Origin: an uncultured Ruminococcus sp.
GTDB taxonomy: Bacteria > Bacillota > Clostridia > Oscillospirales > Ruminococcaceae
Assembly (NCBI GenBank): GCA_945868475.1
Contig: CAMBLM010000002.1
Location: forward strand, 124,001-188,000
DNA length: 64,000 nucleotides
Reading direction: 5' to 3'
Shown here piece after piece: positions 1 to 64,000 of the stretch (position 1 is its first letter; the number at the start of each line of letters is the position of its first letter). The notes under the pieces were generated by a model, which was given only the letters and a program-made list of their open reading frames with translations, was not told the origin of the DNA and made no database searches. The position numbers were made by a program, and so were the translations under genes.

Positions 1-2
1 AA

Positions 3-35
3 AACGGTGAAAAACGCGCTGGTTTTTCACCGTTG
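3..35. terminator. intrinsic terminator hairpin (AACGGTGAAAAAC..GTTTTTCACCGTT)
   Basis: Perfect 13-bp inverted repeat downstream of the minus-strand gene at 56-334. Confidence 0.7.
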
Positions 36-55
36 AAAGCATTGTGGATAAGGAC

Positions 56-334
56 TTAGCCCTGTTCCTTCATCTTTGCGAAGCACTCGCTGCAGTATAC
101 AGGACGGTCTTCTCTCGGTCTGAAAGGAACCTTTGCAACGCCGCCGCAGGAAGCGCATGTTGCTTCAAACATTTCTCTTTCTGTTCTTGTGCTGTTCTTT
201 CTTGCATCACGGCAAGCCTTGCATCTCTGTGGTTCGTTTACAAAACCCTTTTCAGCATAGAATTCCTGCTCTCCGGCTGTGAATACGAACTCATTTCCAC
301 ATTCCTTGCAAACTAATGTCTTGTCTTCGTACAT
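56..334 (-). CDS. zinc-ribbon domain protein
   Basis: 92 aa; CKEC..CKAC and CASC..CSEC cysteine pairs. Confidence 0.75.
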   Translation of the reverse strand: MYEDKTLVCKECGNEFVFTAGEQEFYAEKGFVNEPQRCKACRDARKNSTRTEREMFEATCASCGGVAKVPFRPREDRPVYCSECFAKMKEQG

Positions 335-373
335 TTTGATTTCCCTCGCTTAAAAATAATTAATAGATTTTAG

Positions 374-449
374 ACCTGAGGACGGACTTGCACCGACACC
401 TTTGCCTTTTGTGGAAAGAACAACGCTCTGAACTTTAAGCTACTTGGCC
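374..449 (-). pseudogene. degenerate tRNA-like sequence
   Basis: Reverse complement GGCCAAG-TA-GCTT..GAGC..GGTGCAAGTCC..GGTC resembles acceptor, D-arm and T-arm, but acceptor and anticodon stems carry mismatches; no encoded CCA. Confidence 0.35.
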
Positions 450-464
450 ATATATGAAAGCTTC

Positions 465-1052
465 TCATTTTCCGAGGAGCATTTTCAGCTTTTTTCTTAT
501 TCTGAAAACAGCATTATCTGCCGATTTTTCCGGGATGCCGAGCATCTCCGCGATCTCACGGTAGCTTCTTCCGTCCAGATAAAGCCCGAAAACCTTTGCT
601 TCGAGCGGCGAAAGCACCGATCCTATCATCTTTTTTATCCTTATGCCGCTTTCTTTTTCGAGGCAGATATTCTCGGGTGAGGAATCCGCGTCTGCGATGT
701 CGTTTTCATCGGTGATAACGGTCATATCGTTCCGCTTATGCTTTGCGATGGTCTGAGCCGCTGTTTTTATGCGGTTTGTGATACAGACATCGGCAAAGGA
801 AGAAAACCATGCGCCGTTTTCGCAGTCGAAGCTTTCTATAGCATTGCAAAGCGCGAGCAGACCCTCCTGCGTGAGGTCTTCAAGGTCGGAGCAGTTATCC
901 GAATAAGTGTGCGCTCTTTTCAGCACGAGCTTCATATAGCGCGAGATCATCACGGAAACCGCGTCCTTGCTTTCCCTGCTCTGCTGTCCTCTGTCATTGT
1001 GAATGACTTCTATAAGCTCTTTATCGGAGAGATCTTCAGTATTCCGGATCAA
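465..1052 (-). CDS. sigma-70 family RNA polymerase sigma factor, SigH-like
   Basis: 195 aa; DLEDLTQEGLLALCNAIESFD region 2 and C-terminal sigma region 4 (SYREIAEMLGIPEKSADNAVFRIRKKLK). Confidence 0.85.
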   Translation of the reverse strand: MIRNTEDLSDKELIEVIHNDRGQQSRESKDAVSVMISRYMKLVLKRAHTYSDNCSDLEDLTQEGLLALCNAIESFDCENGAWFSSFADVCITNRIKTAAQTIAKHKRNDMTVITDENDIADADSSPENICLEKESGIRIKKMIGSVLSPLEAKVFGLYLDGRSYREIAEMLGIPEKSADNAVFRIRKKLKMLLGK

Positions 1053-1507
1053 TTCAATTCAACCTCCGAAAAGCCTGCATTGGGATAAACTTAGACATTA
1101 GGAAAATATAGTTCAAAAATATTTCACCTAACTATCATAATTCTAAACATTTTAATTCACTTTGTCAAGTAAAATTCCGCTTTTTATTGCTTTCGTTGAT
1201 TTTTTTGGTAAAGTTGGCTTAATCGTTTAAGACTTTTTAGCTATTTTTACCCTCTTTTTCAATGATATATGACAAAATAAACAAGAGTTGACAATTGAGG
1301 CTCAACGGACGTTCAAAAATAAGGTCTTCCGCAATTATCCTATATAAATAGTATAGTCAGCATCTTTGCTTTTCCGTAACTTTCTGTTTCGGGATTTAAC
1401 AGCTTATACAAAATTTTGGTTTACAATGAAAACGTTTGCTTATGCTTCACTCAAACGCTATTAAATATTAACTATTCATTATAAATTATCAATTTTCTAT
1501 AAAACGC

Positions 1508-1536
1508 TTGCAATTGGGTTTAAAAAATGTTATAAT
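1508..1536 (+). promoter_or_regulatory. sigma-A type promoter for yajC
   Basis: TTGCAA - 17 bp - TATAAT. Confidence 0.7.
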
Positions 1537-1612
1537 GGTAAATATTGAATTTATATCGATAATTCAGGGACGAAATGATGTCCCCTTATCAATTTTGGAG
1601 GTTTAAAGACTT

Positions 1613-2044
1613 ATGTTTACAAATTCACTTATTGCTTTTGCGACAGAAACCGCTGCCACCACAGCAACAATGGACACAAAGGCAAGCACTATCTCGATGC
1701 TTTTCTCGTTCGGTCTTCTTATCATCGTTTTCTACTTCTTCCTTATCAGACCTCAGAAGAAAAAAGAAAAGGAAGCAAAGCAGCTTCGTGATAATCTTCA
1801 GATCGGTGACGAAGTTACGACTATCGGCGGCATTGTCGGCATCATCGTTCGCAAAAACGAAGACACCTGCGTTATCGAAACAGGCGGCGACCGCAGCAAG
1901 ATCCGTGTAAAGCTCTGGGCAATTTCCGAAAACAACACCGTTCATGATGTTGCCGAAGAAAGCGCAAAGGAATCCTTCAAGCCCAAGAAGGAAAAGAAGG
2001 ACAAGGAAGCTGAAAAGGCAGAAAAGTCCGACAAGGCTGAATAA
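1613..2044 (+). CDS. yajC: preprotein translocase subunit YajC
   Basis: 143 aa; one TM, FYFFLIRPQKKKEKE and GDEVTTIGGIVGIIV motifs. Confidence 0.95.
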   Translation: MFTNSLIAFATETAATTATMDTKASTISMLFSFGLLIIVFYFFLIRPQKKKEKEAKQLRDNLQIGDEVTTIGGIVGIIVRKNEDTCVIETGGDRSKIRVKLWAISENNTVHDVAEESAKESFKPKKEKKDKEAEKAEKSDKAE

Positions 2045-2085
2045 TCACGAATATTATCTCCGCCCTGCACATATATTTTACAAAT

Positions 2086-2511
2086 ATGCGCAGGGCGGAG
2101 GTTTTTCTTATGCGGAAAAGTGCGGAGCAGAAACACAAGGACGAGGTCATACGAACGGTAGTGACGGCGGTGCTTTCGGGCATCGGTGTGCTTTCGGTGT
2201 GTCTTTTCGTTTTTGGTGAAATTGCAGTAAAGGTCGATATTTCAGACGGGATAATGTCCGTAATGGCGCAGATATCGCTTGCGGCAGGCTGTTTCGCGGC
2301 TGCTTTTACTGCTGCGAAACAGCGCGGCAGAAAGGGACTGCTTTCGGGACTTTGCTGCGGAGGCATTGCTTTCGCGGTGATATTTCTGCTCGGTATCATC
2401 TTCGCCGGAAGTTTCTCCGCAGGCGGCTTTATATCGAAGATACTTGCAATAGCTGCCTGTTCGGCGGCAGGCGGCATGCTTGGAGTAAATTCAAAGAAAA
2501 AATTTCGTTAA
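2086..2511 (+). CDS. TIGR04086-like family membrane protein
   Basis: 141 aa four-TM protein in the characteristic position between yajC and the SCIFF peptide. Confidence 0.75.
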   Translation: MRRAEVFLMRKSAEQKHKDEVIRTVVTAVLSGIGVLSVCLFVFGEIAVKVDISDGIMSVMAQISLAAGCFAAAFTAAKQRGRKGLLSGLCCGGIAFAVIFLLGIIFAGSFSAGGFISKILAIAACSAAGGMLGVNSKKKFR

Positions 2512-2519
2512 ACTGCCTA

Positions 2520-2548
2520 TTGAAATTTGAAAAGATATGTGTTATAAT
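2520..2548 (+). promoter_or_regulatory. promoter upstream of SCIFF peptide
   Basis: TTGAAA - 17 bp - TATAAT. Confidence 0.65.
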
Positions 2549-2581
2549 GTAATAAATAATTATTTAGTGGAGGATTTTGTT

Positions 2582-2719
2582 ATGAAGCACATCAAGACCA
2601 TCAATGCGGCTAACCTCAAGAAAACAGCTGAAAAGGGCGGCTGCGGCAAGTGCCAGGCTTCCTGTCAGTCTGCTTGCAAGACTTCTTGCACAGTTGCTAA
2701 CCAGAAGTGCGAAAAGTGA
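2582..2719 (+). CDS. scfA: SCIFF family ranthipeptide precursor (six cysteines in 45 residues)
   Basis: MKHIKTINAANLKKTAEKGGCGKCQASCQSACKTSCTVANQKCEK: 45 aa, six Cys, directly upstream of the radical-SAM maturase. Confidence 0.95.
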   Translation: MKHIKTINAANLKKTAEKGGCGKCQASCQSACKTSCTVANQKCEK

Positions 2720-2846
2720 TCCGGTGATCGGCTGAATTGCTGCGGGGCGGCTCACTTTTGCCGTCCTCGCATAAATCCGGCTGTCTGCCGGGTTTTATTT
2801 TTTATAAAAAAACTTCCCACTGTTTTTGTTTGAAAGGTAAGATCTT

Positions 2847-4229
2847 ATGATTCATAAATACAAGCTTAACGGATATAATATAGTTCTCGACGTAAACAGC
2901 GGCGGCGTTCACCTCGTGGACGAGCTTACTTATGATATGCTCGACAATGTTGAGCCTCCGTTCGAGGACAAGTGTCCCGAAAGAGTCAAGGAAAAGCTTT
3001 CGCGCTTCTACTCCCCCGAAGATATCGAATCCTGCTATCAGGAAGTCGTTGAGCTTTACAGGAATGAAGTTCTTTTCTCCGAGGATACATATGAAAAGTT
3101 CGCTAAGTATTCCGTTCCTGCTCCGATAAAGGCAATGTGCCTGCTCGTTGAACAGGACTGCAACCTCCGCTGTGAATACTGCTTCGCATCACAGGGCGAC
3201 TACGGCACGGGCTGCAGAATGCACATGGATTTTGAAACGGGCAAAAAGGCACTCGACTTCCTGCTTGAAAAGTCGGTCGGCAGAGAGAACCTCGAAGTTG
3301 ACTTCTTCGGCGGTGAACCGCTCATGAACTGGAACGTTGTAAAGCAGCTCGTTGAATACGGCCGTTCCAAGGAAAAGGAATACAACAAGAACTTCCGCTT
3401 CACAGTTACAACGAACGGTATGCTCCTCGATGCGGACAAGATCGACTTTATCAACAAGGAAATGAGCAACGTTGTTCTCTCCGTTGACGGACGCAAGGAA
3501 GTCAATGACCGCATGAGAAAGCGTATCGACGGCACGGGCAGCTATGACCGCTTTATGCCGAAGTACAAAGAGCTTGTTGAAAAGAGAAACCACCGGAACT
3601 ACTATGTTCGCGGCACCTTCACAAAGTATAACCTCGACTTCTCGAATGACGTTTACAGCCTTTTCAACGAGGGCTTCGATCAGATCTCCGTTGAGCCGTG
3701 CGTAAGCGACCCGAAAGAGCCTTACTCCATCACGCAGAGCGACCTCCCGAGAGTTTTCTCCGAGTATGAAAAGCTTGCGCAGATGCTTCTTATCAACGAC
3801 AAGCAGGGCAAGCACTTCAACTTCTTCCACTTTATGCTCGACCTTGACCAAGGACCTTGCGCTATCAAGCGTCTGAGAGGCTGCAGCAGCGGCAACGAAT
3901 ATGTAGCTATCACTCCCGAGGGTGACATCTACCCCTGCCACCAGTTCGTCGGCGTTGAGGATATGAAGATGGGCAACATTAACGAGGGTACATTCAACGA
4001 AGAGCTGAAAAAAGAATTTGCAGGTGCGCACATTTACTCCAAGGAAGACTGCAAGAAGTGCTGGGCAAGATTCTACTGCAGCGGCGGCTGTAATGCGAAC
4101 AACTTCATTTACAACGGCGACATTCATCAGGCGCACAAGATCTCCTGCGAGATCGAAAAGAAGCGTCTTGAATGTGCTATCATGATGAAAGCTGCAAAGG
4201 CTGCGGAAGAACAGGGCATTGAATTATAA
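2847..4229 (+). CDS. scfB: SCIFF radical SAM maturase
   Basis: 460 aa; CNLRCEYC radical SAM motif and C-terminal SPASM-type cysteines (CSSG..CHQF..CKKCWARFYCSGGC). Confidence 0.95.
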   Translation: MIHKYKLNGYNIVLDVNSGGVHLVDELTYDMLDNVEPPFEDKCPERVKEKLSRFYSPEDIESCYQEVVELYRNEVLFSEDTYEKFAKYSVPAPIKAMCLLVEQDCNLRCEYCFASQGDYGTGCRMHMDFETGKKALDFLLEKSVGRENLEVDFFGGEPLMNWNVVKQLVEYGRSKEKEYNKNFRFTVTTNGMLLDADKIDFINKEMSNVVLSVDGRKEVNDRMRKRIDGTGSYDRFMPKYKELVEKRNHRNYYVRGTFTKYNLDFSNDVYSLFNEGFDQISVEPCVSDPKEPYSITQSDLPRVFSEYEKLAQMLLINDKQGKHFNFFHFMLDLDQGPCAIKRLRGCSSGNEYVAITPEGDIYPCHQFVGVEDMKMGNINEGTFNEELKKEFAGAHIYSKEDCKKCWARFYCSGGCNANNFIYNGDIHQAHKISCEIEKKRLECAIMMKAAKAAEEQGIEL

Positions 4230-4414
4230 TTTGGAATTAGGAATTCGGAATGCGGAATTATCTAATGCGTAATTCGTAATTAAGCTTCGCTATTTTGATA
4301 GATATTTATAAAAAGGTGCTGTCACGTTTTTTGTGACAGCACCTTTTTTATTTATGCTATTATTGTGTATTGCAATCTATTTGCAAAATACAATAATTAC
4401 GCATTACGAATTGA
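4230..4414. repeat. composite inverted-repeat/terminator element (E1)
   Basis: Outer AATTCGGAATGCGGAATT..AATGCGTAATTCGTAATTA inverted against TAATTACGCATTACGAATT around hairpin GGTGCTGTCAC..GTGACAGCACC. Confidence 0.8.
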
Positions 4415-4732
4415 ATTTTTCGGTTCGGGGTAGATTTCCTCAAAAAGCTTTTGCAAGAAAGCCTTATCGTCAATTTTTTCGCAAAGTATCATATTCTTTG
4501 CGCCGTCATAAGGCGGCTCGTGCGGCGAATCGGGCATAAGTTTTTCTGCGCTCGGGGTAGGCTTTATCAGCAGACGGTCATCGCAGACATAAGCGGTTAT
4601 CTTTCCTTTATAATAGATGATATACTCCCCCATCATCTGCTTATAATTTATATTTTCAAGGTTTGAGAGCTGTTCGAGGACATATTCGAGAAATTCTTTT
4701 CGTGACGGCACTGCATACTCCCCCTTTTTCAT
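4397..4732 (-). CDS. TfoX/Sxy N-terminal domain protein
   Basis: 111 aa; YKQMMGEYIIYYKGKITAYVCDDRLLIKPTP; C-terminal NSIRNA encoded by the adjacent repeat. Confidence 0.8.
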   Translation of the reverse strand: MKKGEYAVPSRKEFLEYVLEQLSNLENINYKQMMGEYIIYYKGKITAYVCDDRLLIKPTPSAEKLMPDSPHEPPYDGAKNMILCEKIDDKAFLQKLFEEIYPEPKNSIRNA

Positions 4733-4802
4733 TGTTTATTTGTATTGTATCACAGATTCACGGAAAATTCAAGCTTTTTCTCGGGCAAATGCGCTAAACC
4801 GC

Positions 4803-4831
4803 TTGCAATATGCACTTTAGTATGGTATAAT
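4803..4831 (+). promoter_or_regulatory. promoter of purB
   Basis: TTGCAA - 17 bp - TATAAT. Confidence 0.7.
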
Positions 4832-4876
4832 GAAAATATAATTTTCGTTTATATTATGAATTAGGAGTTGTTTTTG

Positions 4877-6310
4877 ATGTCTTTTGATAGCTATGAATCC
4901 CCTTTCTGCACCCGATATGCGAGCAAGGAAATGCAGTATATCTTCTCCGCAGACAAAAAATTCACCACCTGGAGAAAGCTTTGGGTCGCTCTTGCAAGAG
5001 CTGAAATGAAGCTCGGACTTCCTGTTACTCAGGAACAGGTGGACGAGCTTGAAGCAAACGTTGACAACATTGACTATGCTGTTGCCGCTGAGAGAGAAAA
5101 GCTCGTTCGTCACGATGTTATGGCTCACGTTTACACCTATGGTCTTGCTTGTCCCAAGGCCAAGGGTATCATTCACCTCGGTGCTACTTCCTGCTACGTT
5201 GGCGACAACACCGACATTATCATTATGCGTGATGCGCTCAAAGTCGTAAAGAGAAAGCTTATCAACGTTCTCGGTCAGCTTTCCGAATTTGCAATGGAAT
5301 ACAAGGATATGCCTTGTCTTGCTTACACACATCTCCAGCCTGCACAGCTCACGACTGTCGGCAAGCGCGCTACTCTTTGGATGAATGAGCTTCTTATGGA
5401 TCTCAACGAAATTGATTATCGTATCGAGAACCTTGCGCTCCTCGGCTCAAAGGGTACAACGGGCACACAGGCTTCGTTTATGGAGCTTTTCGAGGGCGAC
5501 ACGGACAAGGTAAAGAAGCTTGAAGAGCTTATTGCAGAAGAGATGGGCTTCGACAAGGTAGTTCCCGTATCGGGTCAGACCTATTCGAGAAAGATAGATT
5601 CACAGATCGTTGCAACACTCAGCGGAATCGCACAGTCGGCAATGAAGTTCGCAAACGATATGAGAATCCTCCAGAACTTCAAGGAAATGGAAGAACCGTT
5701 TGAGAAGAACCAGATTGGCTCGTCCGCAATGCCTTACAAGAGAAATCCTATGCGCTGTGAGCGTATCACTGCTCTTGCGCGTTATGTTATGATTGACTCG
5801 CTCAACCCTGCATTCACCGCAGGTACACAGTGGTTTGAGAGAACGCTCGATGACTCGGCTAACAAGAGAATTTCCGTTGCCGAGGGCTTCCTTGCTATCG
5901 ACGCTATCCTCAATATCCTTATCAATGTAACATCGGGAATCGTTGTATATCCAAAGGTTATCCGCGCAAGGATCATGAAGGAGCTTCCGTTTATGGCTTC
6001 CGAGAACATTATGATGGACGCTGTAAAGAGAGGCGGCGACAGACAGGCTCTCCACGAAAAGATCCGTACCTACGCAATGGAGGCCGGCAAGCAGGTCAAG
6101 GAATTCGGTCTTGAAAATGACCTTATTGAGAGAATTCTCGCTGACCCCGATTTCAAGACCTCGAGAGAAGAGATCGAAGCTATTCTTCAGCCTGAGCATT
6201 TCACGGGCAGAAGCGCACAGCAGACCGAAGAGTTCGTAAACGGACTTATCAAGCCTATCCTTGAAGCAAACAAGGACATTATGGGTGAAAAGGCAGAACT
6301 TACAGTTTAA
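4877..6310 (+). CDS. purB: adenylosuccinate lyase
   Basis: Signature GSSAMPYKRNP; AGGAG RBS places the start at the ATG at 4877. Confidence 0.95.
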   Translation: MSFDSYESPFCTRYASKEMQYIFSADKKFTTWRKLWVALARAEMKLGLPVTQEQVDELEANVDNIDYAVAAEREKLVRHDVMAHVYTYGLACPKAKGIIHLGATSCYVGDNTDIIIMRDALKVVKRKLINVLGQLSEFAMEYKDMPCLAYTHLQPAQLTTVGKRATLWMNELLMDLNEIDYRIENLALLGSKGTTGTQASFMELFEGDTDKVKKLEELIAEEMGFDKVVPVSGQTYSRKIDSQIVATLSGIAQSAMKFANDMRILQNFKEMEEPFEKNQIGSSAMPYKRNPMRCERITALARYVMIDSLNPAFTAGTQWFERTLDDSANKRISVAEGFLAIDAILNILINVTSGIVVYPKVIRARIMKELPFMASENIMMDAVKRGGDRQALHEKIRTYAMEAGKQVKEFGLENDLIERILADPDFKTSREEIEAILQPEHFTGRSAQQTEEFVNGLIKPILEANKDIMGEKAELTV

Positions 6311-6652
6311 TGCGTAATGCGTAATGCGTAATTATTTTGTTCAGTGAGTTCATATTGAACACCATAGGGGGACGGTTTTCCCGTCCCATGCCGCAAGGCG
6401 TTTATGAAATAAACGAACAAGCCTGTTTTCAAGGTAAAACCTTTGAAAACAGGCTTGTATTTTTATTATTAACGGTATTGGTACGTCAAAATCGCTGACG
6501 CGATTCGTGACGTGAAACCCGTCCACTACAATTTTTCATGCGTTTTGCATAACAGATTGGTACATTAAACGGGCGGATATAGGATCCGCCCGTACGGAAT
6601 TCAGGTTTTCACAACAAATATGCGAAACAAAATAATTACGCATTACGAATTA
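6308..6652. repeat. composite inverted-repeat/terminator element (E2)
   Basis: AATGCGTAATGCGTAATT / AATTACGCATTACGAATT ends; core AAGCCTGTTTTCA..TGAAAACAGGCTT; GGGCGGATATAGGATCCGCCC palindrome at 6571; GGGACGG..CCCGTCCC-GCCGCAAGGCG module. Confidence 0.8.
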
Positions 6653-7071
6653 GTCATTATCTCAATGTAAACTTCATTGTCCGAAACATAGCTTGAATTT
6701 ATATCGACCGTATATTTTAAATAAAGGTCGCCGCCGTCTGCGGTGAGGTTGTTTACTATCGACTGCGTGTAAATGCCGATAGTCATATCGCCGTATGGTG
6801 TACCGTAATGGCAATGATGCTTTTTATCCTTTTCGATGATAAGGTTCGTGCCTGCTTCGCCGCTTCGTACTATTGAGGCGCTTTCGTTGCCGAACGCGGT
6901 TATTTCCGTGCGCGCGCCCTCAAAGCCTGTTGCTTCGGTTTCGTCATAGGCGATTTTAAATCCGCCGCCCTTCACGGTCGAAAAAGTTGCGCCCGTTATA
7001 AGCTCGGTTTCGTTTCTTTCCCTATCTACCTGCTGAACGCCTTTCAGCGTTATTGTAACGTCTTTTTTCAT
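6643..7071 (-). CDS. DUF1934 family protein (YwiB-like)
   Basis: 142 aa lipocalin-like protein next to murI/ddl. Confidence 0.75.
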   Translation of the reverse strand: MKKDVTITLKGVQQVDRERNETELITGATFSTVKGGGFKIAYDETEATGFEGARTEITAFGNESASIVRSGEAGTNLIIEKDKKHHCHYGTPYGDMTIGIYTQSIVNNLTADGGDLYLKYTVDINSSYVSDNEVYIEIMTNS

Positions 7072-7128
7072 ATTTGACCTCTTAGAAAAAGCCGCCGATC
7101 GTTGCTTTGAGCATCGGCGGTTTCTTTT

Positions 7129-7956
7129 TTATGCGAGCGAGATAAGTTCTTCTGTTTCGACTTTCTCGACACTTCCTTTTATTTTTTCGCCAAGGAAACA
7201 TTCGGCGTTATCCTTGAACATTTCGGTGCTGTCCGATGAATAGAACACCGTTTCGCCCTCGGCTTCACGCTCTGCGAGCATATCGTGTCTTGTGAGATAT
7301 GCGCAGGCGAACTTTGCGGCTTCGCTTCCTGCGGAGATAAGCTCTACATTTTCGCCCATAAAGTCGGCGATAACGTCCTGCATTATCGGATAATGAGTAC
7401 AGCCGAGGATAAGCGTATCAACACCCTCGCGTTTGAGCGGTTCGAGATACTGCTCTGCGACGAGCTGAGCTACCTTGTTGTTTCTGTCCGCAAAGCCGTT
7501 TTCGACAAGCGGCACGAACAGCGGACAAGCCGCACCAACGACTGTGAGTGATGGTTTTATCGTGCGAATAGCCTTTGCATAAGCGCCCGATCTTATCGTT
7601 GCGGCTGTTCCGATAACGCCGATCTTTCCGTTCCTTGTTTTGGCGCAGGCGGTCTGGACCGTCGGCAGAAGGACTCCCGTGAAAGGTATGCCGTCGGCGT
7701 CCTTTTTATCCATTCCCACGACAGATGAAACTGTACCGCAGGCGGCGATTATCATTTTGACATCGTGCTTTTTCATAAAAGCGATATCCTGCATCGCGTA
7801 TTCCATTATGGCTTCGCGGCTTCGTGAACCGTATGGCAGGCGCGCCGTATCGCCGAAGTAGATGATGTTCTCATTCGGCATAAGGCTGTGCAGTTCCTTA
7901 TAACAGGTCAGGCCGCCCATTCCCGAATCGAAAACTCCGATCGCTGAATTATTCAT
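7129..7956 (-). CDS. murI: glutamate racemase
   Basis: IGVFDSGMGGLTCYKEL, AACGTVSS, LGCTHYPI motifs. Confidence 0.95.
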   Translation of the reverse strand: MNNSAIGVFDSGMGGLTCYKELHSLMPNENIIYFGDTARLPYGSRSREAIMEYAMQDIAFMKKHDVKMIIAACGTVSSVVGMDKKDADGIPFTGVLLPTVQTACAKTRNGKIGVIGTAATIRSGAYAKAIRTIKPSLTVVGAACPLFVPLVENGFADRNNKVAQLVAEQYLEPLKREGVDTLILGCTHYPIMQDVIADFMGENVELISAGSEAAKFACAYLTRHDMLAEREAEGETVFYSSDSTEMFKDNAECFLGEKIKGSVEKVETEELISLA

Positions 7957-7978
7957 TTAAAGCAACTCTCTTTGCAAA

Positions 7979-9037
7979 TTAGTTATCCATAGCCGACTCG
8001 ATAAGTCTGTCGAGAAGTTCAGGCTGTGAGATACCCATATTTTCCATAAGCTTCGGATACATACTGATAGGTGTGAATCCCGGGAGGGTGTTTATCTCAT
8101 TGAGAATGACAGTTCCGTCCTTTTTGAGGAAGAAGTCTATTCTTGAAAGTCCCGAACAGCCGATAGTCTTAAACGCTTTGAGAGCGGTTTCGCGGATCTC
8201 ATTTTCGGACTCGGCAGGGATATCCGCAGGAATGTTGATCCCCGATGTGCCTAAGATATATTTTGCGTCATAATCGTAGAAATCATTGCAGGAAATAATT
8301 TCGCCAACTCTTGAAGCGAACGGCTTATCTGTACCGAAAACAGCACATTCAAGTTCTCTGCCCTCGATGAATTCTTCAACGATGACCTTTTTATCGTGCG
8401 AAAATGCGAGTTTTATCGCATCTTTGAGCTGCTCAAAAGAGCCTGCTTTGTTTACGCCGACCGAAGAACCGCTGTTGCATGGCTTGACGAAGAGCGGAAA
8501 ATCAAGTTCGTTGATGATATTTTCGCAGATCTCATCGAGCTGACCGAGGTCGGACTGACGGACAACTGCGTGTCTTGCCATGTGGATGCCTGCGGCTTCG
8601 AGGATAGTGTGCGTAACGGCTTTATCCATGCAGTCTGCGGAGGCAACGACCTTACAGCCGACATAAGGTATTCCCGAAAGCTCGAGAAGTCCCTGAATAC
8701 AGCCGTCCTCGCCGTGCTGACCGTGGAGTGCGGGGAAAACAACGTCTATTTTCGTTATCGAATATGTACCGTCAACGATCTTGACGATGCCTTTATACAT
8801 CGGGTCGGGAAGAATCACCGCAGGAACGCAGTCGGGGTTGGATTCCCAGTTGCCCGAGGTTATCATATTAACATCGCCCGGATAGTAGAGCCAGCGTCCT
8901 TTTTTCGTAATGCCGATAGGAATGACCTCGTATTTATCGGCAGGGATAGCATTTATAATGTTAGTCGCAGAGATCAGCGAAATATCGTGTTCATTTGAAA
9001 CTCCGCCGAAGAGTACGGCAACTTTGATTCTGGACAT
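7979..9037 (-). CDS. ddl: D-alanine--D-alanine ligase family protein
   Basis: 352 aa ATP-grasp; LFGGVSNEHDIS, HGQHGEDG, VKPCNSGSSVGV, NEINTLPGFT. Confidence 0.9.
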   Translation of the reverse strand: MSRIKVAVLFGGVSNEHDISLISATNIINAIPADKYEVIPIGITKKGRWLYYPGDVNMITSGNWESNPDCVPAVILPDPMYKGIVKIVDGTYSITKIDVVFPALHGQHGEDGCIQGLLELSGIPYVGCKVVASADCMDKAVTHTILEAAGIHMARHAVVRQSDLGQLDEICENIINELDFPLFVKPCNSGSSVGVNKAGSFEQLKDAIKLAFSHDKKVIVEEFIEGRELECAVFGTDKPFASRVGEIISCNDFYDYDAKYILGTSGINIPADIPAESENEIRETALKAFKTIGCSGLSRIDFFLKKDGTVILNEINTLPGFTPISMYPKLMENMGISQPELLDRLIESAMDN

Positions 9038-9179
9038 TTTTTACCACTCCTATGGTTATTGTCACAAAGACGGCAAAAAGCCGCTTTTTGCACAAATATT
9101 ATATCACATTTTTGGTGCTAAAGTCAAGCATTTTTCAAACTTTGCGCTGATGTTTGGACATAATTTCTCTGCCAAAAAT

Positions 9180-9917
9180 TCAAACGGAAATATAATCCGC
9201 AGCAGCATAGCCCGTCATACCGCCGTAGCTGACAACATACCAGTTGCCCGTCTGACCGAGGACAGTGACCTCCGCACGGTTGGGAATAACACCAACAACC
9301 CGTGCATTAGTGTTCGGCAGGCTTCGTATATTGAGATTTGAACCGTCCGTTGTAACTGTTCCCGTCCGTGCAGGTACGGCTTCGACAAAAGGTATGCCGA
9401 AATAGTCGCAAAGTGCTTGGACGAGGTTTCGTGCGATAGACTGCGTGTTGGATTTTATCCACTCCGCGTCCTCGGGGTTGTCGTGATAGCCAAGCTCGCA
9501 AAGCACCGCAACTGCGCGCGTCTGCGTGACTTCGCCGAGTGATGTCGTAGGGAGCGTATTGACCTTTGAGGGGTTCGGGTAGATGTTTTTGAGGTTATTG
9601 ACGATGATATCGGCGAGCCTTTCACTCTGCGCCGAATAGGGTGAATAATAGATATCGATGCCCGAAAGTATGCCTGCGAAGCGACCTCCGCCTGCGTTTG
9701 AGTGAAGAGCGAGATGGACGTCATAATACCGTGAATTTGAGTCTGCGATAGCACCGCGGACATCACGGTCGGGGTCGTTTCGGCTGTAGGTTATGCCCGA
9801 AGAGCGCAGGTAGGGTTCCATAGCATCGGCGATGAGATTCATCTGCTGCTCCTCGTTTCCGCCGTTTACATATCGGTTCCACTGCTGCGTTGACGGGCTC
9901 AAAAATACACTTGGCAT
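9180..9917 (-). CDS. N-acetylmuramoyl-L-alanine amidase with C-terminal SH3 domain
   Basis: VHLALHSNAGGG, CELGYHDNPEDA (Amidase_3) plus NIRSLPNTNARVVGVIP SH3. Confidence 0.9.
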   Translation of the reverse strand: MPSVFLSPSTQQWNRYVNGGNEEQQMNLIADAMEPYLRSSGITYSRNDPDRDVRGAIADSNSRYYDVHLALHSNAGGGRFAGILSGIDIYYSPYSAQSERLADIIVNNLKNIYPNPSKVNTLPTTSLGEVTQTRAVAVLCELGYHDNPEDAEWIKSNTQSIARNLVQALCDYFGIPFVEAVPARTGTVTTDGSNLNIRSLPNTNARVVGVIPNRAEVTVLGQTGNWYVVSYGGMTGYAAADYISV

Positions 9918-9994
9918 AAAAATATCTCCTTACATAGACTTGATAGCTTTGTTCAAGTTTATGCAGGGAGATGATTTTTTATGTTAAAAAAGAG

Positions 9995-10513
9995 TTAAAG
10001 CCTCGTCCAAAACCTCCGCAAAAAGCTTTCGAGCGGAAGAGTGCTTCCCGAGTGTCTGCCGTTCGGGACGACCTCGAAGCGGCTGTTTTTCAGCAGGTTT
10101 CGTGTCATATCGTGAGTATCTATTACCTCATCACTATCGCCAACGATGACGGAAATTTTCTCGCTGTCAATATCCGCAAGCTCGCCGAACAGCTTAATGA
10201 ACGGGCGTATTTCGCCGACATATCCGAGTCTTGGAAGATGCAGAAACGGCATAAGGCACGGATTCACAAGCACGGCAGGAAGTCCGAGCCGCACCGACAT
10301 CACGGCGGCATAAAATCCGCCGAGGCTTGAACCGACAAGCATTTCCGCGCCGCACTCCCCTGCTTCGCGCAAAAGTATTTCAAGCGTTTCATCGGGCAAA
10401 AGCATATCATAATCAAGCTCGGGCGAAGCGGCTTCGTGACCGAGCGCGGTCAATGCTTCGTATGCGCTGTTTTTCGCGCTGCCTTTATAGCCGTGGATAT
10501 TGAGTATTTTCAT
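9995..10513 (-). CDS. alpha/beta hydrolase, YqiA/YcfP-like esterase
   Basis: ILNIHGYKGSAKN, VGSSLGGFYA motifs. Confidence 0.8.
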   Translation of the reverse strand: MKILNIHGYKGSAKNSAYEALTALGHEAASPELDYDMLLPDETLEILLREAGECGAEMLVGSSLGGFYAAVMSVRLGLPAVLVNPCLMPFLHLPRLGYVGEIRPFIKLFGELADIDSEKISVIVGDSDEVIDTHDMTRNLLKNSRFEVVPNGRHSGSTLPLESFLRRFWTRL

Positions 10514-10549
10514 TTTGGAACTTCTTTCTTATCACATATTTATCTGAGA

Positions 10550-11206
10550 TCAGTATTCTATCCCAAGTTCGGGATAATCTTTGAATTTTTGTATGATGCC
10601 GACAGATGCGTCGGATATTTTTCCGCTGTCAGGGTCGGCTGGCGAATGGATATTGTACAGATATCCGCTTCCGCTGTATCGTCCGCCGTTTTTATCGGTA
10701 TAAATATCACTGTCGAACCAGACATTCACTATTTTCACGCACATCACAACGTGGTTGCTGCCCGGGAAAAGCTCCTTTTCCCACACATACTCACATTCGA
10801 GGTTGAGGAAGCACTCCCCGACAAGCGGTGCGCTGACCTTTCGTGCAGAAAACACTGTAAGTCCGGATGCTTTCAGCTCATCTTCGTCAAGGCTGTTGTT
10901 TTTTATGGTAGAATAACATTTTGCGTAGCTTTCCGCTGACATAAAGTTTATGGCAAGCTGTTTTGTTTTCTGCACAGTTTGATAAAGATGTGTACTTTTA
11001 TGCACACTTGAAAAAATACAATAGAAGCCGCCCTCGCTTGAAAAAGAGAACCACGACTGCATTGAGCCGTTTGCTTTTCCGTTGGCTTTGTAGCTCGTGA
11101 CGAGCGTAAGCGGCGATGGTATAGCTGTGAGGAATTCAAGCCAGTCAAAGCCGTAAAAATTATGGTCTTTGAACACCTCGGGACACTCAAAAAATTCTTT
11201 TTTCAT
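10550..11206 (-). CDS. flavin reductase-like protein
   Basis: 218 aa; PSPLTLVTSYKANGKANGSMQSWFSFSSEGG. Confidence 0.75.
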   Translation of the reverse strand: MKKEFFECPEVFKDHNFYGFDWLEFLTAIPSPLTLVTSYKANGKANGSMQSWFSFSSEGGFYCIFSSVHKSTHLYQTVQKTKQLAINFMSAESYAKCYSTIKNNSLDEDELKASGLTVFSARKVSAPLVGECFLNLECEYVWEKELFPGSNHVVMCVKIVNVWFDSDIYTDKNGGRYSGSGYLYNIHSPADPDSGKISDASVGIIQKFKDYPELGIEY

Positions 11207-11295
11207 ACTTTTATCCTGCCTTTCGTTGTTGGCGTTTTGCCGTTATGGATTTATTGTATCATACCAAAAAGCAAAAGTATTGAAAAAAAGCGACA

Positions 11296-12078
11296 TTATT
11301 TTTCAAGCTTGGTCATGGCTTCGGACGGGAGCATTGAATGAAAACGCCTGAAGTCCCTCAGCAGGTGGGATTGGTCGGAATAGCCGAATTTTTCCGTAAT
11401 ATCGAGCGGCGAATATTTTCCCGAGCGAAGCTCCTGCCAAACAAGCTGGTATCTTATCAGTGATGAAAAAAGCTTCGGGGATACGCCGATCAATTCGCTG
11501 AACGACCTTTCGAGCTGTCGCACCGATACTGTGGTTTCGCGCGCCAGTTCGGCAGTTTTTATCGTACCCCCTGAAGAAATTATACTGTATATCCCGTTCA
11601 TAACATTGGGGTTCATCCGACCGAGGTCAAGGCGGCTGTAAAGATATTCTTCGCAGATATCAACGCGTTTTTCGGTCGAATTTTCGCCAATTATCCGCGG
11701 CAAAAGATCACTGTATATATCTGGAAAGAAATTTCGGGCATCGAAGCCTGAGCCTTTCGTCCCCGAGAAGCTTTCGGGCGTAAAAAGGCAGGCTGACCAA
11801 GCGTAAAACCTTATGCCGAACTGTGTTATATTCACTTTATTCAGGACATTCGTACTGTCATCGACGGCACAGAAGCCGCAGTTCAGAAATTCTTCGCCCC
11901 GAAAGCTGAACACAATATCCATACAGGTATCGGGGATTATCATCACGGGACGGCTGTATTCTGTCATCTCCCAGAAGCATCGAATGAACGGTGACAGTGC
12001 TTTTGAGGGCATATATTCCCGGTAGCCGTCTTTTGGCATCGCAGTTTCGGGGCGGTATATTAAAGAGAGGTCAAACAT
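11296..12078 (-). CDS. AraC family transcriptional regulator
   Basis: C-terminal AraC HTH (VSVRQLERSFSELIGVSPKLFSSLIRY); start set to MFDLSLIY (12078) because the longer ORF reads through the MITE. Confidence 0.85.
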   Translation of the reverse strand: MFDLSLIYRPETAMPKDGYREYMPSKALSPFIRCFWEMTEYSRPVMIIPDTCMDIVFSFRGEEFLNCGFCAVDDSTNVLNKVNITQFGIRFYAWSACLFTPESFSGTKGSGFDARNFFPDIYSDLLPRIIGENSTEKRVDICEEYLYSRLDLGRMNPNVMNGIYSIISSGGTIKTAELARETTVSVRQLERSFSELIGVSPKLFSSLIRYQLVWQELRSGKYSPLDITEKFGYSDQSHLLRDFRRFHSMLPSEAMTKLEK

Positions 12079-12123
12079 TTTTACTGCTTTCTTTTGGTAT
12101 TGGATAAAATAAATGAATGATAA

Positions 12124-12223
12124 TACTAAACACCAATAAAATAAAGGAAAAAATCTGCGCCGAAATCCTATATATCCAAGATTGTCGGCTTGATTTTTTC
12201 TAAATTTTAAATGGTGTTTAGTA
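12124..12223. mobile_element. MITE-like element copy 1
   Basis: TIRs TACTAAACACC/GGTGTTTAGTA, flanking TAA duplication, 100 bp; about 95% identical to 16040-16139. Confidence 0.85.
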
Positions 12224-12367
12224 TAAAATGAAAGCATTTGCTCCTGCTTCATTTCTAAAGGCGTCGAATTCGATCCATTTAAAGTTTGGGTCGCTAAGCT
12301 GTTCCCACTATCCCAAAAATCCGATCTTATTTTTGGCAAGAATAACGCTTTTTACACTGCCGGTCAT
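12224..12367 (-). pseudogene. KilA-N domain protein remnant
   Basis: Translation MTGSVKSVILAKNKIGFLG*WEQLSDPNFKWIEFDAFRNEAGANAFIL: KilA-N-type motif with in-frame stop, cut off at the MITE. Confidence 0.75.
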
Positions 12368-12397
12368 TTTGCACTGCCTTTTGATCCGATCATTGTT

Positions 12398-12961
12398 TTA
12401 TCTGTTCATTAAATAAGACTTTAAAAGTTTCAGCCATTCTGGAACGTAATCACCGCTGAAAATAATATTGCCGTTCCTATACTCTCCCACATCAACAAAG
12501 CCATTCTCGTTATCATAGAAATGCACCTCATCACAATAAGGAAGTATGTTTATAAGATCTTCAAAGCGTTTCTCATAACGCCGTCTTACGTCCTCGGTCG
12601 GAATATTGTGACCGCCTTTTCTTACACGGTTGCTTATGCGGCTGATACTTTCTTCCGCAGAACTGATGCCTACATAGTACAGACGAATATAATAATCTTT
12701 TTCACGGGCGGAATTGATCGTATGCAGTGTTTTTTTGCCTGACAGTGTTGTTTCCTGCGTGAAGTTCACACCTTTTTCAAGACAATCGCTTATTATCCGT
12801 ATAGCTTTCTTGCCGCCCCTGAGCTTATTACCGCCCTGCTTTGCCGTCAGGCTGTCTGTATCTACAACAATACCCAAATCGTTATGTTCGCCGACCAGCA
12901 CACCGGTCAAGCTGCTTTTACCTACACCGTTCACACCACCGATAATTGTATATTTCTTCAT
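12398..12961 (-). CDS. zeta-toxin-like P-loop kinase/ATPase
   Basis: 187 aa; Walker A GGVNGVGKSS, FTQETTLSGKKTL; no adjacent antitoxin seen. Confidence 0.75.
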   Translation of the reverse strand: MKKYTIIGGVNGVGKSSLTGVLVGEHNDLGIVVDTDSLTAKQGGNKLRGGKKAIRIISDCLEKGVNFTQETTLSGKKTLHTINSAREKDYYIRLYYVGISSAEESISRISNRVRKGGHNIPTEDVRRRYEKRFEDLINILPYCDEVHFYDNENGFVDVGEYRNGNIIFSGDYVPEWLKLLKSYLMNR

Positions 12962-13068
12962 AAGATCATTCTCCTAACATAACAAAATTCAGTCTGCCTT
13001 TATAAATATCATTATACCTCAGATCCGCATCAAACACAATAGTTTTCCCATTTCAGGCAAAAAAAATA

Positions 13069-13100
13069 AAAAGCCGCTTGAAAAACAAACGGCTTTTTAT
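13069..13100. terminator. hairpin terminator downstream of tRNA-Thr
   Basis: AAAAAGCCGCTTG..CAAACGGCTTTTT. Confidence 0.65.
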
Positions 13101-13175
13101 GGAGCTGGAAACGTGACTTGAACACGCGACCTGCGCATTACGAATGCGCTGCTCTACCAACTGAGCTATTCCAGC
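13100..13175 (-). tRNA. tRNA-Thr (anticodon CGT), CCA encoded
   Basis: GCTGGAA..GCTCAGTTGGTAGAGC..GCGCA-TTCGTAA-TGCGC..CGTGTTCAAGTCACG..TTCCAGCTCCA full cloverleaf. Confidence 0.95.
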
Positions 13176-13413
13176 ATTGCTATAATATTATACTATAAAA
13201 TCTGCCTGCTGTCAAGCCTTTGCTCAAAAAATATTAAATTTTTCTCGGAGAATTATCTTGGGCGGCATTATTTTCACGAAAGTATGCCTTCCGTTTTTGC
13301 AAAAATGTAAACTTTAATCGAACTTTCTCCTCTCACGGCCCGGGTTCTATTTACACAAAAGTTTTTTTACGGTATAATTAAAATAAGTTTATTCTTTGAA
13401 AGGAAATTTTAAA

Positions 13414-13956
13414 ATGAAGATTTATGCGGCACGGCACGGTCAGACCGAATGGAATTTAAACGACAGGATATGCGGCAGGACAGACGTTGAACTCACCGAA
13501 ACAGGCAGGGAGCAGGCGGCTTTGCTTGCGGAAAAGGCGTATGAAAAGGGTGACATCGACCTTATCGTCTGCTCACCGATGAAGCGCGCCCGTGCTACTG
13601 CAAAGGCTGTTGCGGACAGGATCGGCTGTGAGATCACGATAGATGAGCGTCTTATTGAATGGGATTACGGCGATTTTGAGGGCAAGGACCGCATGACCGA
13701 GGGCTTCGCTCAGAACAAGATCGAATTCGGTGTGAAGATGCACGGCGGCGGTGAGTCGGTTTTACAGCTTGCACACAGGGTTTACAGCGTTATTGATGAT
13801 GTTATTGCGAAATATCCCGACAAAAACGTGCTTCTCGTTTGTCACGGCGGCGTTTGCAGAATAATCGAAACCTATTTTAACGATCTTTCGACTTATGATT
13901 ACTCGCATTTCTTTATGGGCAACTGCGAATTAAGGGAATATTTCGTCAAAAAATAA
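13414..13956 (+). CDS. histidine phosphatase (phosphoglycerate mutase-like) family protein
   Basis: YAARHGQTEWNLNDRICGRTD motif. Confidence 0.9.
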   Translation: MKIYAARHGQTEWNLNDRICGRTDVELTETGREQAALLAEKAYEKGDIDLIVCSPMKRARATAKAVADRIGCEITIDERLIEWDYGDFEGKDRMTEGFAQNKIEFGVKMHGGGESVLQLAHRVYSVIDDVIAKYPDKNVLLVCHGGVCRIIETYFNDLSTYDYSHFFMGNCELREYFVKK

Positions 13957-14051
13957 GAAAATTCGGGACTTTTCGTATTTTTGCCCTTGAAAAAAAGTGC
14001 GTTTTATGGTATAATTAAAGTTAATTATTTTGTTTGAAATGAGGTAGATCA

Positions 14052-15887
14052 ATGCAGTCATTTATTGATACCGTTGCAAAGATCAACGGTGCGGTCAATG
14101 GTGTAGTCTGGGGAATACCGATGCTCGTGCTTATTATCGGAACGGGCATTTATATGTCGGTAAGGACGGGATTTTTCCAGATAACAAGAATAAAAACCTG
14201 GGCGAATGAAACTTTTCTCGCCATTTTCAAGAAAAAATCGGTCACAAAGACCGACGAAAAGAAAGCAATCACGCAGTTTCAGGCGCTTTCGACCGCTCTT
14301 GCCGCGACTATCGGCACGGGTAACATTGCAGGCGTTGCGACGGCTGTATGCATCGGCGGACCGGGTGCGGTTTTCTGGATGTGGATATCCGCTTTGTTCG
14401 GAATGATGACGAGCTTCTCCGAAAATGTTCTCGGCATCTACTTCCGCAAGAAAAACGAACACGGCGAATGGTCGGGCGGTGCGATGTACTATCTTGAAGA
14501 GGGTCTGAAAGAGAAAAAGGGACTTCGCCACATTGCAAAGCCGCTGTCGGTGCTGTTTGCAATATTCTGCGTTTTAGCGTCATTCGGCATAGGCAACATG
14601 GCGCAGTCCAACTCGATATCGAGCGCGATGCAGTCCAACTTTAACATTCCCACGGTCGTAACGGGCGTTGTACTTGCGATAATCGCTGCACTTGTTGTAC
14701 TCGGCGGCATCAAGAGAATTGCAAAGGTAACGGAAAAGCTTGTGCCTTTTATGGCAATTTTCTACATAGTCGGCTGTCTTATCATTTTCGTGATGAACTT
14801 CCGCCACATTCCTTACGTTTTCTCATCCATTTTCAAGAGCGCATTCAGCTTTTCCGCTGTTGCGGGCGGCGTTGGCGGCTACATTATAAAGCGCGCTGTC
14901 ACAATGGGCTTCAAGAGAGGCGTTTTCTCCAACGAAGCAGGACTTGGCTCATCTGTCATGGTAAACTGCGCATCTGACGTAAAAGAACCAGTTATCCAGG
15001 GCATGTGGGGAATTTTTGAGGTATTCTTTGATACGATAATCGTTTGCACACTCACGGCTTTCGTTATTCTTTCCAGCCCTGCGAACTCGGTATCGTTTGA
15101 AGAAGCACTCAATAACGTTTCAACACAGCCGCAGTATTTCACGATAAATTACACCGACGGCGAAACGAACCTCATCGACTCGGACATCAATCCTAAGTAC
15201 ATTGTTGCATCGGACGATGCGGCAGAGGGTACTTACACAGAATATTTTGCAAAGACTGTTTACGGTCAGGAATTCCCCGTAAAAATTCTTAACAGCGACA
15301 ATGTGAACGACGAGAACAACTTCACGTTTGCAAACGTTATGGAGCTTAAAGGCGTTCAGGCGAAGGACGCTAACGGAAATCACCTTACGGATGAAAACGG
15401 TGACCCTATTATTGATTCGATAGACATAAACGAGGTAAACGGTGTTCCGCTCGTAACTTATGCGTTCAGCCAGCGTCTTGGCTCTGTTTCGGGCAAGATC
15501 CTTGCTATTGCGATACTTCTTTTTGCGTTCTCGACAACGCTCGGCTGGTCTTTCTACGGCACAAAGGCACTTGAATATCTTCTCGGAACAAAGGCTACCA
15601 TCGTTTACAAGATCATTTTTGTTCTTTTCATAATAGTAGGCTGTACGATGAAGCTTGGACTTGCGTGGGATATTTCCGATACATTCAACGGACTTATGGC
15701 ACTCCCGAACCTTATCGGTGTGCTTTCGCTTTCGGGCATTGTTGTTGCGATAACAAAGAATTACATTCACCGCCGCATAAAGAAAGACGATGTGAATGCG
15801 CTCCCGATGATATCGGCATACTCAGATATCCACGAAGAACAGCATGAAAAGCTCAAAGCAGAATACAGCAAGGAGAAAAATGCGTAA
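14052..15887 (+). CDS. sodium:alanine symporter (AGCS) family transporter with large internal insertion
   Basis: 611 aa; QFQALSTALAATIGTGNIAGVATA, FSNEAGLGSSVMV, FAFSTTLGWSFYGTKALEYLLG. Confidence 0.9.
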   Translation: MQSFIDTVAKINGAVNGVVWGIPMLVLIIGTGIYMSVRTGFFQITRIKTWANETFLAIFKKKSVTKTDEKKAITQFQALSTALAATIGTGNIAGVATAVCIGGPGAVFWMWISALFGMMTSFSENVLGIYFRKKNEHGEWSGGAMYYLEEGLKEKKGLRHIAKPLSVLFAIFCVLASFGIGNMAQSNSISSAMQSNFNIPTVVTGVVLAIIAALVVLGGIKRIAKVTEKLVPFMAIFYIVGCLIIFVMNFRHIPYVFSSIFKSAFSFSAVAGGVGGYIIKRAVTMGFKRGVFSNEAGLGSSVMVNCASDVKEPVIQGMWGIFEVFFDTIIVCTLTAFVILSSPANSVSFEEALNNVSTQPQYFTINYTDGETNLIDSDINPKYIVASDDAAEGTYTEYFAKTVYGQEFPVKILNSDNVNDENNFTFANVMELKGVQAKDANGNHLTDENGDPIIDSIDINEVNGVPLVTYAFSQRLGSVSGKILAIAILLFAFSTTLGWSFYGTKALEYLLGTKATIVYKIIFVLFIIVGCTMKLGLAWDISDTFNGLMALPNLIGVLSLSGIVVAITKNYIHRRIKKDDVNALPMISAYSDIHEEQHEKLKAEYSKEKNA

Positions 15888-16345
15888 TTCGTAATTGTTT
15901 TGCTTCGCAAAATTGACGCAAAGCCTTAAATATGTAGGGGCGGATTCCATATCCGCCCGTTAGAATACAACAAAACACCCCTGTTTTCATCGGATAAACC
16001 GTTGAAAACAGGGGTGTTCGTTTTTATGAAACACTTTAATACTAAACACCAATAAAATAAAGGAAAAAATCTGCACCGAAATCGCATATATTCAAGATTG
16101 TCGGCTTGATTTTTTCTATATTTTAAATGGTGTTTAGTATAAATTCAGGTTTGCATTGGGCGGATATAGAATCCGCCCCTACGGAATTTGGTGTTTTGCA
16201 AATAATTTACGGAGCATAAATAATCCCGAATTCCGAATTCATCAGAAAACGCCTTGCGGCGAGGGACGGGCAACCCGTCCCCAACAGAAATTCGGATAAA
16301 TTTTCGGTGCAAATTAATTACGCATTACGAATTACGCATTGATCA
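15879..16345. repeat. composite inverted-repeat/terminator element (E3)
   Basis: AATGCGTAATTCGTAATT / AATTACGCATTACGAATTACGCATT ends, GTAGGGGCGGATTCCATATCCGCCC (15933) inverted to GGGCGGATATAGAATCCGCCCCTAC (16158), core ACACCCCTGTTTTCA..TGAAAACAGGGGTGT; contains a nested MITE. Confidence 0.85.
16040..16139. mobile_element. MITE-like element copy 2, nested in E3
   Basis: 100 bp with same TIRs and TAA duplication as copy 1. Confidence 0.85.
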
Positions 16346-18929
16346 AGAGTTCATTGTCAACGCAGTCGATCTTGACCGTGCTGTACGGTTCGATCTCGTC
16401 GGCGATGATCTTCTTTGCGAGCATTGTTTCGAGCGTACTCTGGATATATCTCTTGAGCGGTCTTGCGCCGTATACGGGGTCATAGCCGTTATCTGCGATA
16501 TAGGTCTTGGCGGCGTCGGTGACATCGAGCGTGATCTGCTTATCCTTTAAGCGGTTCTGGAGGCTCTTGAGCATAAGGTCGATGATCGGGAATATCTCTT
16601 TCTTGGTGAGCGGCTTATAGAACACGATCTCATCAAGACGGTTGAGGAACTCGGGACGGAAGTGGCTCTTGAGCAGATTGCTTACGTTCGCTCTTGCTTC
16701 GTCCGAAATCTCGCCGTTCTCGTTGATGCCGTCGAGGATAAAGTCCGAACCCAGGTTAGAGGTAAGGATTATGATAGTATTCTTGAAGTCTACCGTTCTG
16801 CCCTGCGAGTCGGTGACACGGCCGTCATCAAGGATCTGGAGCAGGATATTGAACACATCGGGGTGAGCCTTTTCGACCTCATCAAAGAGGACTACGGAAT
16901 AAGGCTTTCTGCGGACTGCCTCGGTGAGCTGACCGCCCTCCTCATAGCCGACATATCCCGGAGGTGCGCCGATAAGACGGCTTACGCTGAACTTCTCCAT
17001 ATACTCGGTCATATCGATACGGACGAGGTTGTTTTCATCGTCAAAGAGGCACTGTGCAAGAGTTTTTGCAAGCTCTGTCTTACCAACGCCCGTAGGTCCC
17101 ATGAACATAAACGAACCGATAGGTCTGTTCGGATCCTGGATACCTGCTCTTGAACGGAGGATAGCTTCGCTGACCTTTTTAACTGCTTCGTCCTGACCGA
17201 TAACACGGCGGTGAAGAATTTCCTCGAGGTGGAGGAGTTTTTCACGCTCGCCCTCCATAAGCTTTGAAACGGGGATTCCAGTCCAACGGGCAACGACCCT
17301 TGCGATCTCTTCATCGGTAACTTTATCGTGAAGAAGCGTATCAGCCTTGTTCTTTTCGGCTGTTTCCTCAGCAGCTTCGAGCTTTTTTTTCAATTCGGGG
17401 ATCCTGCCGTAGGTGAGTTCTGCGGCTTTATTGAGGTCGCCGCTGCGCTGTGCGGAAGCAAGCTCGCCGTTAGCGGCTTCGATCTGCTCACGGAGCGACT
17501 GGAGGTTCTTGATATTCGCTTTTTCGTTTTCCCAACGTGCTTTCATCTCGTTGAATTCGGCACGCATTTCGGAAAGCTCCTTGCGGATATTTTCAAGTTC
17601 TTCCTTGGAAAGCTTGTCGTCCTCTTTTTTGAGGGCGGTTTCGGCTATCTCCTGCTGCATTATCTTACGGGCGAGGTCGTCCATTTCGGCAGGCATTGAA
17701 TCCATTTCCGTTCTTATCAGAGCGCAGGCTTCATCAACGAGGTCTATAGCCTTATCGGGGAGAAATCTGTCGGTGATATAACGGTTGGAAAGCGTTGCGG
17801 CTGTGATAAGTGCGGAGTCCTGGATTTTTACGCCGTGAAAGACTTCGTAACGCTCTTTAAGACCTCTCAGAATGGAGATAGTGTCCTCAACGGTCGGTTC
17901 GTCTGCCATTACAGGCTGGAAACGACGTTCGAGTGCAGGGTCTTTTTCGATATACTTACGGTACTCATCAAGCGTTGTTGCGCCGATGCAGTGGAGTTCG
18001 CCCCTTGCGAGCATAGGCTTTAAGAGGTTGCCTGCGTCCATTGCGCCGTCGGTCTTGCCTGCGCCGACGATAGTGTGAAGCTCATCGATGAAGAGGATGA
18101 TCTTTCCCTCGGACTTCTTGACTTCGTTAAGAACGGCTTTCAGACGCTCCTCGAACTCTCCTCTGAACTTTGCGCCCGAAATAAGGCTGCCCATATCGAG
18201 GGAGAAGATAGTTCTGTCACGAAGATTTACAGGAACATCTCCACGGACGATACGCTGTGCAAGGCCCTCAACGATAGCGGTCTTACCAACGCCCGGCTCA
18301 CCGATGATAACAGGGTTGTTCTTGGTCTTACGGGAAAGGATACGGATAACGTTTCTTATTTCGGCATCTCTGCCGATAACAGGGTCAAGCTTGTTTCTCT
18401 TTGCGAGTTCAACGAGGTCCTGACCGTATTTTTTCAGTACATCGTAGGTGTCCTCGGGGTTGTCGCTCTGGACACGCTGGTTTCCTCTGATCTTGGAAAG
18501 GGCATCGAGGAATTTATCCTTTGTGATGCCGAATGTTTTGAAGATCTCGTTGATGCTGCTGTTTGCAGTATTGAAAAGCGCAAGGACGATATGCTCAACG
18601 GAAACATAGTCATCATGCATATTCTTTGCGATCTGTTCAGCCTGATTGAGGCAGCTGTCTACATCGGAAGAAACATAAACCGTGTTCATCTCTCTGCCGC
18701 TGCCCGTTACCTTCGGGAAAGATGCGATCTTCTGCAAGAGTGCGTTCTTTACGCCCTCATTGTCAGCGCCCATTGAGTTCCAGAGCTGTGAGATAAGTCC
18801 GTTCTCCTGCTCGGTCAGAGCATAGAGAAGATGTTCCTGCTCAATGCGCTGGTTCTGGTATTCAACAGCGGTGCTTTGAGCAGCATTGATAGCGTCAAGT
18901 GATTTTTTAGTGAATTTGTTTGCGTCCAT
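16332..18929 (-). CDS. clpB: ATP-dependent chaperone ClpB
   Basis: 865 aa; two AAA modules ([34 protein letters not shown]), middle coiled coil. Confidence 0.97.
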
Positions 18930-18941
18930 AAAAATCGACCT

Positions 18942-18977
18942 CCTTTGATGTTATCAAAAACAATGGCTAATGCCATG
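18942..18977 (-). promoter_or_regulatory. candidate structured 5' UTR / RNA thermometer of clpB
   Basis: RNA sense ..AUGGCAUUAGCCAU UGUUUUUGAU-AAC-AUCAAAGGAGG: hairpin whose U-run pairs into the Shine-Dalgarno flank. Confidence 0.35.
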
Positions 18978-19329
18978 GATTTTGTCGTTTAAATTGATTT
19001 TTATACAATAGGTGTAACAATTTGCACAGTATTGTGCAGAACGCACAAGCTCAGCTTCATTTCGACATTTTATTTCGTAATCGCGCGAGATTGTGCATTT
19101 TTTACAATACTCTGTTAATATTATTGTAAAAATATTTGCTGTTTTGGTTTGAATTTATGTAAACGGGAAGAAAAATGTCCTTGTTTGGCGCATTTAACTC
19201 CCCTCGATCGGCATAATCAGTCGGGTTTTGTCGTTTTATGCGATATAAAAAGCTTGAAATAAATTGTGAACAGATTTATAATAAATTTTAAGAAGAGGTG
19301 TTATTAAATTTTTTGAAAGAGGGATAATA

Positions 19330-19596
19330 ATGAATACACTTAAAACCATTGCCACCGCACAAAACCGATTATGCTACAGCCTTACCGAAAGCATCCGTGA
19401 GGACGGAAGCGTTTCTTATGGGGTAAAGGCGGTGACGACATTGTTCGGTACTTCCGAGGAAGCGGCTGTTGAGGATATCTCATCCGACAGGCAGGTCGTT
19501 GAAAATTTTGTGGATCTGCTCGCGGACAACCTTGTTCTGCCGTCCACTTTAACAGAAGTTGCGGAGGAATTCGTTGCGTCTTTTTTCACAGTTTGA
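19330..19596 (+). CDS. small conserved protein, DUF6514-like
   Basis: 88 aa; VEDISSDRQVVENFVDLLADNLVLPSTLTEVAEEFV. Confidence 0.55.
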   Translation: MNTLKTIATAQNRLCYSLTESIREDGSVSYGVKAVTTLFGTSEEAAVEDISSDRQVVENFVDLLADNLVLPSTLTEVAEEFVASFFTV

Positions 19597-19605
19597 CGAA
19601 AACGC

Positions 19606-19634
19606 TTGACATGATCCCATCTTTGTGGTATAAT
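19606..19634 (+). promoter_or_regulatory. promoter of smpB
   Basis: TTGACA - 17 bp - TATAAT. Confidence 0.8.
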
Positions 19635-19677
19635 ATCTAATTACGAAATCATCTTGCTGTAAAAAGGGACAAACACT

Positions 19678-20142
19678 ATGGAAAAGGAAGCTTTTAAGAC
19701 AATTGCCGAAAACCGAAAGGCACGGCATGAATACTTTATCCTCGAAAGCTTTGAAGCAGGCATTGAGCTTGTCGGAACTGAGGTAAAATCTATCCGCAGC
19801 GGCGGAGTCAACCTCAAGGACAGTTGGTGCATCATTGAGGACGGCGAACTTTTCGTGAACGGTATGCACATTTCGCCCTATGACCACGGCAATGTTTTCA
19901 ACAAAGACCCTCTGAGAGTCCGCAGACTGCTCATGCACAAGAAGCAGATAATGCAGCTTCTCGGAAAGATCAAGCAGGACGGGCTTACGCTCATTCCGAT
20001 CTCGATCTATTTCAAGGGTTCGCGCGTTAAAGTTCAGGTCGGACTTTGCAAAGGTAAAAAGCTTCACGATAAGCGTGATGATATGGCAGCGAGGGCTGCA
20101 AAACGTGATATTGAAAGAGCTGTCAAATCCCGGAACCGTTAA
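19678..20142 (+). CDS. smpB: SsrA-binding protein
   Basis: 154 aa; [31 protein letters not shown]. Confidence 0.97.
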
Positions 20143-20159
20143 AAAAGTTCTGCATCTTT

Positions 20160-20508
20160 GGGGATGTAAAGGTTTCGACGGGGACTTTGAATCACGATAA
20201 GCGGGTAGAGGAGCGCACACTCTCAAAACGGCGCACGTTTTAAAATTAGACGACAACAATAATTTTGAATTAGCAGCTGCTTAATTGCTGCTCGTCTTGC
20301 CGTTGAGTACCACGGCTTCGGTTAAGGCGTCGACTAGTGGTGAACGCCGCAGGAAAGTGCCTGCGTTCTTGCGGTGTATTGCAGGCTACCGAGCATCATT
20401 GTGTGTTTGTTCACGATGATGCGAGGGAACGTTAATAACAAACTACACCCGTAGAAAGTTGTGTGGATAGGTTTTCGGACACGGGTTCGATTCCCGTCAT
20501 CTCCACCA
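20160..20508 (+). ncRNA. ssrA: tmRNA
   Basis: 5' GGGGATG pairs with 3' CATCTCC-ACCA including G3:U70; tag ORF GACGACAACAATAATTTTGAATTAGCAGCTGCTTAA = (A)DDNNNFELAAA*; TTCGATTCCC T-loop; follows smpB. Confidence 0.97.
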
Positions 20509-20664
20509 GAAGACCCACATATATGTGGTAAAGAGTCTATGTTTTTCATAGGCTCTTTTTCTTTTGTCTTCTTTGTGCCTATGTCCTTTATCCTTTTCTA
20601 CGATTTATAGTATAACTGCACATTGTGTATATTTTATGATAATATTGTGAATATAGAGTAAAAA

Positions 20665-20691
20665 TTAGCACTCGCTGGGTAGGAGTGCTAA
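20665..20691. promoter_or_regulatory. CIRCE operator (HrcA-binding)
   Basis: TTAGCACTC-N9-GAGTGCTAA, exact consensus. Confidence 0.85.
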
Positions 20692-20855
20692 TTTGTTTTT
20701 TGGGGGGACAGCACATATCGAAATTATTTCTCCCACAAAAATCTAAGTTAGGCTTCTTGACTTTTTTGAAAAAATGTGATAATATATTCAATGCTTACTA
20801 TGACGATATACTTTATAGACATTGAAACAAAATAGTTATCTAAGGGGATAAGTTT

Positions 20856-21611
20856 ATGCTTGATCAGTTTTCAAGAACCGAGCTTTTGTTCGGAAAAGAA
20901 GCAATGGATAAGCTGAAAGGCAGCAGGGTCGCTGTTTTCGGCATCGGCGGCGTAGGCGGATACGCTGTCGAGGCACTCGTACGAAGCGGTGTAGGTACGC
21001 TTGACCTTATTGACGATGACAAAATATGCATTACAAATCTGAACAGGCAGATCTTTGCCACACGAAGCACTGTCGGAAAATACAAGGTCGATGTTGCGGA
21101 AACGAGGGTACACGATATTTGCCCCGATATAAAGGTAAACACATACAAGTGCTTTTATATGCCGGACACGGCTGATGCGTTCGATTTCTCGGAATATGAC
21201 TACATAATCGATGCGATAGACACTGTGACGGGCAAGCTTGAGATAATAAAACGTGCAAAGGCTTTGGATATCCCCGTGATATCCTCAATGGGCGCAGGAA
21301 ACAAGCTTGATCCGACCGCTTTCCGTGTTGCGGATATTTATCAGACAAAGGTTTGTCCGCTGGCAAAGGTAATGAGATATGAACTCAGAAAGCTCGGGAT
21401 AAAAAACCTTAAAGTGGTCTATTCCGAGGAAAAGCCGATCCGTCCGATCGAAGATATGGAAATATCCTGCCGAAATCACTGCGTATGCCCTCCGGGAACT
21501 GTAAGAAAATGCACCGTGCGCCGGGATATACCGGGTTCAAATGCTTTTGTTCCGTCGGTGGTGGGACTCATTATTGCAGGAGAAGTTATAAAGGATCTTG
21601 CGAAGAACTAA
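20856..21611 (+). CDS. tcdA: tRNA threonylcarbamoyladenosine dehydratase (ThiF/HesA-type E1-like)
   Basis: RVAVFGIGGVGGYAVEALVRSG, INRQ-type motif NLNRQIFAT, DAIDTVTGKLEII. Confidence 0.9.
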   Translation: MLDQFSRTELLFGKEAMDKLKGSRVAVFGIGGVGGYAVEALVRSGVGTLDLIDDDKICITNLNRQIFATRSTVGKYKVDVAETRVHDICPDIKVNTYKCFYMPDTADAFDFSEYDYIIDAIDTVTGKLEIIKRAKALDIPVISSMGAGNKLDPTAFRVADIYQTKVCPLAKVMRYELRKLGIKNLKVVYSEEKPIRPIEDMEISCRNHCVCPPGTVRKCTVRRDIPGSNAFVPSVVGLIIAGEVIKDLAKN

Positions 21612-21619
21612 TACAAATA

Positions 21620-21656
21620 AAACAGTCCACATGGGATATCCGTGTGGACTGTTACT
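21620..21656. terminator. bidirectional terminator hairpin
   Basis: AACAGTCCACA..TGTGGACTGTT between convergent genes. Confidence 0.75.
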
Positions 21657-21681
21657 ATTATAACACCAATAATACAAAATA

Positions 21682-22515
21682 TCAGCACGTTTCGGCTGGT
21701 TCCAAAGCAGGAATTTCCTTGTGATTTCTCTCTTTTGCAGCCTTTACGCCGATAATGGCTGTGATAACTGCGATGATGCCTCCGACTATCGAGCCTACGA
21801 TAAGCACAGTCATGCCCGTTTCTTCATCGGGGACAAGGACAGAGAAAAGGCAGCTCATAAGGTTTCCTATAAAGTGGAACACAACGCAGAGCTTCCAGTC
21901 GCCCGTTACAAATCTTATTCCCATAAGTACAAGTCCGAAAACAAGCGCATAGATCATCATATTCTGCGAATGGATAAGTCCGAAGACGAGCGTTATCACC
22001 GCGATAGTGAACCAATTCGAGAAGCCGCGCTTTTTAAAGAATGTAACGAGCAGACCTCTGAAAATAAGTTCCTCGACAAACGGTGCAAAAAGTGCTGTAA
22101 AGAACATAAACGGCACTGACTGCGCAAGAAGATCCTGCGTGGAGTCGGTTTCGGTGATGCCCCTTAACGAGAGCGAGAGCGAATTTATAAGCTGAAGCAC
22201 GAAGAATGAGCCTATTGTGAACAGAACTGTAAGGCCATAGGTTTTTCCGCTCTGCCGGACGGGTGACATATCGGACATTTTCGTTTTCGAGATGAGCATT
22301 GTTAAAATTCCGCCGATAAGTGCTGCTATCTGGCTGACAACAGATATTATCATAAGCGAATCTGCGCTCGTTATATCGAATGTTTCGCCTGCGGCGGCAC
22401 TTTTTATTGCAAGCACGATACCGAGAACCATACCTGCCAAGAGCTGAACTGCGTAATACACCCAGAAGGGTACCATTGCGACAAAGAAGCTGCCGATCTT
22501 TCTTAAAACTTTCAT
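21682..22515 (-). CDS. CPBP family intramembrane metalloprotease
   Basis: AALFAPFVEELIFRGLL and HSQN.. motifs, multiple TMs. Confidence 0.9.
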   Translation of the reverse strand: MKVLRKIGSFFVAMVPFWVYYAVQLLAGMVLGIVLAIKSAAAGETFDITSADSLMIISVVSQIAALIGGILTMLISKTKMSDMSPVRQSGKTYGLTVLFTIGSFFVLQLINSLSLSLRGITETDSTQDLLAQSVPFMFFTALFAPFVEELIFRGLLVTFFKKRGFSNWFTIAVITLVFGLIHSQNMMIYALVFGLVLMGIRFVTGDWKLCVVFHFIGNLMSCLFSVLVPDEETGMTVLIVGSIVGGIIAVITAIIGVKAAKERNHKEIPALEPAETC

Positions 22516-22709
22516 AGCTGTTTCTCCTTTTGATGTTTTATTTGCGCTGTATTAATCAACTAATACAATAATACCATCATAAGTTACGTTTGTCAATAGT
22601 TTTTCTTAATTCTTTTTAAATTTTTTTTATTCTATTGAAATAACGGCGGTGATGTGATATAATTTTCTTGCAAATATTTTTGAAAATAATTTGAGAGGAA
22701 GTTGAATAA

Positions 22710-23918
22710 ATGGGAAGAGCTTTAATTATCGGCTGCGGCGGCGTTGCAAGCGTTGCTATCCACAAGTGCTGTCAGAACTCCGAGGTTTTCACGGATATTA
22801 TGATCGCATCGAGAACAAAGGAAAAGTGTGACGCTCTCAAAGCCAAGCTTGACAATATGTACGGCGGAAAGACGAACATCTCGACTGCAAAGGTGAATGC
22901 TGACAGCGTTCCCGAACTTGTTGCGCTCATGAAGGAATACAAGCCCGATGTCTGCCTTAACCTTGCGCTCCCTTATCAGGATCTTACGATAATGGACGCC
23001 TGCCTTGAATGTAAAGTTCACTACATCGACACTGCAAACTATGAGCCTGAGGACACAGCAAAGTTTGAATACAAGTGGCAGTGGGCATACCGCGAAAAAT
23101 TCGAGAAAGCAGGCATCACTGCGCTCCTCGGAAGCGGTTTTGACCCGGGTGTAACGGGTGTTTTCTGCGCTTATGCGATGAAGCATTACTTTGACGAGAT
23201 CAATTACATCGATATCCTTGACTGCAACGCAGGCGACCACGGTTATCCGTTCGCAACCAACTTCAACCCTGAGATAAACATTCGCGAGGTTTCCGCAAAC
23301 GGTTCTTACATTGAGGACGGCAAGTGGGTCGAAACCAAGCCTATGGAGATCAAGCGTGTTTACAACTTCCCCGAGGTCGGCGAAAAGGATATGTACCTCC
23401 TCCACCACGAAGAGCTTGAATCGCTTGCACTCAACATCAAGGGCATCAAGCGCATCCGTTTCTTTATGACGTTCGGACAGAGCTATCTCAACCACCTCAA
23501 GTGTCTTGAAGATGTCGGAATGACTTCTATCGTGCCTATCAATTACAATGGCATGGAGATAGTTCCGCTCCAGTTCCTTAAAGCGGTTCTCCCCGACCCT
23601 GCTTCGCTCGGTCCGAGAACAAAGGGCAAGACCAACATCGGCTGCATCATGCAGGGCAAAAAGGACGGCAAGCCTGTTAATTACTATGTTTACAACGTAT
23701 GTGTACATGAAGAATGTTATGCCGAAGTCGGCTCGCAGGCAATTTCCTATACAACGGGCGTTCCTGCGATGATCGGCGCAATGATGGTCATGACGGGCAA
23801 GTGGCAGAAGCCGGGCGTTTACAACATTGAAGAATTCGACCCAGACCCGTTTATGGACGCACTCAACAAATGGGGACTTCCTTGGAAGGAATCATTTGAT
23901 CCGGAACTTGTTGATTAA
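22710..23918 (+). CDS. saccharopine dehydrogenase family protein, likely carboxynorspermidine synthase
   Basis: 402 aa; GCGGVASVAIHKC, GSGFDPGVTGVF, GDHGYPFATNFNPEINIREVS. Confidence 0.85.
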   Translation: MGRALIIGCGGVASVAIHKCCQNSEVFTDIMIASRTKEKCDALKAKLDNMYGGKTNISTAKVNADSVPELVALMKEYKPDVCLNLALPYQDLTIMDACLECKVHYIDTANYEPEDTAKFEYKWQWAYREKFEKAGITALLGSGFDPGVTGVFCAYAMKHYFDEINYIDILDCNAGDHGYPFATNFNPEINIREVSANGSYIEDGKWVETKPMEIKRVYNFPEVGEKDMYLLHHEELESLALNIKGIKRIRFFMTFGQSYLNHLKCLEDVGMTSIVPINYNGMEIVPLQFLKAVLPDPASLGPRTKGKTNIGCIMQGKKDGKPVNYYVYNVCVHEECYAEVGSQAISYTTGVPAMIGAMMVMTGKWQKPGVYNIEEFDPDPFMDALNKWGLPWKESFDPELVD

Positions 23919-24226
23919 TTCGGAATTATTTTTGCTACGTAAATTTGTCGAAAATACCAATTTGTAGGGGCGGATTCCATATCCGCCCGACATCGGTGTG
24001 TGAAAACTCGAGAATAATAACAAAAACAGACCTGTTTTCAAAGGAAAGTTCCAATGAAAACAGGTCTTATTCGTTTATATTATAATGTCTTGCGGCGCAA
24101 AACGAAAAATTGTTCCAACGAAAAATCGCCTAAAAACCAAGGTTTGCAACGGGCGGATATAGAATCCGCCCCTACGATTTTCGTTACAAACTAACGGAAC
24201 ACAACTAATTCCGAATTCCGAATTTT
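23915..24226. repeat. composite inverted-repeat/terminator element (E4)
   Basis: AATTCGGAATT / AATTCCGAATTCCGAATT ends; GTAGGGGCGGATTCCATATCCGCCC (23963) inverted to GGGCGGATATAGAATCCGCCCCTAC (24151); core AGACCTGTTTTCA..TGAAAACAGGTCT. Confidence 0.85.
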
Positions 24227-24258
24227 TTCTTCTCCCCTCTTGTAAAAAAAACAAAAAT

Positions 24259-27027
24259 ATGTATAATAGTATATGTATGCCAACTTTTTTACGGAAAGGA
24301 AAATCGATCTTGAAAGAAAATAAAGCTCCGATCACTTTAAAATTCAATTTATGGACGTTTTTATACAGCAAGAGAATTTATATCTTCGCTTTTCTTATCC
24401 CTGCGGTGGCTCTCTTTATTGCTTACGCTTTTTTCGGGATATATCCGTTCGGGCAGGAATCAGTTCTTGTTCTTGACCTAAACGGGCAATATGTTTACTA
24501 CTATGAGAATCTGCGCGATGCTTTGCACGGAAACGGAAGCCTTGTAAACTCGTGGAGCAGAAACCTTTCGGGCGAAACGATAGGCATTTTCGCTTACTAT
24601 CTCGCCAGTCCGTTCATGCTCATCGTTATGCTGCTGCCGAGGTCGATAATGACGGCTTCGATACTCATTATGCAGCTTTGCAAGGTCGGCACGGCGAGCG
24701 TTACGATGTGCCATTTTCTCGGCAATCACAAGAAAATGAGCGGCAGCACTTCGCTCATTTTCAGTGTTATATACTCGCTTATGGCGTATATGATAGTACA
24801 GCTCATGGATCCGATGTGGCTGGACGGACTTATCTACCTGCCGCTGATATGCAAGGGCATCGACAAGCTCGTTGATGAGAAAAAATGGCTTTATCTCGTT
24901 ATTCCGCTGACTCTGATGTTCATTGCGAACTTCTACATCGGCTGGATGATCGCGATCTTCTGCATAATTTATTTTCTGGCGTATTTTTTCTTCATTTCCG
25001 ATTCGGCTGCACCGTTCAAGTTCACGAACTTTATTTACAGCGGCTCGCTTTTCGCCTGCTCGGGACTTCTTTCGGCGATATGCTCGGCATGGCTGCTCAT
25101 TCCGCTTTACTACTCGTTAAAGCTTGGCAAGTTTGAATTCTCAACGCCTAATTTTGAGATGAAAACGCAGTTCGACTTCGCTGATTTCTTCGTTGACCTG
25201 CTCCCGAATGTTTATGACACCTGCCGACCCGAGGGTTCGCCCGTTGTTTACTGCGGCGTTCTGACGATACTTCTTGTGCCGCTTTTCTTCCTCAACACGA
25301 ATATCAAGCTTCGCAAAAAGATAGGCTGCGGCTTGCTCACGCTTGTGCTTATCCTTTCGATGTATATGTCAACGATAGATATCGTCTGGCACGGATTTCA
25401 GGTTCCGAACTGGCTGCCCTACCGATATTCGTTTATGTGCAGCTTTATGTTCATCTTTATGGCTGCGCAGGCTTTCGAGCGCATTGAGGGCATCACCGCA
25501 AAAGAGATCGGCGGAATGTTCTTCGTGCTTGCGGCGTATGTTCTTTACGTTGACAAGCAGGGCCTGGAAAAAGTCACGCTCCTTGCGACGGTATGGTTCA
25601 CGATCGGCTTCGGTGCGCTTTACGCTCTGCTCGTATACCTTTACAAAAAGCACTACAATATAAAACCTGTGCCTGTCGTGATGCTCATTTTTGTCATCGG
25701 CGAGCTTATCACAAGCACGGCTTACACGCTCTTTAAAATTGACGATGACGTTGTTTACTCCAAAAATTCTTCGTATAACCGCTATATCACCCTCGGACGA
25801 AATACCGTCAGCAAGATCTACGATATGGACGAAGACCACGTTTACCGCATTGAATCGAACTACCACAGGACCGTAAATGACGCAATGGCGTTCGGATCGT
25901 TCGGCGTTTCGCACTCAAGCTCGACCCTTAATTCCGGTCCTATCGAGATGCTCCACAAGCTTGGCTTCTCCTACGGCGGACATTATATAAAGTACAAAGG
26001 CTCGACTTACCTCACAGATTCGCTCCTCGGCATAAGATACGTTATGGAAAAAGGCTCTGCAAAGCCTGATGAGGACGGCAATATCACCGTTGCCGAGAAC
26101 AAGCATTATGACAAAATGGTGCTTGCAAACGGCGACAACACCGATATTTTCTATGTTTACGAGAATCCTAACGCGCTTCCGATAGCTTTTATGGCAAGCA
26201 ATGATATCCTTGACGTATCATTGGAGGGCGATAACCCGTTTATCTGCCAGAATGCGCTTTTCTCCTCGCTTTGCACCGACACAAAGGCAGAGTATTTCAA
26301 GCAGGTCGATATTGACCGTGTTGTCCCCGAAAATGCAAAGCCGTCCACATACGGCACGCACACGAAGTATGTTCCGCGCATTGAGGGTGAAAATTCACAC
26401 ATCGAGTTTATCCTCACTGCTCCGACCGAGGATATGATGTACCTCTACTTCCCGTCGAGCTATGAGCGAAAGATAAACCTTTGGCTCAACGGTGATTTCG
26501 TTGACTATTATTTTGAGGGCGGAAACGAAGTTATACAGCCGCTCGGACGCTTCTCCGAGGGCGAAGAGCTTTCCGTCATTGCGACTATAACCGAGGAAAA
26601 GAACGAGGTATTTTTCGCAGACGAGTATTTCTATTACCTTGACGAAGAAGCATTCCAACGCTCGGTCGAGGAGCTTAAACAGCATCCGCTCGAGATAGAA
26701 AGCTTCAAGGAAAATCACATCAAGGGAACTGTAAATGCCGACAAGGACGGAATTCTTTTCACGACAATTTCGTATGAACCCGGCTGGACGATAAAGGTAG
26801 ACGGCGTAAAGACCGAGCCTGTCGAGCTTGTGGACGCACTGATAGGAATTCCCGTTTCCGCAGGCGAGCATACCATTGAAATGAGCTTCTTCCCCAAGGG
26901 AATGACAATAGGAATCATAATCAGCATGGGTGGCGTTCTTATCGTTATAACTGCTGTTGTTCTCACAAAGCGAAGCAAAAAGGAAAAAACGCTCCTCGAC
27001 AGACTTTATGAAGAGGGCAATGACTAA
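24259..27027 (+). CDS. YfhO family membrane protein
   Basis: 922 aa; multi-TM N-terminal domain, DLNGQYVYYYENLRDAL, C-terminal extracytoplasmic domain; exact start uncertain. Confidence 0.85.
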   Translation: MYNSICMPTFLRKGKSILKENKAPITLKFNLWTFLYSKRIYIFAFLIPAVALFIAYAFFGIYPFGQESVLVLDLNGQYVYYYENLRDALHGNGSLVNSWSRNLSGETIGIFAYYLASPFMLIVMLLPRSIMTASILIMQLCKVGTASVTMCHFLGNHKKMSGSTSLIFSVIYSLMAYMIVQLMDPMWLDGLIYLPLICKGIDKLVDEKKWLYLVIPLTLMFIANFYIGWMIAIFCIIYFLAYFFFISDSAAPFKFTNFIYSGSLFACSGLLSAICSAWLLIPLYYSLKLGKFEFSTPNFEMKTQFDFADFFVDLLPNVYDTCRPEGSPVVYCGVLTILLVPLFFLNTNIKLRKKIGCGLLTLVLILSMYMSTIDIVWHGFQVPNWLPYRYSFMCSFMFIFMAAQAFERIEGITAKEIGGMFFVLAAYVLYVDKQGLEKVTLLATVWFTIGFGALYALLVYLYKKHYNIKPVPVVMLIFVIGELITSTAYTLFKIDDDVVYSKNSSYNRYITLGRNTVSKIYDMDEDHVYRIESNYHRTVNDAMAFGSFGVSHSSSTLNSGPIEMLHKLGFSYGGHYIKYKGSTYLTDSLLGIRYVMEKGSAKPDEDGNITVAENKHYDKMVLANGDNTDIFYVYENPNALPIAFMASNDILDVSLEGDNPFICQNALFSSLCTDTKAEYFKQVDIDRVVPENAKPSTYGTHTKYVPRIEGENSHIEFILTAPTEDMMYLYFPSSYERKINLWLNGDFVDYYFEGGNEVIQPLGRFSEGEELSVIATITEEKNEVFFADEYFYYLDEEAFQRSVEELKQHPLEIESFKENHIKGTVNADKDGILFTTISYEPGWTIKVDGVKTEPVELVDALIGIPVSAGEHTIEMSFFPKGMTIGIIISMGGVLIVITAVVLTKRSKKEKTLLDRLYEEGND

Positions 27028-27256
27028 TAATAATGCGTAATTCGTAATTTTTAGTTGACGCAGACCTGTTTTCATTGAAAACAGGTCTGCGTTTTTATTT
27101 TATAACACTTTACAGCGTTGGACGGGTGACTGACCTCTTCAGATAATTGGATAACGGTCGAATATAGAACTCGCCCCTACGAGATGCAGGACTTTCACAA
27201 CAAATGATCGGAACAAAAATAATTCCGAATTCCTAATTCCGAATTCCGCATTAATT
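27028..27256. repeat. composite inverted-repeat/terminator element (E5, partly decayed)
   Basis: AATGCGTAATTCGTAATT / AATTCCGAATTCCTAATTCCGAATTCCGCATT ends; core GCAGACCTGTTTTCA-TTGAAAACAGGTCTGC; decayed GAATATAGAACTCGCCCCTACG. Confidence 0.75.
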
Positions 27257-27299
27257 TCCTGCATATATTTATACAAAAAACGGACGAAAGGGACTTGCT

Positions 27300-28976
27300 A
27301 TGAAAAAATCACACAAACAGGACTTTTTGGGCGGTTCGCTTATCCTCATAGCTTCGGCGGCGGTTTCAAAGGTCATCGGTGCAATATTCCGCATACCGCT
27401 TGCAAATCTCCTCGGCGGCGAGGGTATGGGGTATTTCTCGGCGGCTTACGGCATTTTTATGACGGTCTATGCCGTTTCGGTAACCGGTCTGCCGATCGCG
27501 GCGGCGAAGCTTACCGCCGAGCGGCTCGCAAACTCGGACAAGGACGGTTCTGCAAACGTCCGAAGCACGGCTCTTGCGCTTTGTGCTTTATGCGGAGCGG
27601 TGTTTACTTTGCTCACGCTCCTGCTTGCATATCCTTTTTGCGCGTATCTGAGTAAAAGTTCCCTATCTGTAATCGCTGTTGCGGCTATTGCGCCGTCCAT
27701 TCTTTTCAGCTGTATTACGGCGGTTTTCCGCGGATGTGCGGAGGGGCGGCGGAATATGTACCCCACCGCCGTTTCGCAGGTCATAGAGGCGGCTGTGAAG
27801 CTTTTATCGGGGCTTGCGCTTTGCTATGCTGTGCTGAATATGCCGCGCTCGTTTTTTGTTTTGGCAGAGGTTTTAATCAAGCGCGTTCTGCCTTTTGAAG
27901 ATATACAAAGTGCTTCTGCCGATGATCTTGTGATGCCTTTGGCGGCAGCGGCGGCTGTTCTCGGTGTAACGCTTTCTTCGGCGGCGGGACTTTTATATAT
28001 GATACTGCGCGATGCTTTCTGCAAGGAGGAAAAGCTTCGCTCTGCACCGACTCTCTCGACTGCGCGTGAACTTGCGGTGATAATGATACCCGTTGCTTTG
28101 GGTTCGCTGATAACGAATCTGACTTCGCTCATCGACCTTGCGACGATAATTTCCTGCTTAAAAAAGGCTGTCGAAGCAAAGCCGCAGCTTTTTTTGTCGA
28201 TGCTGGATGGAATTTCGCCCGAAGCGATGCCGAATTTCATTTTCGGCTGCTTTTCGGGACTTGCGGTAACGGTTTTCAACCTTATCCCGTCGTTCACGAA
28301 TATGTTCGGAAAGGGTGCAGTGCCGTTCGTAGCGGAGGGTTTTGCCAAAAAGGACAAAACGCTGATAGAGCAGGCTGTGATGCGTGTTTTTTTCACGGCA
28401 GGTTTTATTGCTGTCCCTGCAGGGCTTGGCATCTCGGCACTTGCACCGCAGATACTGACGCTGCTGTTCCCCTCGCGGAGGCTTGAAGCGTTCATGGCTG
28501 CGCCCTCGCTTCGTCTGCTCGGGTTCGGAGTGATATTTCTGTCGGTTTCGTCTGTGCTTTTCGCAGTGTTCCAGGCGGCAGGGAAAGGCGATGTTCCCGT
28601 CAAGATAATGAGTGTCGGAGTTGCGGTAAAGCTTATCCTTAACCTCGCGCTGATACCTATACCCGAAATAAACGCTTCGGGTGCGGCGATATCGACCGAT
28701 ATCTGCTATCTGCTGATAATGATCTTATCCGTTAAAGCGGTATCAAGGCTTGCGGAGATACCCCTCAGGAAGTTTTTTTCACTGCTTGCAAAGCTTGCTT
28801 TCTGCGGAGTTTTATGCGCTTCGGCGGCGGTCTTATCGCAGAATTTTTTGCAGAATTTATGGGATCCTCCGCTAACGCTGTTTATTTCAGTGCCGATCGG
28901 GGTAATATTTTACATAATAAGCACACATTTAACGGGGATTTTGACCAAAACTACGTTAAAAATGCTGATTTGCTGA
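27300..28976 (+). CDS. polysaccharide biosynthesis/SpoVB-like MOP flippase
   Basis: 558 aa; FLGGSLILIASAAVSKVIGAIFRIPLANLLGGEGMGYFSAAYGIF. Confidence 0.9.
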   Translation: MKKSHKQDFLGGSLILIASAAVSKVIGAIFRIPLANLLGGEGMGYFSAAYGIFMTVYAVSVTGLPIAAAKLTAERLANSDKDGSANVRSTALALCALCGAVFTLLTLLLAYPFCAYLSKSSLSVIAVAAIAPSILFSCITAVFRGCAEGRRNMYPTAVSQVIEAAVKLLSGLALCYAVLNMPRSFFVLAEVLIKRVLPFEDIQSASADDLVMPLAAAAAVLGVTLSSAAGLLYMILRDAFCKEEKLRSAPTLSTARELAVIMIPVALGSLITNLTSLIDLATIISCLKKAVEAKPQLFLSMLDGISPEAMPNFIFGCFSGLAVTVFNLIPSFTNMFGKGAVPFVAEGFAKKDKTLIEQAVMRVFFTAGFIAVPAGLGISALAPQILTLLFPSRRLEAFMAAPSLRLLGFGVIFLSVSSVLFAVFQAAGKGDVPVKIMSVGVAVKLILNLALIPIPEINASGAAISTDICYLLIMILSVKAVSRLAEIPLRKFFSLLAKLAFCGVLCASAAVLSQNFLQNLWDPPLTLFISVPIGVIFYIISTHLTGILTKTTLKMLIC

Positions 28977-29075
28977 AGAAATTTAAAAAAACTCTTGAAA
29001 AAATCATAATAATAGGTTAATATATTATATGTAACTGAATGCGGCTATACCTTGATCGAAAGGATATCGAACGAT

Positions 29076-29861
29076 ATGGATTTTGAATTCAAAAAAAGAT
29101 ATGATATCAATGATATGCTAAAAATTATGGCGATCCTCCGTTCCGAAAACGGCTGCCCTTGGGATAAGGAGCAGGATCACCATTCGATACGCAAGGACTT
29201 CATCGAAGAAGTATATGAAGCCGTTGAAGCTATCGACCTTGAAGATACGGAACTGCTCCGCGAAGAGCTTGGCGATGTTCTTTTGCAGGTCGTTTTCCAT
29301 TCGAGAATAGAAGAGGAAAAAGGCAGCTTTGATTTCGGCGACGTTGTGAACGAGGTCTGTCAGAAGCTCGTTATCCGTCACCCACACGTTTTCGGCACTG
29401 TTACCGTCAAGGACAGCACAGAGGTGCTTTCCAACTGGAATGATATAAAGCAGGAAACAAAGGGTCAGGAAACCTACACAGACACGCTCAGAAGCGTTTG
29501 CAGCACACTTCCTGCTCTTATGAGGGCGCAGAAGCTCGGAACAAGGGCAAAGCGCGCAGGTATGGACTTCGCAGGCGTGAACGAAGCGATCAAAGCTCTT
29601 GAAAGCGAGATCGCAGAGCTTAAAGCTGCGATCGCAGATGGAACTAACATCGAAGAAGAAATGGGCGACGTCCTTTTCTCGGCGGTGAATGTTTCAAGGC
29701 TCCTTAAAGTCGATGCGGAAGAGGCACTCACAAGATCTTCGGATAAATTCGTTGACCGATTTGCAAAAACCGAGGAATTAACAAGATGTGACGGGGCAGA
29801 TATGCGCTCCCTGAACATAGATCAGCTTGACGCTTATTGGCAGAAAGCAAAAAAACAATAA
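29076..29861 (+). CDS. mazG: nucleoside triphosphate pyrophosphohydrolase MazG
   Basis: LRSENGCPWDKEQDHHSIRKDFIEEVYEAVEAID; second MazG domain. Confidence 0.95.
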   Translation: MDFEFKKRYDINDMLKIMAILRSENGCPWDKEQDHHSIRKDFIEEVYEAVEAIDLEDTELLREELGDVLLQVVFHSRIEEEKGSFDFGDVVNEVCQKLVIRHPHVFGTVTVKDSTEVLSNWNDIKQETKGQETYTDTLRSVCSTLPALMRAQKLGTRAKRAGMDFAGVNEAIKALESEIAELKAAIADGTNIEEEMGDVLFSAVNVSRLLKVDAEEALTRSSDKFVDRFAKTEELTRCDGADMRSLNIDQLDAYWQKAKKQ

Positions 29862-29903
29862 TAATGGCGATCTCGCCACAAAAATTTATGGAGGTATAAT
29901 GTT

Positions 29904-30179
29904 ATGACAAAGGCAGATTTAATCAATGCTATTGCTGAAAAGGCAGAATTTTCTAAGAAGGATTCCGAGAAGGCTCTTAACGCAGTGATCTCTTCTATCA
30001 CAGACGCACTCGTTTCCGGCGACAAGGTTCAGATCGTTGGCTTCGGTACATTTGAAGTTCGTCAGAGAGATGCTAAGGAAGCAATCAACCCAAGAACAAA
30101 GGAAAAGATCCAGATCCCTGCAAAGAAAGCTCCTGCATTCAAGGCAGGCAAGGCTCTCAAGGACGTTGTAAACAAGTAA
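29904..30179 (+). CDS. hup: HU family DNA-binding protein
   Basis: 91 aa; GFGTFEVRQRDAKEAINPRTKEKIQIPAKKAPAFKAGKALKD. Confidence 0.97.
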   Translation: MTKADLINAIAEKAEFSKKDSEKALNAVISSITDALVSGDKVQIVGFGTFEVRQRDAKEAINPRTKEKIQIPAKKAPAFKAGKALKDVVNK

Positions 30180-30254
30180 TTATTTGTTTATCTGTACTTT
30201 TCGGCAGCTGCTCAAGGGGGCGGCTGCCTTTTGCTTTAAAAAGGAGGAAAAATT

Positions 30255-30500
30255 ATGAGGCTTGACAAATATCTTAAAGTAACAAGACTTATAAAGCGCA
30301 GAACGGTGGCAAACGAAGCCTGCGATGCCGATAAGATCGTTGTAAACGGAAAGGCAGCCCGTGCCTCCTACGACGTAAAGGTCGGCGATATAATCGAGAT
30401 AAATATGGGACAGAAGCCTCTCAAGGTAAAAGTCCTGAACGTTACCGAATATGCAACAAAGGAAAACGCAGCTGATAACTACGTTGTTGTGGAGGGCTGA
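30255..30500 (+). CDS. rqcP: S4 domain RNA-binding protein (RqcP/YabO-like)
   Basis: 81 aa; MRLDKYLKVTRLIKRRTVANEACDADKIVVNGKAA; downstream of mazG/HU. Confidence 0.85.
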   Translation: MRLDKYLKVTRLIKRRTVANEACDADKIVVNGKAARASYDVKVGDIIEINMGQKPLKVKVLNVTEYATKENAADNYVVVEG

Positions 30501-30503
30501 TAA

Positions 30504-30671
30504 ATGGAGTACCGCTACAAGGTCGGCATGATCGACGGCGACTATGCACATCTCTACCGTATTGATGACGGCAGCAATGATGAAATAACAGTTGCAATGG
30601 CACTCCTGCCCGAAGAGATAACAGAGGGCTGTGAGCTGCTTTGGAAAGATTTACAATACAGCATTATGTAA
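30504..30671 (+). CDS. small protein, DUF3006-like
   Basis: Not in the supplied track; MEYRYKVGMIDGDYAHLYRIDDGSNDEITVAMALLPEEITEGCELLWKDLQYSIM, 55 aa, 3 nt after the S4 gene. Confidence 0.6.
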   Translation: MEYRYKVGMIDGDYAHLYRIDDGSNDEITVAMALLPEEITEGCELLWKDLQYSIM

Positions 30672-30836
30672 AATTCGGAATTCGGAATGCGGAATTCGGA
30701 ATTAGCTTCGCTGTTCCATTAGAAATAAGATATTATAGAAAAAGGTGCAGTCATGTTTATTCATGATTGCACCTTTTTTCTGATATCAAATGGAATTATA
30801 ATAATTCCGCATTCCGAATTCCTAATTCCGAATTTA
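30672..30836. repeat. composite inverted-repeat/terminator element (E6)
   Basis: AATTCGGAATTCGGAATGCGGAATTCGGAATTAG / TAATTCCGCATTCCGAATTCCTAATTCCGAATT around AAAAAGGTGCAGTCATG..CATGATTGCACCTTTTT. Confidence 0.85.
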
Positions 30837-30838
30837 TC

Positions 30839-32209
30839 TTATTCTCTGTCCTCAAACTCAACGTATTCCTGCTTTTCGTGAACAGCCTTATATGCAGGAC
30901 GGATTATCTTGTTCGCGTTGACAAGCTCTTCCATACGGTGAGCTGACCAGCCTGCTATTCTTGCGATAGCAAAGAGCGGTGTGTAGAGTTCGCGCGGAAG
31001 GTCGAGCATTGTATATGCAAAACCGCTGTAGAAGTCAACGTTCGCCGAAACGCCCTTATAGATCTTTCGCTCGTCTGCGATGACCTGCGGAGCAAGACGT
31101 TCGATTGAGTTATAGAGTTTGAATTCTTTCTCTCTGCCCTTGGCTTTGGAGAGCTTTTCCACTGCCTGACGGAGGAGGTTCGCTCTCGGGTCGGAGATGG
31201 AATAAACTGCGTGACCCATACCGTAGATAAGTCCCGAGCGGTCGAAGCCCTCTTTATGAAGAAGCTTAACGAGGTAGTTCTTTATTTCGTCCTCGTCTTC
31301 CCAGTCGCTGATATGGTTCTTCATATCGTCGAACATCATTGAAACCTTGATATTCGCACCGCCGTGCTTAGGTCCTTTAAGTGAAGCGAGTGCTGCGGAG
31401 ATAGCGGAATAGGTATCTGTTCCCGATGAAGTTACGACGTGAGTTGTAAATGTAGAGTTATTACCGCCGCCGTGTTCAGCGTGGAGGACAAGTGCAAGGT
31501 CGAGGATAGACGCTTCAAGCTCGGTGAAGCTGCTGTCGGGACGGAGCATATGGAGGATATTTTCCGCGGTCGAATACTCTGCGACAGGCTGGTGGATAAA
31601 GAAGCTTCCGCCGTCGATATAGTAATTCTTTGCGTGGTAGCTGTAAACAGTGATGAGCGGCAGGAGCGAGATGAGTTCCATCGACTGGCGCATAACGTTT
31701 GGCAGCGAGAGGTCGTTCGGCGAGTCATCATAAGAATAAAGTGTGAGTATCCCTCTCGAAATGCCGTTCATGATATCTTCGCTCGGAGATTTCATAATGA
31801 TATCGCGGACGAAAGTAGTCGGAAGTCTGCGGTAATCCGCAAGGATACGCTTAAATTTTTCAAGCTGCTGCTCGTTCGGAAGCTCGCCGAGGAGAAGCAG
31901 GTAAGTTATTTCTTCAAAACCGAAGCGGCGTTTGCCGATAAAGCCGTTTACGAGGTCATTTATGTTATAGCCGCGGTAGTAAAGCTCGCCCTCACAGGGA
32001 ACGCTTTTGCCGTCAACGATCTTGGAAGAGATTATCTCGGAGATCTCGGTCAGTCCTGCGAGTACGCCCTTGCCGTTGATGTCGCGTAGTCCGCGCTTAA
32101 CGTCATATTTCGTATAAAGCTCGGGGTCAATGTTTCCGTTCTTTTTGCAGATCTCTGTAAGCTCGATAATTTCAGGAGTGACCTTTGCGAAGTTGTAGTT
32201 TGAAGCCAT
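30839..32209 (-). CDS. gltA: citrate/2-methylcitrate synthase
   Basis: 456 aa; LHAEHGGGNNSTFTTHVVTSSGTDTYSAISAALASLKGPKHGGAN. Confidence 0.95.
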   Translation of the reverse strand: MASNYNFAKVTPEIIELTEICKKNGNIDPELYTKYDVKRGLRDINGKGVLAGLTEISEIISSKIVDGKSVPCEGELYYRGYNINDLVNGFIGKRRFGFEEITYLLLLGELPNEQQLEKFKRILADYRRLPTTFVRDIIMKSPSEDIMNGISRGILTLYSYDDSPNDLSLPNVMRQSMELISLLPLITVYSYHAKNYYIDGGSFFIHQPVAEYSTAENILHMLRPDSSFTELEASILDLALVLHAEHGGGNNSTFTTHVVTSSGTDTYSAISAALASLKGPKHGGANIKVSMMFDDMKNHISDWEDEDEIKNYLVKLLHKEGFDRSGLIYGMGHAVYSISDPRANLLRQAVEKLSKAKGREKEFKLYNSIERLAPQVIADERKIYKGVSANVDFYSGFAYTMLDLPRELYTPLFAIARIAGWSAHRMEELVNANKIIRPAYKAVHEKQEYVEFEDRE

Positions 32210-32355
32210 TTAAGCATCTTTCCTTTCATAAAAAATTCGTTCATTCAAATCTATGATAAAATTTTAACATACTTTTTGAATATTTTCAAGTACAGCAGCG
32301 AAATTTTCATCATATTATCAGAAAAGTATTTACAAAAACAATAAACTGCAAAATA

Positions 32356-32658
32356 TTATGCAAAAAGCAAATAACCGACAATGACCACCGCGAGAGCAAG
32401 CTGGCAGGCGATGATAAGCGGGATACCGACCATAAAACGCTTCTGCTTGGTTTTATGGCGGAACTTTTTCATTGAGATGTACATTCCTACCGAGCCGCCT
32501 ATGAGGGAAACAAAAAACAGCGTTGGCTCGGAGATGCGGCGTTTACCGTTTTCAGCTTTTCTTTTATCAGAAAAAGCCATTGCAAAGCCGATGATGTTTA
32601 TTATAACAAAATATGCTGCAATGCTCGCTGCGATAGGGTGTTGCTTTAAAATATCCAT
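32356..32658 (-). CDS. DUF1294 family membrane protein
   Basis: 100 aa; FSDKRKAENGKRRISEPTLFFVSLIGGSVGMYISMKKFRHKTKQKRF. Confidence 0.85.
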   Translation of the reverse strand: MDILKQHPIAASIAAYFVIINIIGFAMAFSDKRKAENGKRRISEPTLFFVSLIGGSVGMYISMKKFRHKTKQKRFMVGIPLIIACQLALAVVIVGYLLFA

Positions 32659-32682
32659 AGATTCTCCTGTAAAAAAATCTTC

Positions 32683-32713
32683 GCAAAGGCGTTTTTCGTC
32701 TTTGCGAAGATAT
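32683..32713. terminator. terminator hairpin
   Basis: TCTTCGCAAAGGCG..CGTCTTTGCGAAGA. Confidence 0.7.
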
Positions 32714-32735
32714 ATAAGTTTACTGAAAACGCGGC

Positions 32736-35069
32736 TTATTCCTTGTTTTCATCATCATTCGAGGGTTCAAAGATAACATCATCGTCCGTTTCGGGAGCGG
32801 CGGGTTCGGCTTCGGCCGTAACGGTTTCATCTGCTTCTGAAGCCTCTTCGGTGTTCCCGTCAAGGCTGCCGATGTTATCGAAATCAAGCTCGCTGTCAAC
32901 AGCGGTCGTTTCGTCCGAATCGAAAACAGGGATATCAAGCTCGGGCGAAGCAGTCGGATCGTCTTCCGAAGCTGTTTCAACGGTTTCCTCGGGGACTTCG
33001 CTTTCGTCAAAATCGATCTTGAAGAAGTCGATCATATCGCGGAGGACTTCAGCCTGCTCGGACATATCGTTCGCAGCAGCGGAGCTTTGCTCAGCGGTCG
33101 AAGTCGTATTGTCAATTACGGCATTTACGCTGTTTACGCTGTTATAAATTTCTGAGATAAGGCTGTTCTGATGTTCTGCGCTTTCCGCAATGCTCTTGAC
33201 CTTTTCGTTGATCTCGGAAGCACCGAGGACGATCCTGTCGAGAGATTCGGCGGTGGTTTTCGCGATGGTAGTTCCGCGCTTGACATTTCGGAGCGAATCT
33301 TCGATAAGCTCGGAGGTCTGTTTTGCGGCATCTGCGCTCATATTTGCAAGGTTGCGGACTTCATCGGCCACAACTGCGAAGCCAAGTCCTGCATCGCCCG
33401 CTCTTGCGGCTTCGACAGCGGCATTGAGAGCGAGGATATTCGTCTGGAACGCGATATCATCAATAACGCGGATAATATCGGAGATCTGTGCGGACGACTT
33501 GGAGATATCCTCCATTGAGCTAAGCATCTTCGTCATTTCGTGGTTGCAGGAGTTGATCTGCTCCTCAATATTTGCGGCGAGGACTTCGGTATCCGAAGCG
33601 GATTTAACGGAATCGGAAATATGTCCTACGATGTTTTCCATACGGTTCGATACTTCGCTGACAGCCTCGGACTGACGTGCTGCGCCATCGCTCAAAAGCT
33701 GCGAACCCGATGCGACCTGCGAAGCACACATTGTAACGGTATTCGCGGATTCGCTGATCTTGCCGAATGTTTTTCTGAGCTGCGAAAGGATAGCGTTGAA
33801 GCTTTCCTTTATCTTGACGAAATCTCCGCGGAACTCTCCGTCCATTTCAAAGGCAAGGTTTCCCTCGGCGATCATGCCAAGTACTTCGGATATCTGTTCG
33901 ATATATGTACGAAGTGAAGCAACAGTTTGTGCGAGTGACTCGGAAAGGACGCCGACTTCGTTCTTCTGCCTGATAACAGGTGTATCGGCGGAAAGGTCGC
34001 CGTCCGAAAGTGCTTTAAGTCTTGCTGTAACGCCGATTATCGGGTTTACAACGCCGTTCATGATAATGAATGTGCAGATGAAAGCTGCAACTATAAGCAC
34101 AACGGAGAACACAATGATTACCGTTGTAGTTGTTTTGAGTGTGCCGTTGAAGTCGGCTTCAGGTCCGACAAGGATAAGCGACCAGTCGCTGCCCTCGATA
34201 GGAGCATACGCAACTCGGCTCTTTACACCGTTGACAACAATGCTTTCGCTGCCCGACTCGCCGCTCATTGCGAGTGACTGTATCTCTGCGATAGCTGCAT
34301 AGCTGCTGTCGGATTCCGCAAGGGTGTTATAGTTCACTGCGTTGACAACATTGTTGATGTCGTTTGAAGCGATCATCGTACCCTCGGAATTGATTATGTA
34401 AGCTGTGGAATTTTCGCTGAACTGAACGGAATTTACGATATCGGAAAGTATCTGTGCATCGTAGTAGGCAACGAGAACATAGCTTGTGATGCTTGATGTT
34501 CCCGAAACTGCAATGATAAATTCCGAGCCGCTGCCGTCCTCATACGGGATAGGTTCTGTGATAGCAATGCCCTTTGACTTTGCCGTCTGATAAACCTCAA
34601 GGTCTTTGAGTGCTTCTGCGCTTTTAGCGTCAAATCTGTCCGAGCCGATGAAGAAATCACCCATTTTGAACATCGCGAAATCCTTTACATCGAGCTTATA
34701 CTCATTAAACATATATTTGAGATAAGACGAAGCTCCCTTTGAAGCGCCGATATTGTCGCTGCAAAGTGTTTTCTGAAAAGCGGTATCGGTCTTGGTTTTG
34801 AGCATGGAAATTTTAACGCTTACGTCAGATGACGCCTCTGTTGTGATAGGCGTTATCATCTGATTAACGGTCGATTTTACACCTCTCGAAAGTGAAAAAT
34901 AGTTGACGAAAGCAAGCAGCAGAACGACAATGAGCGACATTACGCATACGAAGATAATGAGCTTTGTCTTGATGCTGTTGCGGTTCAGCTTAAAATAACT
35001 GAGGTCAAACTTCTTTTTAACCTTTATATCTGACATTTTCTTGTTTTTTTGTAATTTTGACTTTGCCAT
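32736..35069 (-). CDS. methyl-accepting chemotaxis protein with extracytoplasmic dCache-like sensor
   Basis: Signalling motif [40 protein letters not shown]; two TMs; start placed at [11 protein letters not shown]. Confidence 0.93.
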
Positions 35070-35219
35070 ACCAAAACCCTCCCCATAGGGTGTACATTCT
35101 TTGTTTTTATTGTACCACTTTATAACACTCAATATATCAAATTTCTGTGAATTTTTACAATAAACAGTGCAATAAAAAAGGATTTTTATGTATTTCGCTT
35201 TACTGCAACAAAGCAAAAG

Positions 35220-35262
35220 AGCCGGACAGCTTTGAAAATAACTGTCCGGCTCTTAGTTTTTT
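35220..35262. terminator. terminator hairpin of the ECF gene
   Basis: AGAGCCGGACAG..CTGTCCGGCTCT followed by poly-T/A. Confidence 0.8.
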
Positions 35263-35386
35263 TAGCAGAAATCCGTAAAATTTGTTATGCTTATCTCTTA
35301 TCGGAATGTGCACAAAAAATCAAGCGAAAGGTTAAATATATGACTTTTGCGACGATTTTTGTCTGCACATTAATTAGAGATCAGCA

Positions 35387-35959
35387 TTAAGCTGCGGTCT
35401 TGTGTATCTTACCTGCAACTCGTTTGTATATTACCTGTACAGCAGGGAGAACAGCCGCACAGAGTATGCAGTAAACAACAGCCTGAAGCGATATCGCACT
35501 GAGTCTGATGAAGAACTGCTCTTTCGTGTTCGACATAAAGCCTGCCGACATAAGTATTGCCGTGTTGAGCAGAAGATTTATCACGAATGAATCGATGAGT
35601 CTTGCGACAACAGCCATAATGGCGAGTTTCTTGCCCTCTTTTTTGTAAAGACAAATACCGAATACAAGTCCCTCGAGTGCCGCTGTTACGGTGAGAAGCG
35701 GAAACGGTGCCTGACCGCTGACAAGACAGCCGATAAGGTCGCCTGCGACAGCTGCAAGCGTTGCAGGGATCGGTCCGAAGAACATTCCTACGACTGCGAG
35801 TGCGAAGAACGCAACGTTTATTTTGAGGAACGCGCCGACCTTGAACGAAAACATATCGAGAATGATGAAAAGTGCAGTCATAAGTCCTGCCATAGCAAGA
35901 CACTTAGCGCTTTTCAGCTCCTTTGCGGAGCTTGTGAAGACAGAAAAAAAGCCTTTCAT
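35387..35959 (-). CDS. folT: ECF transporter S component, probable folate (FolT-like)
   Basis: Six-TM protein; LMTALFIILDMFSFKVGAFLKINVAFFALAVVGMFFGP; AAGGAGG RBS sets the start; THF riboswitch upstream. Confidence 0.85.
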   Translation of the reverse strand: MKGFFSVFTSSAKELKSAKCLAMAGLMTALFIILDMFSFKVGAFLKINVAFFALAVVGMFFGPIPATLAAVAGDLIGCLVSGQAPFPLLTVTAALEGLVFGICLYKKEGKKLAIMAVVARLIDSFVINLLLNTAILMSAGFMSNTKEQFFIRLSAISLQAVVYCILCAAVLPAVQVIYKRVAGKIHKTAA

Positions 35960-36026
35960 TTTTACCTCCTTAAAATATTGCTGTTTGTGCATATCGGGAG
36001 GAATGAAAAGCTCCTGTTATGCATTT

Positions 36027-36126
36027 CAGCGGGATGCAAGAACTGAACCGCAAGCCTTGAAAGCTTTTCGTTCCGCCGGCAACTCCCCGTCCGTCGGACA
36101 CTTGTACGCTCAGTTCTCTACTCTGT
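36027..36126 (-). promoter_or_regulatory. tetrahydrofolate (THF) riboswitch
   Basis: RNA CAGAGUAGAGAACUGAGCGUACAAGUGUCC..GGGGAGUUGCC..GAACGAAAAGC..GCUUGCGGUUCAGUUCUUGCAUCCCGCUG matches THF-I conserved blocks; P2 AGAACUGA/UCAGUUCU pairs. Confidence 0.85.
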
Positions 36127-36363
36127 AAATGCGTATTTCTGCTATAAAAAGTTGATATATTTCATCAACAGCTATTATTGTATCACTTTTATGTGAAAAA
36201 GTCAAGGATTTTTTTACCGTAATACACGGTATTTCAACGATTAAATGTGAACTTTTGATGTGAATGTATTATGAATTGCTGTATTTACCGCAGGTGACGG
36301 GTCACTATCCCTTTTTTTGAACGGCATTGGTGACTGTGGGACGAGCGACACGTTCCTGCAATT

Positions 36364-36852
36364 TCACGCAATAAACTTTCTCGGTCGGAACGGCGTTTCG
36401 AGCGTTCTCTTTACCTTGAACCAGAAGCTTGTTTCAAATTCTATCGGCTGAACGAATATCGACCTTATTCCCGAAAGGTTCGCGCCGAGAATATCCGTAA
36501 ATATCTGGTCGCCGACAGCGCAGGTTTCTTTTCTTTTTACGCCAAGCCGTTTCATTGCCTCTTTCATTCCCTTTGGGAGCGGTTTTCTGCCCTCGGGAAC
36601 AAAGTCAAGCCCCAATCTTTCGGCAAACGGTGCTACCCTCGGAGGGTGATTGTTCGACACAATGATGAGCTTTATCCCCTCGCCTTTTACGGCGGCAAGC
36701 CACTCGTCTATGCCCTCTATCGGCGTGGGGTTATTATGCGTTGTGAGCGTATTGTCAACGTCGAGTATCACCGCTTTGACGCCCATTTCCGCCAGCGTTT
36801 GCGGCGGTATATTCAGTATGCTTTTATATGCTTTGGTCGGTCTGAACAGCAT
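36364..36852 (-). CDS. YqeG family HAD-IIIA phosphatase
   Basis: KAVILDVDNTLTTHN, LIIVSNN, AVGDQIFTDILGAN. Confidence 0.92.
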   Translation of the reverse strand: MLFRPTKAYKSILNIPPQTLAEMGVKAVILDVDNTLTTHNNPTPIEGIDEWLAAVKGEGIKLIIVSNNHPPRVAPFAERLGLDFVPEGRKPLPKGMKEAMKRLGVKRKETCAVGDQIFTDILGANLSGIRSIFVQPIEFETSFWFKVKRTLETPFRPRKFIA

Positions 36853-36867
36853 TTTTTCCTCTCCTGA

Positions 36868-37022
36868 TACTAAACACCAATAAAACTATAGACAAAAAAT
36901 CTGCGTCAAAACTATATAAAACAGTTTTCAACATCAAGCTGTTTTCAACATCAAGCTGTTTTCAACAGCTGCGGGATTTTGCTTGATTTTTTGTACACAT
37001 TCCAATTAGATATTAGCATAAA
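36868..37022. mobile_element. degenerate MITE-like element copy 3 with internal 17-bp tandem repeat
   Basis: Left end TACTAAACACCAATAAAA identical to copies 1 and 2; (GTTTTCAACATCAAGCT)x2.7 at 36924-36970; right end diverged. Confidence 0.55.
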
Positions 37023-37025
37023 ATA

Positions 37026-37060
37026 AGAACGGCGACAGTTTGACCCTGCCGCCGTTCTTG
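37026..37060. terminator. terminator hairpin of rpsU
   Basis: AAGAACGGCG..CGCCGTTCTT. Confidence 0.7.
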
Positions 37061-37077
37061 ACTAAAGCGATAAATTA

Positions 37078-37251
37078 TTAATATTTACGCTTACGAGCAG
37101 CTTCGGACTTCTTCTTACGCTTTACCGAAGGCTTCTCATAGTGTTCTCTTTTACGAACTTCAGCGATAACGCCGTCCTTTGCGCAACTTCTCTTAAAACG
37201 CTTAAGAGCAGTTTCCAAAGATTCGTTCTTACCAACACGAATTTCTGCCAA
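37078..37251 (-). CDS. rpsU: 30S ribosomal protein S21
   Basis: Not in the supplied track; 57 aa [60 protein letters not shown] start with GGGAGGG RBS. Confidence 0.95.
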
Positions 37252-37399
37252 TTTTATTCCCTCCCTTTGCCGCTCAGGCAGAGGATGATATAAGATATAA
37301 CTACATTATTATACAATATAAATCCCGAATTGTCAAGGGTTATCCGAAAAATCCTGCACAAATTTGACGAGATTTTTTGTAAACAATGAGCTAAAATGC

Positions 37400-39808
37400 T
37401 TACTTTGCAACGATATTTACAAGTCTGCCCTTAACGTAGATCTCCTTGACGATATTCTTGCCGTCAATTGCAGCCTTAACATCGGCATTTTCCTTTGCGA
37501 GCGCAAGAACTTCGTCCTGCTCTGCATTTGTCGGGATCATGAGTTTTGCCTTTACCTTGCCGTTGATCTGGACTGCGATCTCGATCTCATCGTCAACGCA
37601 GAGAGCATCGTCATATTCTGCCCACTTCTGTTCGCTCAAAATTTCACCAAAGAGCTTCTGATACATTTCCTCGGTCATGTGGGGAGCGAACGGATTGAGA
37701 ATGATAAGGAACGATTTGAGTTCAGCCTTGTTGATGCTGCCGATCTCGTATATCTTGTTTACGAAGCTCATCATTGCCGCAACAGCGGTGTTGAACTTCA
37801 TCTTTTCGATATCCTCGGATACCTTTTTAATGGTCTTGTGCATGATCGAAACCATTTCGGGACGGTATTCATCGCCGTCAACGACCATATCCTGAAGATT
37901 CCAGATCCTGTCGAGGAATCTCTTGCAGCCCATCATGCTCTTCTCGCTCCAGGGAGCAGCCTGCTCATAGTCACCCATAAAGAGGACATAGGTACGGAGA
38001 ACATCTGCACCGAGCTTATCGATAACGTCGTTAGGGTCAACTGTATTTCCTCTCGACTTGCTCATCTTTTCGCCGTCTTCACCGAGGATAAGACCCTGAG
38101 CGGTTCTCTTTGCGTAAGGCTCATCGCAGGGAACTTCGCCGATGTCATAGAGGAATCTGTGCCAGAAACGGGAGTAGATCATGTGACGTGTAACATGTTC
38201 CATACCGCCGTTGTACCAGTCAACAGGCATCCAGTATTCAAGCGCTTCCTTTGAGGCGAACGCATTGTCATTGTTCGGGTCGCAGTAGCGGAGGAAGTAC
38301 CATGAAGAACCTGCCCACTGAGGCATTGTATCGGTTTCACGCTTTGCATCGCCGCCGCACTTAGGACACTTGCAGTTTACGAAAGAATCGATCTTCGCAA
38401 GAGGAGATTCGCCGTCCGTTCCCGGTGCGAAATTCTCTACCGGAGGGAGCTTTAACGGAAGCTCGTCATAAGGAACGGCAACATCGCCGCACTTAGGACA
38501 ATGTACTATCGGGATAGGTTCGCCCCAGTAACGCTGACGGTTGAATGCCCAGTCCTTCATCTTGTACTGAACGCCCTTTTCGCCGACGCCCTTTTCTGCG
38601 AGGATCTCGAGCATCTTTGCGATAGTGTCTTTCTTGTTTGTAAGGCCGTTAAGTACGCCCGAATTTATCATTTCGCCCTCGCCTGTATAGGCTTCCTTTT
38701 CAACATCGCCGCCCTTGATAACAGGGATAATGTCGATGCCGAACTTCTTTGCGAAATCGTAGTCACGGGTATCATGTGCAGGAACAGCCATAATTGCGCC
38801 TGTGCCGTAGCCCATCATTACATAGTCGGAAATATATACGGGAATTTCCTTTTCCGTGATAGGATTGATCGCTGTAAGTCCCTCGATCTTAACGCCCGTC
38901 TTGTCCTTTACAAGCTGTGTACGCTCGAATTCGGACTTCTTTGCGCACTCTGCCTTGTAAGCGTCGAGGTCGGCAATATTGCTTATCTCGTCACGATACT
39001 TTTCGATGATCGGGTGTTCGGGGGCAATTACCATAAAGGTTACGCCGTAAAGGGTGTCGGGACGTGTTGTATAAATGCGGAGAGTTTCGTCCTTGCCCTT
39101 GATCCTGAAGTTTACGAATGCGCCCGTTGACTTGCCTATCCAGTTTTCCTGCTGGAGTCTGATGTTAGGGAGATAGTCAACCTCGTCAAGGCCCTGAAGG
39201 AGCTTGTCTGCGTATTCGGTAATACGGAGATACCAGACTTCCTTTTTCTTCTGAACAACGTCGCTGTGGCAGATATCGCACTTGCCGCCCTGCGAATCTT
39301 CATTGGAGAGGACTACCTTACAGCTTGGGCAGTAGTTTACAAGGGTAGTATCTCTGAAAACAAGACCCTTTTCAAACATTTTAAGGAATATCCACTGCGT
39401 CCACTTGTAGTAGTTTTCGTCTGTGGTATCGATAACTCTTGACCAGTCGAACGAGAATCCGACCTTTTTGAGCTGATTTGTGAACTTCTTTATATTGTTG
39501 TCGGTAATGATACGGGGGTGAACTCCGTCCTTGATAGCGGTGTTCTCGGTAGGAAGTCCATATGCGTCAAAACCGATCGGGAAGAGTACGTTGTAGCCCT
39601 GAAGGCGGCGTTTTCTCGAAACGACTTCAAGTCCCGAATAAGCCTTGATATGACCAACATGCATACCGTGACCCGATGGATACGGGAACTCAACAAGTCC
39701 GTAGAACTTTGGCTTTTTGCTGCCCGTTTCAGCCTTGAAGCAGTCATGCTCCTCCCAGTATTTCTGCCACTTCTGTTCGGAAGCGGCGAAGTCATAGCGT
39801 TCTGCCAT
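37400..39808 (-). CDS. leuS: leucyl-tRNA synthetase
   Basis: 802 aa; FPYPSGHGMHVGHIKAY (HIGH) and KMSKSRGN. Confidence 0.97.
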   Translation of the reverse strand: MAERYDFAASEQKWQKYWEEHDCFKAETGSKKPKFYGLVEFPYPSGHGMHVGHIKAYSGLEVVSRKRRLQGYNVLFPIGFDAYGLPTENTAIKDGVHPRIITDNNIKKFTNQLKKVGFSFDWSRVIDTTDENYYKWTQWIFLKMFEKGLVFRDTTLVNYCPSCKVVLSNEDSQGGKCDICHSDVVQKKKEVWYLRITEYADKLLQGLDEVDYLPNIRLQQENWIGKSTGAFVNFRIKGKDETLRIYTTRPDTLYGVTFMVIAPEHPIIEKYRDEISNIADLDAYKAECAKKSEFERTQLVKDKTGVKIEGLTAINPITEKEIPVYISDYVMMGYGTGAIMAVPAHDTRDYDFAKKFGIDIIPVIKGGDVEKEAYTGEGEMINSGVLNGLTNKKDTIAKMLEILAEKGVGEKGVQYKMKDWAFNRQRYWGEPIPIVHCPKCGDVAVPYDELPLKLPPVENFAPGTDGESPLAKIDSFVNCKCPKCGGDAKRETDTMPQWAGSSWYFLRYCDPNNDNAFASKEALEYWMPVDWYNGGMEHVTRHMIYSRFWHRFLYDIGEVPCDEPYAKRTAQGLILGEDGEKMSKSRGNTVDPNDVIDKLGADVLRTYVLFMGDYEQAAPWSEKSMMGCKRFLDRIWNLQDMVVDGDEYRPEMVSIMHKTIKKVSEDIEKMKFNTAVAAMMSFVNKIYEIGSINKAELKSFLIILNPFAPHMTEEMYQKLFGEILSEQKWAEYDDALCVDDEIEIAVQINGKVKAKLMIPTNAEQDEVLALAKENADVKAAIDGKNIVKEIYVKGRLVNIVAK

Positions 39809-39832
39809 TTATATCAATCCTTTTCATAAAAA

Positions 39833-40195
39833 TTACTTTATCCAAGCGGAAATGTCAACTTCTTCGCCGTCTGCCCAAAGTCTTTCAAGGTTGTAGAATT
39901 CTCTCTGATCCCTTGAAAAAACATGGATGATGATATCCGAGTAATCGAGGACGATCCAGTTTGAACCATTGTTGCCCTGAACGCTGTGCGGCTGAACGCC
40001 CTGCTCGCTGAGTCTGAAGTCAACTTCGTCGGCAAGTGCCCTCGTCTGAGTGGAGCTTGTGCCGTCCGCGATAACGAAATAGTCGGCAAGAATGGAAATA
40101 TCCTTTATTTTTATTACCTTTATATCTTCGGCCTTTTTGCTGTCAAGCGCCTTAACGGCGATCTCAAGTATCTGCTGCTGTGTAAGCTCTGCCAT
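39833..40195 (-). CDS. rsfS: ribosome silencing factor
   Basis: ADYFVIADGTSSTQTRALADEV, WIVLDYSDIIIHVF; start at MAELTQQQ. Confidence 0.95.
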   Translation of the reverse strand: MAELTQQQILEIAVKALDSKKAEDIKVIKIKDISILADYFVIADGTSSTQTRALADEVDFRLSEQGVQPHSVQGNNGSNWIVLDYSDIIIHVFSRDQREFYNLERLWADGEEVDISAWIK

Positions 40196-40196
40196 C

Positions 40197-40781
40197 TTAT
40201 TCCTCCGTTTTTTTGCAAATTTCCGTATAGTAATTGTAAGCTTCAAGCGTTTGTGTCGGGATAAGCGAACCCTTTTCCATGACCTCGCTTATCGAGTGCT
40301 TTACAGCTTCGAGTATTGACTTTTTGATATCGGCGAAAGCAAGCTTTCGGAACTTTTCAACGTCCTTGAAGCTTCGTTCGACCGAAACAAGGTCAGCCAT
40401 ATAGACTATCTCTTCAAGCTCGCTCATTGCCGCTCTGCCCGTTGTGTGGTAGCGTATGGAATTGAGAAAATCCTCGCTCGTGAAGCCGAACACTGTTTCG
40501 GCGTAGTATGCTCCTGCGACTGCATGGTAGAGTGCAGGCGTTTTCAGCTCCGCTTCGCAGACATTTCGGCGGGATTTCTTAACCATTGCAAGCTGTTCTG
40601 CCTGCGGAAGCTCCTTGCAGCAGTCGTGAACAAGACCTGCTGTGTAAGCTTCGTTCGGGTCTTTGTAGCCATGCGCCTCGGCAAGCTTTTTTGCCATATC
40701 GGCAACATTCATACTGTGCGTAAAGCGTTTTTTTGAAAGTCTAATGCTTAAAATATCGGTAAGCTCCGCATCGGAATACAT
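40197..40781 (-). CDS. yqeK: HD domain bis(5'-nucleosyl)-tetraphosphatase YqeK
   Basis: KKRFTHSMNVADMAKKLA, GLVHDCCKELP. Confidence 0.93.
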   Translation of the reverse strand: MYSDAELTDILSIRLSKKRFTHSMNVADMAKKLAEAHGYKDPNEAYTAGLVHDCCKELPQAEQLAMVKKSRRNVCEAELKTPALYHAVAGAYYAETVFGFTSEDFLNSIRYHTTGRAAMSELEEIVYMADLVSVERSFKDVEKFRKLAFADIKKSILEAVKHSISEVMEKGSLIPTQTLEAYNYYTEICKKTEE

Positions 40782-40785
40782 TTTA

Positions 40786-41406
40786 TCAGTCCTTTATTCG
40801 TTCGTAAACACGATTTTCCTCTATATATTCTACTACATTTTTATCCATATAGCAAGATAAATCGCAATTTTTTATAATTTTTTCACGAATTTCCGATGAA
40901 GAAAGCTCGAAAGCCGAAATTTCCGTGACTATGACCTTTCCGAATCGTGAAAGCTGCGCGGCTTTTTCCCGAAGCCGTTCGATATCACTTCCGCCGTCCT
41001 CACGCGAAGCCGCAATGACCGTACACATTTTCAGAATGTCCTGCCATTGATGCCATTTATCGAACGAGAGCAGCATATCGCTCCCCATTATGAAGAAAAG
41101 CTCATCTTCGGGAAATTCTTCGCGGAAATGCTCGACCGTGTTCACGGAATAGCTCACCTCAGACTGCGACAGCTCCCAATCGCTGACCGTCACATACGGC
41201 AGCTTTGCAAATGCGAGCCTGCACATTCGGAGTCGGTCTTTTCCGTCCGCAACAAAGCCTGCGCTGTCCTTTTTGAACGGCGAAATGAATGTCGGAACGA
41301 CGTAAACACGGTCAAAGCCGTTCTTTTCCGCCGTTTCCTTAACAAGATTGACGTGACCGTTGTGGACCGGGTTAAAGCTGCCGCCGAATAACGCAATTCT
41401 GCTCAT
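40786..41406 (-). CDS. nadD: nicotinate-nucleotide adenylyltransferase
   Basis: IALFGGSFNPVHNGHVNL; ELSSSEIREKI. Confidence 0.95.
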   Translation of the reverse strand: MSRIALFGGSFNPVHNGHVNLVKETAEKNGFDRVYVVPTFISPFKKDSAGFVADGKDRLRMCRLAFAKLPYVTVSDWELSQSEVSYSVNTVEHFREEFPEDELFFIMGSDMLLSFDKWHQWQDILKMCTVIAASREDGGSDIERLREKAAQLSRFGKVIVTEISAFELSSSEIREKIIKNCDLSCYMDKNVVEYIEENRVYERIKD

Positions 41407-41407
41407 A

Positions 41408-41695
41408 TCAGAACTTTATCTTAGGGTTCTGCGGATTGCGCTTGAAAAGAACTATCTTGTTTCCGATGACCTGAACGACCTCGGACTTGGTCTTTTCGGC
41501 AAGCTCCGCAGCTGCCTCCGCAGGGGAAAGCATTGCGCCCTCGAGGACTTTCATCTTTATTATTTCTCTTGCTTTGAGTGCATCACTGACCTGAATAACG
41601 AGTGTGTCAACGATGCCGTTTTTGCCGACCTGCAAGATCGTATCTTCTGTGCTTGCGATACTTTTAAGTGCCGCTCTCTGTTTGCTTGTAAGCAT
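41408..41695 (-). CDS. yhbY: YhbY family RNA-binding protein (CRM domain)
   Basis: MLTSKQRAALKSIA, VQVIGNKIVLFKRN. Confidence 0.93.
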   Translation of the reverse strand: MLTSKQRAALKSIASTEDTILQVGKNGIVDTLVIQVSDALKAREIIKMKVLEGAMLSPAEAAAELAEKTKSEVVQVIGNKIVLFKRNPQNPKIKF

Positions 41696-41725
41696 ATTAA
41701 AAATTCCTTTCGTTTGATCAATGAA

Positions 41726-41980
41726 TTACATATTATAAGTTATCGTTGCGGAGATCAGCAATGTCATTGCGATTGAAGAAAACACATAAGTCCCGCCGAT
41801 AACACCGAATATTATACCGCAGTTTTTCAGCAGCTTTTTCTTTTCCGTTTCTTCGGGACTGCACTTTTTTGCTTTCACAAGGAACACGATACAGCATACT
41901 ATTGTGGCGGCAGGAACACCGTACAAAACAATTATGCTGAAAATATTTATCAATACTCCCATCAATGTCATCATAGTCAT
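41726..41980 (-). CDS. small two-TM membrane protein
   Basis: 84 aa; tandem paralogue of the 42005-42272 sequence. Confidence 0.6.
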   Translation of the reverse strand: MTMMTLMGVLINIFSIIVLYGVPAATIVCCIVFLVKAKKCSPEETEKKKLLKNCGIIFGVIGGTYVFSSIAMTLLISATITYNM

Positions 41981-42004
41981 TCTCCTTTTATTAATTTCTA
42001 TATT

Positions 42005-42272
42005 TCAAGGAGTTATATAGACTATCGTTTTTGAACTGAGCCAGATAAGCACGATCCCCAAAACAATAAAGCCGCCCGTCATTGCTCCGAAAATAACGGT
42101 ATTCGTTTTAAGAAGCTTTTTTCCTATCCGATCTGTCTGCGCCGCATTTTATATATTTTACCAGAAACACGATAAAACACACCGCCGCTGTCAGCGGAAC
42201 GCCGAATATTGCCAGAATACTTGCAATGCAGAACAGTATCTCATAGATCCCACTTACATACTGCATGATCAT
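42005..42272 (-). pseudogene. frameshifted tandem paralogue of 41726-41980
   Basis: MIMQYVSGIYEILFCIASILAIFGVPLTAAVCFIVFLVKYIKCGADRSDRKK [shift at A6] KLLKTNTVIFGAMTGGFIVLGIVLIWLSSKTIVYITP*. Confidence 0.75.
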
Positions 42273-42838
42273 TCTCCTTTTATCCGTGCTTCAAACTTGC
42301 GGAGCGCATCTGCACGGTGGCTTACCTTGTCCTTTTCCTCTGCGGAAATTTCCGCAAACGAGCGGTCGCCGTACATAAATATCGGGTCATAGCCGAAGCC
42401 GTTCGTGCCTTTCTTTTCATAGCCGATCCTGCCCTCGCAAGTGCCCTTTACGGTGAAGCTTTCGCCGTTTTCATCGATGTAGCATACGGCGCATACAAAT
42501 CTTGCCGTGCGCTTTTCATCGGGAACGCCCTCCATTTTGGAAAGCACCTTTGCACAGCGCTTACCCTCCTCGGCATAACGTGCGGAGTAAATTCCCGGTT
42601 CGCCGCCGAGTGCGTCGACCTCCAGTCCGCTGTCGTCCGCGATAACGGGGAGATGTGTTATATCGTAAGCCGCTTTTGCCTTTATATAAGCATTTTCCTC
42701 GAAAGTTGTTCCCGTTTCGTCCGCTTCGATATCTGCGCCGGCTTCGGACTGGGTGATGACCTCATAGCCGAGCGGTTCGAGTATCTCACGGAACTCACGG
42801 AGCTTATTCTTGTTGTTCGATGCAAGTATTATTTTCAT
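42269..42838 (-). CDS. rdgB: XTP/dITP diphosphatase (RdgB/HAM1)
   Basis: IILASNNKNKLREFREIL, VIADDSGLEVDALGGEPGIYSARYA. Confidence 0.96.
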   Translation of the reverse strand: MKIILASNNKNKLREFREILEPLGYEVITQSEAGADIEADETGTTFEENAYIKAKAAYDITHLPVIADDSGLEVDALGGEPGIYSARYAEEGKRCAKVLSKMEGVPDEKRTARFVCAVCYIDENGESFTVKGTCEGRIGYEKKGTNGFGYDPIFMYGDRSFAEISAEEKDKVSHRADALRKFEARIKGE

Positions 42839-44193
42839 TATTCTTTATCCTCGCTGTCTTTTTTCTTTTTGCCGAATGTGATCTCTTTGAAAAGGAAACC
42901 GAACTTGCCGTCCTTGAGGCTCTTTTTCTGCTCGGGGATTTCCTCGGAATGTTCTTCGCTTTCGGAAGCTTCTGCGGTTATTTCTTCATCGTCCTCCTCG
43001 GCTGTTTCTTCGTGTTCTTCAACAGCTTCGGGTGCTTCGTTTTCCTCTGCTTCTTCGGTGTTTTCTTCGGCTGTTTCTTCAAGCTCCTCCGCAACATCGT
43101 CAACGTTTATCTCATCGGAGATATTTTCGGAAAGAACAGGTTCATTCTCGGGTTCTTCCGCAGTTTCGGAAACTTCGGTATTTTCAGCCTTTTCAGCGAT
43201 TTCAGCAGTTTCGTCAGCTTCATTTTCTTCCGATGTTTCTTCATCGGTCAGACGTTCATAGTTATAGTCGAAGTCGGTCTCATTATCGAACAGAGCCTCG
43301 ACGAAGTCGTGAGCATTGAACTCCTGCAGGTCGTCAAGCTTTTCACCGACGCCGACAAGCTTTACGGGGATACCAAGCTCGTTGTGTATCGAAATGATGA
43401 TGCCGCCCTTTGCGGTTCCGTCAAGCTTTGTGAGTACAATACCCGTGATATCGGCAACTTCGCTGAAAAGCTTTGCCTGATTTACGGCGTTCTGTCCCGT
43501 TGTTGCATCAAGAACGAGGAGCGTTTCGAGCGAACAGCCTTCACCCTGCTCGTGAATGATACGGCTGATCTTTTTCAGCTCGTCCATAAGATTTTTCTTG
43601 TTGTGAAGTCTGCCTGCAGTGTCGCAGATAAGAATGTCAGTACCTCTTGCTTTTGCGGCTGTAACGGCGTCAAAAACTACTGCGGCAGGGTCTGAACCCT
43701 CGGCATGTTTTACGATGTCAACGCCTGCGCGCTCCGTCCATATCTGCAGCTGCTCGATAGCGGCTGCGCGGAACGTATCTGCTGCGGCAACGAGGACTTT
43801 TTTGCCATCGTTCCTGTACTTCGCCGCAAGCTTTCCTATAGTGGTGGTCTTGCCTGCACCGTTTACGCCGATAACAAGGATAACGGACGGCGTTGTGGAG
43901 GTGTCGATCTTCTTATCCTCGCCGAGCATTTCTTCGATGATATTTTTAAGCTCCGCTTTTGTTTCATCGGGTGTGGTAAGCTTTTTCGCCTTTACCGATG
44001 CACGGAGCTTTTCAACTATCGAAAGCGAAGTTTCAACACCGATATCGCAGGTGATGAGAACTTCTTCAAGTTCGTCGAAAAAGTCATCATCGAGCTGCTT
44101 GTGCGCGCCAAAAAGTACACCTATCTTGCTCATCATCGAGTCTTTGGTTTTTCTTACGCCCTCGGCGATCTTACTGAAAATGTTCATATTCAA
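42838..44193 (-). CDS. ftsY: signal recognition particle receptor FtsY with C-terminal acidic extension
   Basis: NG domain [55 protein letters not shown]. Confidence 0.95.
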
Positions 44194-44224
44194 GACCTCA
44201 CTTTAACTTTGGTTTTGTATGCCG

Positions 44225-47200
44225 TCAGTTCGCTTCTATGTTCTGCGGCGGCTGCTCAAGGCGGAGTATTTTCGAGATACCCTTTTCCTGCATTGTTACA
44301 CCGTACATTACGTCTGCTTCGTCCATTGAACCTCGTCTGTGCGTTACGAGGATAAACTGCGTTGTATCGGTAAATTTGCGGAGATACTGAGCATACTTCG
44401 TAACGTTTATGTCATCGAGTGCCGCTTCGATCTCGTCAAGGATACAGAACGGCGCAGGCTTGATTTTAAGTATTGAGAAATAAATGCATATCGCAACGAA
44501 CGCCTGCTCACCACCCGAAAGGAGCGAAAGGTTGTTGATGACCTTTCCCGGAGGTGCGACCTTTATTTCAATGCCCGATTCAAGAACATCCTCGGGGTCG
44601 GTGAGGGTAAGCTCCGCACGTCCGCCGCCGAAAAGCTCGACAAAAATCTGCTTGAAGTTTTCATTTATTTGGTTAAAGCTGTCGGAGAACTGTCTGCGCA
44701 TCGTTTCGGTGAGTTCTTCAATGAGCTTTTCAAGTTCACGCTTTGAGCTTTCAACGTCATTGAGCTGTCCCGACATGAATTCGTAACGTTCCGATACCTC
44801 TTTGTATTCTTCGATAGCGGCAACGTTGACATTTCCGAGCGCACGAATTTTCTGCTTTATCTCCGCGAGGTCACGCTGAATGACGAGCAGATTTTCCACC
44901 GGCTTTGCAAGCTTCACCGCTTCGGAAAGATAGAGTTCATACTGCTCCGCCATATCTGCGATTATCTTGTCATAAGCGCCCTGAACGGAAGTTTTGCGCT
45001 CTTCGAGCCTTGTCACTTCACGGCTGAACTTTTCCTTGCTGTCGTTCAGTTCGCGGACCTGTCTGCGCTTTTCGTTCGACTTCTGCTCCATTGTGTGGCT
45101 TTCGGAGCGGAGCTGTGCGATGCGGTCGTTTATTCCTGCGGCTTCGTCCTTTGCGCCCGAAAGCTTTGCGTTAAGTGCTTCGATCTCAGCCTGTTTTTCT
45201 TCGATAAAACGGTTCTTTTCGTCGAGTTCGACAACGAGCCTTGCACTGCTGCTGCCGATCTCCTGCGACTGTGCTTCAAGGCGCGCGATCTCGGCTTTTA
45301 TCGCCTCGATATCCTTAACTATCTCGGTTTCACGAAGCTTTAATCCGGACATTTTTTCGGAAAGTGCTTCGCGCTTTTCCTGCATCTGTCTGCGCTGTTC
45401 TTCGTTCTCGGAAACGCTCTTTTCCTTTTCGGAAATGTCGTTTTCGACCGCCTTCAAAGCTTCTTCGGCTGCCTTTACAGCGGCTTCGCTCTCGGAGATT
45501 CGGTTTTTGAGTGCATTTTTTGCATCTTCCGAACCGGAAAGCTGTTCTTCGTTCTGCGCGGTCATTACATCTATTCGTTTCAACTCCGATTCAAAGCGAA
45601 TTTTATCCGCAGCAACAACGGAAAGCTCTTCCTTTGCGCCCTCGATATCGAAACTGAGCTTATCCGTTTCGCTTTTAAGCTTTTCGGCCGATGCACGAAG
45701 TTCGCTGAGCTTTGTCTGGAGCGCATTTTTCTCATTGGTGAGCTTTTCGATGTCGTTCTTTCGGGTAAGAACGCCGCTCGACTTTGAAACAGAACCGCCC
45801 GTGAATGAACCGCCTGCGTTTATGACCTGACCGTCAAGCGTTACGATACGGAATTTGTAGCCATACTTCTTTGCAATGAGCGTTCCGAGGTCGATATCCT
45901 CCGCAATGACTATTCTTCCGAGTAGCGAGTTGTAAACGCCCTCAAATCTCGGATCAAACTGCACGAGATCAACTGCGAGTGCAACAAAGCCATCGCATCG
46001 GTCAAGGCCGTTTTCGTTAAGGCGGTTTCCCTTGACGGAAGTTAGCGGCAGGAATGTTGCTCGGCCTGCTTTGGTTTCCTGCAAAAGTCTGATACCGCGC
46101 TTTGCGATGTCTTCATTTTCTACAACTATATTCTGGAGTGCACCGCCCATCGCGGTTTCGACAGCAACGCTGTACTTCGATTCGACCTTGATAAGCTGTG
46201 CGGCAGAGCCGTAAACTCCGCTAAGCTGTCCCGACTTTGAAGCTTTGAGTATCTGCTTTACCGAGTGCGCAAAGCCCTCCATGCTGTTTTCCAGGTCGGC
46301 AAGCATACGGATACGCTGGTCTTTGTCACGGATAGAGAAGTTCATCTCTTCAAGCTGCTTTTTTGCCGCTTCGAGCTTCTCTTTTCTCGCAGCATAAAGC
46401 TTTGAAATGCCGCCGATACGGTTGTTGAGTTCCTCGGTCTTTTCCTCAATAAGAGCAAGTCCGTCCGTACATTCGCCCTTTTCGCGCTTCAGATCTTCGA
46501 GTGCGGAGCGGAGCGTTTCTTCCCTGCCGTCGGCGGATTTAAGCTGCGCCCTCATATCTTCGGCGTTCTGCTTGCCCGTTGAGATAGAAACACCGTACTC
46601 GGACTGCTTTATATATAATTTATTGAGTTCGTTCCGGACTTGTGCCGACTTGCTGTCGAAGCTGTCCTTTTCGGACGATGCCTTGGAAAGCTCCTCGCTG
46701 ACGGTTACATAATCGGTGCGTGTCTGTTCAAGTTCGGCTTCGGCATTTTTTATTGCGGCAAGCTTTTCTTCGGTAGCCTTGCGGTTTTCCTCACCCGTGT
46801 TTTCGGAGAGTGCCTGCTGCTTTTTTATTTCGTCGATATCGTCATTTGCGTGGCGAATTTCATTCTCGCAAACGGCGATATCGGAATGTATCTGTGTGTT
46901 CGCACGTTCCGATTCAAGTATGCGGTTTCGCAGTTCTTCCGTGCGGAGAGTGTTTTCCTGCATATTTTCGGAAAGCTGTGTAAGCTCCTCTTCAAGCCTT
47001 GAAATATCGGCTTCAACGCCGTTGTATTCGTTCGTGCTGATAAGAAGCTTGTCGGAAATTTCGTCAAGGTTCTTTTTCAGCTCGTCAAGCTGACGAACCC
47101 AGACGGTGATCTCGAGCGACTTTTTCGTTTCGGAATACTCGATGAATTTTTCCGCCTTTTCCGACTGTATGCGGAGCGGTTCAACTCTGCTTTCGAGTTC

Positions 47201-47788
47201 GCCGATGATATCACGCAGACGCAGAATGTTTTCCTGTGCGGCGGCAAGCTTTCTCTCAGCTTCGGCTTTTTTATAGCGGAATTTCGATATTCCTGCAGCT
47301 TCCTCAAAGATCTCACGGCGTTCGCCCGACTTTGCGGAAACTATCTCGGCAACACGACCCTGACCGATTATCGAATAACCGTCACGGCCAAGACCCGTGT
47401 CCATAAAAAGCTCGCAGATATCCTTTAAACGCACCTGCGCGCCGTTTATCATATATTCGCTTTCACCGCTGCGGTAAAGCTTTCTCGTTACCGAGACCTG
47501 CTCGGACGGTATCTGCAAAATTCCCCTGTTGTTGATGATGTTGAGCGTTACCGAAGCGAAGCCCATAGGCTTGCGGAACTGTGTACCAGAGAAGATAACG
47601 TCCTCCATTTTTCCGCCTCGGAGCGTCTTGGAGGACTGCTCGCCGAGTACCCAGCGCACAGCATCACCGATATTCGATTTTCCGCTTCCGTTAGGGCCGA
47701 CTACCGCCGTTATTCCCTTGTCAAAGGTAAGCTTTATCTTATCGGGAAAGGACTTGAAACCCTGTAATTCCAATGATTCGAGATACAT
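44225..47788 (-). CDS. smc: chromosome segregation protein SMC
   Basis: 1187 aa; GPNGSGKSNIGDAVRWVLGEQ, coiled coils/hinge, LSGGEQAFVAI, ILDEIEAALDD. Confidence 0.97.
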   Translation of the reverse strand: MYLESLELQGFKSFPDKIKLTFDKGITAVVGPNGSGKSNIGDAVRWVLGEQSSKTLRGGKMEDVIFSGTQFRKPMGFASVTLNIINNRGILQIPSEQVSVTRKLYRSGESEYMINGAQVRLKDICELFMDTGLGRDGYSIIGQGRVAEIVSAKSGERREIFEEAAGISKFRYKKAEAERKLAAAQENILRLRDIIGELESRVEPLRIQSEKAEKFIEYSETKKSLEITVWVRQLDELKKNLDEISDKLLISTNEYNGVEADISRLEEELTQLSENMQENTLRTEELRNRILESERANTQIHSDIAVCENEIRHANDDIDEIKKQQALSENTGEENRKATEEKLAAIKNAEAELEQTRTDYVTVSEELSKASSEKDSFDSKSAQVRNELNKLYIKQSEYGVSISTGKQNAEDMRAQLKSADGREETLRSALEDLKREKGECTDGLALIEEKTEELNNRIGGISKLYAARKEKLEAAKKQLEEMNFSIRDKDQRIRMLADLENSMEGFAHSVKQILKASKSGQLSGVYGSAAQLIKVESKYSVAVETAMGGALQNIVVENEDIAKRGIRLLQETKAGRATFLPLTSVKGNRLNENGLDRCDGFVALAVDLVQFDPRFEGVYNSLLGRIVIAEDIDLGTLIAKKYGYKFRIVTLDGQVINAGGSFTGGSVSKSSGVLTRKNDIEKLTNEKNALQTKLSELRASAEKLKSETDKLSFDIEGAKEELSVVAADKIRFESELKRIDVMTAQNEEQLSGSEDAKNALKNRISESEAAVKAAEEALKAVENDISEKEKSVSENEEQRRQMQEKREALSEKMSGLKLRETEIVKDIEAIKAEIARLEAQSQEIGSSSARLVVELDEKNRFIEEKQAEIEALNAKLSGAKDEAAGINDRIAQLRSESHTMEQKSNEKRRQVRELNDSKEKFSREVTRLEERKTSVQGAYDKIIADMAEQYELYLSEAVKLAKPVENLLVIQRDLAEIKQKIRALGNVNVAAIEEYKEVSERYEFMSGQLNDVESSKRELEKLIEELTETMRRQFSDSFNQINENFKQIFVELFGGGRAELTLTDPEDVLESGIEIKVAPPGKVINNLSLLSGGEQAFVAICIYFSILKIKPAPFCILDEIEAALDDINVTKYAQYLRKFTDTTQFILVTHRRGSMDEADVMYGVTMQEKGISKILRLEQPPQNIEAN

Positions 47789-47806
47789 TTATATGCTCCG
47801 TTTCAT

Positions 47807-48799
47807 TTAAATTTGCTTTATGCGGATATCGAAAAGTGAAGTAATGCTTTTATCCGCAGTTATCTTTATATCAAAACCTTGCTTTTTAAAATATTCAGTA
47901 TTACATTTTTTCTGACCGACAGCCATGCTGACAGCTTTCGGCGAAACCAAAACTTCGTATCTGCCCTTTTCGCCGAGCTGCTTTTCGATAGTCTTGCGAA
48001 AGCGTATGCCAAGGCAGATCTCACGCATCGCAGGGTGATAATATCCCCCGACAGCCTGACCCTCGACATTTTCCGAAGCGTGAAGTCCGAGCCGTATTAT
48101 CCTTATGCCGCTCTGCTCGAACATTTCCATCAGCTTCGCGCAAAGCTCGGCTTCTTCATCGAACGGGACGGGGGCATATACCCCACTCTGATATAAGTCG
48201 GCAAGCTTAGTTCCGCCAAGTATCACAGTCGGGTATATCCGCACCGTTGCAGGCGAGAGCTTTATCAGTTCTTCTGCGGTGTAGATATCGTCCTCGGGAG
48301 ATGCGCCGTAAAGTCCCGTCATCATCTGCAAGCCGAGTTCAAAGCCGTACTCTTTTATAAGAGCCGAGGCTTTCCGAACATCGTCCGCAGTGTGTCCGCG
48401 GTCATTCATTGCAAGGATACTGTCATGCATCGACTGCGCACCGAGTTCTATCGCAGTGACGTTGTATTTCTTCAATACGTCAAGCACTTCGCAGTCGATC
48501 CTATCGGGCCGTGTCGAAACTCTTATCCCGATAAGACCGTATTCCTTTATAAAAGGCTGTGCGGCTTCGAGCAGGGAGATCATATATCCCCTTTCGACCG
48601 CAGTGAAGCTTCCGCCGAAGAAAGCTATTTCCGTTTCGTACGGTGCTTTCAGCTTAGGGCAGGCTTCTTCGAGAATTTTTGTTACAGCGTCCGCATCGGG
48701 CGGTTCTTCCGTGCTGCTTATCGTGCGCTGATTGCAGAATGAGCAGCAGTTCGGGCAGCCTTTATGCGGAATAAAAATTGAGATGTTGCTGTGCGTCAT
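47807..48799 (-). CDS. radical SAM protein, Elp3-like
   Basis: IPHKGCPNCCSFCNQRTI; AFFGGSFTAV; RIDCEVLDVLKKYNVTAIELGAQSM. Confidence 0.9.
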   Translation of the reverse strand: MTHSNISIFIPHKGCPNCCSFCNQRTISSTEEPPDADAVTKILEEACPKLKAPYETEIAFFGGSFTAVERGYMISLLEAAQPFIKEYGLIGIRVSTRPDRIDCEVLDVLKKYNVTAIELGAQSMHDSILAMNDRGHTADDVRKASALIKEYGFELGLQMMTGLYGASPEDDIYTAEELIKLSPATVRIYPTVILGGTKLADLYQSGVYAPVPFDEEAELCAKLMEMFEQSGIRIIRLGLHASENVEGQAVGGYYHPAMREICLGIRFRKTIEKQLGEKGRYEVLVSPKAVSMAVGQKKCNTEYFKKQGFDIKITADKSITSLFDIRIKQI

Positions 48800-49482
48800 A
48801 CCTTATAGCCCATAAGTTCGAGAGCTTCTTTCGCAGCCATCTGTTCAGCCTGCTTTTTGCTGTGACCCTCGCCCGTTCCGATGACGTTTGAGTTGAGCAT
48901 TACCTGAATAACGAACACACGGTTGTGGTCAGGGCCTGTCTGCGATTTGAGGAAGTATTCGACCTTTTCCTCGCGGTTGCGCTGGATAACTTCCTGCAGT
49001 ATCGTCTTATAGTCACCGTTGGAACGGTTTCTGTACTTGTCGATATCCTCGGGCATAAAACCGAGGACGTACTTTCTCGCTTCATCAAGACCGCCGTCAA
49101 GGAAAACTGCCGCAATGACAGCTTCAAACGCGTCTGAAACGATGGACGGACGCTCTCTGCCGCCGCTGTTTTCCTCGCCCTTGCCGAGAAGAATATGCTG
49201 ACCGAGGTCTATTTTCTTCGAGAATTCAAAGAGTGCGGTTTCACAGACGAGCGATGCTCTTATCTTCGTAAGGTCGCCCTCGGGGAGATGCTTGAAGTGC
49301 TTGAAAAGATACTCCGAAACTACTATCGAAAGCACACTGTCGCCGAGGAATTCAAGGCGTTCATTTGAGTTGCGCGAGTTTTTGAACTCGTTTGCATAGC
49401 TTGAATGGGAAAGTGCTTCATGAAGAAGCTCCTTATCCTTGAATGTATATCCTATCTTTTTTTCAAACTCTGAAAAATCCAT
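48796..49482 (-). CDS. rnc: ribonuclease III
   Basis: NERLEFLGDSVLSIVVSEYL and C-terminal dsRBD; start at MDFSEFEKK. Confidence 0.97.
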   Translation of the reverse strand: MDFSEFEKKIGYTFKDKELLHEALSHSSYANEFKNSRNSNERLEFLGDSVLSIVVSEYLFKHFKHLPEGDLTKIRASLVCETALFEFSKKIDLGQHILLGKGEENSGGRERPSIVSDAFEAVIAAVFLDGGLDEARKYVLGFMPEDIDKYRNRSNGDYKTILQEVIQRNREEKVEYFLKSQTGPDHNRVFVIQVMLNSNVIGTGEGHSKKQAEQMAAKEALELMGYKV

Positions 49483-49555
49483 TTTTGTGTATTCCTTTCC
49501 GGTTGGACTTTGCATAAAAATCCAACCTTTAGTTTGAAAATAAATATGTAAAAAC

Positions 49556-50563
49556 TTATTCAGCCGAATCTGTTTTCAGCTTTTCTATCGAGCGTGAAAT
49601 TTCGCCGATAACGTCACCGTCAACACAGTTCTTCGCCTGACGGATCGCGTTGTAGAAAGCGTTCGCGTCCGAGCTGCCGTGGGCCTTTATAACGGGCTTT
49701 GAAATGCCCATAAGAACTGCACCGCCTACTTCGGAATAGTCCATCTTTTTACGGAATGCTGCTACCTGCTTTTTCATGAGAAGATACGCTATCTTTGAAC
49801 CAAGGCTGCTCATGAACATACCCTTGAGCGTGTGCGCGAAATATGAACCCATACCCTCGTAAAGCTTCAGCGCAACATTGCCCGTAAATCCGTCCGAAAC
49901 GGCTACCTGACAAACGCCGAGCGGAATATCACGCGCTTCAAGATTTCCGTAGAAGTTTATCGGTGCTTTTTTAAGCATCGCATAAGCCTCTTTGTCCATT
50001 TCTCTGCCCTTTGTATCCTCCGCGCCTACGTTGATAAGACCCACTTTCGGCGACTTCACGCCGAGAACCTTTTCCATATAGCAGCTGCCCATGATGCCGA
50101 ACTGGACGAGTGCTTCGGGGCGGCACTCAACGTTTGCGCCTGCGTCAATGAGCATGATATAGCCGTTGTCGGCAGGCATTATCGGAGCAAGTGCGGCTCT
50201 CTTTATGCCTTTAAGACGCTTTGCGATGAACGTTGCGCCTACAACGAGCGCCCCCGTGCTTCCTGCGGAAACAAAAGCGTCACCCTCGCCGTCTGCAAGT
50301 GCTTTGAGTCCGACAGCCATTGAACAGCCTGCGTGTTCCTTTAAGATGGAAGTAGGCTCTTCGTGAATGTCGATGACCTCTTCCGTGTGCTTTATCGAAA
50401 TTCTGTCGAGCGAAATATTGTTTGCGGCAGCAAAGCTTTTTATCTTGCTTTCATCACCCGTGAGGACAATGTCAACACCGAGCTTTTCAACAGCCATAGC
50501 CGCGCCCTTGATGACTTCGTCGGGTGAATGATCTCCGCCGAATGCGTCAACGATTATCTTCAT
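49556..50563 (-). CDS. plsX: phosphate acyltransferase PlsX
   Basis: MKIIVDAFGGDHSPDEVIKGA; SDGFTGNVALK. Confidence 0.97.
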   Translation of the reverse strand: MKIIVDAFGGDHSPDEVIKGAAMAVEKLGVDIVLTGDESKIKSFAAANNISLDRISIKHTEEVIDIHEEPTSILKEHAGCSMAVGLKALADGEGDAFVSAGSTGALVVGATFIAKRLKGIKRAALAPIMPADNGYIMLIDAGANVECRPEALVQFGIMGSCYMEKVLGVKSPKVGLINVGAEDTKGREMDKEAYAMLKKAPINFYGNLEARDIPLGVCQVAVSDGFTGNVALKLYEGMGSYFAHTLKGMFMSSLGSKIAYLLMKKQVAAFRKKMDYSEVGGAVLMGISKPVIKAHGSSDANAFYNAIRQAKNCVDGDVIGEISRSIEKLKTDSAE

Positions 50564-51056
50564 TATTTTTTCTCCTCTTGATCTTCTCGTTTAAAAATTT
50601 TATAAATCCGCTGTCGGTCTTTTCGCTTTTCGGAATAACATACTCCGTGCCGTTTTCGGCTTTTATGATAAAGTGACTTTTTGTGTCACGGTATCCGTTC
50701 AGCTTTTCATAAGGAAAATAAGCCGCAAAGCTTTCTTCGCATACAAGAAAACCGTCCGTGTAAAACTCATAGAGCCGTGTTTTTACGCCATTTTCGGAAA
50801 ACGCCTTTTCAGCCGAGCGTTTTATTCCCGAAAGCGAAAATATCCCCGACAAAAATGCAAGTCCCGATATTATCGTGATAAGAAAATATCCTGCGATCGC
50901 CGAAAGAACCGCTATAACAAACGCGACCGCTGTTACAACAGTTTCAAGCCGTGCCGCCGACTTTTTTTCGCATAATATCTCGTCAGATCCATACTCCGTT
51001 TCAAGGCTGTAGACAGCAGGTGCGGCACTTTTGAGCTTTATTTCAATTTTTCCCAT
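50547..51056 (-). CDS. YcxB-like membrane protein
   Basis: 169 aa; two TMs; ..YVIPKSEKTDSGFIKFLNEKI. Confidence 0.65.
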   Translation of the reverse strand: MGKIEIKLKSAAPAVYSLETEYGSDEILCEKKSAARLETVVTAVAFVIAVLSAIAGYFLITIISGLAFLSGIFSLSGIKRSAEKAFSENGVKTRLYEFYTDGFLVCEESFAAYFPYEKLNGYRDTKSHFIIKAENGTEYVIPKSEKTDSGFIKFLNEKIKRRKNNEDNR

Positions 51057-51068
51057 AAGCCGCCCTCC

Positions 51069-51626
51069 TTATATGCTCTTGACGGTAAATTTTCCGCCGA
51101 GCTTGTTTTCCATTACCGCGCGCAGGAGCTTTTTCTGCTCATCGGAAAGCTCACTTTTCGGGATAAGGTAGGTCTTTCCGTCATCACGGAAAAGCATGAA
51201 TTCGAGCGTGTTCTCAACGCCCCTCACGATGCGTTCATAGCATTCATTAACGCCCTCATATTCGCTTGCAAACGTGAAATGGTGGCGGTAAAAGCTATAT
51301 GTGCGGCTTCCGCTGCCGTTGGGAGCTTTGCGCACCGATCTGCTGACCTTTCGTGCATTTATAAACATTTCAAGCGCGATAAGAAGTGCAAATGCGACAT
51401 ACGAAGCCGCAAGCATCGGCTGACCTGCCGCAGCCGCAACAAGAACTATCTGCAAAACGATAAGAACGGCAAGTATCGCGCCTATCACTGCGAAAATATA
51501 TGCGCCGCCGCTTTTGAAAAGCATCGTCTGTTCAAGCTGCTTGAAGTCCTTTTCGCCGCAGTTCACGGTGAAGCTGACGAGCGGCTCTTTGCCTTTATCA
51601 TCGGGAAATTCAAAGGAAACATTCAT
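51069..51626 (-). CDS. YcxB-like membrane protein (paralogue of 50547-51056)
   Basis: 185 aa; two TMs; ..YLIPKSELSDEQKKLLRAVMENKL. Confidence 0.7.
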   Translation of the reverse strand: MNVSFEFPDDKGKEPLVSFTVNCGEKDFKQLEQTMLFKSGGAYIFAVIGAILAVLIVLQIVLVAAAAGQPMLAASYVAFALLIALEMFINARKVSRSVRKAPNGSGSRTYSFYRHHFTFASEYEGVNECYERIVRGVENTLEFMLFRDDGKTYLIPKSELSDEQKKLLRAVMENKLGGKFTVKSI

Positions 51627-52954
51627 CTCTGTTCCTCCATAGCCGCATCCAATGCGCTCAGCGCTCTGTCGGCAATGACCTGATAACGCTGCTGCTTGTC
51701 CTTTATGCGCTCGCCGATGTCGGGAAGGATTCCCATATTTGCGCCCATCGGCTGAAAATTCTCAACGCTTTCATCGGAGATATAAGCCGAAAGCGCGCCG
51801 AGCATCGTTTCTCTCGGAAGCGAAAGCGATGGCTTTCCGAGCAGCTTTCGTGCCATATTCTTTCCTGCGATGATTCCGCTTGCGGCAGACTCCATATAAC
51901 CCTCAACGCCCGTTATCTGACCTGCGAAGAAGATCCTTTCATCGGAGCGGAGCGAGAAATCGCTGTTCAAAAGCTTTGGCGAGTTGAGGAATGAGTTTCT
52001 GTGCATTACGCCGTAGCGCAGGAACTCAGCATTTTCCAGTCCGGGAATAAGCGAGAACACGCGCTTCTGCTCGCCGAATTTAAGGTTAGTCTGGAAGCCG
52101 ACAATGTTGTACATCGTTCCCGAGCTGTTCTCTTTTCTGAGCTGAACAACTGCGTAGGGACGCTTTCCCGTTACGGGGTCGGTCAGTCCGACAGGCTTCA
52201 TTGCGCCGTATCGCATCGTTTCTTCGCCGCGCTTTGCAAGAACTTCTATCGGCATACAGCCCTCGTAAACGGTAAAGCTGTCGTTCTTGTTGTGAAGCTC
52301 CTGTGGGCGGTCGAACTCGTGGAGCGGAGCGGACTCTGCGTTTATTATTGCATTGTAAAATGCGAGATATTCTTCCTTTGTGAACGGGCAGTTGATGTAA
52401 TCATCGTCACCTCTGCCGTATCGGGCGGCGAAGAATGCTCTGTTCATATCGAGCGACTCAAAGGAAACTATCGGTGCGGCAGCATCGTAAAAGCTGAGAT
52501 ATCCGCCGCTCAATTCGCTTATGCTCTCGGCAAGTCCGTCTGAGGTGAGCGGTCCTGTTGCGATTATGACATTCCCCTCGGGTATCTCCGTGACCTCTTC
52601 ACTGTGGAGGGTGATATTTTCGTGCGACTTTATCTTCTCCGTCACAAGGTCGGAGAAAAGCTTTCTGTCCACCGCAAGCGCGCCGCCTGCAGGGACGGCT
52701 GTTTCTTCCGCGCAGGGAACGGTGAGCGAACCCAAGCGGCGCATCTCCTCTTTGAGCAGACCTGCCGCCGAATTGACCCTTGATGCTTTGAGCGAGTTTG
52801 AGCAGACAAGCTCGGCAAAGCCCTCATATTTATGCGCAGGAGAGAATTTTTTCGGCTTCATTTCGTAAAGGTCAACGTGTATGCCTGCCTGTGCAAGCTG
52901 CCACGCCGCCTCGCAGCCTGCAAGACCTGCGCCGATAACTTTAACGTTATTCAT
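51623..52954 (-). CDS. trmFO: methylenetetrahydrofolate--tRNA-(uracil-5-)-methyltransferase
   Basis: VIGAGLAGCEAAWQLA, AELVCSNSLKA, GQITGVEGYMESAASG. Confidence 0.97.
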   Translation of the reverse strand: MNNVKVIGAGLAGCEAAWQLAQAGIHVDLYEMKPKKFSPAHKYEGFAELVCSNSLKASRVNSAAGLLKEEMRRLGSLTVPCAEETAVPAGGALAVDRKLFSDLVTEKIKSHENITLHSEEVTEIPEGNVIIATGPLTSDGLAESISELSGGYLSFYDAAAPIVSFESLDMNRAFFAARYGRGDDDYINCPFTKEEYLAFYNAIINAESAPLHEFDRPQELHNKNDSFTVYEGCMPIEVLAKRGEETMRYGAMKPVGLTDPVTGKRPYAVVQLRKENSSGTMYNIVGFQTNLKFGEQKRVFSLIPGLENAEFLRYGVMHRNSFLNSPKLLNSDFSLRSDERIFFAGQITGVEGYMESAASGIIAGKNMARKLLGKPSLSLPRETMLGALSAYISDESVENFQPMGANMGILPDIGERIKDKQQRYQVIADRALSALDAAMEEQR

Positions 52955-53154
52955 ATTGATTGATCCTTGAAAACCTTTGGATTTTGTGCGTATAATTCGA
53001 TATAGCCGCAGTTCGGACAGCCGAAGCAGTCAACGCCGGCGGTTTTGTTGCCGTCAAGCAGCTTTCTTTTTGGATTCGCAACGTTCAGAACTCCTCCGAC
53101 AGCAGCCGAAATAAGGGCTTCCTTCATCTCTGTTTTACACTTCGGACAATCCAT
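52951..53154 (-). CDS. small zinc-ribbon protein
   Basis: MDCPKCKTEM..CFGCPNCGYIELYAQ; start at second Met. Confidence 0.7.
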   Translation of the reverse strand: MDCPKCKTEMKEALISAAVGGVLNVANPKRKLLDGNKTAGVDCFGCPNCGYIELYAQNPKVFKDQSI

Positions 53155-53209
53155 GCTCCAAACTCCTTTTCTCATCGGTATGACCGTTCAAATAAAGCTT
53201 GCTTTGGCT

Positions 53210-55288
53210 TTACTTTTCCTTTTTGATCGCAACCTCGTAGCCGCAGCCTTCCTTTAAGCAGAAGAGCTTGCCGCCCTTTTTGAAGAGCGTTGTGCCGTCG
53301 TTGCACTTCGGGCATTTATCGGAAACGGGTGTGTCCCATGTCATAAAGTCGCAGTTCGGATTATCCTCGCAGCCGAAATATTTCTTGCCCTTTTTGGACT
53401 TTTTCTGGAGTATCTTCTTGCCGCACTTAGGACAAACGCCGCCGGTCGGCTTGATGATCTTCTTCGTGTTTGTACATTCGGGGAATCCCGAGCAGGCAAG
53501 AAACTTTCCGAAACGGCCTATCTTTATTACCATAGGCTTGCCGCATACCTCGCAGACCTCGTCCGTTTCCTCGTCGGGGACTTTGATGCGCTTGCCGTCC
53601 ATATCGGTTTCAGCCTTTTTGAGCGTTGCATCGAAATCATCGTAGAAATCGTGCAGAGTCTGAACCCAGTCAGCCTCGCCCGTTTCGACCTTATCGAGGT
53701 TGCTTTCCATATTCGCCGTAAATTTTGTATCAACGATATGCTTGAAGTGGTCTTTCATGACCTGCGTCGTTACTATGCCGAGTCCCGTTGGTTTGAGCTG
53801 CTTGCCGTCTCGTTCAACATAGAAGCGGTTGGTGATAGTTGAGATAGTCGGAGCGTAGGTTGACGGTCTGCCGATGCCGTTTTCTTCGAGTGCTTTGATA
53901 AGCGTTGCTTCGGTATATCTTGCAGGCGGCTGTGTGAAGTGCTGGTTGCCCTCGATAGCTTTGAGCTTGAGCTTGTCGCCCTTTTCGATAACGGGGAGGA
54001 CTTTGTTTTCCTCGTCGTCCTTTGTTTCCTCATAGAGAACGGTAAAGCCGTCAAATTTTACCGAGAAGCCCGTTGCCTTGAATGTGCAGCCGTTTGCATC
54101 AATAGCGGCGGAAACCGTATCGAGCGAAGCACTTTCCATCTGGCTCGCGATGAAGCGCTCCCAGATAAGGCGGTAAAGCTTGAACTGCTCGGGGGTAAGG
54201 CTGTCTTTTATTTTTGCAGGAGTAAGCTCGGGCATAGACGGACGGATAGCTTCGTGGGCGTCCTGAGCGCCTGCCTTGGTCTTGTATATCTTCGGCGTGG
54301 AGGGGACGTATTTTTTGCCGTAGACCTCCTCGATGTATTTATAAGCCGCAGCGCGCGCTTCATCGGAGATTCTAAGGCTGTCGGTTCTCATATATGTGAT
54401 AAGACCGACTGCGCCCATATTTTCGATCTCAACGCCTTCGTAAAGTGTCTGCGCTGTTTTCATCGTCTTTGCAGCGGCAAAGCCAAGCTTTTTCGATGCT
54501 TCCTGCTGCATTGTCGAAGTCGTGAACGGAGGTGCGGGCGACTTTCTGCGAACGGATTTCCTGACCTCGGTGACGATATAGTCTGCGTCCTCAACACGGG
54601 CAAGTATCGCATCGGCTTCTTCCTTGGAGTGAAGCTCGGTCTTCTTTCCGTCAACACCGTAGAACGAAGCAGCGAACTGCTTTTTCGAGGACGGAGCGGT
54701 CATTTTCGTATCGATCGACCAATATTCCTCGGGCTTGAAGTTTTCGATCTGCTTTTCCCTGTCAACGACGAGCGAAACTGCGACCGACTGAACACGTCCT
54801 GCCGAAAGTCCGCGGCGGACTTTTTTCCAGAGGAACGGTGAAAGCTTATAACCAACGATACGGTCGAGGATACGGCGAGCCTGCTGCGCATTGACGAGAT
54901 CAAGGTCGATGCTGCGCGGATGCGCCATACCATTGGTAACGCCTGTTTTTGTGATCTCGTTGAAAGTTACTCGGTTGTTTGCGTCCATAGGCAGTCCGAG
55001 CATCTGCGCCAAGTGCCATGAAATGGCTTCTCCCTCGCGGTCAGGGTCCGTTGCGAGATATACGAAATCGGACTTCTTCGCTTCGTCCTTTAAGCTTGCG
55101 ATAAGCTCCTCTTTGCCTTTTATATCGGTATAAACGGGTTTGAAATCATTGTCAACATCAACGCTGAGCTTTGATTTTGGCAGGTCACGGACGTGACCCA
55201 TTGAAGCAACGACCTCATAGCCGCTGCCGAGATATTTTTTTATAGTTTTAGCCTTTGCGGGTGACTCCACAATTACAAGCTTTGACAT
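53210..55288 (-). CDS. topA: type I DNA topoisomerase
   Basis: 692 aa; KLVIVESPAKAKTIKKYLG, LITYMRTDS, C-terminal zinc fingers. Confidence 0.97.
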   Translation of the reverse strand: MSKLVIVESPAKAKTIKKYLGSGYEVVASMGHVRDLPKSKLSVDVDNDFKPVYTDIKGKEELIASLKDEAKKSDFVYLATDPDREGEAISWHLAQMLGLPMDANNRVTFNEITKTGVTNGMAHPRSIDLDLVNAQQARRILDRIVGYKLSPFLWKKVRRGLSAGRVQSVAVSLVVDREKQIENFKPEEYWSIDTKMTAPSSKKQFAASFYGVDGKKTELHSKEEADAILARVEDADYIVTEVRKSVRRKSPAPPFTTSTMQQEASKKLGFAAAKTMKTAQTLYEGVEIENMGAVGLITYMRTDSLRISDEARAAAYKYIEEVYGKKYVPSTPKIYKTKAGAQDAHEAIRPSMPELTPAKIKDSLTPEQFKLYRLIWERFIASQMESASLDTVSAAIDANGCTFKATGFSVKFDGFTVLYEETKDDEENKVLPVIEKGDKLKLKAIEGNQHFTQPPARYTEATLIKALEENGIGRPSTYAPTISTITNRFYVERDGKQLKPTGLGIVTTQVMKDHFKHIVDTKFTANMESNLDKVETGEADWVQTLHDFYDDFDATLKKAETDMDGKRIKVPDEETDEVCEVCGKPMVIKIGRFGKFLACSGFPECTNTKKIIKPTGGVCPKCGKKILQKKSKKGKKYFGCEDNPNCDFMTWDTPVSDKCPKCNDGTTLFKKGGKLFCLKEGCGYEVAIKKEK

Positions 55289-55321
55289 TTATATCGTAAC
55301 TCCTTTCGGAAAATCATCAGT

Positions 55322-56578
55322 TCAAAGGGCAAAGTAATCCTGCCCTGTTTCGGAATAAACAGCACCGTCAATTTCAAGGTCTGTGATAAGCATAAGCACC
55401 TCGGAAATATCAAGACCGCTCTTTTCTGCGACCTCATCGGGTGAAATGCCGTTTTCGGCGCTTTTTATGATATCATAAATGATACCCGAACTGCCCTCGG
55501 GTCTGTATACTTCTTCGCTTTCCGTCTTTTCGCCCGAAAATTCAGGCTGCTTAGGCGGTTTTGACGTTTTGTGCTTCTTAGGCTGTTTGGGTTCATAGGT
55601 TTTAGCCTGTGGGATCGGCGGAGCAGCTTCGTGAGCAGCTTCACCGAGCTTTGCCGTATCGGAAATGCTGTCTTTTACAGGCTTATGACTGTAGTTCTCG
55701 AAATATTCGCACGGGATATCGTATTCATAGAGAAGCGGTATCGCGCCGTCGCGGATAAGCGACTTGTTGCCGTCATACCTCGGGTCGAAAATATCGTGCG
55801 GCGGTATCACCCAAAGGTCGCGCCCCTGTGAAACGGCGTTTGAAGCTGTACTGAGCGAGCCGCTTCGTTCCGATGCTTCGATAACAGCCGTTCCCATCGC
55901 GATGCCCGAAAGTATTCGGTTTCGCATAGGAAAATTAAAGCGGTTCGCGCTTGAATTCGGGAAGTATTCGGACAGAAACAGACCGTTTGCGGCTATCTCG
56001 TCAATATATTGGCTGTTCTCGGCAGGGTATTCATAGCCTATGCCTGCGCCGAGGACGGCTATGGTTTTACCGCCCGAACGGACAGCGGAAAGATGCGCGG
56101 TTATGTCCGTTCCGACAGCAAAGCCGCTCGCCACAACGATACCCGACTTTGCAAGAGCCGAGCATATCTTTTTGGCTGTATTTTTTGAATATTCAGAAGG
56201 GTTTCTTGCTCCGACGACCGCAACAATAACATCGGACGCGAGCAGATTGATCTCGCCCTTATAAAAAAGCAGAACGGGCGGATCGTATATTCCCCTCAGT
56301 TTTGGCGGATAGTCGGTGTCATTGAAACCGACTATTCCGATATTATGACCGAAGCAGTATGAAATTATTTCACGAAGCTGCTTGGCGGTCGTGTTTTCTG
56401 CGGCTCTCAGCTCCTGCGGAGTGAATACACCCTGCGGACGCTCGAAAGCAATGGCTTTGTAGAGCGCATTGAGCGAGCCGAAATGCTGTTCAAGCTCCCA
56501 TATCCTTGCTTTTCCCACGCCGAAGCAGGATACGATATACAGCAGCTTTATTATCTCATCACGAAAGATATCGCTCAT
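55322..56578 (-). CDS. dprA: DNA-processing protein DprA
   Basis: VAVVGARNPSEYSKN, VASGFAVGTDITAHLSAV, PMRNRILSGIAMGTAVIEASERSGSLSTA. Confidence 0.95.
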   Translation of the reverse strand: MSDIFRDEIIKLLYIVSCFGVGKARIWELEQHFGSLNALYKAIAFERPQGVFTPQELRAAENTTAKQLREIISYCFGHNIGIVGFNDTDYPPKLRGIYDPPVLLFYKGEINLLASDVIVAVVGARNPSEYSKNTAKKICSALAKSGIVVASGFAVGTDITAHLSAVRSGGKTIAVLGAGIGYEYPAENSQYIDEIAANGLFLSEYFPNSSANRFNFPMRNRILSGIAMGTAVIEASERSGSLSTASNAVSQGRDLWVIPPHDIFDPRYDGNKSLIRDGAIPLLYEYDIPCEYFENYSHKPVKDSISDTAKLGEAAHEAAPPIPQAKTYEPKQPKKHKTSKPPKQPEFSGEKTESEEVYRPEGSSGIIYDIIKSAENGISPDEVAEKSGLDISEVLMLITDLEIDGAVYSETGQDYFAL

Positions 56579-57360
56579 TTCGTCAGCTCCCACATTATGA
56601 TAGAAGCGGCAGTTGCGGCATTGAGCGAATTCACATTGCCGTTCATGTGTATAGTGAGCTTTTTACCGCATCGGCTGACGGTTTCGTGCGGAAGTCCGTT
56701 CCCCTCATTTCCGATAAGCACGGCTGCGCCGTTTTTGAACGAGCAGTCGGTAAGAGAAAGCGCATCTGTATCAATTACGGAAGCAAAGGTTTCGATCCTC
56801 TTGTTTTTGAGTGCGGCGAACATTCCGTCCTCGTCGGCGTTGGCTATCTTCATTCGGAAAAGGCTGCCCATAGTCGAGCGGACCGTTTTAGGGTTATAAA
56901 TATCACAGCAGTTCACGGCTATTATCCCGTCAACACCCATAGCGTCAGCTGTTCTGATAATTGTACCCATATTCCCGGGGTCCTGAAGCCGGAAAAGCAC
57001 GGCGTACTTCCCACGTTCTTTCACAAGCTCGTCCGCGGATATGCTTTTCGGCATTTTGCAGGCTGCAAAAATGCCCTGCGTACCCTGTGTCTGTGCAAGT
57101 GAGGCAGCAAGTTCATCGGGAACGATAATGATCTTTCCGCATTTTTCTTCAAGCTTTTCAAGCAGTTCGGGGAACTTCTCCGAAGTCGCTTCCGAGGCTA
57201 TGACAAAGCTCATTTCCGCATTTTCCATTGCCGCATCTTCGACAAGTCTTACGCCCTCAAGCGGAAACAGACCATACTCGCTGCGATATTTTTTGTTTAA
57301 AGCTATCTTCTTGAACAGCTTTATTTTATCGTTTTCCTTTGAAGCAATAAACTGTCGCAA
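56575..57360 (-). CDS. TrmH/SpoU family RNA methyltransferase
   Basis: RLQDPGNMGTIIRTADAMGVDGII; LIGNEGNGLPHE; NSLNAATAASIIMWEL. Confidence 0.93.
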   Translation of the reverse strand: MRQFIASKENDKIKLFKKIALNKKYRSEYGLFPLEGVRLVEDAAMENAEMSFVIASEATSEKFPELLEKLEEKCGKIIIVPDELAASLAQTQGTQGIFAACKMPKSISADELVKERGKYAVLFRLQDPGNMGTIIRTADAMGVDGIIAVNCCDIYNPKTVRSTMGSLFRMKIANADEDGMFAALKNKRIETFASVIDTDALSLTDCSFKNGAAVLIGNEGNGLPHETVSRCGKKLTIHMNGNVNSLNAATAASIIMWELTK

Positions 57361-57472
57361 CGCTCTGTTCCTCCTTTAAAAATGCGGTTTGTTCACAGTT
57401 TTCTCAAAATCATAAAAATCGCAAAAAGTCAGAAGCAAAAAATTCACTTCTGACCTTGTAAGCGTTTTTTAA

Positions 57473-57826
57473 TTAAAGAGCAGCCTTTGCCTTTTCGGTA
57501 AGAGCTGTGAAACCTGCTGCATCGTTAACAGCGATCTCTGCGAGCATCTTTCTGTTAAGTGTGATGCCAGCCTTCTTAAGGCCGTTCATGAATGTTGAGT
57601 AGTTCATACCATTCATCTTGCAAGCTGCGGAAATTCTTGTGATCCAGAGCTTTCTGAAATCTCTCTTCTTAAGACGTCTGCCAACATAAGCATAGTTGCC
57701 GGACTTCATAACGGCTTCTTTAGCCATCTTGAAATGCTTGCTCTTTGCGCCCCAGTAGCCCTTAGCAAGCTTTAATGTTTTATTTCTTCTCTTTCGAGTA
57801 GCCATTGCGCCCTTAACACGAGCCAT
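57473..57826 (-). CDS. rplT: 50S ribosomal protein L20
   Basis: [32 protein letters not shown]. Confidence 0.98.
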
Positions 57827-57858
57827 AATTCTTTACCTCCGTTTGTTTCGTATTTAGA

Positions 57859-58056
57859 TTACTTGTAAGGAATAAGAACCTTAACGGTTGAAGCGTTTGC
57901 AGAGCTTGCGTAGCCGGCTGCTCTTGCAATTCTCTTACGCTTTGTAGCCTTCTGAGTAAGTCTGTGTCTTTTGTTGGTCTTCTGATACTTTACAAGACCG
58001 TTCTTGGTTACTTTAAAACGCTTTTTTGCGCCAGAATGTGTTTTCTGCTTAGGCAT
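57859..58056 (-). CDS. rpmI: 50S ribosomal protein L35
   Basis: [20 protein letters not shown]. Confidence 0.98.
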
Positions 58057-58104
58057 GATGTATCCTCCTTCAATTTTAGGCGAAGCTTTCGCCGTTGTAT
58101 TTTT

Positions 58105-58632
58105 TTATTTTGAAGCCTTCGGGGAAACGAACATAACGAGTGCGCGTCCCTCCATTTTTGATGGCTTTTCAACCGTACCGTATTCGGAAACAGCTTCCTT
58201 GAATCTGTCAAGAAGCTCTTCACCGAGCTGAGGATGTGCGATCGCACGTTTGCGGAAACGAATGGAAACCTTGAGCTTATCGCCACCTTTAAGGAACTTC
58301 GCAGCCTGATTTACCTTTGTGTTGAAATCGTTCGTGTCGATGGTGGAGAACATTCTGATCTCCTTAACGTCAACGACCTTCTGATTTTTCTTTGCTTCCT
58401 TCTCACGCTTGCCCTGTTCAAAAAGGTACTTTCCGTAGTCCATGATCTTACACACGGGCGGAGTTGCCTGCGGAGCAATTTTTACAAGATCAAGCTCTCT
58501 TTCTTCTGCAAGAGCCAACGCTTCCTTTGCCGAGATAACGCCGATGGCGGAACCGTCGGAATCAATCACACGGATCTCTTTGTCCTTGATTTCTTCATTA
58601 ATCTGTAATTCTTTAACGCTTATGTTAAGCAC
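58105..58632 (-). CDS. infC: translation initiation factor IF-3
   Basis: INEEIKDKEIRVIDSDGSAIGVISAKEAL. Confidence 0.97.
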   Translation of the reverse strand: MLNISVKELQINEEIKDKEIRVIDSDGSAIGVISAKEALALAEERELDLVKIAPQATPPVCKIMDYGKYLFEQGKREKEAKKNQKVVDVKEIRMFSTIDTNDFNTKVNQAAKFLKGGDKLKVSIRFRKRAIAHPQLGEELLDRFKEAVSEYGTVEKPSKMEGRALVMFVSPKASK

Positions 58633-58822
58633 CCCCGAAATAAAATAAAAATGAGCGGAAAAGCATCTCTTCCGCTCATACTGTGTTTCATCTCAAAGCA
58701 GGCAGGCATAAAAGCCGCCGCTTGTAAATAAAAAAGAGTATCTATTGACCTCTGCGCACTCTTTGCGGCAGGGTGAGAACGGAAAGTTCTGCTTTATTTT
58801 AAATGGTTTTCTCAAACCAACG
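58633..58822 (-). promoter_or_regulatory. structured infC-rpmI-rplT leader with internal terminator (candidate L20-type autoregulatory leader)
   Basis: ~190-nt untranslated leader from TTGACA-16-TATAAT (58829-58856); GAGCGGAAGAGATGCTTTTCCGCTC+U-rich hairpin at 58652-58679 before infC. Confidence 0.6.
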
Positions 58823-58901
58823 CTATATATTATACCACAAAAAACGCATTTGTCAAGGGTTTTTGCAATTTTTTTTGAAATTTCTTCGTTCTCCGCAGAT
58901 A

Positions 58902-59072
58902 TTATGACTTCAAATTTCTAAAAAGCTCTTCCAAGTCCGTATAACCCTTTACATTCGGGTCAGCCGCAATCTTTTCAGCTTCAAGCACTGCTTGTTTTGT
59001 ATAAAAATTCGGAACGAACTCATCATCTTTTACGAATGATGCCTTTTCTTTGCAAACGTCTTGCTTTTTCAT
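58902..59072 (-). CDS. short protein resembling the C-terminal part of RelB/DinJ antitoxins
   Basis: MKKQDVCKEKASFVKDDEFVPNFYTKQAVLEAEKIAADPNVKGYTDLEELFRNLKS. Confidence 0.5.
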   Translation of the reverse strand: MKKQDVCKEKASFVKDDEFVPNFYTKQAVLEAEKIAADPNVKGYTDLEELFRNLKS

Positions 59073-59076
59073 AAAA

Positions 59077-59508
59077 TCACTGTCCGTCAGCCTGATCGGC
59101 ACTCTCGGAAACATTTCCCGCAAGCTTGTTCTGATAGGATTCATTGTCGAACCATTCGTCCAGCACCTTTACGGAGATGGAATAACCTGTGCCTGTCTTG
59201 ACATACTCGGTGATCTCGCCCGTGGTGAGGAGAGTTTCTATCTCCTGCGAGGTGAGGTTGAGATACTCGGCAGCTTCGTCCTCGGTGAGGTATTTTTTCT
59301 CGCTGAAGTTCATACTGTCGGGCGTTGTGACGTTGCTGATATTTGAGAAAGACTTATCGGTGACCGTCTTGTTCAGCTTGCGTATGCCGCCGCCTATTGA
59401 AAGTCCGCTTATAAGTACGCATATTCCGAGGAAGACTGCTCCGACGAATGTTCCGTTTATCATTCCCGAACGGGGTGCTCTGTTTCTGTTATCCTGATTT
59501 GAAGCCAT
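59077..59508 (-). CDS. membrane-anchored protein with excisionase/MerR-like helix-turn-helix domain
   Basis: N-terminal TM GTFVGAVFLGICVLISGLSIGGG then KKYLTEDEAAEYLNLTSQEIETLLTTGEI. Confidence 0.65.
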   Translation of the reverse strand: MASNQDNRNRAPRSGMINGTFVGAVFLGICVLISGLSIGGGIRKLNKTVTDKSFSNISNVTTPDSMNFSEKKYLTEDEAAEYLNLTSQEIETLLTTGEITEYVKTGTGYSISVKVLDEWFDNESYQNKLAGNVSESADQADGQ

Positions 59509-59523
59509 TTTTTATCCAGCCTT

Positions 59524-62500
59524 TCATAACGAAATTTCTATCTCCCTATCAAGGCTGAAAGAATAAAGAAAAGCCTGACGCACCCTGATATGGAAAATTT
59601 TCTCCAGAGCGGCACTGTACAGAACGAGCTGTCGGCGGTAGCGGTCGGCAAGGACTTCACCGCTCTTCACGCGGTCGGTCTTGTAATCGACAAGCACTGT
59701 TTCGCCGTCCTCGAAGAAGATACAGTCGGCGATGCCCTGAAGCATACTGCTGCTATTATTATACTCCAAACCGTACATTCCGTCAAGACCCAGCTTTGAT
59801 ATTTCGACAAGAAATTTCTGCTCCCGGTGCACCTCGGGCGAGCGCTTCATTCGCTCGTAAAGCGGCGAACGGAAGAATGCTCTTATATGCTCAATATCAA
59901 GTGAACGGCGTTCTGCGGAGCTGATGATGCCGAGCGTTTCAAGGCGTTCGGCTTCGGCTTCGGGGTCTTTTTCCGCAGCGGCATAATCGGCGTACTGCAT
60001 AAAGGTATGCGTTGCCGTTCCTATCTCTGCGGCGGTAAGCTTTCCGTGATCTGCGGCGAATTCGGGGCGGCGCAGGAAAACCTCGGAACTCTCGCTTTTG
60101 GCTATCTCGGTTATGGTGAGCTTCGCAAGCGTTTCGGTAAGTCCGCTGTTATAATGGCAGTTGAAATTATCAAGCAGCTTTCGGACGCTCTCCTCTTCCG
60201 CAAGTGCTTTCGCTTCTTCGGGAGCTTTTTCATCGGCGGAAGTATCCTCGAACGAGGATATTTTTATCTTCGATCTGCCGGTTCGTGTCGGGACGTAGAT
60301 CTCATTCTGTATTCGGCAGGAGTCGGGGTGCGTGAGCAGTATCGCAAGCAGCCAGTCGAGCATTGACTGTGCCTTTACCGCCGACGGATTTCCGTTCTCT
60401 GCGGCAAGCTGGGCAGCACACTGAGCAATTCGGCGGCGGGTATTGTCGCTGTCGGGGACGGTTATGAAAAGCCGTTCCTTTGCTCTTGTGAGTGCAACAT
60501 AAAGCAGTCGCATCTCCTCGCTTATGCTCTCGCGTCGGTTCACGCAGGATATCGCATAGCGTGGGAACGAATCGTAAAGCTGACCCGTTTCGAGGTTCTG
60601 GATCTTGAAGCCGATGCCGAGGTCAAGATGTATCTGCATACGGTTCGTGCAGTCTGTAAGGTTGAATTTCCGCGAAGTTCCGCAGAGAAAAACGAACGGA
60701 TATTCAAGTCCCTTTGATTTGTGTATGGTCTTTACCGAAACTGCGTTGTCGGCAGGCGAAACGACCGAGGCACGGACAAAATCGCCGCCGTTTTCCGAAA
60801 CATCGTTAAGATAGCGTATAAATCCCGACAGGCCGCCCGAGGAATTCTGCTCATACGATTTTGCATATTCGAGGAGCAGGCGCAGGTTTGCTTTTTTCTG
60901 CTCGCCGTCCGAGTAAACGCTCATAGATGAAAGGAAATCCGTGCTGTCATAAACGGTCACGATGAGCCTTTCAAGGCTTTGCGAAGCGGCGCATATACGC
61001 AGGCTCCTGAAAATCTTACAGAAGCGTTCAAGCTTTGCTTTTGCGGAGTAGTTACTTTCCTCCCCGACCGCTTTCAGAACGGCTTTGTATAGCTTTTCGT
61101 CACGATTTTCCGAAAGCAGGCGAAGCTCCGCCATCTCGTCAGCATCGAGCATAAACATCGGCGACATCAGCACTGAAACGAGCGGTATATCCTGCATCGG
61201 GTCATCTATGACTTTAAGCAGATTGAGAAGCACCGATATTTCGCGTGACTGTAAATAGCTTACGGTTTCTTCGCAGACCGCTTTTATGCCCATTGCGTTG
61301 AGTTCATCGGCGTAAAGCTGTCCCCTCGCTCTGTCACGGAGCAGAACGCAGAAATCGCGCGGCTCGCAAGGGCGCATTTCACCCTTGTCAAAAACCTTTT
61401 CGATGCCGAGCATCGACTTTATCCTTGAAGCCGCCGCACGAGCCTCCGCCTGAGCCGCAGAGAGCGATTCTTCGCCGCTTTCATCGTCCGAAGATACTGT
61501 TATAACGCCCTTGTCGGGGGAGAAAATTATCTCGGTCGCGCGGTCGGCATCGGGATAATTTGCGCCGTATTCAAGCTTCTCATTATCGGTATAATCTATG
61601 CCGCCGTTATCCCTGTCCATAATGTTTTCAAACACATCGTTGACGAAATCGACAACATCGCGGCTGCTTCGGAAATTTCGGTTGAGAAGCACCGCAGCAT
61701 TCGTTCCCGTGAAGCCTTTTTCATAAGGTTCGGACGAGTCGAGGACTTCGAGGAAATTATTCGGGTTCGCGAGTCGGAAACGGTATATCGACTGCTTTAC
61801 ATCGCCCACGACAAAGAGGTTGTCGCCGCCCTTTTCGGCTGTGCCGTTGTGTGAGAGCATACGGAAAATGACGCTCTGCGTGTTGTTTGCGTCCTGAAAT
61901 TCGTCTATCATTATCAGCTTGTAATACTCGGAAAGCTCACGGGCAAGCGGCGTTCGGATGATGTTTCCGTTATCGTCCTTTCTGCACAGAAGCTTTACCG
62001 CAAGCTGTTCCGCATCGGAGAAGCCGAGCGCGTTTTTGTCGGTCTTGATGGCGTTTATCTCTTTGATAAGCTCCTTGACGAGAAGCGAAACGCCGTCGAT
62101 GATCTCGGCGTTCACTTTGTAGTCGTCCGTAATGTTTTTAAGTGAAAAGACATTGCCGCAGGCATCATTCGCAAGCTTTTTGTATCGGTCACGGAAGTCC
62201 TTTACCGCATCGATAACGGCGGCATCGTCCGAGTCTTTTTCCGTTTTCGGATAGCGGCAGGTATCAAACCTGATCGGCTTGGGCATTCTCTCGTCCCATG
62301 GCAAAGCCGTATCTTTCACACGCACGGCAAGCTGTTCAAAAAGCTGTGCTTCGCCCGTGATGATGCTCTGCGCCTTTGATTTTCCGTCGTCGGGAACTAT
62401 TTCAGCCGCATAGAAAGCCAGTGCCGCCGCACTTCTGAACTGCTGCGAGATATACTCCGAATACGCCGCCGCAAGAGGGTCTGTTCGTTCATCGAAAGGC

Positions 62501-63105
62501 TGTTCGTAACGCTTTTTCGCGCTGTCGAGGAAGTCGGTCGGGAACGGGAGCGACATTATGAAGCGGTATATTGCGAGCATCGTTTTTTCCAGCTCGGTAT
62601 CTCCCCTTGCGCCCGAACAGGTGAAGTCCGCAAGCTTTTTCATAAGCTCGGGCTTTTCGCCGTAAAGACGTTCAAAGACATTCTCGGAGGCTTTCGCAAC
62701 GATGAGCTTTTCCTCCGAATCATCAATAATGCGGAAGCCTGCCGAAACATCGAGCGACTGGACATTTTCCCTTATAAGATCAAAGCAGAATGAATGTATG
62801 GTCGAAATTTTCGCCGATGGGATAAGCGCCTGCTGGCTGAAAAGCCACTCGTTCGAGGGGTCGGCTTCGAGCTGTTTAGCTATCGCATCGGACAAACGCT
62901 GTTTCATCTGCGCCGCCGCATCGTTAGTGAATGTTACAACGATTATCTTATCGGCAGGAACGCGGTTCTCGTTATCGGAGAGGATACGGAGCAGCCTTTC
63001 GACCAGAACGGAAGTCTTGCCGCTTCCTGCCGCCGCCGAAACTATGACCGATGTGTTTCTCGCTTCAATAGCTTCAAGCTGTCGGTCTGTCCATTTATCA
63101 GCCAT
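59524..63105 (-). CDS. addA: ATP-dependent helicase/nuclease subunit AddA
   Basis: 1193 aa; SAAAGSGKTSVLVERLL, UvrD motifs, C-terminal nuclease VDYKTDRV. Confidence 0.97.
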   Translation of the reverse strand: MADKWTDRQLEAIEARNTSVIVSAAAGSGKTSVLVERLLRILSDNENRVPADKIIVVTFTNDAAAQMKQRLSDAIAKQLEADPSNEWLFSQQALIPSAKISTIHSFCFDLIRENVQSLDVSAGFRIIDDSEEKLIVAKASENVFERLYGEKPELMKKLADFTCSGARGDTELEKTMLAIYRFIMSLPFPTDFLDSAKKRYEQPFDERTDPLAAAYSEYISQQFRSAAALAFYAAEIVPDDGKSKAQSIITGEAQLFEQLAVRVKDTALPWDERMPKPIRFDTCRYPKTEKDSDDAAVIDAVKDFRDRYKKLANDACGNVFSLKNITDDYKVNAEIIDGVSLLVKELIKEINAIKTDKNALGFSDAEQLAVKLLCRKDDNGNIIRTPLARELSEYYKLIMIDEFQDANNTQSVIFRMLSHNGTAEKGGDNLFVVGDVKQSIYRFRLANPNNFLEVLDSSEPYEKGFTGTNAAVLLNRNFRSSRDVVDFVNDVFENIMDRDNGGIDYTDNEKLEYGANYPDADRATEIIFSPDKGVITVSSDDESGEESLSAAQAEARAAASRIKSMLGIEKVFDKGEMRPCEPRDFCVLLRDRARGQLYADELNAMGIKAVCEETVSYLQSREISVLLNLLKVIDDPMQDIPLVSVLMSPMFMLDADEMAELRLLSENRDEKLYKAVLKAVGEESNYSAKAKLERFCKIFRSLRICAASQSLERLIVTVYDSTDFLSSMSVYSDGEQKKANLRLLLEYAKSYEQNSSGGLSGFIRYLNDVSENGGDFVRASVVSPADNAVSVKTIHKSKGLEYPFVFLCGTSRKFNLTDCTNRMQIHLDLGIGFKIQNLETGQLYDSFPRYAISCVNRRESISEEMRLLYVALTRAKERLFITVPDSDNTRRRIAQCAAQLAAENGNPSAVKAQSMLDWLLAILLTHPDSCRIQNEIYVPTRTGRSKIKISSFEDTSADEKAPEEAKALAEEESVRKLLDNFNCHYNSGLTETLAKLTITEIAKSESSEVFLRRPEFAADHGKLTAAEIGTATHTFMQYADYAAAEKDPEAEAERLETLGIISSAERRSLDIEHIRAFFRSPLYERMKRSPEVHREQKFLVEISKLGLDGMYGLEYNNSSSMLQGIADCIFFEDGETVLVDYKTDRVKSGEVLADRYRRQLVLYSAALEKIFHIRVRQAFLYSFSLDREIEISL

Positions 63106-64000
63106 TGTTCATCTCTCCTTTCCCGGTTTCTTCGCGGATAATGCCGTCAAGCTTTGCCCTCATTTTCTCGGCGGCTTCGGGGTCGTAATCACGGTGGATA
63201 ATATTCGGAAAATTGCCGCAGACGGAGCTGTAGTCGCAGTATGAGCATGGTGAAACACTGCCGTTCCGAAGCGGATCAGCCGCTATTTCGCCGTTCTTTA
63301 TGCTCAGAGCGGTTTCCGTCAGGATCTCAGCCGAATATTTTCGCAAAGCGGATATCTGATCTTCGGTGATAACGCTTGAATTGCTGTAAAAATCGCCGTC
63401 ATTCTTGATCTTTACGGGGATAAAAGTGCCGCTAAGACCGTTTTCCATTGCGCCTGCGATATCGACATCGGCAACGACTATGCCGTCCATTTTGCAGCCC
63501 TTTTTCTCATAGGAAAGCTTCTCGTCCTCGGTCGGCTCTCTGCCGAGGGAGGGAACGTTGTCCTTTGCATGCATATATAGGACGCCTGCAGGCAAAGCTT
63601 CGTGATATCTGCCCTCGTTGAGCGGCGCATCGGGGTCGGTAACGGCGAAGATATACAGAAGCATCTGCATATTTATACCATAATAAAGGTCGGCAAGTGA
63701 GAACACCTTTGAACCCGTTTTGTAGTCAACGACACGGACGTAGGTTATGCCGTCCTTTACGAATGTGTCTATTCGGTCAACTGCGCCTACAAAGCTTACC
63801 TTTGTTCTGTCGGGGAGCTGTATTGTGACGGGCTTTTCGTCACTGCCCTCGGCGTAGGAAAGCGTATATTCAAAGCTTGACGGCGAAAAATCGGACTGCG
63901 CAAATTCAAGCTTCAGGCGATAGATGATATCCGTCAGCGTTTCAGCCATTCGCACGAACGCCGCAACGAAGCGTTTTGTCTTGCCGTAGCTTCCGCCGAC
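63098..64000 (-). CDS. addB: ATP-dependent helicase/nuclease subunit AddB, C-terminal part (runs off window)
   Basis: RVVDYKTGSKVF nuclease motif and Fe-S cysteines CSYCDYSSVC; frame stays open to 64000. Confidence 0.9.
   Translation of the reverse strand, partial: VGGSYGKTKRFVAAFVRMAETLTDIIYRLKLEFAQSDFSPSSFEYTLSYAEGSDEKPVTIQLPDRTKVSFVGAVDRIDTFVKDGITYVRVVDYKTGSKVFSLADLYYGINMQMLLYIFAVTDPDAPLNEGRYHEALPAGVLYMHAKDNVPSLGREPTEDEKLSYEKKGCKMDGIVVADVDIAGAMENGLSGTFIPVKIKNDGDFYSNSSVITEDQISALRKYSAEILTETALSIKNGEIAADPLRNGSVSPCSYCDYSSVCGNFPNIIHRDYDPEAAEKMRAKLDGIIREETGKGEMNNG

Follow-up and report, generated by a model that had tools for sequence, protein, structure and literature searches.

The CIRCE palindrome at 20665-20691 of the window (the whole 64,000-nucleotide stretch analysed here) is, in our reading, the operator of an HrcA-controlled clpB promoter that lies displaced beyond smpB-ssrA, and the predicted clpB leader would run antisense to both of these genes in an excludon-like layout. 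We put the probability of this reading at about three in four. The features on which the text relies are:

20665-20691, no strand (palindromic): CIRCE operator (HrcA site), 0 mismatches, with little or no variation among 15 aligned ssrA-linked elements
20624-20662, minus strand: promoter block of four phased 11-bp boxes, TT(C/T)AYA, at the expected −35 place (alignments A1 and A2, information profile)
20662-20657, 20651-20646, 20640-20635 and 20629-20624, minus strand: the four boxes (A2 columns 1-39 are window positions 20624-20662)
20609-20614, minus strand: −10 hexamer TATACT, exactly 50 bp from CIRCE (all 19 ssrA-linked sites, hsp20 test)
20530-20558, plus strand: ssrA terminator (terminator scan; an equivalent in every locus)
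20160-20508, plus strand: ssrA, tmRNA (ARAGORN; Rfam tmRNA, 174 bits)
19678-20142, plus strand: smpB (Pfam SmpB, 208 bits)
19330-19596, plus strand: DUF6514 ORF between clpB and smpB (Pfam PF20124, 49 bits)
18930-20602, minus strand: predicted clpB leader of ~1.67 kb, antisense to ssrA, smpB and the DUF6514 ORF (from direction, synteny and the lack of strong terminators)
16332-18929, minus strand: clpB, the proposed target (Pfam ClpB domains; TIGR03346, 1355.6 bits; same orientation in 18/18 loci)

A perfect CIRCE behind ssrA

The operator has the form TTAGCACTC-N9-GAGTGCTAA over 27 bp and is the sole match in the window even when up to three mismatches are allowed; from shuffled sequences such a site is expected by chance ~0.01 times per window. 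A previous sequence-only reading of this DNA had pointed out the perfect CIRCE, and its description of the surroundings was borne out. No groES, groEL, dnaK or hrcA follows the operator among the window ORFs, the tmRNA gene ends just before it (a gap of 156 bp by our measurement, 157 bp in that reading), and the next gene, 164 bp past CIRCE, is the ThiF-family, TcdA-like ORF on the plus strand (20856-21611) with its own promoter-like TTGACT-17-TAATAT at 20757-20785. What was overlooked is clpB, on the minus strand across smpB-ssrA from the operator.

The source genome encodes one HrcA (161 bits), whose gene is preceded by its own CIRCE. Scanning the genome for further sites, as had been proposed, gave five in total, namely those of groESL, hrcA-dnaK, htpG, hsp20 (1 mismatch) and the window site, so that the other four all stand at heat-shock genes, groESL among them. 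Since these genes, each with a CIRCE of its own, are found elsewhere in the genome, no groE/dnaK operon has been lost at this place, as the earlier suggestion had it, and the element is itself conserved. At the groESL, hrcA and htpG sites a TTGAnn-16/17-TATAAT-type promoter ends ~4 bp before CIRCE. The window site fits the CIRCE class in its sequence-level features (operator, an hrcA in the genome, TATACT at offset 50, clpB beyond smpB-ssrA), and binding and repression by HrcA are predicted.

Two side observations concern the other CIRCE loci. The hrcA leaders L017, L019, L021 and L023, as well as L003, carry extra CIRCE-like half sites right after CIRCE (CAGAGTGCT..AAGTGCTAA), a genus-wide repeat. 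At a contig end (G000:C10:102500-107660, L008) hsp20 and its CIRCE promoter are divergent from a pst-like phosphate-transport operon that includes a response-regulator-like gene, the names being assigned by eye from the ORFs.

Conservation is confined to the ssrA side

The sequence-only reading had also proposed to look for conservation downstream of ssrA, and the site is indeed kept there in 18 distinct loci, all from one clade of Oscillospiraceae/Ruminococcus-type bacteria. Within the genus the element occurs in five of six genomes: in G002, G003 and G005 CIRCE lies 108-135 bp past ssrA, in G001 the same block is found at a cut contig end, and in G004 (81% complete) the element was not seen. 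A GTDB-wide pattern scan of ~85,000 species (tmRNA 3' end, 91-151 nt, CIRCE) returned 30 stretches; 17 had no tmRNA and were taken as chance matches, and the 13 with a tmRNA, each a species, all belong to Oscillospiraceae, Clostridia or Ruminococcus and are nearly all MAGs.

In the alignment, a stretch of 60-68 bp on the ssrA (left) side of CIRCE is conserved with rigid spacing, and the sequence to the right, including the T-run, is not. In relatives the right-hand neighbour gene varies and is mostly convergent, and tcdA is not adjacent to the site. This one-sided conservation, together with the changing right-hand gene, removes both the tcdA and the terminator readings that had been offered earlier. 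That the palindrome is an intrinsic terminator, a transcriptional roadblock or the relic of a lost heat-shock operon we consider very improbable: the CIRCE stem does fold as RNA and a T-run follows the palindrome in G000, G003 and G005, but many relatives have identical CIRCE arms with no T-run, ssrA has a strong terminator of its own, and the terminator scan did not call the CIRCE site. Nor does a relic resemble 60 adjacent bp held under constraint at fixed spacing throughout a deep clade. Little more credit goes to a plus-strand promoter that makes a small RNA or feeds tcdA. TAnAGT-like hexamers do occur just before CIRCE, roughly at the canonical −10 place, but they are variable and have no −35, the right side is not conserved, the next gene is mostly convergent, and the hexamer that is invariant is the minus-strand TATACT.

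Phased boxes and a −10 hexamer directed at ssrA

Within the conserved block a −10-type hexamer stands at offset 50 in 19/19 ssrA-linked sites, and TATACT (AGTATA on the plus strand) is almost invariant. No −35 was found in the window's block, where the four phased boxes stand instead. Transcription would start near 20602 on the minus strand, and across loci only ~45-110 bp separate the −10 from the 3' end of ssrA.

When 398 family genomes were searched with a profile built from the element (R1), weaker copies turned up beside hsp20 genes with the gene on the block side, in the order CIRCE, block, hsp20. R1 includes TATACT and its matches are biased to offset 50; we therefore checked the offset again on hsp20 genes selected by protein and on clpB loci selected by gene. 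When hsp20 was picked by protein alone, CIRCE lay upstream in 27/30, and 18 of these 27 CIRCE-bearing genes, from related genera, had a TATAAT-type hexamer on the gene side at offset 50, where 1.6 are expected per offset. Among 36 CIRCE sites within 1 kb of clpB, 12 had a −10 at offset 50-51; most of the others were canonical, with the −10 just before CIRCE. As this architecture is thus found ahead of hsp20 and of roughly one in three CIRCE-linked clpB genes, the promoter points into ssrA, and homology to the hsp20 and clpB promoters identifies the window element, at the level of sequence, as a minus-strand promoter directed at ssrA.

Only the CIRCE stem pairs when the block is searched for structured RNA, and an Rfam search over the region gave nothing but tmRNA above the gathering score. 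The phased TT(C/T)AYA boxes are reminiscent of the tandem sites to which OmpR/PhoB-family regulators bind. Given that no −35 accompanies them, an activator or an unusual sigma factor may serve hsp20, clpB and the putative RNAs described below. A dif/XerCD site, raised by a TTATG-like sequence, was dropped on inspection only.

CIRCE-free copies of the block and the TcdA-like genes

Copies of the promoter block that have no CIRCE precede apparently noncoding regions in the genus. Three of them (L258, L259 and L255; G002:C51:43942, G003:C81:29465 and G001:C43:1118) stand before a conserved, apparently noncoding transcript with the pattern GTAG-CGGGAGGA...GGCGAAAGCC...CCCCCAATAATCCTATATC...terminator, which has no Rfam match at the gathering threshold and is possibly a new small RNA. 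A second set (L253, L254, L256, L257 and L263, the last at G000:C2:222313-222365, outside the window) shows TTTCATAA..AACACAAA..GGTTATACTGTAATCATTCC beside a conserved membrane-protein gene; it again precedes a region without a clear gene and has no Rfam match. Separately, the source genome has two TcdA-like (ThiF family) genes, the one at 20856-21611 and another at G000:C5:101031-101729, which are 65% identical, and the other genomes of the genus have one each. With the TcdA-like protein as query, a search of viral contigs produced a single distant match and no useful lead.

clpB as the proposed target of the promoter

In all 18 distinct loci (those with enough flank, shared records counted once) clpB lies beyond smpB-ssrA on the strand of the promoter, the distance to the nearest CIRCE being 1,072-1,985 bp, and the opposite strand carries ssrA and smpB in the interval. 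The distance of 1.7 kb in the window arises because smpB-ssrA sits in between. Of 100 sampled family genomes, 34 had CIRCE no more than 320 bp upstream of clpB and one had it at 919 bp. Another five had smpB-ssrA within 4 kb upstream of clpB, four of these with CIRCE beyond ssrA, and the remaining 60 had no CIRCE upstream of clpB. The fifth nested genome, G095, has clpB-smpB-ssrA and no CIRCE was found there. In the ClpB tree all nested loci, G095 included, form one clade (support 100/100), for which the simplest history is a single origin of the nesting followed by its retention.

The region next to clpB is much less constrained than the distant block. Between G000 and G003 the promoter block is 88% identical and the 140 bp adjoining clpB 38%, and over 15 loci the mean identities are 0.67 and 0.43, respectively. 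Weak promoter-like sequences before clpB occur at about chance level, and an additional proximal clpB promoter may exist. The gap between smpB and clpB is only 142-158 bp in four lineages. From the promoter to clpB, the clpB strand showed no strong terminator in the 18 loci, where three weak 6-bp hairpins were counted; this absence concerns sequence antisense to genes and is weak as evidence. At one locus (L060/L218, G332:C38) DNA has been inserted at the ssrA 3' end and the original element is now 3.2 kb from clpB; the insert carries a CIRCE of its own, the second at this locus, which has TATTAT at offset 50, lies 1.4 kb from clpB and faces ssrA and clpB. The insert also contains a repeat of the ssrA end (TGGTGGAGATGA).

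The promoter could be real and HrcA-controlled and yet make an antisense RNA to tmRNA (and smpB), with the nearby clpB served by a promoter of its own. The evidence on direction, from the −10 at offset 50 and from homology to hsp20 and clpB, also fits such an RNA, the short distance from the −10 to the ssrA 3' end speaks for it, and in some loci weak proximal promoter-like matches precede clpB. We nevertheless regard it as unlikely, as clpB is downstream in 18/18 loci and has a CIRCE directly before it in roughly one in three family genomes, the GTDB scan gave no CIRCE just past ssrA without clpB beyond, and the clpB-proximal region is not conserved. Against a clpB promoter, in turn, stand the very long leader, which would run against the direction of a strongly expressed gene, the lack of CIRCE in G095 inside the clade and the lack of a visible element in G004.

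Proposed mechanism and its meaning

In the mechanism that we favour for the displaced clpB promoter, HrcA would repress a minus-strand promoter made up of CIRCE, the phased 11-bp boxes and TATACT. Once heat or protein damage releases HrcA, transcription by RNA polymerase would begin near 20602 and cross ssrA and smpB antisense before reaching clpB. The product would be a clpB mRNA with a leader of ~1.67 kb (1.1-2 kb across loci). The earlier idea that HrcA controls an unannotated transcript was right in essence but not as to strand, since the predicted transcript is on the minus strand and runs over ssrA-smpB towards clpB. Transcription itself, HrcA binding and read-through into clpB are predictions from the arrangement, as is any effect on tmRNA, which is an abundant and highly folded RNA.

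Heat shock would raise ClpB by this route, and trans-translation might be disturbed. Polymerase collision and duplex RNA could cause mutual interference between clpB and smpB-ssrA, likely as a side effect. It is conceivable, although we lean against it, that the locus works as a heat-shock excludon in which the full-length antisense leader lowers trans-translation and smpB-ssrA transcription in turn limits ClpB. The layout may also have been kept merely for being harmless.

If the proposal is true, two protein-quality systems are linked by DNA layout alone, in that a single promoter under HrcA control would increase the ClpB disaggregase through a transcript antisense to both tmRNA-rescue genes. 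An 'orphan' operator could then serve a gene more than 1 kb away on the other strand, a kind of case that nearest-gene regulon prediction misses. The comparison also describes a second CIRCE promoter architecture, found at hsp20 and clpB of this family, in which 50 bp separate the operator from the −10 downstream of it and the phased boxes occur without a −35. No earlier report of such an arrangement was found in the literature searched, which covered few subscription papers.

Comparison with known systems

With the canonical HrcA/CIRCE promoters of the same genome (groESL, hrcA-dnaK and htpG) the window element shares the 27-bp operator, hrcA and a chaperone target. In canonical promoters a TTGAnn/TATAAT-type promoter ends just before CIRCE and the gene lies beyond it, whereas in the window the −10 comes 50 bp after CIRCE, the boxes take the place of a −35 and clpB is 1.7 kb off. 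The CIRCE-50-(−10) promoters that precede hsp20 and clpB in related genera have the same operator, boxes, spacing and direction, with the gene immediately behind; in the window smpB-ssrA stands between on the opposite strand.

The noncontiguous operon menE-menC-MW1733-ytkD of S. aureus, as far as it is outlined in a review (Saenz-Lahoya et al. 2019, via PMC7154746), has an opposite-strand gene inside one transcription unit, and the window locus likewise embeds opposite-strand genes in one predicted unit. From that outline, the operon has its genes on both sides of the embedded one, whereas in the window the embedded genes lie between the promoter and the first gene. The intact loci showed no gene on the minus strand between ssrA and the CIRCE promoter, and only clpB follows; with no operon gene ahead of the embedded ones, the window locus is not strictly a noncontiguous operon.

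In an excludon, the long 5' leader of one gene is antisense to divergent neighbours (review PMC7154746). The window has this layout, with clpB on the minus strand, smpB-ssrA on the plus strand and the promoter beyond ssrA, the antisense transcript here being predicted, and the genes overlapped in this excludon-like locus are those of tmRNA and its partner SmpB.
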